Source: Stagnimonas sp. (GTDB taxonomy: Bacteria; Pseudomonadota; Gammaproteobacteria; Nevskiales; Nevskiaceae). Taken from it: a stretch of DNA of 38,953 nucleotides. Positions 1-38,953 of the stretch are shown in pieces (the first letter of the stretch is position 1; each line of letters begins with the position of its first letter). The stretch lies in assembly GCA_030652575.1 (NCBI GenBank), contig JAUSQI010000157.1, positions 1 through 38,953 of the forward strand, written 5' to 3'. A model generated the notes under the pieces. The model saw nothing but the letters and a program-made list of their open reading frames with translations, was not told the origin of the DNA and searched no databases. The translations under genes were made by a program, and so were the position numbers.

Positions 1-74
1 CCCTCACTCGCCGCCTTGCGCTGTGCCAAAACAGCCTTCCGCCGCAGCGATTGTTTATAGGTCAACACTCTCTA

Positions 75-92
75 CGTTCGCAATTGCGAACG
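75..92. promoter_or_regulatory. 18-bp perfect palindrome, candidate operator
   Basis: The 18 bases CGTTCGCAATTGCGAACG read identically on both strands, centred between positions 83 and 84. The site lies about 125 bp upstream of the propeller/RND gene pair, in an otherwise non-coding stretch. A symmetric site of this length and position is typical of a dimeric repressor such as a TetR- or MarR-type protein. No regulator gene is present in the window, so the binding protein is unknown. It could instead belong to a gene to the left of the window. Confidence 0.5.
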
Positions 93-203
93 CAGCGTGT
101 AACATCCCGGCGAGAACTGTCATCGCGGCTCGGCATGCGCGCTGATGGAGAGGAGACCGGCGCGCACGCGGCGGCTTAAAACATCAAGCTGAGTCCATCA
201 GGC

Positions 204-210
204 AAGGTGA
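204..210 (+). promoter_or_regulatory. ribosome binding site deciding the YCF48-protein start
   Basis: AAGGTGA lies five bases before the ATG at 216. This favours that ATG over the in-frame GTG at 207, which overlaps the site itself. Confidence 0.6.
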
Positions 211-215
211 TATTC

Positions 216-1358
216 ATGAAGAAACCGCAGTTCAAAACACTGGCGGCCGCGAGCGCCATGTTCGCTTTGGCCTCTGTGAGTCCCTGGCTTCTTGCCCAGC
301 AGGAAACGCCCGCTGCCGATGCCAGCGCGGAAGCACCTGCCCAAGCGTCGATCGAAACACCCGCGGAAGCCGCTGCCGAGCCGGCAGTCGAAGAATCCTC
401 CTCCGGCGCATCGGCAGTACCTGCGGCAGAAGCTGCGGCACCGATCAAGCCGCGCCCGTCCGAGACGCTGGCGCTCACCTCCAAGGGCTTGATCCTGGAT
501 GTGGTGAACACCGGCAAACATCTGGTGGCAGTGGGCGATCGCGGCGCCGTGATCGTCTCCAACAATGGGGCGGACTGGGCGCAGGTGCAGACGCCTGTGC
601 GCTCGCCGCTCACCGCCGTCAGCTTCGCCGACGAAATGCACGGCTGGGCCGTGGGCCACGATGCGGTGATCCTCGCCACCAAGGACGGCGGCAAAACCTG
701 GGCGATGCAGAACTTCGCGCCCGAGCTCGAAAAGCCGTTTCTCGACGTGATCGCCCTCGACACCAACAACGTGTTGGCGCTTGGCGCCTACGGCCTGCTC
801 TACAAGACCAGCGACGGCGGCACGACCTGGGAGGCTGTGGAAGCGCCAGAAATCCGCGCCGACGAACTGCATTTCAACGGTGCCGCCAAGCTCAACAATG
901 GCAGCGTGCTGGCCGTGGGCGAGCAGGGCATGCTGGGCCTGACCGCCGATGGCGGCACGACCTGGACGAAGCTGACTTCGCCTTATGACGGCTCCTACTA
1001 CGGCGCACTGCCGCTCGGCGATGCCGGTGCGGTGGTGTATGGCCTGCGCGGCAACGTCTACAAGACGACCGATGTGAAAACCGGGCCCTGGACTCAGGTG
1101 AAGACCGACACCGTTTCTTCCTTCTTCGGCGCTGCGGCATTGCCGGATGGCGGTGTGGCGCTGGTGGGTCTCGCCGGCGCGGTGCTGATTCTCGATGCCG
1201 CCGACAAGGCCACACCCTTGCGCGTGAAGGTGCGCGGCAAGGACGCACTCGGCCGTGAACTCGACAAGGACGTGACCGGCAGTTTCTCCGCCGCAACCCC
1301 CTTTGCAGGCGGGTTGCTGGTAGTGGGCGAGCAAGGCGTGCAGAGCCTCAAGCTCTGA
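216..1358 (+). CDS. exported YCF48-like beta-propeller protein
   Basis: This is a 380-residue protein with an N-terminal signal peptide (about residues 1-27: Lys-Lys followed by an Ala/Leu core ending near LLAQQ). An Ala/Glu/Pro-rich low-complexity linker follows to about residue 75, then a repeat domain to the end. The repeats carry the YCF48/BNR signature: a buried VAVG or AVGH strand followed by S/T-x-D-G-G-x-T-W turns (KDGGKTW, SDGGTTW, ADGGTTW). YCF48 (HCF136) is a photosystem II assembly factor in cyanobacteria. In non-photosynthetic proteobacteria the same fold is found beside MMPL/RND exporters, as here. The product is probably periplasmic and may be an accessory to the downstream exporter, 84 bp away on the same strand. 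That partnership is inferred from context only. DUF1302/DUF1329 genes often accompany this pair and might lie left of the window. Confidence 0.85.
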   Translation: MKKPQFKTLAAASAMFALASVSPWLLAQQETPAADASAEAPAQASIETPAEAAAEPAVEESSSGASAVPAAEAAAPIKPRPSETLALTSKGLILDVVNTGKHLVAVGDRGAVIVSNNGADWAQVQTPVRSPLTAVSFADEMHGWAVGHDAVILATKDGGKTWAMQNFAPELEKPFLDVIALDTNNVLALGAYGLLYKTSDGGTTWEAVEAPEIRADELHFNGAAKLNNGSVLAVGEQGMLGLTADGGTTWTKLTSPYDGSYYGALPLGDAGAVVYGLRGNVYKTTDVKTGPWTQVKTDTVSSFFGAAALPDGGVALVGLAGAVLILDAADKATPLRVKVRGKDALGRELDKDVTGSFSAATPFAGGLLVVGEQGVQSLKL

Positions 1359-1442
1359 CGCCGCAACCGACGCGCTTCAAGTCTTTAGACAAGTGCCGCG
1401 CCATCAGCGGCCGCACAAACAACCGATTGGGAGAGTCACATC

Positions 1443-4358
1443 ATGGTTGATGCACAACACATGAGCACATCCACCAAAATCCTTCGCGCCATCGAGCCGA
1501 TCATCTACGCCAAACGCTGGCTGACGATGGGGATTCTGCTGGTGCTGACCGCGTTCTTCGCCGTGGTCGCGTCCACCATCAAGCCCGATGCCGGCTTCGA
1601 TAAATCGATTCCGCTCGAGCACCCCTATATGCAGGTGCTGAAGCAGTATCAAGCCGACTTCGGCGGTGCCAACAATGTGCTGGTGGCGCTGATCCAGAAA
1701 CCGGGCAAGGGCGAGATCTACAACGAGAGTTTCCTCGCTTCGCTGAAGCAGGCGACGGATGAAGTGTTCTTCCTCCCCGGCGTCGACCGCTCGCGCGTGT
1801 CCTCGCTGTTCACGCCCGATGTGCGCTATGTCGAAGTGGTGGAGGGCGGCTTCAAGGGCGGCAACGTCATCCCCGCCGAATACGCGCCGACGCAGGAAAT
1901 GTTCGGCCTGGTGAAGGGCAACACCCAGAAGGGCGGCCATGTGGGCCGCTTCACGACGAAAGACCAGACCGGCGCGATGATCTTCAGCGAACTGCTGGAG
2001 GTGGACCCGGTCAGCGGCGAGAAACTCGACTACGCCGCCGTTGCTGAAATTCTCGAAGACAAGGTGCGCGGGCGCTTCATGAGCCCGAAGAAATATCTCT
2101 ACAAGCTCAACACCGACGTCTGCCAAACCCCCGAAGTCGTGGTGACGGCGGAAGCCGCCGCCGATGGATCTGCCGCCGCGGCGCCGAAGGAAACCTGCGT
2201 CAAGGCCGGCACCCAGGTCTGGGAGCGCTTTGGCCAGCCCACCGGCCTTGCGGCACTGGTCGACAAGGGCAAGACCATCACCTACAAGTTCAAGCCCGAG
2301 GGCGAGGACAACGAGCTGCTGTTCAAGATCAAGAAGTCTCAGATGACGTTCGAGACGGTCGACAACCCCCAATACAACCCGGATGTCGATGTGCACATCC
2401 TCGGTTTTGCCAAGGTGGTGGGCGACATCATCGAAGAACTGATCCCGGTGGTCGGGTTCTTCCTGCTGACGCTGGTGATGACCCAACTCTTGCTCTGGGC
2501 CTACCTCGGTTCGTTCAAGCTCGCCTTGCTGCCGCTGGTGTGCTCGATCACGGCGGTGATCTGGGAGTTCGGCCTGCTCAAGCTGTTCGGCAAGGGTCTC
2601 GATCCGTTCGCGATCCTGGTGCCCTTCCTCATCCTCTCGATTTCCGTCTCGCACGGCGTGCAGTACTGCAACGCCTGGGTCGGCGAGATTTCGCAGAACG
2701 GCCGCAACAGCTTCGATGCCTCGGTGGAAACCTGGCGCCGTCTCGCCATCTACGGAACGATGGCGATCATGACCGGCGTGGTGGGCTTCGCGCTCATCGG
2801 CCTGATCCCGATCGACATCATCCGCGAGATGGCGCTCAACGCCTGCCTGGGCATGTTCGCCATCGTCATCACCAACAAGATCATGATGCCGATCTGGCTG
2901 ACCTGGATCGACGTCGGTGACCCGGTTGAGTTCGCCAAGAAGCAGGAGCAGCGCGACGCGATCTTCGACCCGCTCTGGAAGCTGCTCAGCCACATGGTGC
3001 TGCTGCGGCCGGCGATCATTGCCATCCTCATCTCCGGCCTGCTGCTCGGCTGGGGCCTGTGGAAAGGCAAGGAGCTGCAAGTGGGCGATAGCCAGGCCGG
3101 CGTGCCGGAACTGCTGCCCGACTCGCGCTACAACAAGGACACCGCTGCCGTCACCGCCAATTTCTCCATCGGCACCGACGTGATGAAAGTCATCGCCGAA
3201 ACCGATCCCGAAGCCTGCGTGAAGTACGCGGTGATGGAGCAGATCGACCGCTTCGGCTGGCGCATGGACAACACCGAGGGCGTGCAGTCCACCATCTCGC
3301 TGCCTTGGGCGGCGCGACAGGTGAACATGGCGTTCTCCGAGGCTGCACCCAAGTTCAAGGTGCTGCCGCAGAACCAGTTCACGATGGTGCAGGCGATCAC
3401 GCCGATCCCGACCTCGTCGGGCCTCTTGAACTCCAACTGCTCGGCGATGGCGATCTTCATCTTCACCAAGGATCACAAGGCCTCGACATTGGAGCGCATC
3501 GTCAACGAGGTGGGCCGGTTCAACACCGAGAACGATGCCGAGTTCTACGAGACCAACACCGACGTCAATACCGAGTACTGCGGCACCAAGGCCGATGCCC
3601 GCCGCGAGGTCGGCAATGCCCGCGTGTCCCTGCAGAAGTACACCGAGAACCTCAAGAAGAAGAATCCCGGCATCGGCGACGAAGCCATCAATGCCGACAA
3701 GGGCATCCAGAAGGGCGTTGCCGACATCGACGCCGCCAAGGAAAAGCTGGCGGCGCTCGACAAGGCCTGCCCAGTGCATTTCGCGCTGGCCTCGGCACAG
3801 GTGGGTGTGATGGCGGCGACCAACGAGGAGGTGCATCGTCTTGAAAAACCCATCCTCTACATCGTCTATGCCGGCATCATCGTCTGCGTGTTCCTGAGCT
3901 TCTTCGAGTGGCAGTCCATCGTTGCCATCATGTTGCCGCTGGCGCTGGTGAGCTGGATGGCCTACGCCGTGATGGCCGTGCTGGGCATTGGCCTCAAGAC
4001 CGCAACGCTACCGGTGGTGGCGCTGGCCGCAGGTGTCGGTGTCGACTACGGCATATACATCTACGCGACCTTCGCCGATGCCCTGGCGGCGGGCTACAAG
4101 CGGCAGGCGGCGTACTTCAAGACGCTGAAACTCACCGGCAAGGCGGTGGCGTTCACGGGCCTGACGCTCAGCCTGGGTGTGGCGACCTGGCTGTGGTCGG
4201 GTCTCCAGTTCCAGCGTGACATGGGCAAGCTCCTGGTCTTCATGTTCACGGCCAACATGTTCGGCGCGCTGCTGCTGCTGCCGGCCATCGCCTCGTTCAT
4301 CCTGAAGCCCAAAGAACTCAAGCCGGGCGAAGAGCCGGTGTTCAAGCCGCGTCATTGA
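1443..4358 (+). CDS. MMPL/RND-superfamily exporter (COG1033 type)
   Basis: This 971-residue inner-membrane protein has the duplicated RND layout. TM1 is at about residues 24-42, a periplasmic loop extends to about 325, and a TM2-6 bundle lies at about 335-500. TM7 is at about 520-540, followed by a second loop to about 800 and a final bundle to about 960. The second half contains the family-typical segment VALAAGVGVDYGIYIYATF. The first loop has two cysteines (near residues 226 and 252) bracketing an Ala-rich insertion. The second loop has a Lys/Ala/Glu-rich probable coiled coil at about 720-780 and more cysteines, so periplasmic disulfides are likely. GGGAG at 1429-1433 supports the ATG at 1443; an ATG at 1461 is the alternative. 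MMPL relatives move lipids, sterols or hydrophobic compounds by proton antiport, but the substrate here cannot be read from sequence. It is probably co-transcribed with the YCF48-like gene and ends at a strong terminator. Confidence 0.85.
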   Translation: MVDAQHMSTSTKILRAIEPIIYAKRWLTMGILLVLTAFFAVVASTIKPDAGFDKSIPLEHPYMQVLKQYQADFGGANNVLVALIQKPGKGEIYNESFLASLKQATDEVFFLPGVDRSRVSSLFTPDVRYVEVVEGGFKGGNVIPAEYAPTQEMFGLVKGNTQKGGHVGRFTTKDQTGAMIFSELLEVDPVSGEKLDYAAVAEILEDKVRGRFMSPKKYLYKLNTDVCQTPEVVVTAEAAADGSAAAAPKETCVKAGTQVWERFGQPTGLAALVDKGKTITYKFKPEGEDNELLFKIKKSQMTFETVDNPQYNPDVDVHILGFAKVVGDIIEELIPVVGFFLLTLVMTQLLLWAYLGSFKLALLPLVCSITAVIWEFGLLKLFGKGLDPFAILVPFLILSISVSHGVQYCNAWVGEISQNGRNSFDASVETWRRLAIYGTMAIMTGVVGFALIGLIPIDIIREMALNACLGMFAIVITNKIMMPIWLTWIDVGDPVEFAKKQEQRDAIFDPLWKLLSHMVLLRPAIIAILISGLLLGWGLWKGKELQVGDSQAGVPELLPDSRYNKDTAAVTANFSIGTDVMKVIAETDPEACVKYAVMEQIDRFGWRMDNTEGVQSTISLPWAARQVNMAFSEAAPKFKVLPQNQFTMVQAITPIPTSSGLLNSNCSAMAIFIFTKDHKASTLERIVNEVGRFNTENDAEFYETNTDVNTEYCGTKADARREVGNARVSLQKYTENLKKKNPGIGDEAINADKGIQKGVADIDAAKEKLAALDKACPVHFALASAQVGVMAATNEEVHRLEKPILYIVYAGIIVCVFLSFFEWQSIVAIMLPLALVSWMAYAVMAVLGIGLKTATLPVVALAAGVGVDYGIYIYATFADALAAGYKRQAAYFKTLKLTGKAVAFTGLTLSLGVATWLWSGLQFQRDMGKLLVFMFTANMFGALLLLPAIASFILKPKELKPGEEPVFKPRH

Positions 4359-4366
4359 CGCGGCTT
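4344..4366. repeat. inverted repeat across the RND stop codon, with a third arm downstream
   Basis: AAGCCGCGTC and GACGCGGCTT form a perfect 10-bp stem with a 3-base loop, and the TGA stop lies inside it. The left arm recurs as AAGCCGCGTCA at 4381-4391. There is no T run, so it is not a classic terminator. It may protect the mRNA 3' end or be a duplication scar. Confidence 0.6.
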
Positions 4367-4411
4367 CAATGATCATCAGCAAGCCGCGTCACTGAGCGCG
4401 TGCATTCATTG

Positions 4412-4439
4412 AAAAGCCCGGCATTGCCGGGCTTTTTTT
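4412..4439. terminator. bidirectional rho-independent terminator between the RND gene and apaH
   Basis: AAAAGCCCGGC (4412-4422) pairs perfectly with GCCGGGCTTTT (4426-4436) around an ATT loop, followed by a run of seven T at 4433-4439. On the minus strand the same stem is followed by a shorter T run. It can therefore end both the rightward RND transcript and the leftward apaH transcript. Confidence 0.9.
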
Positions 4440-4467
4440 GTGTTTGATGCGCGAACGAATGAGGCGA

Positions 4468-5301
4468 TCAATCGCCACCGCCGTCGGGTCGGCGGTATTC
4501 GGGGCATTCGATGGCGGTCAGCTCGCGTGTTTCCAGATTCAAGGCGGTGAGTCGTCCGCCCCAGACCGCGCCGGTATCCAGGCCCCAGACGCGGTGCTGC
4601 GGCCAGTGCACCTGCCCCAGCGTGGACCAGTGGCCGAAGAGAATGTCCGCGTCGATGGGCTGGCGCGGGGGCAAGGCGAACCAGGGCTGCAGGGGCGCTG
4701 GCTGGCTGCCGGGCTGGCCCTTGGCGCGAAACTCCAGCGCGCCATCGGGTTTGCAGTAACGCATGCGGGTGAAGGCGTTGATCGTGTAGCGCAGCTGCTC
4801 GTCGGCCGTGCGGGCTTGCGACCAGGCACGGGGTTCGTCGCCATACATCTGGTTCAAAAAAGCCGCGTGATTGCTGCCGCGCAACACGGCTTCGGCAGCG
4901 CGGGCAGCGCGGCGTGCTTCGGCCAACCTCCACATGGGCGAGATGCCGGCATGGGCCAAGGCCCAGCCCGGGGCTTCGTGCAGCAAGGGGCGGTGGCGCA
5001 ACCAGTGCAGCAGGGCTTCGCGGTCTTCGGCTGCCAGCACGGCGTCCAGGCTGTCGAGGCGGCCGGCCCTGCCGCCAGCGGCTCGCGCCAAGAGGTGCAG
5101 GTCATGGTTGCCGAGCACCGAGACGGCTCGCTCGCCGAGCGACATCACGAAACGCAGCGTCTGCAAGGACTCCAGCCCGCGATTGACCAGATCGCCTGCA
5201 AACCACAGCTGGTCACGCTCAGGGTCGAAGCGCAGGGTGTCCAGCAGGCGCATCAGGGCACCATGACAGCCTTGCACATCGCCAATCGCGTAGATACTCA
5301 T
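4468..5301 (-). CDS. apaH: symmetrical bis(5'-nucleosyl)-tetraphosphatase
   Basis: This 277-residue cytoplasmic metallophosphatase splits Ap4A into two ADP, removing the alarmone/damage nucleotide and its use as an RNA cap. Motifs in order are GDVQGCHG (residues 7-14), GDLVNRG (36-42) and GNHD (64-67), the calcineurin-type metal-binding set. The Gln in GDVQG replaces the His of generic phosphatases, as in some other gammaproteobacterial ApaH proteins. The length matches E. coli ApaH (280). The start is taken at MSIYAIGD because a longer reading adds 27 residues with no family match. No good Shine-Dalgarno precedes it. In many gammaproteobacteria apaH follows rsmA and apaG in the lptD-surA-pdxA operon. 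Here it stands alone, separated from rsmA by the 14-kb Tad/GGDEF block, and apaG is not in the window. Confidence 0.95.
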   Translation of the reverse strand: MSIYAIGDVQGCHGALMRLLDTLRFDPERDQLWFAGDLVNRGLESLQTLRFVMSLGERAVSVLGNHDLHLLARAAGGRAGRLDSLDAVLAAEDREALLHWLRHRPLLHEAPGWALAHAGISPMWRLAEARRAARAAEAVLRGSNHAAFLNQMYGDEPRAWSQARTADEQLRYTINAFTRMRYCKPDGALEFRAKGQPGSQPAPLQPWFALPPRQPIDADILFGHWSTLGQVHWPQHRVWGLDTGAVWGGRLTALNLETRELTAIECPEYRRPDGGGD

Positions 5302-5367
5302 CGAAGCAGTTTGCCTTGGATTGCAGCCATGCCGGACCAGCGGCGGATTTTTGACGCTTGAACGCTT

Positions 5368-5395
5368 TTGACTCCCATCCAAGCTGCCGCATACT
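5368..5395 (+). promoter_or_regulatory. candidate sigma-70 promoter of the tad operon
   Basis: TTGACT at 5368-5373 and CATACT at 5390-5395 are separated by 16 bp, giving 5/6 and 4/6 matches to the consensus. It lies about 65 bp upstream of flp in the divergent gap with apaH. It is a pattern match only; an activator-dependent promoter is equally possible for a Tad locus. Confidence 0.4.
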
Positions 5396-5458
5396 CATTG
5401 CGCAGAACAAATGGCGATTTAGCGGTTTGAACGGACTCAACAATTCTAGGAGTGCATC

Positions 5459-5641
5459 ATGGTCAAGCAGATTCTGAACTTTCTCAAAGATGAAGAAGGC
5501 GCCAGCGCCGTCGAATACGGCCTCATCGTCGGCCTCATCGCGGTCGCGGTTGTGGCCGTGCTGATCTCGATGGGCGGCGGTATGAACACGCTGTTCGAAC
5601 GAGTTGATGGTGACATCGACACCGCCGCAAAGGCGCCATAA
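5459..5641 (+). CDS. flp: Flp-type (class IVb) major pilin
   Basis: This 60-residue prepilin is the structural subunit of the Tad pilus. A short leader with acidic end (MVKQILNFLKDEEG) precedes the processing site G14/A15. After it comes ASAVEYGLIVGLIAVAVVAVLI, with the hallmark Glu at mature position 5 followed by Tyr (the Flp motif) and then the hydrophobic core. The C-terminal tail is very short, as is usual for Flp pilins. TAGGAG at 5447-5452 supports the ATG at 5459. The gene is first in the tad operon and directly precedes its own peptidase gene. Only one flp copy is present in this window. Confidence 0.95.
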   Translation: MVKQILNFLKDEEGASAVEYGLIVGLIAVAVVAVLISMGGGMNTLFERVDGDIDTAAKAP

Positions 5642-5645
5642 CTAG

Positions 5646-6101
5646 ATGCAGGACGTAGTTCTCTGCGTCCTTCTGGCTTGGGCGGTTACCGTCGCCGTTA
5701 TCGACTGGCGCTTGCGCAAGGTGCCCAACGTCTTGCTGTTGCTGCTGCTCGTTCCAGCGATTGTGGTGCTGGGCTGGCGGGGGCAGGGTGTTAACGGCGC
5801 GGCACCGATGGCCAGTGTGTATGGATTGGCGGCAGGATTCATGCTGACCTTGCCCGGCTACGCGGCATCAAAGCTGGGGGCGGGCGACGTCAAACTCGCG
5901 GCGGTCATGGGCTTCGTGCTGGGCTGGCCGGCAGTGGCGTGGATGCTGATCGCATCGGCGCTGGTGCTGTTCGTGATGTCTATCGGGGGGTTGATGGTAA
6001 TGGGGTTCGCCAAGGCGAAAACCGCACGCATCCCGGCGGCAGTGGCATTGTCAGGTGGGTTTGCCGTAGTGCTGTTGACGCAACGCGGGGGGTGGTTATG
6101 A
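5646..6101 (+). CDS. tadV: Tad prepilin peptidase, A24 family (TadV/CpaA)
   Basis: This 151-residue integral membrane aspartic peptidase should cleave the Flp leader and probably that of TadE. It is the short A24 form without the N-methylase half found in PilD. The two catalytic aspartates are visible: D20 in VIDWRLRKVPN and D81 in GAGDVKL, the GxGD signature. Four to five hydrophobic spans cover nearly all of the chain. It starts four bases after the flp stop and its last codons overlap the tadE start (ATGA), so the two are probably translationally coupled. Confidence 0.92.
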   Translation: MQDVVLCVLLAWAVTVAVIDWRLRKVPNVLLLLLLVPAIVVLGWRGQGVNGAAPMASVYGLAAGFMLTLPGYAASKLGAGDVKLAAVMGFVLGWPAVAWMLIASALVLFVMSIGGLMVMGFAKAKTARIPAAVALSGGFAVVLLTQRGGWL

Positions 6102-6580
6102 AAGCGATGACTCGGATGCATCCTTCACAAGCCAAAAGCGCGCAGCGGGGCGCTTCGGCAGTGGAATTCGCTTTCGTATTCCCGATTCTTTTTTTGCTGG
6201 TCTACGGCGTCATCGTTTATTCGTACGTGTATGTGTTGCAGCAGTCGATCACCTTCAACGCGCAGCAGTTCGCCGAGGCGGCGGTAGCGGTCAATCCGAC
6301 CCCGGAGGCCGATCTGGCAGAGCGTATCGAAGCGCGGGTGAATGCAGTGGCCACGCAGTCTTTAGGCTGGTTGCCGACCCGGCAACGCACACGTTTGACG
6401 GGCGCCAACGGTAGCAACAAGTACACCGAAATCGTTTCGGTTGCGACGGATGAAAGTGTCGTCAAGGTGACGGTGGAGTTCACCGTGACCGGTTTATTCC
6501 CGGCATTGGACTTCCCAATCGTCGGCAAGATTCCACCATTGCCGGACCGATTGCGGGCGCAAGCCGTCGCGCGCATCTGA
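6098..6580 (+). CDS. tadE: TadE-like pseudopilin
   Basis: This 160-residue protein has a short basic N-terminus, then RGASAVEFAFVFPILFLLVYGVIVY, the TadE domain. This closely copies the Flp processing site (G/ASAVE), so it is probably cut by the same peptidase. The remaining approximately 110 residues form a periplasmic or extracellular domain. The start is set at 6098, where ATGA overlaps the tadV stop. An upstream in-frame extension to 5939 would be read through tadV in another frame and has no pilin character. It is a minor pilin or initiation factor of the Tad apparatus. Its position next to tadV differs from the Aggregatibacter order, where tadE follows tadD. TadF, a paralogue, cannot be excluded as the better name. 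Confidence 0.85.
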   Translation: MKAMTRMHPSQAKSAQRGASAVEFAFVFPILFLLVYGVIVYSYVYVLQQSITFNAQQFAEAAVAVNPTPEADLAERIEARVNAVATQSLGWLPTRQRTRLTGANGSNKYTEIVSVATDESVVKVTVEFTVTGLFPALDFPIVGKIPPLPDRLRAQAVARI

Positions 6581-6594
6581 AGGCATGCAACAAT

Positions 6595-6621
6595 CTGGCG
6601 CAGGGATTGAACGAGCGCCAG
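6595..6621 (+). other. intra-operon hairpin between tadE and cpaB
   Basis: CTGGCGC (6595-6601) and GCGCCAG (6615-6621) form a 7-bp stem with a 13-base loop just upstream of the cpaB ribosome binding site (AGGGAG, 6634-6639). No T run follows. It could affect mRNA processing or be chance. Confidence 0.3.
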
Positions 6622-6649
6622 TTCACATAAAGCAGGGAGCACGGATCGC

Positions 6650-7591
6650 ATGAGCAGTACAGCCCTTAAAGCCGCCGCAGTGATCTTGGTGTTACTCACC
6701 ATCATCCTTGCAGGCGTCGGGTTCTCGATGAGCCGCAACTACGCCGCGCGCACCGCGAAGGCGGAGGCCGAAGTCGCACGCGCCGCCGAAGTGGCGCGCA
6801 CCGCCCCGCAGACCCTTGCGGTGGTGGCACTCAAGCCGCTCGCCGCCTACAAGACCATCAGCCGCGACGACGTGGCGCTGGTGCCGGTGGCGGTGACGCC
6901 GACCGACTATTTCGGCAGCCTGGACGAAGTCGCCAGCCGCGTGCCGCTGGTCGATATCGACGCCGGTGCGCCGGTGACCAAGCGCTATTTCAAAGAGGGC
7001 AACCTCCTCGCCAAGATCATCCCGGCCGGCCACCAGGCGCTGGCCATCGAGGTCAACGAGATCATCGCCGCCGGCGGCTTCGTGCGGCCGGGCGACAACG
7101 TCGATGTCATCGTTTATCTGCGCAACGGCGCCGGCGTGACCGATGCGCAGGCCCGTGTGCTGCTCGAAAATGCCCGCGTGCTGGCCTATGAAGAGCGCGT
7201 GATCGAGCGCCCCCAGGGCTTGAAAGACGAAGAAGCCAAGGGCGGCGACCAGTCCCGGCGTCGCATCCGCACCGCCGTGCTGGCGGTGCCGGACAGTGAA
7301 ACCACGCGCGTCGTGCTGGGTGCCGGCATGGGCGAAGTGCGGCTGGCGCTGCGCGGCCAGCAGACGGTGACGGGCGAGGAAACCAACGGCGATGTCACCG
7401 CCGGCGGCTTGCCGCTCTCCGATGCCGCCAAGGCCAAGGCCGCCGCCTACAAGACGCCCGACAAGGCGGTGACGGCCGAAGAGATTTCGCGCGTCAAGCC
7501 GCCGCCGGCATTGGCGGCAAAGGCAGCACCCAAGCCACGTGACACGGTGGAAATCATCCAAGGCAACAAGATCGAAAAGGTGGAGCAATGA
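6650..7591 (+). CDS. cpaB: Flp pilus assembly protein CpaB/RcpC
   Basis: This 313-residue protein has one N-terminal membrane span (about residues 6-26), an Ala/Glu-rich stalk to about 50, then a SAF domain (about 56-118). An RcpC/CpaB domain follows (about 120-240) and includes RPGDNVDVIVYL, typical of the family. The C-terminal approximately 70 residues are Ala/Lys/Pro-rich and end VEIIQGNKIEKVEQ. It is a periplasmic partner of the secretin; the SAF domain, shared with antifreeze proteins and FlgA, has been proposed to bind glycan. AGGGAG lies 10 bases before the ATG. Its stop overlaps the secretin start (ATGA), pointing to coupled, balanced synthesis of the two. Confidence 0.92.
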   Translation: MSSTALKAAAVILVLLTIILAGVGFSMSRNYAARTAKAEAEVARAAEVARTAPQTLAVVALKPLAAYKTISRDDVALVPVAVTPTDYFGSLDEVASRVPLVDIDAGAPVTKRYFKEGNLLAKIIPAGHQALAIEVNEIIAAGGFVRPGDNVDVIVYLRNGAGVTDAQARVLLENARVLAYEERVIERPQGLKDEEAKGGDQSRRRIRTAVLAVPDSETTRVVLGAGMGEVRLALRGQQTVTGEETNGDVTAGGLPLSDAAKAKAAAYKTPDKAVTAEEISRVKPPPALAAKAAPKPRDTVEIIQGNKIEKVEQ

Positions 7592-8961
7592 AGCACCTCC
7601 TCTCCTCAATGCTGCTGGCGGCTGCACTGGCCAGCGGCACGGCAACGGCGGCAAGTGCGCTGCCGGATGACCGCATCGTCGCCGTCGAAGCCGGCGTGCA
7701 CAAGCTGCTGCGGCAGCCGCAGCCCATCAGCCGTGTGGCCGTGGGCGACCCGGCGATTGCCGAAGTCACCGTCATCAACCGCCGCGAAGTGCTGATCACC
7801 GGCAAGAAGAACGGCGTCACCAGCCTCATGGTATGGCCCAAGTCCGGCACCGGCGATGCGCCAGTCGAATACCGCCTGCGCGTGGGCCCGGTTGCCGATC
7901 CGCTCAAGGTGAAAGTCAACGATCCCGATCTGGCCAAGGCCAAGATCGACGCCAGCGAAGGTCTGAGCGGCAGCGTGCCCAATCTGCTCGCACACCGCCG
8001 CGCCAAGATCGACGCGCAGACCCAGGCGCAGCTGGCGGCCAGCGCCGGCAGCGCTACCAAGGTGGCCGACAGCAGCAACGTCGACCTGGAAACACAGGTG
8101 ATGACCGAGGTGAAGATCGTCGAGGTCAAGCGCAGCACCCTGCAGGCCTACGGGCTCAATGTGCTGAAGAACACCGGAAACACCACGGCGGGCCTCACCA
8201 CGCCGGGGTCGTTGAACGCACTCAACTTCACGCCAGGCCCCAGTACTGGATTCACCGGCTCGCTGGCCTCGCCGATCTCCAATGCCTTCAATCTGGTGAT
8301 CGGCAATCCTCGCGATGGCATTTTGGGCATCCTGAGTTTCCTGGAACAGAAAGGCCTTGCCCGCACCTACGCGGAGCCCACGCTCACGGCCATGAGCGGC
8401 CAGACCGCGAGTTTCCTGGCTGGTGGCGAGTTCCCGGTGCCGGTGAGCCAGGGCGGCACGACGGGTGGCATCACCATCCAGTACCGCGAGTTCGGTATTC
8501 GTCTGTCGCTGACGCCCACCGTACTCTCGCGTGACCGCATTGGCTTGAAGGTCGCACCCGAGGTCAGCGACCTCGACTTCTCGGCCGGCATCACCACCGC
8601 TGGCGTCACCGTGCCGGCACTCACCGTGCGCCGCACCGACACCACGGTGGAACTGGGCGACGGCGAGAGCTTCGTGATTTCAGGCCTGGTCAGCAACAGC
8701 CTCATCAACAATGCCAACAAGGTGCCCTGGCTGGCGGATATCCCCATCATCGGGGCGTTCTTCAAGAACATCAGCGTCAACCGCACCGAGAAGGAACTGG
8801 TGATGGTGGTGACCCCGCGCCTGGTGCGTCCGCTGGCGCGCGGCGGCCCGCGTCCGCTGCTGCCGGGTGCGGCGACCGACAACTATCGTCCCGGCTTTGG
8901 TCAGCTGATGTTTGAAGAAACCGGCAAGTTCGATCAGAACCAGTTCGGTTTCAGCAAGTAA
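7588..8961 (+). CDS. cpaC: Tad secretin CpaC/RcpA
   Basis: This 457-residue outer-membrane secretin forms the channel through which the Flp pilus leaves the cell. A signal peptide (about residues 1-22) is followed by the N-terminal secretin-associated domain with RVAVGDPAIAEVTVINRREVLITGKKNG (residues about 49-76). A linker with VMTEVKIVEVKRS comes next, then the secretin core from about residue 240. Near the C-terminus the hallmark VPWLADIPIIGAFFKN and the final strand ELVMVVTPRLVRPL are intact. A short Gly/Phe-rich tail follows. The start overlaps the cpaB stop by ATGA. No pilotin (RcpB-like) gene is visible nearby, so outer-membrane targeting may be unaided or encoded elsewhere. Confidence 0.95.
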   Translation: MKHLLSSMLLAAALASGTATAASALPDDRIVAVEAGVHKLLRQPQPISRVAVGDPAIAEVTVINRREVLITGKKNGVTSLMVWPKSGTGDAPVEYRLRVGPVADPLKVKVNDPDLAKAKIDASEGLSGSVPNLLAHRRAKIDAQTQAQLAASAGSATKVADSSNVDLETQVMTEVKIVEVKRSTLQAYGLNVLKNTGNTTAGLTTPGSLNALNFTPGPSTGFTGSLASPISNAFNLVIGNPRDGILGILSFLEQKGLARTYAEPTLTAMSGQTASFLAGGEFPVPVSQGGTTGGITIQYREFGIRLSLTPTVLSRDRIGLKVAPEVSDLDFSAGITTAGVTVPALTVRRTDTTVELGDGESFVISGLVSNSLINNANKVPWLADIPIIGAFFKNISVNRTEKELVMVVTPRLVRPLARGGPRPLLPGAATDNYRPGFGQLMFEETGKFDQNQFGFSK

Positions 8962-9003
8962 CCCTCCGTCTCCGCACGCAACGTCCAACTCGAAACCCTT
9001 CCA

Positions 9004-10209
9004 ATGAGTGCGAAGTCCCTGGCTTTTGTGATTGCGGATGATCCCGCCTACCTGCCCTGGCTTGAGGCTGCACTGGGCAGCAGCGTGCAGTTCACGCTGG
9101 CACAGCCGCAGGATGCGAGCGAGTTGCTGCGCCGCCTGCAGCAGGGCGGCAAGTTCGATCTGCTGTTCTGTGAGTTCGAGGACTACAACGCGCCCGAGCG
9201 CGCCGCGCTGGTCGAGGCCGTGGCCGATCGCCTGCCAGATCTGCCGGTGGTGGCGATGGGCTCCAGCGAGAATGCCGCGACGGTGCTGACCGCCATGCGC
9301 GCGGGTGTGCGCGACTTTTTCGTGCTCAAGCGCGACGACACCAAGCTGGCCGCGCAGGTCGGCAAGTTGCTGCGTCGCCTGGGCGCTGCCAGCGTGGTGG
9401 CCGCGGCCAGCAGCGGGCAGGGACGTGTCTACACCGTGATGGGCGCACAGCCGCACGAAAGCATTGCCTTCCTCGGCGTGCATCTCGCGCAGGCGTTTGC
9501 CGAGCGCATCAAAAAAGGCGAGCGCGTGCTGCTGATCGATGCCGCCATGCCGGCCGGTGCGGCGTCGATCTTTCTCAACCTGTCGCCCAACTACAGCGTG
9601 CTCGATGCCGTCAATGACGTGCATCGCTGCGATGCCACGCTGGTCGATACCGCCTTCACCAAACACGTTTCGGGCGTGCATCTGCTGTCGCTGCCGGAAG
9701 AAGGCCTGGGCCGCCCTGCGGTGTCAGAAGACAACTTCGGCCGGTTGCTGCAGGTGTTCAAAAGTCTTTTCAGCGTCGTCATCGTGGCGCTCGATGGCCA
9801 GGCCGGCACGCCACTGCTGCGTGCCGCCATTGCCCAGAGCACGCGCACTGTGCTGCTCACCGACCAGTCCATTCTGAAATCGCGCCAGAGCAAATATCTG
9901 TTGCGGGCGCTGCGCCTCGAAGATACGCCACTCGATTCATCAGCTCTGGTGGTCGACAACTACCGCCGCCGCCTGGGGCTGGAGCCGCAGAATCTCGCCG
10001 AGCTGTTCGACCTGCCGCTGCTGGCCACGCTCAGCTCCGAAGGGGTGGCGCGCATCCAGGCGATGAACTCCGGCGAGTCGATGTTTGCCATCGCACCCAA
10101 AGACCCGTACTGCGACGGCGTGCGTCGCCTCGCCCTGAGTCTGGCCACGGGTGAAACCACAGCCGTCGAAGCCAAGAACGACGGCCTGTTGAACCGTTTC
10201 TTCAGGTGA
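9004..10209 (+). CDS. tadZ: TadZ/CpaE localisation protein with degenerate nucleotide site
   Basis: This 401-residue protein has an atypical receiver-like domain (about 5-125) followed by a MinD/ParA-like ATPase fold. TadZ/CpaE places the Tad machine at the cell pole in studied species. The phosphoacceptor position of the receiver-like part (LLFCEFED) lacks the expected aspartate at its usual place. In the ATPase half, where ParA/MinD have KGGxGKT, this protein reads MGAQPHES (146-153), with neither Lys nor GKT. The later strand LLIDAAMP replaces the LLIDxDxQ motif. ATP hydrolysis is therefore doubtful, and the protein may be a structural scaffold. It lies between the secretin and motor genes, as is usual. 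The ribosome binding site is weak. Some other TadZ proteins are also known to be atypical. Confidence 0.88.
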   Translation: MSAKSLAFVIADDPAYLPWLEAALGSSVQFTLAQPQDASELLRRLQQGGKFDLLFCEFEDYNAPERAALVEAVADRLPDLPVVAMGSSENAATVLTAMRAGVRDFFVLKRDDTKLAAQVGKLLRRLGAASVVAAASSGQGRVYTVMGAQPHESIAFLGVHLAQAFAERIKKGERVLLIDAAMPAGAASIFLNLSPNYSVLDAVNDVHRCDATLVDTAFTKHVSGVHLLSLPEEGLGRPAVSEDNFGRLLQVFKSLFSVVIVALDGQAGTPLLRAAIAQSTRTVLLTDQSILKSRQSKYLLRALRLEDTPLDSSALVVDNYRRRLGLEPQNLAELFDLPLLATLSSEGVARIQAMNSGESMFAIAPKDPYCDGVRRLALSLATGETTAVEAKNDGLLNRFFR

Positions 10210-10213
10210 TGTG

Positions 10214-11443
<1,230 letters not shown>

Positions 11444-11448
11444 GCGCC

Positions 11449-11480
11449 CTGGTCAGGTTCCCGCGTAGCGGGATGACCAG
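11449..11480 (+). other. strong bulged hairpin between tadA and tadB
   Basis: CTGGTCA (11449-11455) pairs with TGACCAG (11474-11480). Inside it TCCCGC (11459-11464) pairs with GCGGGA (11468-11473) around a GTA loop, leaving a 3-base bulge. There is no following T tract, so it is unlikely to end transcription. It sits at the start of the longest gap in the operon (106 bp) and may set mRNA stability or processing between motor and platform genes. Confidence 0.5.
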
Positions 11481-11537
11481 CAAAGCGAATGCTGCCTGCT
11501 GCCGACAGCGTGTGGCTTTGCCGTATTGCGTGCTTAC

Positions 11538-11542
11538 GGAGG
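11538..11542 (+). promoter_or_regulatory. ribosome binding site fixing the tadB start
   Basis: A perfect GGAGG lies seven bases before the ATG at 11550. It rules out the in-frame TTG start at 11526. Confidence 0.75.
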
Positions 11543-11549
11543 CAGCCGC

Positions 11550-12479
11550 ATGAACACACCTATCCTCATCATTTTTGTCGTAGCGCTACTGCTGGGAGTG
11601 GGTGCAGCGGTGTTGTTGTTCCGCTCGCAGGGCAGCGCGCGCAGGGCCGAGATGGCGCTGCGCCTGCGCGTGCTGGGCGAGGATGCCGACGCGCATCTGC
11701 TGAGCCGCGCCAAGCCGATTGCCAACCCCCTGCTGCGCTTCGTCACCGACCTGCTCACCCGATCGGGCGTCGAGCTGGAGCCGGAGCGCGTCGGCCAAGG
11801 CCTGTTGATCGCCGCTGCCGCAGCACCGCTGCTGCTGATCGTGCTGGGGCCGCTGGCCGGCTTGCTGGCCATTGGTCTGGCGGTAGTGAGCGTGCTCGGC
11901 GTGCTCTCGCGCAATGCCAACCGCCGCCGCGCCAAGATCGTCGAGCAGTTGCCGAGCTTTCTAGAGAGCGTGATGCGCGTGCTCTCTGCCGGCAACACAC
12001 TGGAAGAATCCCTGGGTGCGGCCGCGCGCGACAGCCCCGAACCGATCCGCCCGTTGTTCATCAGCATCGGCCGGCAGGTGCGCCTGGGCGCGCCGGTGGA
12101 GTCCGTGCTGGCCGAAGCCGGCGAAGTGCATCGCCTGCGCGACCTCAAGGTGATGGCCTTGGCCGCGGCCATCAACCGCAAATACGGCGGCTCCTTGCGC
12201 GGCGTCATCAAGAGCCTCATCAGCACCATCCGCAGCCGTGATTCGGCCGCGCGCGAGTTGCGTGCACTCACCGCCGAAACCCGCTTTTCGGCGCTGGTGC
12301 TCGGCATCATTCCGGTGACGCTGTCGCTCTACATCTTCAGCCAGAACAAGGCCTACTACGCCGGCATGTGGGCCGACGGCAGCGGTCGCATTTTCCTGAT
12401 CGTCTCGGTGCTCATGCAGATCGTCGGCGTCGCTGTTCTCTGGCGAATGATGAACTCCACCGGAGATCCAGATGCTTGA
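11550..12479 (+). CDS. tadB: Tad inner-membrane platform protein TadB
   Basis: This 309-residue polytopic protein of the T2SSF/GspF family has an N-terminal span (about 3-24), a pair of spans around residues 85-120 (LLIAAAAAPLLLIVLGPLAGLLAIGLAVV), and a cytoplasmic helical T2SSF domain. The latter includes QLPSFLESVMRVLSAGNTLEESL, and two C-terminal spans follow. It forms with TadC the membrane platform on which the TadA motor acts. In TadB proteins the conserved segment around LESVMRVLSAGNT is the usual family marker. It is followed after 24 bases by tadC. Confidence 0.93.
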   Translation: MNTPILIIFVVALLLGVGAAVLLFRSQGSARRAEMALRLRVLGEDADAHLLSRAKPIANPLLRFVTDLLTRSGVELEPERVGQGLLIAAAAAPLLLIVLGPLAGLLAIGLAVVSVLGVLSRNANRRRAKIVEQLPSFLESVMRVLSAGNTLEESLGAAARDSPEPIRPLFISIGRQVRLGAPVESVLAEAGEVHRLRDLKVMALAAAINRKYGGSLRGVIKSLISTIRSRDSAARELRALTAETRFSALVLGIIPVTLSLYIFSQNKAYYAGMWADGSGRIFLIVSVLMQIVGVAVLWRMMNSTGDPDA

Positions 12480-12503
12480 TGCACTGTCTCTTGGGAGCGC
12501 TCA

Positions 12504-13439
12504 ATGAATACCGCTCTTTTCGCACTCGTGATTGGCGCGGCCGTGCTGCTGGCCGGTGCGACCCTGCTGCTGCTGGCCTACCTCGGCATGCGCTCGCGTC
12601 AGGATCGCCAGCTGGAGCGCCGCGTGATCGGGGCTGAAACCATCCGCGACGAGTTTGATACCAGCGATGGCCAGACCTTGAAGATGCTGGCACGCGGCGG
12701 TCAGCGCATCGAAAAACTGGCGGATGAAGACGGCGAAACTGGCCGTCTTCTCATGCAGGCCGGCTGGCGCGGCGCGCGCGCGCGCTTGCTGTTCTATGCG
12801 TTTCGCGGCGGCATGCTGATGCTGGCGGCCTTGTTGTCTGCGGCGCTGTGGACGCTGGCGCAGGGCATCAAGCCAGTGCTGCTGCCGCTCTACTGCTTTG
12901 CGATGTTTGCCTTCGCCTTCCTGATTCCGATCTGGGTGCTGCGCAGTGCCGCTGCCGGTCGCCGCGCCCGCATGGGGCGCGAGGTGCCGCTGTTCATCCA
13001 CTTGCTGGTGCTGTTGTTCGAAGCCGGGCTTTCCACCCGGCAGGCGTTTGCGAGTCTGGTGCGCGAAGGCCGTGGCGTGCTGCCCGAACTGGGTCAGGAG
13101 TTCGAAGGCGTGCTGCGCCAGCTCGAAGCCGGCGGTGACATCGCCGATGTACTCAAGGGCCTGGGCACGGCACTGGATGTGCCCGATCTCGAAGGCGTGC
13201 TCGGCGTGCTGCGCCAGGTGGACAAGTACGGTGGCGAAATCCGCGAGCCGCTGCTGGAGGCGCTGAGCGTGCTCGAAGAGCGTCGCGGCCTCGACCTGCG
13301 GGAGAAGGTCAATCTCATCTCCGGCCGCATGACGGTGGTGATGGTGCTGTTCTTCTTTCCCGCCCTGCTGATTTTCGTGGCAGGCCCGGCGGTGGTGTCG
13401 ATCCTGAGGGCGATGGCGGATGTTACCGGCACCAAATAG
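12504..13439 (+). CDS. tadC: Tad inner-membrane platform protein TadC
   Basis: This 311-residue second platform protein is a TadB paralogue of the T2SSF family. It has an N-terminal span (about 5-28), central spans around residues 95-150, a helical domain with VPLFIHLLVLLFEAGLSTRQAF, and a C-terminal span (VVMVLFFFPALLIFVAGPAVV). GGGAG at 12493-12497 supports the start. The end overlaps the predicted start of the TPR lipoprotein gene by 20 bases. TadC is distinguished from TadB by order and by the short Arg-rich loop after the first span, so the assignment rests mainly on synteny. Confidence 0.92.
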   Translation: MNTALFALVIGAAVLLAGATLLLLAYLGMRSRQDRQLERRVIGAETIRDEFDTSDGQTLKMLARGGQRIEKLADEDGETGRLLMQAGWRGARARLLFYAFRGGMLMLAALLSAALWTLAQGIKPVLLPLYCFAMFAFAFLIPIWVLRSAAAGRRARMGREVPLFIHLLVLLFEAGLSTRQAFASLVREGRGVLPELGQEFEGVLRQLEAGGDIADVLKGLGTALDVPDLEGVLGVLRQVDKYGGEIREPLLEALSVLEERRGLDLREKVNLISGRMTVVMVLFFFPALLIFVAGPAVVSILRAMADVTGTK

Positions 13440-14154
13440 CGCGCCGTGCGCAAAACGGTCGTACGGGCTTTTGCTGCGATTGCCGCTTGTCGCCGCGACC
13501 ATCGCGCTGGTCGGCTGTGCGGCGCTTGGCTTCCCCGCATCGGACGCAGATGAAAAGCCTGCGGCCAGCGAATCTTCGTTGTATCTCGAAGCGGTGCGGG
13601 CACTGATCGGGCAGGGGCAGTTCTATGCCGCCATCGCCCATATCCAGGAAGACCGGCGCATCTACGGCGACACTCCGGAGCTGCGCCTGCTCGAAGCCGA
13701 CGCCCGCCGCAACCTCAAGCAGAACAAGACCAGCGAAGCGCTCTACCAGAGTGTGCTGCGCAGTGCGCCCAACGGCCCGCTGGCCGGCAAGGCCCGGCAC
13801 GGCCTGGGGTTGCTGTATGCAGGGGTCGATCTCAACGCCTCGCTGCGCGAGCTGAGAGAGGCCACCAAGCTGCGTCCCACCGATGCCGCCATCCGCAGCG
13901 ATAACGGTTATGCGCTGATGCAGGCGCGCCGTTTCGCCGAGGCGCGGGTGGAGCTGGCCACCGCCCATGAGCTGGCGCCCGACAACATCGCCGCCCGCAA
14001 CAATCTGCTGATCCTGCTGTTCGTGCAGGGCGAGGATGCCGCCGCCAACCGGCTTGCCGCGCAGACGCAAGTGGACGCGGGCTTGCTTGCGCGGCTCAAG
14101 GCGCAGGCGCAAAGTTTCAAGGCCGCGAAGCCACCCGTTTCGCGTGCGGGCTAA
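13420..14154 (+). CDS. tadD: TadD-like TPR lipoprotein
   Basis: This 244-residue protein has a lipoprotein signal: a basic N-region (CAKRSYG), a Leu/Val/Ala core and the lipobox LVGC, with the lipidated Cys at residue 33. From about residue 45 to 205 it consists of tetratricopeptide-like helices (for example YLEAVRALIGQGQFYAAIAHI and AIRSDNGYALMQARRFAEARVELATAHELAP). TadD-type TPR lipoproteins help secretin or pilus assembly at the outer membrane. The start overlaps the end of tadC by 20 bases. It has no clear Shine-Dalgarno of its own, so coupling to tadC translation is likely. A slightly later alternative start cannot be excluded. Confidence 0.85.
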   Translation: MLPAPNSAPCAKRSYGLLLRLPLVAATIALVGCAALGFPASDADEKPAASESSLYLEAVRALIGQGQFYAAIAHIQEDRRIYGDTPELRLLEADARRNLKQNKTSEALYQSVLRSAPNGPLAGKARHGLGLLYAGVDLNASLRELREATKLRPTDAAIRSDNGYALMQARRFAEARVELATAHELAPDNIAARNNLLILLFVQGEDAAANRLAAQTQVDAGLLARLKAQAQSFKAAKPPVSRAG

Positions 14155-14176
14155 CAATCATTCAACGAGGTCTGCC

Positions 14177-14458
14177 ATGAACCATCTCCTTTCTTCCTTC
14201 CTGCTGGCCTTCGCAGTCACTGCCGCGCTGCCGTTTGCAGCCGGTGCCGCCGACGTCGAAAAGCCCATCGGCGACCAGACCCAGGCCTGGGTCAAGCTGC
14301 AGCAGAGCGGCAAGCAGGCTTCGGGCGCACCGCGGCCGATGCCGGGCGAGATCGCCGACAACGTCTACCAGCGCTACGTCGACAGCTTCAAGCAACCGAT
14401 CCCTGCCGAGTTCAAGCGCCAGTCCACCGGCGACTCGGGCAATGGTTCCGGGAAATAA
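14177..14458 (+). CDS. small secreted Tad-locus protein, DUF3613-like
   Basis: This 93-residue protein has a clear signal peptide (about residues 1-24, ending AAGA/AD). The short mature part contains QTQAWVKLQQSGKQAS and a C-terminal segment YQRYVDSFKQPIP. The W-LQ-G and RY-SF-PIP pattern resembles the DUF3613 family, small proteins often seen in Tad loci; I recall this from memory and it needs a profile search. GAGG at 14167-14170 sets the ATG at 14177. Longer in-frame readings from 14036 are Arg-rich shadow sequence. It overlaps the tadG start by 17 bases. Function is unknown; a periplasmic role with TadD or TadG is inferred from position only. Confidence 0.75.
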   Translation: MNHLLSSFLLAFAVTAALPFAAGAADVEKPIGDQTQAWVKLQQSGKQASGAPRPMPGEIADNVYQRYVDSFKQPIPAEFKRQSTGDSGNGSGK

Positions 14459-16316
14459 GACGCCACGGCGTGCATCGCCGCACCGCCAGCGCGGTGTCGC
14501 GGCGATCTTCGCCGCGCTGTCGCTCATCACGCTGCTGTCGGCAGTGGGTCTGGCGATCGACGTGGGCCGCCTGTATTACGCCAACCGCGAGTTGCAGAGG
14601 CTGACGGATCTCGCCGCCATCGACGGCGCACGCGTGAGCAGCCAGTGCCTGGGTAATGCCGGCATCGACGAGGTGACCGCCGAGGTCGATGCCAGCCTGC
14701 TGCGCAATCGCCTGCCGCCGCTGGTGACCACCGTGACCCGCCTTGGAGCGCGCAAAGTGGACGCAAACGGCTTGCAGTTCTTCCAGCCGCTTGCTGCCGG
14801 CCAAGCCGGCGATTCGGTGCAGGTCACCCTCAGCCGCCCCAGCCCCGCGCGCATCCTGCCGCTGTTCGCGGGCGACGACAGCCGGGTGCTGACGACAAGG
14901 GCGGCAGCGATGGCCAACTGGGTTGCCACGGCCGATGTGGGGGACCCGGTCAACAGTTCCAGCGGCAATTTCCTGCCGAGTTTCTATGGGGGCGCATTGC
15001 GCGCCAATCTCTCCCTCGGTGGCGGTGGCATTATTTCCGGTACCGAAGCCTCGGTCACGGTCTCCGACTTCGTGGTCAGCAGCAGCGACGTCACTTCGCA
15101 GCTGCCCGACATCGACACCCCGATGCCGGTGCTGGGTCTGCTCTCACAGCTCGAAGCCATGCTCAACACCATTGGCGACGTTGCGGGCGCTACCTTGGTC
15201 GACGCCTATGCGGCTGCCATCGCCGTGGGGCGCCCCGGTGCCACGGTGGTGCCTGCGGAAGTGCTGGGCCTGCCTCTGCAAGGCCCCTACGACGGAGCAA
15301 CCGCCAGTGTCGGCAGCATTCTCAGCGCGATTGCGGGCGCTGTGAGTGAGGGCGACCCCATCCAGCTACCCAATCTCTGCGCGCTGCTGGGCATCGAGGG
15401 CGGCGCGGTGCCGGTGGTGTCCAACCTGCTGTGCGACACCACCATCACCGCCAGCATCCCGCAGGGTAGCCGGCCCGGCACCAGCAACTCCTCGACACCG
15501 ATCCTCGATGTCAGCGACACCAGTGACGACTCGGCCCGCACGGCCAGCGGGCTTGTGCGCGTCGGCATCAAGCTGGTCAATCCGCTCACCGGGCAACCCC
15601 TGAATCTGGTGTTGAAGGCCGAGGCAGAGGGCGCAAATGCCAAGGTCACCAGCCTGTCCTGCGCGCGACTGGGGCAAGGGCAGAACGTGGCGAGCGTCAT
15701 CGCCAAAGGCCCGTTGGTGACGTTTGCCATCGGCGACTCCGCAACCTTCGACCAGAGCTTCACCACGCCGAATGCCGATCTCGGTGGCGTGCTGAACGAT
15801 GTCGCGCCGGTGCGGCTGCTCACCGCCAGTGTTCAGGACGTGCTGACCAACGCAGGCTTGGGCGGGCTGCTGTTGAACAATCCGCTCAACCTCGGGTTTC
15901 TCGGTCAACCAGTGACCGTGAGTGCGCGATTGCAGCCGGTGACCATCGGCGACGGCCGTGCCGAAACCTTCTGCATGGAGGGTCCGCCGTTCAAGGTCAC
16001 TAATCAATGCAATGGCGCACCGGCATTGATCGGCGGCGTCTCGGGCCAGGCGGTAGCCGCACAGCTGGAAAGCCTGATCGGCGATGTCGAACTGACGGTG
16101 ACCCTGCCCAACAATCTGCCGCCCGCGCTCGATGCCGTTCTGCGCGAGGCGACGGGCCTGCTGACCCAGACCTTGACCACCACCTTGCAGCCTGCATTGC
16201 GATTGGTGGCCGGCCAGATGGTGCCGATCCTGCAATCGGCGAATCTCGCGGTGGGCCAATCGCAGGTGACCCTCTACGAGCCCAAGATCATTCAGCCCAA
16301 AATCTACGCGCAATAG
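14442..16316 (+). CDS. tadG: TadG-like minor pilus protein
   Basis: This 624-residue protein has a short basic N-terminus, then RGVAAIFAALSLITLLSAVGLAIDVGRLYY, the Tad/TadG N-terminal hydrophobic segment, followed by NRELQRLTDLAAIDGAR. The large exported part (about residues 60-624) is rich in Gly, Ala, Ser and Thr, with many short beta-like segments and cysteine pairs. It fits the Tad-like C-terminal region of proteins in this family. TadG-type proteins are thought to anchor or cap the pilus at the envelope. The ATG at 14442 lies inside the previous gene. It was chosen because the upstream reading back to 14235 is an out-of-frame shadow of that gene. No TadF gene lies next to it. Confidence 0.82.
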   Translation: MVPGNKTPRRASPHRQRGVAAIFAALSLITLLSAVGLAIDVGRLYYANRELQRLTDLAAIDGARVSSQCLGNAGIDEVTAEVDASLLRNRLPPLVTTVTRLGARKVDANGLQFFQPLAAGQAGDSVQVTLSRPSPARILPLFAGDDSRVLTTRAAAMANWVATADVGDPVNSSSGNFLPSFYGGALRANLSLGGGGIISGTEASVTVSDFVVSSSDVTSQLPDIDTPMPVLGLLSQLEAMLNTIGDVAGATLVDAYAAAIAVGRPGATVVPAEVLGLPLQGPYDGATASVGSILSAIAGAVSEGDPIQLPNLCALLGIEGGAVPVVSNLLCDTTITASIPQGSRPGTSNSSTPILDVSDTSDDSARTASGLVRVGIKLVNPLTGQPLNLVLKAEAEGANAKVTSLSCARLGQGQNVASVIAKGPLVTFAIGDSATFDQSFTTPNADLGGVLNDVAPVRLLTASVQDVLTNAGLGGLLLNNPLNLGFLGQPVTVSARLQPVTIGDGRAETFCMEGPPFKVTNQCNGAPALIGGVSGQAVAAQLESLIGDVELTVTLPNNLPPALDAVLREATGLLTQTLTTTLQPALRLVAGQMVPILQSANLAVGQSQVTLYEPKIIQPKIYAQ

Positions 16317-16365
16317 GGTCGTGCCCGGTTAAGCTGCTGGCCTACTCATTACAACGAACTCGCGC

Positions 16366-16370
16366 AGGGA
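16366..16370 (+). promoter_or_regulatory. ribosome binding site fixing the GGDEF-protein start
   Basis: AGGGA lies eight bases before the ATG at 16379. It argues against the long in-frame extension that runs back into tadG. Confidence 0.6.
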
Positions 16371-16378
16371 TATCGGCG

Positions 16379-19300
16379 ATGCGGGCACTCTGGGAAGACA
16401 TGCAGACGTCGCAGAACAGGGCGCTCAAGCTCGCCGCCGCGCTGGCCGTTTTTTGCGTGATTGCCGTGGTCGCACTGTCGATGCGCGCCGTGTTCAGCGC
16501 AGGCAGCCTGCAACGCGATATCGACCGTGACTTTGCGCTCGATGCCGCCCAGCAGCGGCTGGTCACCGGTCTGGCGGGTCACGACGCCGCTCGTGTCGAA
16601 CTGGCGCTGCAAGCCGTGCTGCGGCAGGCCGAGTACGGCTTTCGCTACCTGGCGGTGCGCGATACCGATGGCTCGGTGCTGGCCGCGGAAGGCCGCTACG
16701 AATCGCTCAACCGCAACACCAGCCTCAGCCCGGCGGTTCGCCACTGGTTGCGCGCCACGCTCTACACGGCGTTCGGCGACACCGGCCTGCTGACGCTGCG
16801 CGATGGCGACCGCACCATCGGCTCGCTCGAATACGCCATCGGCTCCACCCGCGCGCGGTTGGTGCGTGACGAGGCCGTGGACCGCCTGCGCACCACGGGC
16901 TGGGTGGGCGCGACGCTGGCGCTGCTGTTTGGCGGCGCCACCCTGCTGTTGCTGCGCGCCGCGCTGGCCGGGTCGTCCGAGCAAGTCGTCACCCGCGAGC
17001 GCAGCAGGGCACCACTGGTCGGTGCCGGCAAAGGCCGCGTGGCACCGTCGGCACTCGGCGATGACGCCAGCGACCCGCTGCCGGCGGCTTTCGACACCCT
17101 GAAGATCGGCGTGCTCGACATCGATGCCGAGCTGCGCGTGCGGCTCATCAACGACACCGCCGCCGAACTGACCGGCTGGAGCGCACACGATGCGCTGGGT
17201 CAACTCATCTATACCGTCTTCCACGCCCGCGACGAGGCCGGCGCACCCATCATCAGCCCGGCCGAACGCTGCGCCCGCGAGGGCACTGTGCAGGCCGCGC
17301 TGGAACTGCGATTGCGCCCCCGCAGCGGCAATGGCCGCGATGCGATGGTGGAAGCGCGCGCTGTGCCGCGCGTGGGCGTCAACGCCGGCGCGCGCATGCT
17401 GTTCCAGGACGTCTCCGGCCGCATCAGCCAGCGCGACGAGCTGCGCAACCAGGCGCGTGTTGCGGAGGGCGTGATCGACCATCTGCTGGAGGCCGTGCTG
17501 ACCACCGACACCGCCGGTGTGCTCAAGTCGGCCAACAGCCGCGCCCTGCGCATGTTCGGCTACACCGCGGAAGAAATGCAGCGCATGACGGTGGCGCGCC
17601 TGCTGCCGGTGCCCTTCATGAACACGCCGGGCCTGAAGCTCACCGACTACATGCCGGGTGGGGTCGCACGCATGCCCAAGCTGGCGGGCTGGCGCAAGGA
17701 TGCGACGACGTTCCCCGCCGAACTGGTGGTGGAGCCGATGCGCGCGGGCGGCGAAGACCGCCTGGTGGTCATCATCCGCGACATCACCGAGCAGATGCGC
17801 AGCCAGAGCCTCGCGCAGCGCCTCGGCCGCCTGCTGGATAGCGCCAGCGAAGAGGTCTACATCTTCGATGCGCAATCGCTGTACTTCATCGAGGTCAACA
17901 AGGGCGCGCGAAAGAACCTGGGGCTGAAGCCCGACCAGCTCGCGCGCATGAGCCTGGCCAGTATCGCCACCGACCTCGAACCCGCCATGCTGCAGAGCTA
18001 TCTCGCCCGTCTGCGCGGTGGCGAGGCCGAGCACGTCACCTACAAGGCCAATCACCGCCGCAGTGATGGCAGCACCTATCCGGTGGAAGTGCGGCTGTCG
18101 TTCTCGCGCGACGAGGAGCCGCCGGTGTTCATGGCCATCGCGCTCGACATCACCGAGCGCGAGGCGGCTGAAAAACGCATGCGCCAGCTCGCGCACTACG
18201 ACGCGCTCACCAACCTGCCCAACCGCACGCTGCTGTTTGATCGCCTGAAGCAGGCCATGCATGTGGCCGCCCGCGCCGAGCGCCAGCTGGCGGTGGTGTT
18301 CATGGACCTCGACGGCTTCAAGCCCATCAACGACCTGCATGGCCACGACGCCGGAGACTCGGTGCTGCAAGCCGTGGCCGATCGCCTCAATGCCAGCCTG
18401 CGCGCCGCCGACACTGTCGCGCGCTTCGGCGGCGACGAGTTCGTGGTGCTCGCCCACAGCATCCGCGATAGCGAAGACGCCATCACGCTGGCCGGCAAGA
18501 TCCACGAACTGTTCAAGGTGCCGTTCGATATCCGCGGCGAGAAAGTGACGCTGTCCACCAGCATCGGCATCGTGCTGTATCCAGCCGACGCCTCGGACGC
18601 CGAAGGCCTGCTGCGCCACGCCGATGCCGCGATGTACGAGGCCAAGCAGAAAGGCCGCGGCGGCACGCATGTGTTCGTCACGCCCGATGCATCGGCCCAG
18701 CCCGCCAAGCCCAAGCCGCAACGTATCGATCTGGCGCGCGAGATCCACGCCGGGCTGACCAGCCATCAGTTCCAGTTCCAGTTTCTGCCGGTGCTGGGTG
18801 CGCCGGGCGAGGTCGTCGCTGCGATGGCCGACTTCTACTGGCAGCACCCCGAGATCGGTCGCGTCGATTCGCGCGACACCCTGCAGGCCGCGCGGCGCGC
18901 GGGGCTGAATGCCGAAATCGAGAACTGGATGCTGCGCGAGTCCGCAAGCCAGTACCGGCAGGCGCAGCAACATGGCCTGCCGCCGCTGCCCGTGCTGTTG
19001 CCGCTGACCGGGCGGCAATGGCGCGACCCCGAGTTTCCCGAACGGCTGCTCGGCATCATGGATGCAGTCGGCGCGCCACTGAAACTGCTGATGCCGATCA
19101 TTGATGGCGCCGACTGGCTCGACGCGGCAGACGGCGTGCAGATGCTCTGGCCGCAGCTGTTGCAACACGGCCTGCGCATCGCCGTGCGCAGTCCCGACCC
19201 CGAAGGCACGCTGGACGGCATTGCGCTGGTGGTGCTGACGCTACAGGGCACGACGTCGACCGACGAGGCGCAGATTCTCGCGCTGCTGCGCCGCTATCAG

Positions 19301-19465
19301 CGCGTCGAACAGCCGGTGTTGCTTGAGGGGCTGAACAATGCCGCCCAGTGGGATTTGTTGCGCAAGACCGGCGCGCGCTACGCCTGCGGCAGCAGCCTGC
19401 AACAAGCACTGACGCCGCTGGAGTTCGCGGTGTGGTCGGGCTCGCGCGAGGCGAAGCCGCTGTAG
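16379..19465 (+). CDS. membrane PAS-GGDEF protein with degenerate EAL domain
   Basis: This 1028-residue predicted diguanylate cyclase has a TM span at about 17-38, a periplasmic sensor region at 39-172 and a second span at 175-195. Three PAS-like domains follow (about 238-345, 362-475 and 482-595), then a GGDEF domain (about 605-770). The catalytic GGDEF is intact at 684-688 and the RxxD inhibitory site is present (R675-D678), so active, feedback-controlled c-di-GMP synthesis is expected. The final approximately 240 residues align by eye to an EAL phosphodiesterase. However, the EALLRW block has become MADFYW (816-821) while WQHPEIG is kept, so hydrolysis is very unlikely. The gene starts 62 bp after tadG and ends 4 bp from convergent rsmA. 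Position suggests it tunes Tad pilus production, but that is inference. Confidence 0.9.
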   Translation: MRALWEDMQTSQNRALKLAAALAVFCVIAVVALSMRAVFSAGSLQRDIDRDFALDAAQQRLVTGLAGHDAARVELALQAVLRQAEYGFRYLAVRDTDGSVLAAEGRYESLNRNTSLSPAVRHWLRATLYTAFGDTGLLTLRDGDRTIGSLEYAIGSTRARLVRDEAVDRLRTTGWVGATLALLFGGATLLLLRAALAGSSEQVVTRERSRAPLVGAGKGRVAPSALGDDASDPLPAAFDTLKIGVLDIDAELRVRLINDTAAELTGWSAHDALGQLIYTVFHARDEAGAPIISPAERCAREGTVQAALELRLRPRSGNGRDAMVEARAVPRVGVNAGARMLFQDVSGRISQRDELRNQARVAEGVIDHLLEAVLTTDTAGVLKSANSRALRMFGYTAEEMQRMTVARLLPVPFMNTPGLKLTDYMPGGVARMPKLAGWRKDATTFPAELVVEPMRAGGEDRLVVIIRDITEQMRSQSLAQRLGRLLDSASEEVYIFDAQSLYFIEVNKGARKNLGLKPDQLARMSLASIATDLEPAMLQSYLARLRGGEAEHVTYKANHRRSDGSTYPVEVRLSFSRDEEPPVFMAIALDITEREAAEKRMRQLAHYDALTNLPNRTLLFDRLKQAMHVAARAERQLAVVFMDLDGFKPINDLHGHDAGDSVLQAVADRLNASLRAADTVARFGGDEFVVLAHSIRDSEDAITLAGKIHELFKVPFDIRGEKVTLSTSIGIVLYPADASDAEGLLRHADAAMYEAKQKGRGGTHVFVTPDASAQPAKPKPQRIDLAREIHAGLTSHQFQFQFLPVLGAPGEVVAAMADFYWQHPEIGRVDSRDTLQAARRAGLNAEIENWMLRESASQYRQAQQHGLPPLPVLLPLTGRQWRDPEFPERLLGIMDAVGAPLKLLMPIIDGADWLDAADGVQMLWPQLLQHGLRIAVRSPDPEGTLDGIALVVLTLQGTTSTDEAQILALLRRYQRVEQPVLLEGLNNAAQWDLLRKTGARYACGSSLQQALTPLEFAVWSGSREAKPL

Positions 19466-19469
19466 CGGA

Positions 19470-20270
19470 TCAGCTTGCCGCTGCCGCCTTGCGCCGCAGG
19501 TATTCGTCTGTGAGCCGCCCGAAAGCCTCGGGTGCCAGCGTTTCAGCACGCGCGGTCGGGTCGACGCCCGCCGCACGGATGGCATCACCATCCATCAAGG
19601 TCTTCAATGCGTTGGAGAGCGTCTTGCGACGCTGCGAAAACGCGACCGCCACCACATGGTCGAAGGCGGCGAGATCGGGCAGCGCAAAAGCCGGTGCGCG
19701 CGGCGTGACGCGCACCACGGCGGAGTCGACCTTGGGCGGCGGGTCGAAGCTGTCGGGGCCGACCGGGAACAGGTTCTGGCAATCGGCACGCGCGGCGAGG
19801 GTGACAGTGAGGCGGCCGTAGTGGTTGTCGTCGGGTGCTGCGCACATGCGGTCGACCACTTCCTTCTGCAGCATGAAGTGCATGTCCTGCACAGCGTCGG
19901 CGTGTTCGAGCAGATGGAACAGCAGTGGTGTCGAGATGTTGTAGGGCAGGTTGCCGACCAGGCGCAGCTTGTGGTCAGGGCTCAAGCCGGCGTAGTCGAC
20001 GGTCAGGGCATCGGCCTCCACCAGCGTCAGCTTGGGCAGGTGCACGCCCACGGCCTTGCGCAGATGCGGCAGCACGTCGCGGTCGAGTTCGACCACGGTG
20101 AGCTGCGGCACGCGGGCGATCAGCGGCACGGTGAGCGCGCCGAGGCCGGGGCCGATCTCCACCAGCCGGTCTTCGGGCTGTGGGTCGACGGCGCGCAGGA
20201 TGCGGTCGATGACGTTGGCATCGTGCAGAAAATGCTGGCCGAAATGTTTCTTGGCGCGATGCGTGCTCAT
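19470..20270 (-). CDS. rsmA: 16S rRNA dimethyladenosine transferase
   Basis: This 266-residue enzyme (KsgA) dimethylates the two adjacent adenosines in helix 45 of 16S rRNA (A1518/A1519 in E. coli numbering) during late small-subunit assembly. The N-terminal KKHFGQHFLHD, the SAM-binding EIGPGLG (38-44) and the catalytic NLPY (107-110) are all intact. The C-terminal SQRRKTLSNALK segment is also typical. Length matches the family. The ATG overlaps the pdxA stop by four bases. The gene ends 4 bp from the convergent PAS-GGDEF gene. The usual downstream apaG is not there and apaH lies 14 kb further on. Confidence 0.97.
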   Translation of the reverse strand: MSTHRAKKHFGQHFLHDANVIDRILRAVDPQPEDRLVEIGPGLGALTVPLIARVPQLTVVELDRDVLPHLRKAVGVHLPKLTLVEADALTVDYAGLSPDHKLRLVGNLPYNISTPLLFHLLEHADAVQDMHFMLQKEVVDRMCAAPDDNHYGRLTVTLAARADCQNLFPVGPDSFDPPPKVDSAVVRVTPRAPAFALPDLAAFDHVVAVAFSQRRKTLSNALKTLMDGDAIRAAGVDPTARAETLAPEAFGRLTDEYLRRKAAAAS

Positions 20271-21277
20271 GCGGAAGTCCGGCGGTGGGCAAGGTCGAGT
20301 GCGGCCTGCACGGCGGCGCTGAGGCTGCCGACATCGGCGCGGCCAAGGCCGGCCAGATCCAGCGCCACGCCGTGGTCGACGCTGGTGCGGATGATGGGCA
20401 GTCCGAGCGTGATGTTCACCGCATGGCCGAAGCCGACATGCTTGAGCACCGGCAGGCCCTGGTCGTGATACATCGCCAGCACCGCGTCGCCGCGCGCCAG
20501 TACGGCGGGCGTGAACAGGGTATCGGCGGGCAGTGGGCCTTCGAGCAGAAAACCCTCGGCGCGCAGCGCGTGCAGCACGGGTTCGATCACTTCGATTTCC
20601 TCGCGCCCCAGATGCCCACCTTCGCCCGCGTGCGGGTTGAGGCCGGTGACCAGAATGCGCGGGGCGGCAATGCCGAAAAAGCGCATCAGATCGGCGCGCA
20701 ATACTCTGAGCGTCGCCGCGAGGCTGTCGCGCGTGATCGCCGCCGGCACGGCCGACAGCGGCAGATGCGTGGTGGCCAGAGCAACACGCAGGTTGCCCGC
20801 TGCCAACAGCATCACCGGCAGCGGCGCGCCGGTCAGCTCCGCCAGAAACTCGGTGTGACCGGTGAAATGCAGGTGCGCCTGGGCATCGTTAATGATGCCC
20901 TTGTGCAGCGGCCCGGTGACCAGTGCATCGGCATGGCCCGCGACGCAGGCAGCGGTGGCATGGCGCAGGGTGTCGAGCACGTAACGCGCGTTGCGCACAT
21001 CGAGCCTGCCGGGCTCGGCAGCTGCGGCGAGCGGCATCGGCCAGAGTGTGAGATGGCCTGCCGCACTGGCGCGCCGGGCGCTGGTTTCATCGCCGCTGTG
21101 CAGCGTTAGCGGCAGGTCCATTTGAGTGGCTGCGGCGTGCAGCAGCGACGGGTCGCAGACAGCCACCAGCTCGCAGTCGGCGGGCGGTGTCTGCGCGAGG
21201 CGCACCAAGAGTTCGGGGCCGATGCCCGCCGGCTCGCCGGGGGTCACCAGCAGGCGGCGCGGCACGGCGGCGATCAC
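20267..21277 (-). CDS. pdxA: 4-hydroxythreonine-4-phosphate dehydrogenase
   Basis: This 336-residue cytoplasmic dehydrogenase oxidises 4-phosphohydroxy-L-threonine in the DXP-dependent pathway to pyridoxal phosphate. Markers are TPGEPAGIGPE at 12-22, the metal-binding TGHTEFLAE, NPHAGEGG, MYHDQGLP and TSVDHG, all present. The start is a GTG overlapping the surA stop (GTGA), and its own stop overlaps the rsmA start, so surA-pdxA-rsmA are translationally linked. Its place in this operon is conserved across gammaproteobacteria. Confidence 0.97.
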   Translation of the reverse strand: MIAAVPRRLLVTPGEPAGIGPELLVRLAQTPPADCELVAVCDPSLLHAAATQMDLPLTLHSGDETSARRASAAGHLTLWPMPLAAAAEPGRLDVRNARYVLDTLRHATAACVAGHADALVTGPLHKGIINDAQAHLHFTGHTEFLAELTGAPLPVMLLAAGNLRVALATTHLPLSAVPAAITRDSLAATLRVLRADLMRFFGIAAPRILVTGLNPHAGEGGHLGREEIEVIEPVLHALRAEGFLLEGPLPADTLFTPAVLARGDAVLAMYHDQGLPVLKHVGFGHAVNITLGLPIIRTSVDHGVALDLAGLGRADVGSLSAAVQAALDLAHRRTSA

Positions 21278-22623
21278 GGCGTTTTGGGGGCTTCCACGAC
21301 AGGCGCTGTGGCGGCGGCCGGCTCGATGACCGTGCCGTTGGCAGCGCGCATTTCCACGTAGGCTTCGTCGCGCAGGCGGCGCAGCCAGACTTCGTATTCT
21401 TCTGCGGACTTGCGCTGGCCGATGGCGGCGCGGGCCTTGGCGCGGCGGCTCTCCACGCTCGTGTCGCGCGTGCGGCGCTCGTTGACGCGGGCGATGTGCC
21501 AGCCGAACTGGGTGTTGAACGGGGCGGAAGTCTCGCCTGGCTGCAACTGGTCGATGCGGATCTGGAACTCCGGTGCGAACACGCCCGGCGGTTGAAAGCC
21601 CAGGTCGCCGCCCGCGTTCTTGGAGCCGGGATCGTCCGAGAACTCCTTGGCGAGCGTATCGAAGCTCTCACCGGCCTTCAGGCGCTTTTCGAGGTCGCGG
21701 GCCTGCGCGAGGGTGGCGGCTTCGTCGCGGATGGCGTTGGTCTGCAACAGGATGTGCTGGGCCTTGGTTTCGACCACGGTCTGGGCTTCGCCGCCGCCGC
21801 GCTTGTCGGTGAGCTTGATGAGGTGATAGCCGGCAGCCGAGTCGAGCACGCCGCTGATCTCGCCGACCTTGAGCTTGGGTGCGGCGTTGGCGAACACGCC
21901 GGGCAGGTTGGCACCCTTGCGCCAGTCGAGGTCGCCGCCTTGCAGCGCCTGCTGGCCGTCGGACTCCGCCGCGGCGAGCTGGGCAAAATCCTCGCCCTTG
22001 TCGAGCCGGACCTTCAGCGCCAGCGCCTTGCTGCGGGCGACTTCGCGTTGTTCGGGCGTCGCCCCTTCCGGCACGGCGACGAGAATGACCGAGAGGCGGT
22101 ACTCGGCGTCGTCGAGGTTCTGAGGGTTGGCGAGGAAAAGGTCGATGTCCTGGTCGGTGACGACCGCGCGGCTGTCGACTTCCTGCTGCCGGACGCGGGC
22201 GATCAGCACTTCGTCGCGGATCTGCTCGCGCACGGCAAGGAAATCCATGCCGTCCTTGCGCACCGCTTCGGCAAACTGCGCCAGCGACATCTTGTTCTGC
22301 TGGGCGATGTTGGCCAGCACTTCGTTCAATTCGCGGTCGTCGATGCGGATACCGCCTTCCTGCGCCTTCTGCGTCTGCACGCGGGTGTTGATGAGGCGGT
22401 CGAGCACCTGCGTGCGCAGCACGTTCTCGGGCGGGTTGGTGATGCCACGGTCGCGCAGCTGGCCGACGCTGATGCCGATGGCGCGGTCGAGCTCGCTCTG
22501 CAAAATCACGCCATCGTTGACCACGGCCACGATGCGGTCGATCAGCACCGGCTCGGCATGGGCGGGGCTGGCGGCAGCAAGGGCGGCGGCGAGGGTGAGG
22601 GCGGCAAAAGCGGTAGCGCGCAT
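21274..22623 (-). CDS. surA: periplasmic chaperone/peptidyl-prolyl isomerase SurA
   Basis: This 449-residue protein has a signal peptide cut near residue 23 (AHA/EP). The SurA N-terminal chaperone domain begins VLIDRIVAVVNDGVILQSELD and extends to about 170. Two parvulin (PpiC) domains follow, about 174-275 and 283-385; the second contains the well-kept AQHIL, FSDDPGSKNAGGDLGF and FGWHI blocks. A Pro/Ala-rich tail is longer than in E. coli SurA (428). It escorts beta-barrel proteins, including LptD encoded just upstream, across the periplasm. It starts 55 bp after lptD. Confidence 0.97.
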   Translation of the reverse strand: MRATAFAALTLAAALAAASPAHAEPVLIDRIVAVVNDGVILQSELDRAIGISVGQLRDRGITNPPENVLRTQVLDRLINTRVQTQKAQEGGIRIDDRELNEVLANIAQQNKMSLAQFAEAVRKDGMDFLAVREQIRDEVLIARVRQQEVDSRAVVTDQDIDLFLANPQNLDDAEYRLSVILVAVPEGATPEQREVARSKALALKVRLDKGEDFAQLAAAESDGQQALQGGDLDWRKGANLPGVFANAAPKLKVGEISGVLDSAAGYHLIKLTDKRGGGEAQTVVETKAQHILLQTNAIRDEAATLAQARDLEKRLKAGESFDTLAKEFSDDPGSKNAGGDLGFQPPGVFAPEFQIRIDQLQPGETSAPFNTQFGWHIARVNERRTRDTSVESRRAKARAAIGQRKSAEEYEVWLRRLRDEAYVEMRAANGTVIEPAAATAPVVEAPKTP

Positions 22624-22678
22624 CAGCAGAAAATCCAGTCAAACCAAGGGGTGGGAGGGTAGCACTTCGGTTACAGCG

Positions 22679-24841
22679 TCAATCGTCCCCCAAGGGACGG
22701 TCATCACCAGTCAGTAGTTCCTCAAAGCCGGTGCCGAGTCGTGAAAGACCCTTGAGTTCGACCTGAAAAAAGATGCCGCTGTCGATATCGCCCGAGCTGT
22801 TGACCAGATAGCGGCGGTAGGCGGTCTGCACCGAGTAGCAGCAGGTTTCGTATTCGATGCCCATGAGGGTATCGAGCAGGCGATCTTCGCGCGCCGAGTA
22901 GCGCACGCGGGCGGCGGCCTTGAAGGCGTTGCCGATCGGCAAGGCGCCGCTGACATCGAACTGCTCCAGCAGGCCGCTGCGATAGCGGTAGCCGATATCG
23001 CCGCGATAACGCCCGTCGCGGTAGCGCAGGCCGAAGCTGGTGCGGCTGAACTTGCCGGTGTCGGGCGAGACCTGCACCAGCGCGGTGGTCGAGAACTTCG
23101 GGTTCAGGCGCAGCTCGGTGCTGGCGAGATAGTCCGAGCTGCCGGCATCGGGTGCGGCCAGCCCCGGCACGGTGACGCGCGAGGGATCGAAGCGATAGAT
23201 CTGCCCCAGCGAGGCCGTGAAGCGGGTGCTGCCGAGCTTGGGGTCGAGTGCGCGATAGGTGACGGCGGTGGTGAGCTGGTTGGCATCGGCGATGCGGTCT
23301 TCGCCCAGGAAGCGGTTGCGCGCGAAGAGTTGCGGGAAGTCGTAGTCCGGCTGGCCGGTATCGAACACCGGCAGGCCGTCCTGGTCACGATAGGGCACGT
23401 AGAGATAGAACAGGCGTGGCTCCAGCAATTGCAGTCCGCCGTTGTCGCCGGTGCGGGCAAAGCGAAGGCCGGCGTCGCCGGAAAAAATCGGCAGCGAGCG
23501 CTGGCGGTCGTCGAGCTGCTGGGCATTCTCGTCGCGCAGCTGGTAGCGCGTGTAGTGGAAGTCACCCTGCGCACCGGTGTAGTAGCTGCCGGTGTCGCGC
23601 GTCCAGTTGATGCTGGGGCGCAGCACCTGCCGGGTGCCTTCCACCGCGCCGGCCTTGGCGAAGTTGGTGGCCTGTGCCGACAGCCCCAGCCGAGAATTGA
23701 GAAAGTCATTGCGGGTGACGCCGTCGAAGCGCAGTTCCGGCACGCGCCGGTAGGGGTCGTCCACGGCCAGCGTGCCGGCCAGCGGCTGGAACTTCTGCAC
23801 CAGGGCTTGCAGCGTGTACGACGACGGGGCCTGGTAGACCAGCCGCGCGCTGCTTTCGAGATAGGGATTGCTGGAGAGACCCGGCGTGAAGCTCAGGTCT
23901 TCCAGGTAGTTGGGGTCGCTGGCCTCGGCGTAGTGCACGGCCAGGGAGATGCGCTGGTTGACGAGTGCGTTATGCTGCAACTCGCCGAAGCTGCGCGAGC
24001 GGTTGTCGAACTGCGCGTCGCTGGGCAGGTATTCGAGATTGACCGTGCCGGTCGAGCGCGGAAACAGATAGCGCCCGCCCACCGCCAGCTGCTGGCCGCG
24101 GTCGCTCATGAAGCGCGGCGTCAGCGTGGCGTCGTAGTTGGGTGCCAAATTGAGGTAATACGGCAGGCGCGCATCGACACCGGTGCGGGTGTTGCTGCCG
24201 AAGGTGGGGAACAGGAACCCGCTATGCCGTTCGCCGTCTATGGGGAAGCGCAGGTACGGCGTGTAGAGCACCGGCACCACACCCAGCCGCAGCGTGGCAT
24301 TGCGTGCCGTGCCGATGCCGGTTTCCTGATTGAGGTCGAGCTGGCCTGCGGTCAGGCTCCAGCTGTCGCGCCCCGGCGCGCAGGTGGTGTAGGTGATCTT
24401 GGTGAGCTGCGCGTGGCCGGTTTTCTCGACGGCCATTTCTTCCGCCTTGCCGCGTGCGCCGCGCGACACCAGCGTGAACTCGCTGCGGTTGAACACCCCC
24501 GCCTCGCGATTCAAGTCATAAGAGCCGGAGCGGCTGAGAATCACGTAATCGTCGTTGCGAAACTGGAACGGCGTGTTGGCCGTGACGATGCGGCTGGTGT
24601 CGTCGTATTGCAGCGACTCCGAGGTGATCTCGCGCTCGCCCAAGCGGACTTTTACCGAGCCAAGCAGGTTGGCGAGGCTGCCACTGGCACCGTCGATCTG
24701 GTCGGCGGTGACCACCAGCTTGCCGTCGGGCGACAGCGGCAGCACGCCGGGGCTGAGTTGCGGGCAGCTGGCATCCCCGGCCCAGGAAACCGTGGTGCAG
24801 AGGGCCAGCAGCGCCAGCGCAGAAATGAACCGTGAGGACAT
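22679..24841 (-). CDS. lptD: LPS-assembly outer-membrane protein LptD
   Basis: This 720-residue outer-membrane barrel inserts lipopolysaccharide into the outer leaflet with LptE. The signal peptide is about residues 1-21. An OstA/LptA-like N-terminal domain (about 40-145) is followed by the barrel from about 180. The four disulfide cysteines of E. coli LptD have counterparts here at C26, C154 and C667/C668, so the oxidation-controlled maturation is probably kept. The start MSSRFIS was chosen because the longer reading to 25009 would cross the divergent amgK start and has no signal-peptide character. No good Shine-Dalgarno is visible. It heads the lptD-surA-pdxA-rsmA operon. Confidence 0.95.
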   Translation of the reverse strand: MSSRFISALALLALCTTVSWAGDASCPQLSPGVLPLSPDGKLVVTADQIDGASGSLANLLGSVKVRLGEREITSESLQYDDTSRIVTANTPFQFRNDDYVILSRSGSYDLNREAGVFNRSEFTLVSRGARGKAEEMAVEKTGHAQLTKITYTTCAPGRDSWSLTAGQLDLNQETGIGTARNATLRLGVVPVLYTPYLRFPIDGERHSGFLFPTFGSNTRTGVDARLPYYLNLAPNYDATLTPRFMSDRGQQLAVGGRYLFPRSTGTVNLEYLPSDAQFDNRSRSFGELQHNALVNQRISLAVHYAEASDPNYLEDLSFTPGLSSNPYLESSARLVYQAPSSYTLQALVQKFQPLAGTLAVDDPYRRVPELRFDGVTRNDFLNSRLGLSAQATNFAKAGAVEGTRQVLRPSINWTRDTGSYYTGAQGDFHYTRYQLRDENAQQLDDRQRSLPIFSGDAGLRFARTGDNGGLQLLEPRLFYLYVPYRDQDGLPVFDTGQPDYDFPQLFARNRFLGEDRIADANQLTTAVTYRALDPKLGSTRFTASLGQIYRFDPSRVTVPGLAAPDAGSSDYLASTELRLNPKFSTTALVQVSPDTGKFSRTSFGLRYRDGRYRGDIGYRYRSGLLEQFDVSGALPIGNAFKAAARVRYSAREDRLLDTLMGIEYETCCYSVQTAYRRYLVNSSGDIDSGIFFQVELKGLSRLGTGFEELLTGDDRPLGDD

Positions 24842-24865
24842 GAGTGGACACAAATAAGGGCGCGC

Positions 24866-24895
24866 AGTATCCCCCCTGCGTCCTGTTGGGGGCAA
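24866..24895 (-). promoter_or_regulatory. weak candidate promoter for lptD
   Basis: Reading leftward, TTGCCC (24895-24890) and GATACT (24871-24866) are 18 bp apart, with 4/6 matches each. This would give a leader of under 20 bases. No sigma-E-like sequence was recognised, although lptD is sigma-E controlled in E. coli. Confidence 0.25.
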
Positions 24896-24943
24896 TGCAG
24901 GCCGGGCAGCCTCGCGCCCAAACCTTGGTTTAACCTTTGGCTT

Positions 24944-26592
<1,649 letters not shown>

Positions 26593-26620
26593 AAAACGCT
26601 CCCTTCCTGGAAATGGCTTG

Positions 26621-26650
26621 TTGGCGGCATGTATTGTGCGCGTCTATTTT
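26621..26650 (+). promoter_or_regulatory. weak candidate promoter for the propeller protein
   Basis: TTGGCG (26621-26626) and TATTTT (26645-26650) are 18 bp apart in a notably A/T-richer gap. Each matches 4/6 of the sigma-70 elements. The following T-rich stretch to about 26657 would be the start region. Confidence 0.25.
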
Positions 26651-26699
26651 TTGTTAATTGCGAAGGTGTTGCCGCCAGGCAGGCCTTTGCATCCCTCCT

Positions 26700-26705
26700 G
26701 AAGGA
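26700..26705 (+). promoter_or_regulatory. ribosome binding site fixing the propeller-protein start
   Basis: GAAGGA lies seven bases before the ATG at 26713. It favours the start with a signal sequence over the ATG at 26629. Confidence 0.65.
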
Positions 26706-26712
26706 ATCTCTC

Positions 26713-29700
26713 ATGCGTCTTGTCTCTTTTGCGCCTGCGGCCAGCGTGTTCGCGGTCGTCACCGCCGTGGTCGGCGGCATCGCCCTGTCGCCTCAGTCCT
26801 ATACCGAAGCCAGCCTGCGCGCGCTCGGCCAGGCTTGCCCCGCAGGCTACCAGCAGGTGGATGCCGTGCTGTTCGCGCAGGAATACCGCCCCGGCATGAC
26901 CCAGGCCGAGCGCGACGGCCTGAAGGCGAAGTATCCCAACCCGATCTGCATCTCCAAGAAGAGCCCGGAGTCGCTGACCGAGTTCACCCAGATGCAAACC
27001 GCCCGCAGCGAGGCGCGCGGCGCGCCGGTGGTGGGTGGCCTGCGTGCGGCGGTGGCGCAGAAAAACGAGATGAAGGCGCTGCAAGCCAAGGTCGACAACG
27101 CCGACGCCGCCTGGACCCCGTTCGGCACCGGGCCGATGATCGGCGACGGTGAGGATTTCCCCGAGGTCAACGGCCAGGGCTTCAGCAATCTGGCCGGTCG
27201 CGCCGATCAATTTGCCTACGATGCCGTCAACAAGCGCCTGTTCGTCGCCATCGGCAACGGCGGTATCTGGATGAGCACCGCGCCGGATGGCGACGTCAGC
27301 CAGATGGGCACCGCCGCCGCACCCTGGGTGTCGGTGGGTGACCGCCTGCCGTCGCTGGTGACCAGCGGTGTCGGCTTCACCACTGCGGGTGGTCGGACGA
27401 CCGATGGTGCACTCGGCGGCACGTTGATCGCGCTGACCGGTGAGCACTCGCAGGGCGGCAACACCTACATCGGCCTGGGCGCGTACTGGTCGAACGACTT
27501 GGGTGCGACCTGGAATGCCGCCACCGGCGTGCCGGATGGCGCGCTGGGCTTCAAGGTGGAGACCGACCCCAGCAATCCGATGGTGGTCTATCTCGCCACC
27601 GGCAAGGGCTTGTTCCGCAGCGCCGACGCCGGCCGCAGCTACGCCAACGTGGCACTCCCCGTCACCGCCGAGTGTGCCGGGGTCGATGGCGTCAACAAGA
27701 AGTTCCCCGGCGCCACATCCAGCGAAGGCATGGGCCCCTGCGTGATTGCCAACATCGTCACCGACGTGGTGGTGAAGCATCCCGGCGGCTCGACGGACGA
27801 GGCGGGTGGCCAGGTACTGGCCGCGGTTGGTTATCGCGGCGGCAATGCGCCCTTCCTCGACGGCACGCCGCAGTCACCCGGCAATGGCCTTTATCGCTCC
27901 GACACCGGCGCGCCCGGCACCTTCACCAAGCTCGATGTCTCCGGCACCGGTAGCGGCTCCGCCGGCTTCACGCCGCAGGATCGCATCGGCCGCATCGAGT
28001 TCGGCGTGGCGACCGGGCCCGAGCAGGACCACAACTTCGTCTACGCCATCGTGCAGGACGCCGTGCTCCTCAACGGCGGCCTCGCCGTGCCGTTCGGCCT
28101 GCCGGGTGTGGACGACGTGGTTGCTGGCCTGTCGGAGCTCGATTGCTCGATGCTGCCGGAGGGCGACCCCCAGTTCATCTGCGAAACCCTGCAGGGCGGT
28201 GCGCAGCTGGGTGCGACCACCATCAACGGCGTGTTCGTGTCGTCCGATTTCGGCGACAGCTGGACGCGAATGGCCGACACCACCGAACTGGCGCTGCTGC
28301 CCACCACCGGCTCTTCGCTGATCGTGCCCGCGGCCCTGGGCGTTGGCCCCGGCGTGCAGTCCTGGTATGACCTCTGGATGGCTGTGGACCCGACCCGCGT
28401 CAGCGCGTTGCTCGCCGGCGTGCCGACCCGCATCGGCTTCGGCATGGAAGAGGTCTGGCAAAACCGCCTCCCCGCCATCCCGCAGGACGGCAGCACTCAG
28501 GGTGTGGGTCTGCTCGACTTCGCGGTGATCGGCCCCTACTTCTCGGGTGACCGCTGCCAGCTGTTGATCGGCTCGGCCACGCCGGGTATTCCGGTCTGCG
28601 TTACCGACACCAACCCGGTCGATGTCGATGGCCGTGTCACCACCCACCCTGACCAACAGGCCGGCATCTATGTGCCTACCGCGGACGGCGGCGTCTGCCT
28701 GTTCGCGGGCGGCGACGGCGGCGTGTTCACCCAGTGCGTCGGTGCCAACGAGGAGATGGACAACACCAAGTGGGTCGACTCCTCCAACATCGGCTTCCAC
28801 ACGCTGTTCCACTACGGCTTTGCCGTGGCCAAGGACGGCACGGTGTGGTTCGGCAACCAGGACAACGGCTCGGGCAAGATCACGCCCGAGGGCGAGACCT
28901 TCCAGACCTACGTCGGCGACGGCGTATTCGCGCTGGTGGACCCGGACGACAGCAACGTCGCCTATGTCGAAACCCCGGGATTGAGTCTGCAGCTCACCAC
29001 CGATGGCGGCACCACCTACAGCGCCATCGCGCCGCCCGCGACCAACCCGTACTTCGCGTCCATGCTCATCATGGACCCGACCGACAAGAACCACATCATC
29101 ACCGGCGGCACCGAGATCTTCGAGACCGTGCTGGGCAGCGAGACGACCGCCGACAGCTGGGTGGAGGTCTTCAACCTCGGCACCGGACCTGATGGTGCGA
29201 TCCGCAACATGCGTTCGGTCGATACCCACGGCAAGACTTCCTATGCAGCCTTCTGCGGGCCGTGCAGCCCGTTGGTCGCCGCCGGCTTCCAGCGCGGCCT
29301 GGCCACCAACGCCGGTGCCGCCGATGCCGACAAGGCCAGCCCCAACGGCTGGCGCTTTGCCGCCGCCAACGGCCTGCCCAACCGCTACATCACCTGGATC
29401 GAGATCGACCCGGCCGACACCACCGGCAAGACGGTCTACGTGACGCTCGCCGGTTATTCGCTCGCCAAGTGGCTGCCGCCCGGCATGTTCCTGGATGACG
29501 CAGCCCGCCGCGCAGCTGCGATGGTGGGCGCGGGCAACCTCTGGATGTCGACCGATGGCGGCGAGAACTTCACCAACGTCTCCGGCAACCTGGCCGATTC
29601 GGTGGCCTATTTCACAACGCTTTACAAGCGCGGCAGCCAGCTGTTCCTGGGCACCGAGATCGGCGCGTTCGTCGCCGATGCACCGCGCCCCGGCACGCAG

Positions 29701-29979
29701 CCGGTGTGGGCGCCGATGGGCACGGGCCTGCCGAATGTGGTCATCACCCAGTTCCAGACCCAGCCGGGCAACGACAACAAGCTCTACGTCTCCACCTTCG
29801 GGCGCGGCATGTGGACGTATCCGCTGAAGGCCGTGACCGATGTGCCCGTCATCACGCCGGTGCCGCCCGTGAATGGCGGCAGCGGCGCCGGGCAGGGCCG
29901 CTTCGGTGGCGGTGTCTTCGGTTGGGCAGCACTCTCGCTGCTGGGCCTTGCGGCGCTGCGCCGTCGTCGTCTGCACTGA
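26713..29979 (+). CDS. large exported Asp-box beta-propeller protein with GlyGly-CTERM-like tail
   Basis: This is a 1088-residue protein of unknown function. An N-terminal hydrophobic export segment (about residues 8-26) is followed by a short cysteine-containing region to about 130. A long series of BNR/Asp-box repeats comes next, with S-x-D-x-G-x-T/S-W/Y/F turns at about residues 259 (SNDLGATW), 303 (SADAGRSY), 510 (SSDFGDSW), 762 (TTDGGTTY) and 945 (STDGGENF). This spacing suggests one or two large propellers of the sortilin/sialidase-like type. No sialidase active-site set was recognised. The end, residues about 1062-1088, is GRFGGGVFGWAALSLLGLAA followed by four Arg. It has a Gly-rich motif, a hydrophobic helix and a basic end, the layout of GlyGly-CTERM signals cut by rhombosortase. 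It is monocistronic, between murU and a strong terminator. Surface anchoring or secretion is expected; enzyme, adhesin or sensor roles are all open. Confidence 0.8.
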   Translation: MRLVSFAPAASVFAVVTAVVGGIALSPQSYTEASLRALGQACPAGYQQVDAVLFAQEYRPGMTQAERDGLKAKYPNPICISKKSPESLTEFTQMQTARSEARGAPVVGGLRAAVAQKNEMKALQAKVDNADAAWTPFGTGPMIGDGEDFPEVNGQGFSNLAGRADQFAYDAVNKRLFVAIGNGGIWMSTAPDGDVSQMGTAAAPWVSVGDRLPSLVTSGVGFTTAGGRTTDGALGGTLIALTGEHSQGGNTYIGLGAYWSNDLGATWNAATGVPDGALGFKVETDPSNPMVVYLATGKGLFRSADAGRSYANVALPVTAECAGVDGVNKKFPGATSSEGMGPCVIANIVTDVVVKHPGGSTDEAGGQVLAAVGYRGGNAPFLDGTPQSPGNGLYRSDTGAPGTFTKLDVSGTGSGSAGFTPQDRIGRIEFGVATGPEQDHNFVYAIVQDAVLLNGGLAVPFGLPGVDDVVAGLSELDCSMLPEGDPQFICETLQGGAQLGATTINGVFVSSDFGDSWTRMADTTELALLPTTGSSLIVPAALGVGPGVQSWYDLWMAVDPTRVSALLAGVPTRIGFGMEEVWQNRLPAIPQDGSTQGVGLLDFAVIGPYFSGDRCQLLIGSATPGIPVCVTDTNPVDVDGRVTTHPDQQAGIYVPTADGGVCLFAGGDGGVFTQCVGANEEMDNTKWVDSSNIGFHTLFHYGFAVAKDGTVWFGNQDNGSGKITPEGETFQTYVGDGVFALVDPDDSNVAYVETPGLSLQLTTDGGTTYSAIAPPATNPYFASMLIMDPTDKNHIITGGTEIFETVLGSETTADSWVEVFNLGTGPDGAIRNMRSVDTHGKTSYAAFCGPCSPLVAAGFQRGLATNAGAADADKASPNGWRFAAANGLPNRYITWIEIDPADTTGKTVYVTLAGYSLAKWLPPGMFLDDAARRAAAMVGAGNLWMSTDGGENFTNVSGNLADSVAYFTTLYKRGSQLFLGTEIGAFVADAPRPGTQPVWAPMGTGLPNVVITQFQTQPGNDNKLYVSTFGRGMWTYPLKAVTDVPVITPVPPVNGGSGAGQGRFGGGVFGWAALSLLGLAALRRRRLH

Positions 29980-29993
29980 GCTGAACCGTGCTG

Positions 29994-30026
29994 CAAAAAC
30001 GCCCCCGAATATCGGGGGCGTTTTTG
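29994..30026. terminator. very strong rho-independent terminator
   Basis: Fifteen bases at 29994-30008 (CAAAAACGCCCCCGA) pair perfectly with 30012-30026 around an ATA loop, with a five-T run in the right arm. The symmetry (A5 on the left, T5 on the right) allows function in both directions. It ends the propeller-protein transcript. Confidence 0.93.
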
Positions 30027-30083
30027 TTTGGGGCGCAATGTCGCTAAGGTCGCTCACACCTACCCCCGCGCGAACACCCTGCC

Positions 30084-30491
30084 ATGTCCAGCACCGCCAT
30101 CCAGCTGCAAAAATCCCCGCAAGGCAAGCTTGCCTTCACCGTCAAGGTCGGCCGCAATGCCTTCACGGCGGATGTCTCCGAAGCACTCGGCGGTGACGAC
30201 CTTGGCCCTGATCCGCATGATCTGCTCGATGCCTCGCTGGGTGCCTGCACCGCGCTGACGGTGCTGATGGTGGCAGCCCGCAAGCAGATACCGGTCGACG
30301 ACATCCAGGTGTCGATCACCCATACCGAAGCCGAGGGGCTCTACACCCTCAACCGCACCATCCGTTTCATCGGCAAGCTCAGCGACGAGCAGCGCGATTA
30401 CCTACTGGGCATCGCCAACAAGTGCCCGATCCACAAGGCTATGCACGGGCGCTTCGAGGTCGTCACGGTTCTGGCCGCACCCAGCGCCTAG
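30084..30491 (+). CDS. OsmC/Ohr-family protein
   Basis: This 135-residue small cytoplasmic protein belongs to the OsmC superfamily of thiol peroxidases for organic hydroperoxides. The two expected cysteines are present: the peroxidatic C55 in LGACTALTV and C114 in NKCPIHKAM. The N-terminal strand pattern and HDLLDASLGAC are typical. It is closer to the YhfA/general OsmC-like subgroup than to true Ohr by length and the NKCPIHK block, so the exact substrate is uncertain. The gene begins just after a strong terminator, so it has its own promoter, not identified. It precedes the alpha-2-macroglobulin gene by 50 bp. Confidence 0.88.
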   Translation: MSSTAIQLQKSPQGKLAFTVKVGRNAFTADVSEALGGDDLGPDPHDLLDASLGACTALTVLMVAARKQIPVDDIQVSITHTEAEGLYTLNRTIRFIGKLSDEQRDYLLGIANKCPIHKAMHGRFEVVTVLAAPSA

Positions 30492-30541
30492 AATCAGTGC
30501 GGGCCGCTGGCTGGCGGCAACGAGAGACAAAAAAGGAACCC

Positions 30542-33500
30542 ATGCGCGCTCTGCAAGCCATCTGGACGGTCATCTGCGGCATCTTCATCGGCCTGGCGGA
30601 TTTCTTCGGCACCGTGCTGGGTGGCTTCTTCGGCGCACCCACCACCTGGCAGCCGCCCGCGTGGTGGCAGACGTTCGTTTCGCCCGTGGTCGCGCAGTGC
30701 CACAGGCTGGCGGCACACATCCGCGCCAATCCGGCGCGCGCTTCGCTGGCAGCGACCATCGCACTGGTGTTGATCGGTAGCAGCGTCATCGGCTGGCGTT
30801 GGTGGCAGGCGCGGCCGCAAGCCGAAACCGTGGCCTTTACCGTCACCGCCCCCGAGCGCACCTGTTACGAGTGCGAGCAGGAAGGCGACCGCGGCCCCAA
30901 GCCGCTGACGGTGCGCTTCGAGAAATCCGTGGCACCGATCGAGGCCGTGGGCAAGGATCTACCGGCCGATAAAAAGCCGCTGACCCTGATGCCCGCGCAG
31001 CCCGGCATCTGGCACTGGGACGACGACAGGACGCTGCGCTTCCAGCCGTCGCAGGACTGGCCGGTGGGTGGCAAGTTCGCGGTCGATTTCGCACGCAAGC
31101 ATTTCGTTGCACCGCAAATCCTGCTGAAGGACTACCGCTTCGAGTTCGCCACCGTGCCGTTCACGGTGACGCTACAGGACGTGCAGTTCGACCAGGACCC
31201 GGTGAACGCGGCCAACAAGACCGGCGTGGCGACGCTGCGCTTCAGCCATCCGCCGGACACCGCCAGCGTCGAGTCGCGGCTGAGCCTGAAGTATTTCGAC
31301 AAGCTCACGGATGACAAAGAAGTCGAGCGTGATGCGCCCGCCTACACGCTCAACTTCGACGCCAAGAAATTGCAGGCCTACCTGCGCACGGCCTCGTTGA
31401 CCATGCCCAGCAAAGAGGGCCGCATCGTGCTCAGCGGCACGGCGGGCATGAAGTCCGCACTCGGCGGCCCCGCCACCAGCAGCGCGCTCGACGCGACCAT
31501 CAAGGTGCCCGGCCGCTATGCCCTCGCCGTCAACGAACTCAGCGCCCGCATCGCACGCGATGTGGATGAAGGGCCGGTGCAACTGCTGACGCTTGCGCTG
31601 ACGCATTCGACCACCGAAGACGAGGTGAAACAACACACGCAGGCCTGGCTGCTGCCGCTGAAAAATCCCGATGAAAAAAAGCAGGCCGAGTTCGAGAAGT
31701 CCATCGAGAATTTCAACGGCCAGCCCTACCCCTGGGGCAGCGAGCAGGTGGGCGAGGCGGTGTTGAAGGCCGCGACCAGGCTGCCGCTCACCCTCAACGC
31801 GCTGGAGACCGATCACGGCGAGGTGCACAGCTTCAACCATCAGGCCGAACCCCAGCGCTGGATGGCGGTGCGGGTGTCTGCCGGGATGAAATCCTTCGGC
31901 GGCTACGAGCTGGAGAAATCCAGCGAGCTGGTGATGCAGGTGCCGGACTATCCCGCCGAGCTGCGGCTGGTCGGCAAGGGCGCCTTGCTGGCCATGAGCG
32001 GTCAGAAAAAACTCAGCGTGTTCACCCGAGACCTGCCCGGCATCAAGGTGGATGTGGGCCGCGTGCTGCCGGGGCAATTGCAGCATCTGATCACCCAAAG
32101 CGGCGGTGCGCTCGATGCCCTGAGCTGGAACGGCTACAGCTTTGACGAGAGCAACATCACCGAGCATCTCGACAAGGTCATCACCCTGCCCGGCGCGCCG
32201 CGTGGGCAGGCGCAATACACCACGCTCGATCTCGCACCCTTCCTCGCCGAAGGGGCCGAGAGCAAGCGCGGCATTTTCTTCGTCAAGCTGCGCGGCTACG
32301 ACCCGAAGACGCAGAACTTCATCGACGCGCCCTTCCAGTCAGAAGGCGAGGGCAGTGGCTACGAGGCCAGCACCGCCGACACGCGCCTGATCGTCGTCAC
32401 CGACCTCGGCCTGGTCATCAAACGCAACAAGGATCAAAGCCGCGAAGTGTTCGTGCAGTCGCTTGCCGGCGGCACGGCGATGGAGGGTGTGACGCTCGAT
32501 GTGATCGGCAAGAACGGCCAGGTCGTGCTGTCGCGCACCACCGATAACCAAGGCCACGCGCAGCTGCCGGACCTGAAGGGCTATCGCAACGAGCGCCAGC
32601 CCGTACTGCTGCTGGCGCGCAAGGGCGGCGATCAATCCTTTCTGCCGCTCGACTGGCGCATGAGCGGGCTCGACCTCTCGCGCTTCGATGTGGGTGGCGT
32701 ATCGCAGGCGGTCGAGCCCGGCGCGCTGTCGGCGTTTCTGTTCAGTGATCGCGGTCTGTATCGGCCCGGCGAGCTGGCGCACTTCGGTGTGATCGTGCGG
32801 GCGGCCGAGTTCAGCAAGTCGCTGCCGCAATCGCCGCTCGACTACGAAATCACCGATCCCAAGGGCACACGCGTCTGGCAGGCTCGCCGCGAGCTGCCGG
32901 CCAGCGGCTTCGACGAGCTGCAATTCGCCAGCCGCGAGACGTCGCCCACCGGCACCTACACGCTCGCCGTCTACCTGCCGCAGAAGAACACGCGGCTGCT
33001 GTTGGGCACGGTGGATTTCAGCGTGCGCGAGTTCCAGCCAGACCGCCTCAAGCTCAACCTCACCTTTAGCGAAGCACGCGCGCAAGGCTGGGTGAAACCC
33101 GATGCCTTGGCTGCGAACATCGATCTGCAAAACCTGTTCGGCACGCCCGCGCAAAACCGCCGCGTCACCGCCGAGATGCGGCTGTCGCCCTGGTTCCCGG
33201 CGTTTGCCGGCTTCGAGGATTACCAGTTCAGTGACCCGCAGGCGGCGAAGGAGGGCTTCACCGAATCCCTCACCGAGGCGACCACCGGCGAAGACGGCAA
33301 GGCCGTGCTTGATCTGGGTCTGCAACGCTTCGCCAAGGCGACCTATCGCGTGGCGCTGACGACGCAGGGCTTCGAGCCCGATGGTGGTCGCGGCGTTACC
33401 GCAGCCGCTGCTCAAGTCGTCAGCAACCTGCCGTATCTGGTGGGCTGGAAGGCCGATGGCGATCTCGGCTACGTCAGCCGCAACGGCGAGCGCAGTGTTG

Positions 33501-36500
33501 CCCTTGTGGCCTTGAGCCCCGAGGCCAAGCGCACCGCCGTGAGTGGCTTGAAGCTGCAACGCTTCGAGCGCAAGTTCGTCAGCGTGCTGGTGCGGCGCGA
33601 CAACGGCACCTATCAATACGAGTCGCGGCAGAAGGACGTGCCGCTGTCGGATATCGCGCTCAACATCGCAGCGACCGGCAGCGCGCTGAAGCCCGATGCG
33701 AGCAATCCCGGCAGCTTTTTCTATCTCGTCACCGATGCCGAAGGGCAGGTGTTCGCGCGCATCGCCTACACCGTCGCCGGTGCGGGCAACGTCAGTCGCA
33801 GCTTGGAGAAAAACGCCGAGCTGCAAATCGCGCTCTCGAAAAAGGATTACGCCCCCGGCGAAGAGATCGAGCTGAGTCTGGTCGCGCCCTATGCGGGTGC
33901 GGGCCTCATCACCATCGAGCGCGAAAAGGTGCTGAGCTGGCAGTGGTTCACGTCGGCGACGACGGCGAGCGTGCAGAAAATCAAAGTGCCGGAGGGCCTC
34001 GAAGGCTCGGCCTATGTGCACGTGGTCTTTCTGCGCGACCCGGCCAGCGACGAAGTGCACACCAGCCCGATGAGCTATGGCGTCGCCCCCTTCTCGGTCG
34101 CGCTCGACGCCCGCCGCGCCACACTCACCGTGGAGGCGCAGAACAAACTCAAACCTGGCGAAACACTGCGCATGAAAGTGACGGCATCGAAGCCCGGCAA
34201 AGCCGTGGTCTACGCCGTCGATGAGGGCATTCTGCAGGTCGCCCGCTACACGCCGCCGAAGCCGCTGGAGTTCTTCTTCCAGAAGCGCAGCCTCGACGTC
34301 GACACCTTGCAGATTCTCGATCTGCTGCTGCCGGAGTTCCGCGCGATGGGCATTGGCAGTGCTGCCGGTGGCGACGCCGATGGCGCGCTCGGCAAGCATC
34401 TGAATCCCTTCCGCCGCAAAACCGACCCGCCGATTGCTTGGTGGAGCGGCGTGATTGACGTGGGCCCTGAAGCCAAAGAGCTGACTTGGCTGGTGCCCGA
34501 AAGCTTCAACGGCACGCTGCGGCTGATGGCGGTGAGTGTGGATGCCAATGCGATTGGCACCAGTGAGGGCAAGGCACTGGTGCGCGGTGATTTCACGCTG
34601 CTGCCCAATGCGCCGCTGGCAGTGGCACCGGGCGATGAGTTCGAGGTGAGCACGGGCGTCTCCAACAATCTGGAGACGGGCGCGAAAGACATGCCGGTGC
34701 AAGTCACGCTGCTGCCGTCGGCCAATCTCGAAGTGATTGGGCCGACGGCACAAACGCTCGCCATCGGCCCGCAGCACGAGGGCGTGGCGCGTTATCGCGT
34801 GCGCGCGAAAGACGCCCCCGGAGCTGGCTCGCTGGCTTTCACTGCGAAGGCCGGCAGCGCGGGTGCCAAGCTCACGACGACGCTCTCGGTCAGACCAGCC
34901 ACGCCCTACCGCATGCAGCTCACGGCGGCGAGTGTGAAGGCCGAATCCACCGTGGATCTCGCGGTGACGCGCAGCCTCTACCCGCACTTCCGCACGCTCG
35001 AAGCTTCGGTATCGCCCTTGCCACTCTCGCTGGCGAATGGCCTCACGGCTTATCTCGACAGCTACGAATACGCCTGCACCGAGCAGCTGGTGAGCATGGC
35101 GGTGCCGGCGCTGGTGCTGAGTGATCGACCGGAGTTCGGCGCGCTCAAGAAAAGCAAGAACGCGAGCTTCGAGGCCTTGTTCACCGAACTGGCCACGCGC
35201 CAGCGCAGCGACGGCGACTATCGCCTGTGGCCGAACGGTGCGGGGGCCGAGTTCGTGTCGATCTACGCCCAGCACTTCCTCATCGAAGCCGCCGAGCGCG
35301 GCAAGGCGCCGCCGGGCGACTTGATGACCAACGGCAACAACTACCTGATGCAGCTGGCGCGGCGTGACGGCGACTCCATCGAGCAGGAGCGCAACGCGGC
35401 GTATGCGATCTACCTGCTGACGCGCCAGGGCGAGGTGATGTCGGCCGAGGCCGATGCGCTGCGCACAAGGCTTGAGAAAAACTGGAAGGGCAAATGGGAG
35501 CAGGACGCGACGGCCGCCTGGCTCGCTGCCACCTACTCGCGCATGCAGCAGAAACCGCTGGCCGAAAAGCTCATTGCCCGCGTGAAGCTCGGCGGCACGC
35601 ACGCTTACGACCGCTATCACAGCCCGATGGCGACCGATGCCGAGCTGCTCTACGTGCTGGCCAAGCACTTCCCCGATCGTCTGCAAGCCTTTGGGCCGGT
35701 GTTTGTCGAGAGTCTGGTGAAGCGGCTGACGGCGGGTGAGTACCACTCGTTGTCTGCGGCGACCAGCATCCTCGCACTCGATGCCTATGCCAGCGTTGCA
35801 CAAGGCGATGCCGCCAAACTGACGCTCGCCGAAGTGCTGAAAAACGGCAGCAGCAAGCCGCTCACACTTCCCGAAGGCTTGTTCCCCAAAACAGCGTTCA
35901 GTGAAGCCGCCACCAAGCTGCGCGTGGGCAACCCCAACAAGTTGCCGGCGTATGCGCTGCTCACCGAAAGCGGTTTTGATCGCACGCCGCCTGCCAAGGC
36001 CGTGGTCAACGGCTTTGAGATTCTGCGCGAATACACCGACATCAGCGGCAAGCCGGTCACGCAAGTTAAACTGGGCGACGAGGTGGACGTGCATGTGAAG
36101 TTCCGTGCCGTCGGCCGCGCATACATCAACGATGCAGCACTAGTCGATTTGCTGCCCGGCGGCTTCGAGATTGTGCAGCCGGCGCCGGTCACTGCGGAGC
36201 AGCAGATGCAGCAGGCTGTGCCTGAGCCAGTCGAAGAAGGCAGCGAAGAGACCGGCGAAGCCGCCACTGAAGCCGAGGTGGAAGGCGGTGCCAGCTGCGG
36301 CTGCGACTGGGTGACTTTCATCAGCGGCAACGCACTCACCTACGCCGACTACCGCGAAGACCGCGCCGTGCTCTACGTCGATATCGACGACCGCGTGGGC
36401 GAAGTGAAATACCGCATGAAGGCCGTGGCCGCCGGCAGCTTCACCATCCCGCCCGCGTATGGCGAGGCGATGTATGACCGCAGCGTGTTTGGACGCAGTG

Positions 36501-36532
36501 CGCCCGGCCGTATCGAGGTGGTGAAGCCTTGA
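30542..36532 (+). CDS. membrane-anchored bacterial alpha-2-macroglobulin
   Basis: This 1996-residue periplasmic protease-trapping protein is larger than E. coli YfhM (about 1650). A hydrophobic segment (about 6-31) and a clear TM span (about 66-87) anchor it to the inner membrane, unlike the lipoprotein anchor of YfhM. The macroglobulin-like domains run to about 1200. The thioester domain carries YACTEQL with CTEQ at 1512-1515, so covalent trapping is probably intact. After about residue 1895 come an acidic Glu-rich stretch and a CGC pair (C1919, C1921). A CYEC pair (C108, C111) lies just after the TM span. AAGGAA at 30533-30538 supports the ATG at 30542. It is followed after 16 bp by pbpC, the classic partner thought to repair peptidoglycan after envelope attack. 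Confidence 0.93.
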   Translation: MRALQAIWTVICGIFIGLADFFGTVLGGFFGAPTTWQPPAWWQTFVSPVVAQCHRLAAHIRANPARASLAATIALVLIGSSVIGWRWWQARPQAETVAFTVTAPERTCYECEQEGDRGPKPLTVRFEKSVAPIEAVGKDLPADKKPLTLMPAQPGIWHWDDDRTLRFQPSQDWPVGGKFAVDFARKHFVAPQILLKDYRFEFATVPFTVTLQDVQFDQDPVNAANKTGVATLRFSHPPDTASVESRLSLKYFDKLTDDKEVERDAPAYTLNFDAKKLQAYLRTASLTMPSKEGRIVLSGTAGMKSALGGPATSSALDATIKVPGRYALAVNELSARIARDVDEGPVQLLTLALTHSTTEDEVKQHTQAWLLPLKNPDEKKQAEFEKSIENFNGQPYPWGSEQVGEAVLKAATRLPLTLNALETDHGEVHSFNHQAEPQRWMAVRVSAGMKSFGGYELEKSSELVMQVPDYPAELRLVGKGALLAMSGQKKLSVFTRDLPGIKVDVGRVLPGQLQHLITQSGGALDALSWNGYSFDESNITEHLDKVITLPGAPRGQAQYTTLDLAPFLAEGAESKRGIFFVKLRGYDPKTQNFIDAPFQSEGEGSGYEASTADTRLIVVTDLGLVIKRNKDQSREVFVQSLAGGTAMEGVTLDVIGKNGQVVLSRTTDNQGHAQLPDLKGYRNERQPVLLLARKGGDQSFLPLDWRMSGLDLSRFDVGGVSQAVEPGALSAFLFSDRGLYRPGELAHFGVIVRAAEFSKSLPQSPLDYEITDPKGTRVWQARRELPASGFDELQFASRETSPTGTYTLAVYLPQKNTRLLLGTVDFSVREFQPDRLKLNLTFSEARAQGWVKPDALAANIDLQNLFGTPAQNRRVTAEMRLSPWFPAFAGFEDYQFSDPQAAKEGFTESLTEATTGEDGKAVLDLGLQRFAKATYRVALTTQGFEPDGGRGVTAAAAQVVSNLPYLVGWKADGDLGYVSRNGERSVALVALSPEAKRTAVSGLKLQRFERKFVSVLVRRDNGTYQYESRQKDVPLSDIALNIAATGSALKPDASNPGSFFYLVTDAEGQVFARIAYTVAGAGNVSRSLEKNAELQIALSKKDYAPGEEIELSLVAPYAGAGLITIEREKVLSWQWFTSATTASVQKIKVPEGLEGSAYVHVVFLRDPASDEVHTSPMSYGVAPFSVALDARRATLTVEAQNKLKPGETLRMKVTASKPGKAVVYAVDEGILQVARYTPPKPLEFFFQKRSLDVDTLQILDLLLPEFRAMGIGSAAGGDADGALGKHLNPFRRKTDPPIAWWSGVIDVGPEAKELTWLVPESFNGTLRLMAVSVDANAIGTSEGKALVRGDFTLLPNAPLAVAPGDEFEVSTGVSNNLETGAKDMPVQVTLLPSANLEVIGPTAQTLAIGPQHEGVARYRVRAKDAPGAGSLAFTAKAGSAGAKLTTTLSVRPATPYRMQLTAASVKAESTVDLAVTRSLYPHFRTLEASVSPLPLSLANGLTAYLDSYEYACTEQLVSMAVPALVLSDRPEFGALKKSKNASFEALFTELATRQRSDGDYRLWPNGAGAEFVSIYAQHFLIEAAERGKAPPGDLMTNGNNYLMQLARRDGDSIEQERNAAYAIYLLTRQGEVMSAEADALRTRLEKNWKGKWEQDATAAWLAATYSRMQQKPLAEKLIARVKLGGTHAYDRYHSPMATDAELLYVLAKHFPDRLQAFGPVFVESLVKRLTAGEYHSLSAATSILALDAYASVAQGDAAKLTLAEVLKNGSSKPLTLPEGLFPKTAFSEAATKLRVGNPNKLPAYALLTESGFDRTPPAKAVVNGFEILREYTDISGKPVTQVKLGDEVDVHVKFRAVGRAYINDAALVDLLPGGFEIVQPAPVTAEQQMQQAVPEPVEEGSEETGEAATEAEVEGGASCGCDWVTFISGNALTYADYREDRAVLYVDIDDRVGEVKYRMKAVAAGSFTIPPAYGEAMYDRSVFGRSAPGRIEVVKP

Positions 36533-36548
36533 GAGATCAGCTGGGGTG

Positions 36549-38876
36549 ATGCCCGCGCCGCTGCGTCGATGGCTGCGCGGCATCGCCGCCGTGTTGGCGG
36601 TGCTGGCCGCAGCACTGTTGCTGCTGCGCCTCTGGCCGCATGCGGCGCTGCGCGACCGCATCCCCCTCAGCACCGTGGTGCTGGATCGACACGGTGCCGT
36701 GCTGCGCATCACGCTCGCCAGCGATGCCCAGCTGCGTTTGTGGACGCCACTCGACCAACTGCCGCAGCCCTTGATTGACGCGGTGCTGCTGCACGAAGAC
36801 CAGCATTTCTTCCGGCATCCGGGCGTGAATGCGGTCGCGCTGCTGCGGGCCGCTGTGACCACGGCCAGCGGCGGGCCAACGCTGGGTGCTTCCACCATCA
36901 CCATGCAGCTCGCGCGGTTGTTGCAGCAGCGCAACACTCGCAGCATCGGCGGCAAGCTGGCGCAGATCGGCGACGCGTTGTGGCTGGAGGCGCGCTACAG
37001 CAAGCGCGAGATTCTGGAGGCCTACCTCAACGCCGCACCCTACGGCGGCAACCTGCAAGGCGTGGGTGCGGCGGCGCGGCTTTACTTTGGCAAGGCACCG
37101 CGTGAGCTTGATCTTGCGCAGACGCTCGCGCTTGCCGTGCTGCCGCAAGCGCCCGGCACGCGCACGCCGCGCGGGGTGGAGGGCGACAGCCTGCGCGCTG
37201 CGCGCCTGCGCCTGTTCGCGCGCTGGCGGGCAGCGCACCCAGAGTCCGCTGCGCAAGCCGCACTCGTCGAACGGCCACTGCGATTTGCGCGCGCCACACC
37301 GCCGTTTGAAGCGCCGCATTTCACCACCCTGGTGCTACGCGAGCGTGCTGAAACCGAGCAACACACCACGCTGGATTTGCGCCTGCAAAAGCTGCTGGAA
37401 CGCCGCCTCAAAAGCCACCTCGCCGTGACCAGCCGCGAGGGTGTGAACAACGCCAGCGTGCTGCTGCTCGATACCCGCGACATGGGCGTGCGCGCCTGGC
37501 TCGGCTCCGCCAATTTCTTCGATGCCCGCATCGAAGGCCAAGTGGATGGCCTGCTCGCGCGCCGCTCACCCGGCAGCACGCTCAAGCCGCTGCTGTATGC
37601 GCTGGCAATCGATCAGGGCCTCATCCATCCGCTCACCGTGCTCAAGGATGCACCCAGCTATTTCGGCCCCTACGCGCCAGAGAACAACGACGGCAGTTTC
37701 CTTGGCCCCATCACCGCGCACGATGCCTTGATCCGCTCGCGCAACGTGCCGGCCGTGCAACTCGCCGCGCGCCTGCAAAGCCCAACGCTGTATCGCTTCT
37801 TGAAGAACGCGGGCGTGGCACTGCCCAAAAGCGAGCGGCATTACGGCCTGGCACTCACGCTGGGCGGCGGCGAGGTGTCGCCGGTGGAACTCGCGCAGCT
37901 CTACGCGATGCTGGCCAATCGCGGCGTATTCAAGCCGCTGCAAATCACTGCGAATGCGGCAGTGGCTGATGCGCCGCGCCTGCTCAGCGAAGAAGCCAGC
38001 TTCATGGTGATGGACATCCTGCGCGACAACCCGCGCCCCGACGAAGTGCTGTGGCGGCCGTCGCGCAACCGCATCACGCCCGCGTGGAAAACCGGCACCA
38101 GCTGGGGCTTTCGCGATGCCTGGACGGCGGGCGTGATCGGCCCGTATGTGCTGGTCGTGTGGATGGGCAATTTCGATGGTCGTGCCAATCCCGCGCTGGT
38201 CGGCCTGCACACCGCAGCGCCCTTGTTTTTCGACCTCGCCGACGCCCTGCGCACGGCTGATCCAGACATGGCCGAGCCGATCTTCAGCAACCCACCGCGC
38301 CTCGCCAAAGTGCAGGTCTGCGCCGCCAGCGGCGACCTGCCCAATGTCGACTGCCCGCAGCGCGCGACGACGTGGTTCATCCCCGGCGTGTCGCCGATCA
38401 AGCTCAGCGAAGTGCATCGCCGCGTACGCGTCGATACCCGCACGGGCCGCATCGCCTGCGCCGATGCGCCCGAGAGCGTGGTGAGCGAGGCGGTTTACGA
38501 ATACTGGCCGAGTGACCTCATGCGGCTGTTCGCGCAAGCGGGCATCCCGCGCCGCAAACCGCCCGTTGCGGGTGATTGCCGTAGCGCCAGCCCGGCCAGC
38601 GCCGTGCGCCCGCCGCAAATTGTCTCGCCCATTGCAGGCGTGAGCTACGTGCTGAGGCCCGCCGAACTGGGCGTGAAAACCCTGCCGCTGCAAGCCCACG
38701 CCGATGCCGCCACCCGTGCGCTCTACTGGTTTGCCGATGGCGCGTATCTGGGCAGCAGCGCGCCCGGCGTGGCCTTTGCCTATGCGCCCTCGCATGCGGG
38801 CCGCGTGCAGCTCACGGTAAGTGACGAACGCGGCGGCAGCGATGCGCGGGCGTTGATCGTGCGCTTGGGGGAGTGA
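36549..38876 (+). CDS. pbpC: penicillin-binding protein 1C
   Basis: This 775-residue bifunctional peptidoglycan synthase is anchored by an N-terminal TM span (about 10-28). The glycosyltransferase (GT51) domain shows EDQHFF with E83 and GASTITMQ at 113-120. The transpeptidase domain has SxxK at S343-K346 (SPGSTLKP), SxN at S397-N399 and KTGTS at 514-518, all intact. The C-terminal approximately 90 residues form the biPBP_C domain found in PBP1C. The ATG at 36549 follows a GTG at 36546; GGGG just before is a poor ribosome site, so translation may be coupled to the upstream alpha-2-macroglobulin gene 16 bp away. Confidence 0.96.
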   Translation: MPAPLRRWLRGIAAVLAVLAAALLLLRLWPHAALRDRIPLSTVVLDRHGAVLRITLASDAQLRLWTPLDQLPQPLIDAVLLHEDQHFFRHPGVNAVALLRAAVTTASGGPTLGASTITMQLARLLQQRNTRSIGGKLAQIGDALWLEARYSKREILEAYLNAAPYGGNLQGVGAAARLYFGKAPRELDLAQTLALAVLPQAPGTRTPRGVEGDSLRAARLRLFARWRAAHPESAAQAALVERPLRFARATPPFEAPHFTTLVLRERAETEQHTTLDLRLQKLLERRLKSHLAVTSREGVNNASVLLLDTRDMGVRAWLGSANFFDARIEGQVDGLLARRSPGSTLKPLLYALAIDQGLIHPLTVLKDAPSYFGPYAPENNDGSFLGPITAHDALIRSRNVPAVQLAARLQSPTLYRFLKNAGVALPKSERHYGLALTLGGGEVSPVELAQLYAMLANRGVFKPLQITANAAVADAPRLLSEEASFMVMDILRDNPRPDEVLWRPSRNRITPAWKTGTSWGFRDAWTAGVIGPYVLVVWMGNFDGRANPALVGLHTAAPLFFDLADALRTADPDMAEPIFSNPPRLAKVQVCAASGDLPNVDCPQRATTWFIPGVSPIKLSEVHRRVRVDTRTGRIACADAPESVVSEAVYEYWPSDLMRLFAQAGIPRRKPPVAGDCRSASPASAVRPPQIVSPIAGVSYVLRPAELGVKTLPLQAHADAATRALYWFADGAYLGSSAPGVAFAYAPSHAGRVQLTVSDERGGSDARALIVRLGE

Positions 38877-38883
38877 TAGCGCA

Positions 38884-38914
38884 TGGCCCAGATCACATCT
38901 GGCCACGGCCTTTT
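38884..38914 (+). terminator. candidate terminator after pbpC
   Basis: TGGCCCAGAT (38884-38893) pairs with ATCTGGCCA (38897-38905), with one bulged C and a CAC loop. A four-T run follows at 38911-38914, six bases past the stem. The distance and short T run make it a weak terminator. Confidence 0.4.
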
Positions 38915-38943
38915 GTAGGGTGGGCAAAGCGAAGCGTGCCCAC
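38915..38943. repeat. REP-like palindromic repeat unit
   Basis: GTGGGCA (38920-38926) and TGCCCAC (38937-38943) flank a 10-base loop (AAGCGAAGCG), preceded by GTAGG. This GTAGGGTGGGC...GCCCAC pattern is a familiar interspersed intergenic sequence in many proteobacterial genomes. It may continue beyond the window edge. Only one copy was noticed here, so repeat status rests on general knowledge. Confidence 0.5.
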
Positions 38944-38953
38944 TCGGCATTTG

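Follow-up and report, generated by a model that had tools for sequence, protein, structure and literature searches.

Rhombosortase belongs to the intramembrane proteases and is one whose native substrates are known as a class; their processing, coupling to a lipid-type group and passage through the type II secretion system (T2SS) are treated in PMC6219818 and PMC13393428. The rules by which the enzyme selects its signal are still under study (PMC11389362, PMC13393428). The authors of TIGR03501, the model of the GlyGly-CTERM tail, state in PMC3237569 that it cannot retrieve true examples exhaustively, and lineage variants of the tail have already been modelled as TIGR03867 (Ralstonia lineage), TIGR04179 and TIGR04212 (PMC5300114). 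PMC12955534 and PMC5746060 were also drawn on. The new element reported here, as judged from sequence, is a paired variation of tail and enzyme in the genus Stagnimonas, which we describe starting from P0001, a propeller protein encoded in a 38,953-nucleotide stretch of Stagnimonas sp. DNA (hereafter the window).

The P0001 gene occupies positions 26713-29979 of the forward strand, stop codon included, and its reading frame runs uninterrupted through 1088 codons, giving a protein of 1088 aa. An upstream ATG at 26629 would extend the protein to 1116 aa, but the ATG at 26713 is the one preceded by a likely ribosome-binding site, AAGGA, at 26701-26705. The N-terminus, MRLVSFAPAASVFAVVTAVVGGIAL, is signal-like when judged by eye only, with a hydrophobic, signal-peptide-like character over residues 1-25 (26713-26787). 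The very strong terminator that a sequence-only reading had placed after the gene is real: at 29995-30025 on the forward strand, 14 bases are paired across a symmetrical A-tract, GC stem and T-tract, and the segment 29990-30035 folds with an energy of -30.9 kcal/mol (z -5.4). A simple pattern scan returned no sigma-70-like promoters (0.2 expected), and the same scan overlooked this terminator. The description of the gene as the largest without an assignable role fits the seven neighbouring ORFs that were scanned near P0001, not the whole window; the two longer sense ORFs, of 2036 and 1152 aa, encode an alpha-2-macroglobulin and a PAS-GGDEF-EAL protein, respectively.

Most of the protein, approximately residues 130-1041 (27100-29835), is an Asp-box propeller region, as delimited by the Asp boxes, Pfam and the alignment with a Streptomyces homologue. 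At least five Asp-box turns had been claimed, and five were located, at residues 260, 303, 510, 762 and 946; among 2000 shuffled versions of P0001 the mean was 0.18 and the maximum 3, with five or more in none. The 32 aligned family members contain four boxes in 18 cases, five in 11 and six in three. All 32 also match Pfam Sortilin-Vps10 (PF15902) at E 0.01, and P0001 reaches 37.5 bits against a gathering cut-off of 33, with a best stretch of 63 residues only. Sortilin-Vps10 is a ten-bladed propeller, and GH74 xyloglucanase consists of two seven-bladed propellers with a paired catalytic Asp. The AF2 models of P0001, both built on an alignment of five sequences from the window and related loci, are too poor for blade counting (mean pLDDT 33.4 for the full-length protein and 43.1 for residues 502-1041). 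Structure searches used the residues 502-1041 model only; Foldseek returned DAIP, YCF48, sortilin and GH74 in the first ten, all with TM below 0.5, and VIA-align placed LRP6 and other propellers on top (Z 12.9-14.7). Fold searches with so poor a model support only the term 'propeller' and nothing finer.

The earlier remark that no enzymatic site is recognisable needs qualification, as seven residues (H645, D647, Q648, D668, D717, N718 and D736) are identical in all 32 family members. Three of them belong to a THPDQ motif (residues 644-648; 28642-28656), D668 to a GGDGG motif (residues 666-670; 28708-28722) and two to an invariant QDN motif (residues 716-718; 28858-28866), and this set of His, Asp, Gln and Asn looks like a putative binding or active site. 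We infer that the molecular role is ligand or glycan handling, the glycan part being suggested by distant Asp-box similarity only. It is possible, though in our judgement doubtful, that P0001 is a true glycosidase of the tandem-propeller GH74 kind rather than a binding protein: the invariant acidic residues are clustered, and profile relatives include the GH74-type chains 6p2k, 6p2n and 7kn8 (E 1e-8 to 7e-8), but these alignments span Asp-box repeats only; likewise, NF045728 ('F510_1955 family glycosylhydrolase') is matched by 32/32 members, yet P0001 scores 57.7 bits where the curated cut-off is 175. DAIP, the top Foldseek match of the partial model (E 7.4e-8, TM 0.26 and 0.36) and a marginal profile match (E 0.06), raises the idea of a surface-tethered protease modulator acting on similarly tailed M4/M36 proteases, and thermolysin-type M4 proteases of the same genome do have the same kind of tail. 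We regard such a modulator as unlikely, given a model with a mean pLDDT of 43.1, the close ranking of YCF48, sortilin and GH74 behind DAIP in Foldseek, and the preference of VIA-align for other propellers.

P0001 is one of four paralogues in its own genome, and the family is one of Nevskiales. The Streptomyces homologue, 28% identical to P0001 over residues 502-1041, terminates where the propeller does and has no tail, and the tail of P0001 is therefore an add-on. That homologue is the single match among 72,556 plasmid records; none of 50,697 phage records matched and no match in viral contigs was confirmed, and a mobile origin was accordingly rejected. PADLOC families gave no match at E 0.001. 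Around the 13 family loci with flanks, nothing besides the family itself recurred as a cluster at more than four loci, and the recurring neighbours look like, for the most part, shared synteny of related genomes that does not inform function. L101, one of the ten proteins behind a tail profile described below, has a Sortilin-Vps10 Pfam match like P0001 and may be a remote relative.

After a Pro/Gly/Ser-rich linker that varies between family members (residues 1042-1061; 29836-29895), the protein ends in the Gly-rich, hydrophobic and Arg-rich sections that had been noticed from the sequence, all three lying at the extreme C-terminus (29896-29976). These are the signature GRFGG, the form that the GlyGly motif mostly takes in the genus (residues 1062-1066; 29896-29910), a mostly hydrophobic stretch of 16 residues, GVFGWAALSLLGLAAL (residues 1067-1082; 29911-29958), and the basic end RRRRLH (residues 1083-1088; 29959-29976). 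TIGR03501 gives P0001 8.6 bits, below its curated cut-off of 15.5, and at E 1 matches 7/32 family members. A leave-family-out tail profile, built from ten proteins unrelated by BLAST to each other and to the P0001 family, scores P0001 at 28.4 bits, against 9.7 for the best ORF without a visible tail in a set of 1202 entries (1051 distinct) from the first 44 loci only. The tail is a variant form of GlyGly-CTERM and not a scored TIGR03501 member. TIGR03382 (MYXO-CTERM) scores it slightly higher than the GlyGly-CTERM model, at 9.1 bits, and IPTL-CTERM (best E 0.05) and VPLPA-CTERM (0.08) each drew a match from a single family member, as might be expected if the tail were read by another sorting enzyme, either myxosortase or an exosortase-type system. 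We give this hardly any credence: P0001 lies below the MYXO-CTERM cut-off of 15.85, its residues 1062-1088 hold no Cys, whereas the MYXO signature always does according to PMC3237569, and at E 10 none of the exosortase-type tail models picked up P0001 itself.

The rhombosortase that ought to accompany a GlyGly-CTERM-type tail was found in the same genome, as one match only even at E 10 (G000:C117:12245-12739). It reaches 110.3 bits with TIGR03902 at the DNA level and 113.9 as a protein, against a cut-off of 84, and its alignment to E. coli K-12 GlpG keeps the equivalents of Ser201 and His254, so that the catalytic Ser and His are in place, and has the His typical of rhombosortases where GlpG has Tyr205. 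Its gene stands back to back with gspG, in divergent orientation; GspG, H, I, J, K and L, encoded beside it, all exceed their NCBIfam cut-offs, and GspD occurs elsewhere in the genome (560 bits). The adjacent and divergent gspG recurs in 32/32 Nevskiales loci fetched, out of 44 relatives with a rhombosortase over the cut-off, and this gene order links tail sorting with type II secretion. The 2011 study (PMC3237569) reported no evidence of rhombosortase marking a particular T2SS subclass, and a narrow literature search found no description of the gspG pairing in the accessible parts of PMC3237569, PMC10128026 and PMC5300114. A rhombosortase over the cut-off is present in 15/16 family-bearing genomes versus 29/45 others (Fisher p 0.03, uncorrected for kinship); G048, which is 88% complete, is the family-bearing genome without one.

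The search for further proteins with such tails in the genome returned two M4 and two M36 proteases, an S8 protease, a PNGaseA, another propeller and three unassigned proteins, with one hit, on contig C131 (L098), left out of the Pfam scan of tail-bearing proteins. Unrelated enzymes of the genus often share even GRFGG and the Arg cluster with the P0001 tail. Because TIGR03501 misses P0001 and finds one place in the whole genome, versus 13 for the genus tail profile, the tail repertoire of the Stagnimonas lineage is probably under-counted by the curated model. The missed cut-off (8.6 versus 15.5 bits) would also agree with an ordinary uncut C-terminal transmembrane anchor, by which P0001 would remain lodged in the inner membrane, on its periplasmic side; this seems improbable to us, since unrelated enzymes of the genus bear tails of this kind, a rhombosortase is encoded in the same genome, and the Streptomyces homologue has no such anchor.

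Both partners of the system depart from the usual form in Stagnimonas. Within the genus, 21/21 family tails have the pattern G[RSH][FYL]GG, versus 0/11 elsewhere, in a set picked by propeller homology and not by tail. The genus rhombosortase has a 13-residue insertion in loop L1 (5/5 versus 0/70 elsewhere), with the sequence PGNTxxWxGxxFH and a single Glu per species in all five. It directly follows the counterpart of GlpG F146, a residue of loop L1 that lines the S4 subsite and packs on P4. Since a single evolutionary event may have produced the insertion, these counts are not independent. In G025 and G725 the extra length of the rhombosortase comes from an insertion elsewhere. Among tails of the genus outside the family, the Arg-Phe form is present in 36/44 and absent in 8/44, a proportion inflated by the fact that most of them were found with profile A2, which derives from 21 GRFGG-type tails of the genus. 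A3 left out L017 and L018, which are cut at locus ends, as well as short pieces and duplicate loci (L044 is the full copy of L017, and L023 and L024 repeat L032 and L035).

Assuming cleavage behind GG, as for VesB, the P3 and P4 residues of GRFGG would be Phe and Arg, respectively. In V. cholerae, according to PMC11389362, VesB activity with Phe or Arg at P3 is 4% or 2%, compared to 79% with Tyr, 180% with Trp and 123% with Lys; since the last three stay active, a bulky P3 is possible for an ordinary rhombosortase. We tentatively suggest, as a possibility that we would not bet on, that signal and protease changed together in the genus, the 13-residue loop reading the Arg-Phe of GRFGG. Such a lock-and-key arrangement was rejected as an established fact, as G032, from another genus, combines RFGG tails (GRFGGA in L072, ERERFGGAL in L213) with a rhombosortase without the insertion, G036 does the same with a GRFGSG tail, and the eight genus tails noted above lack Arg-Phe. 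A literature search found no paper with both rhombosortase and GRFGG. If true, the co-variation would represent a natural re-coding of specificity in an intramembrane protease, and the changed signature on many unrelated substrates, together with a discrete insertion at a known subsite, offers a direct test of specificity.

Taken together, we consider it probable that P0001 is an exported propeller whose tail is clipped by rhombosortase, and that it is delivered by the T2SS to become a surface-tethered receptor or enzyme. Its N-terminal signal would export it to the periplasm, where the protein is predicted to fold as an Asp-box propeller, and the GlyGly-CTERM-type tail, whose architecture is plain, would hold it in the inner membrane. 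By analogy with VesB of V. cholerae, rhombosortase would then cut at the GG of GRFGG or immediately behind it, and a lipid-type group would be joined to the C-terminus so exposed. The T2SS would carry the clipped protein to the outer surface. Tethered there, it may act on an extracellular polymer as a receptor or an enzyme, with a glycan the likeliest candidate, and it is one of four paralogues beside the similarly tailed M4, M36 and S8 proteases. The proposal of a rhombosortase-processed surface protein made by the sequence-only reading withstands the refutation it had set itself, a genome lacking rhombosortase or a plain TM anchor without family match, and is upheld as to the enzyme and the shared tail; it falls short at the TIGR03501 cut-off, and cleavage and location would follow by analogy.

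With regard to known systems, P0001 resembles Sortilin/Vps10, BNR propellers, GH74 xyloglucanases, DAIP and YCF48 in its Asp-box repeats, but its alignments cover one or a few repeats. It shares a tail in three parts with the MYXO-CTERM/myxosortase system and differs from it in a signature without Cys. The closest likeness is to GlyGly-CTERM/rhombosortase (TIGR03501/TIGR03902; VesB-RssP of Vibrio cholerae), with a tripartite tail on unrelated proteins, a rhombosortase and T2SS genes. Unlike that system, P0001 stays below the curated cut-off and the rhombosortase has the 13-residue L1 insertion, and the signature is GRFGG in place of the SGGS given for VesB in PMC11389362. TIGR03867, TIGR04179 and TIGR04212 provide earlier examples of signal forms particular to a lineage; at E 10 P0001 matched three families, and these were not among them.

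P0001, encoded by the open reading frame at 26713-29979, is a protein of 1088 residues with five Asp boxes, a number that none of 2000 shuffles reached. Its C-terminus runs from a 20-residue linker rich in Pro, Gly and Ser through the motif GRFGG and a mostly hydrophobic stretch of 16 residues to RRRRLH. Against NCBIfam, this tail scores 8.6 bits with the GlyGly-CTERM model and 9.1 bits with MYXO-CTERM, both below cut-off; a MYXO-CTERM identity was rejected on that score and because the tail has no Cys. The curated GlyGly model matches one place in the Stagnimonas genome, versus 13 for a profile built from 21 tails of the genus (E 0.01). The sequence-only reading had advised a search for other GlyGly-CTERM proteins. 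In a Pfam scan, ten tail-bearing proteins of this genome comprised two M4 thermolysins, two M36 fungalysins, a subtilase, a PNGaseA, another propeller and three without a match. P0001 itself has three paralogues there, making a family of four copies. A GRFGG-tailed protein of 987 residues on contig 100 (L027:7297-10257) lacks a Pfam match at E 0.01.

To avoid circularity, 44 tail proteins that belong to the genus but not to the P0001 family were grouped by BLAST on the sequence outside the tail. One tail from each of the 10 resulting groups went into a profile, which was then scored on the 1202 ORFs (1051 distinct) of the first 44 loci. P0001 obtained 28.4 bits; the best ORFs that were neither family nor training members, a training duplicate aside, obtained 22.2, 13.3, 12.3 and 12.0 bits and are all tail proteins, the last ending in a GRYGG tail new to our list, while the top ORF without a visible tail reached 9.7 bits. 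A plain transmembrane anchor without family match is unlikely: the tail is common to unrelated proteases and recognised by a profile that excludes its own family, and judged from sequence it is a shared signal rather than a private anchor. An ORF of 880 residues (L033:13301-15940) has a GRYGG tail followed by Arg-Arg and a longer, partly acidic end.

The rhombosortase that such a tail calls for was found as a single TIGR03902 match above cut-off, on contig 117. In an alignment with GlpG of E. coli K-12, the residues corresponding to Ser201, His254, His150 and Asn154 are conserved and Tyr205 is replaced by His, which PMC3237569 presents as a key rhombosortase feature. Its gene is divergent from gspG, behind which come gspH, I, J, K, L and a GspM-like gene scoring under its cut-off. 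All 32 Nevskiales rhombosortase loci examined, drawn from 44 relatives over cut-off, have an adjacent divergent gspG match. Among other gammaproteobacteria, such a match (E 1e-15) lies within about 1.5 kb at 11 of 40 loci, which were picked mostly from the top of a list of 126 genomes over cut-off.

One feature specific to the genus is the form of its tail. The motif G[RSH][FYL]GG is found in 21/21 genus members versus 0/11 from other genera among the 32 aligned family proteins. Matches to the 21-tail profile start at its first position, the G of GRF, in 57 of 67 cases within the genus and 1 of 36 outside it (counted from the match table); in a class sample of 369 genomes, among the matches listed, they do so in our genome only. 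In all five genus species examined, a 13-residue insertion also separates the rhombosortase positions that match GlpG F146 and S147; it is seen in none of 70 other aligned rhombosortases (30 other Nevskiales, 40 other class members). In GlpG, a bound inhibitor packs its P4 side chain against F146 and M120, both in loop L1 (PMC5746060), and L1 is described as an S4 subsite (PMC12955534). That the insertion coincides in place with this F146/S4 region prompts a speculative reading in which tail and loop would have changed together. Against this pairing count one related genome (G032) with RFGG tails and another (G036) with a GRFGSG tail, both with a rhombosortase without the insertion, and the absence of Arg-Phe from 8 of 44 tails within the genus; a possible single origin of the insertion also weighs against it. 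The main value of the finding is that the pairing of changed signal and changed protease loop is testable. In two species of a different genus, the rhombosortase (L135 in G025, L209 in G725) has an insertion in the 11-residue range elsewhere, behind the GLVPQ segment.

In Vibrio cholerae, rhombosortase is described as cutting the VesB tail behind the second Gly; the C-terminus left by the cut then receives a glycerophosphoethanolamine-containing moiety, and the T2SS takes the protein to the surface (PMC6219818). By analogy with this route, P0001 would be a surface-bound propeller. PMC13393428 holds GlyGly-CTERM and its processing to be enough for membrane association, outer-membrane translocation requiring a second signal.

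Full-length relatives of P0001 occur in 16 of 61 genomes, our own included, and a seventeenth (G033) is matched through the tail alone. At 1e-10, two of the 369 class genomes match, our own and one of the same order; at 1e-15, the family profile matches two of 299 phylum genomes, our own and one covering just 154 profile positions. Of the 16 genomes with the family, 15 have a rhombosortase over cut-off, versus 29 of 45 others. A homologue on a Streptomyces plasmid (28% identity across residues 502-1041) keeps THSDQ, GNDGG, QDNG and CGPC and stops directly behind the propeller. The passenger therefore probably predates the tail. The P0001 gene lies between an OsmC-like gene and a nucleotidyl transferase gene, presumably MurU-like, and is followed by a terminator hairpin (29995-30025). 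Further downstream, past the OsmC-like gene, 30422-38873 holds a bacterial alpha-2-macroglobulin and then a transglycosylase/transpeptidase with a BiPBP_C domain. At 3 of 13 loci (L025 and L026 on our contigs 88 and 148, L032 on contig 2 of G003), family copies lie near one and the same gene cluster (cluster 2), read from its sequence as MsrA.

A profile search of solved structures with P0001 matched Asp-box repeats in 3b7f, a BNR protein, and in GH74-type chains, with DAIP marginal. Since acidic and polar residues are invariant, a putative binding or active site is likely; our favoured ligand, with moderate confidence, is an extracellular glycan or polymer. All 32 members share C848 and C851, which in P0001 and the Streptomyces homologue read CGPC (residues 848-851 of P0001, at 29254-29265); this resembles a thioredoxin motif but lies inside a propeller and is probably a disulfide.

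Overall, the initial interpretation of P0001 as a propeller with a rhombosortase-type tail stands. The protein adds a member to a kind of propeller already known, and its tail adds a variant to an established sorting system. GlyGly-CTERM families have been described with and without the suffix (PMC3237569), and P0001 with its tailless Streptomyces homologue fits that pattern.
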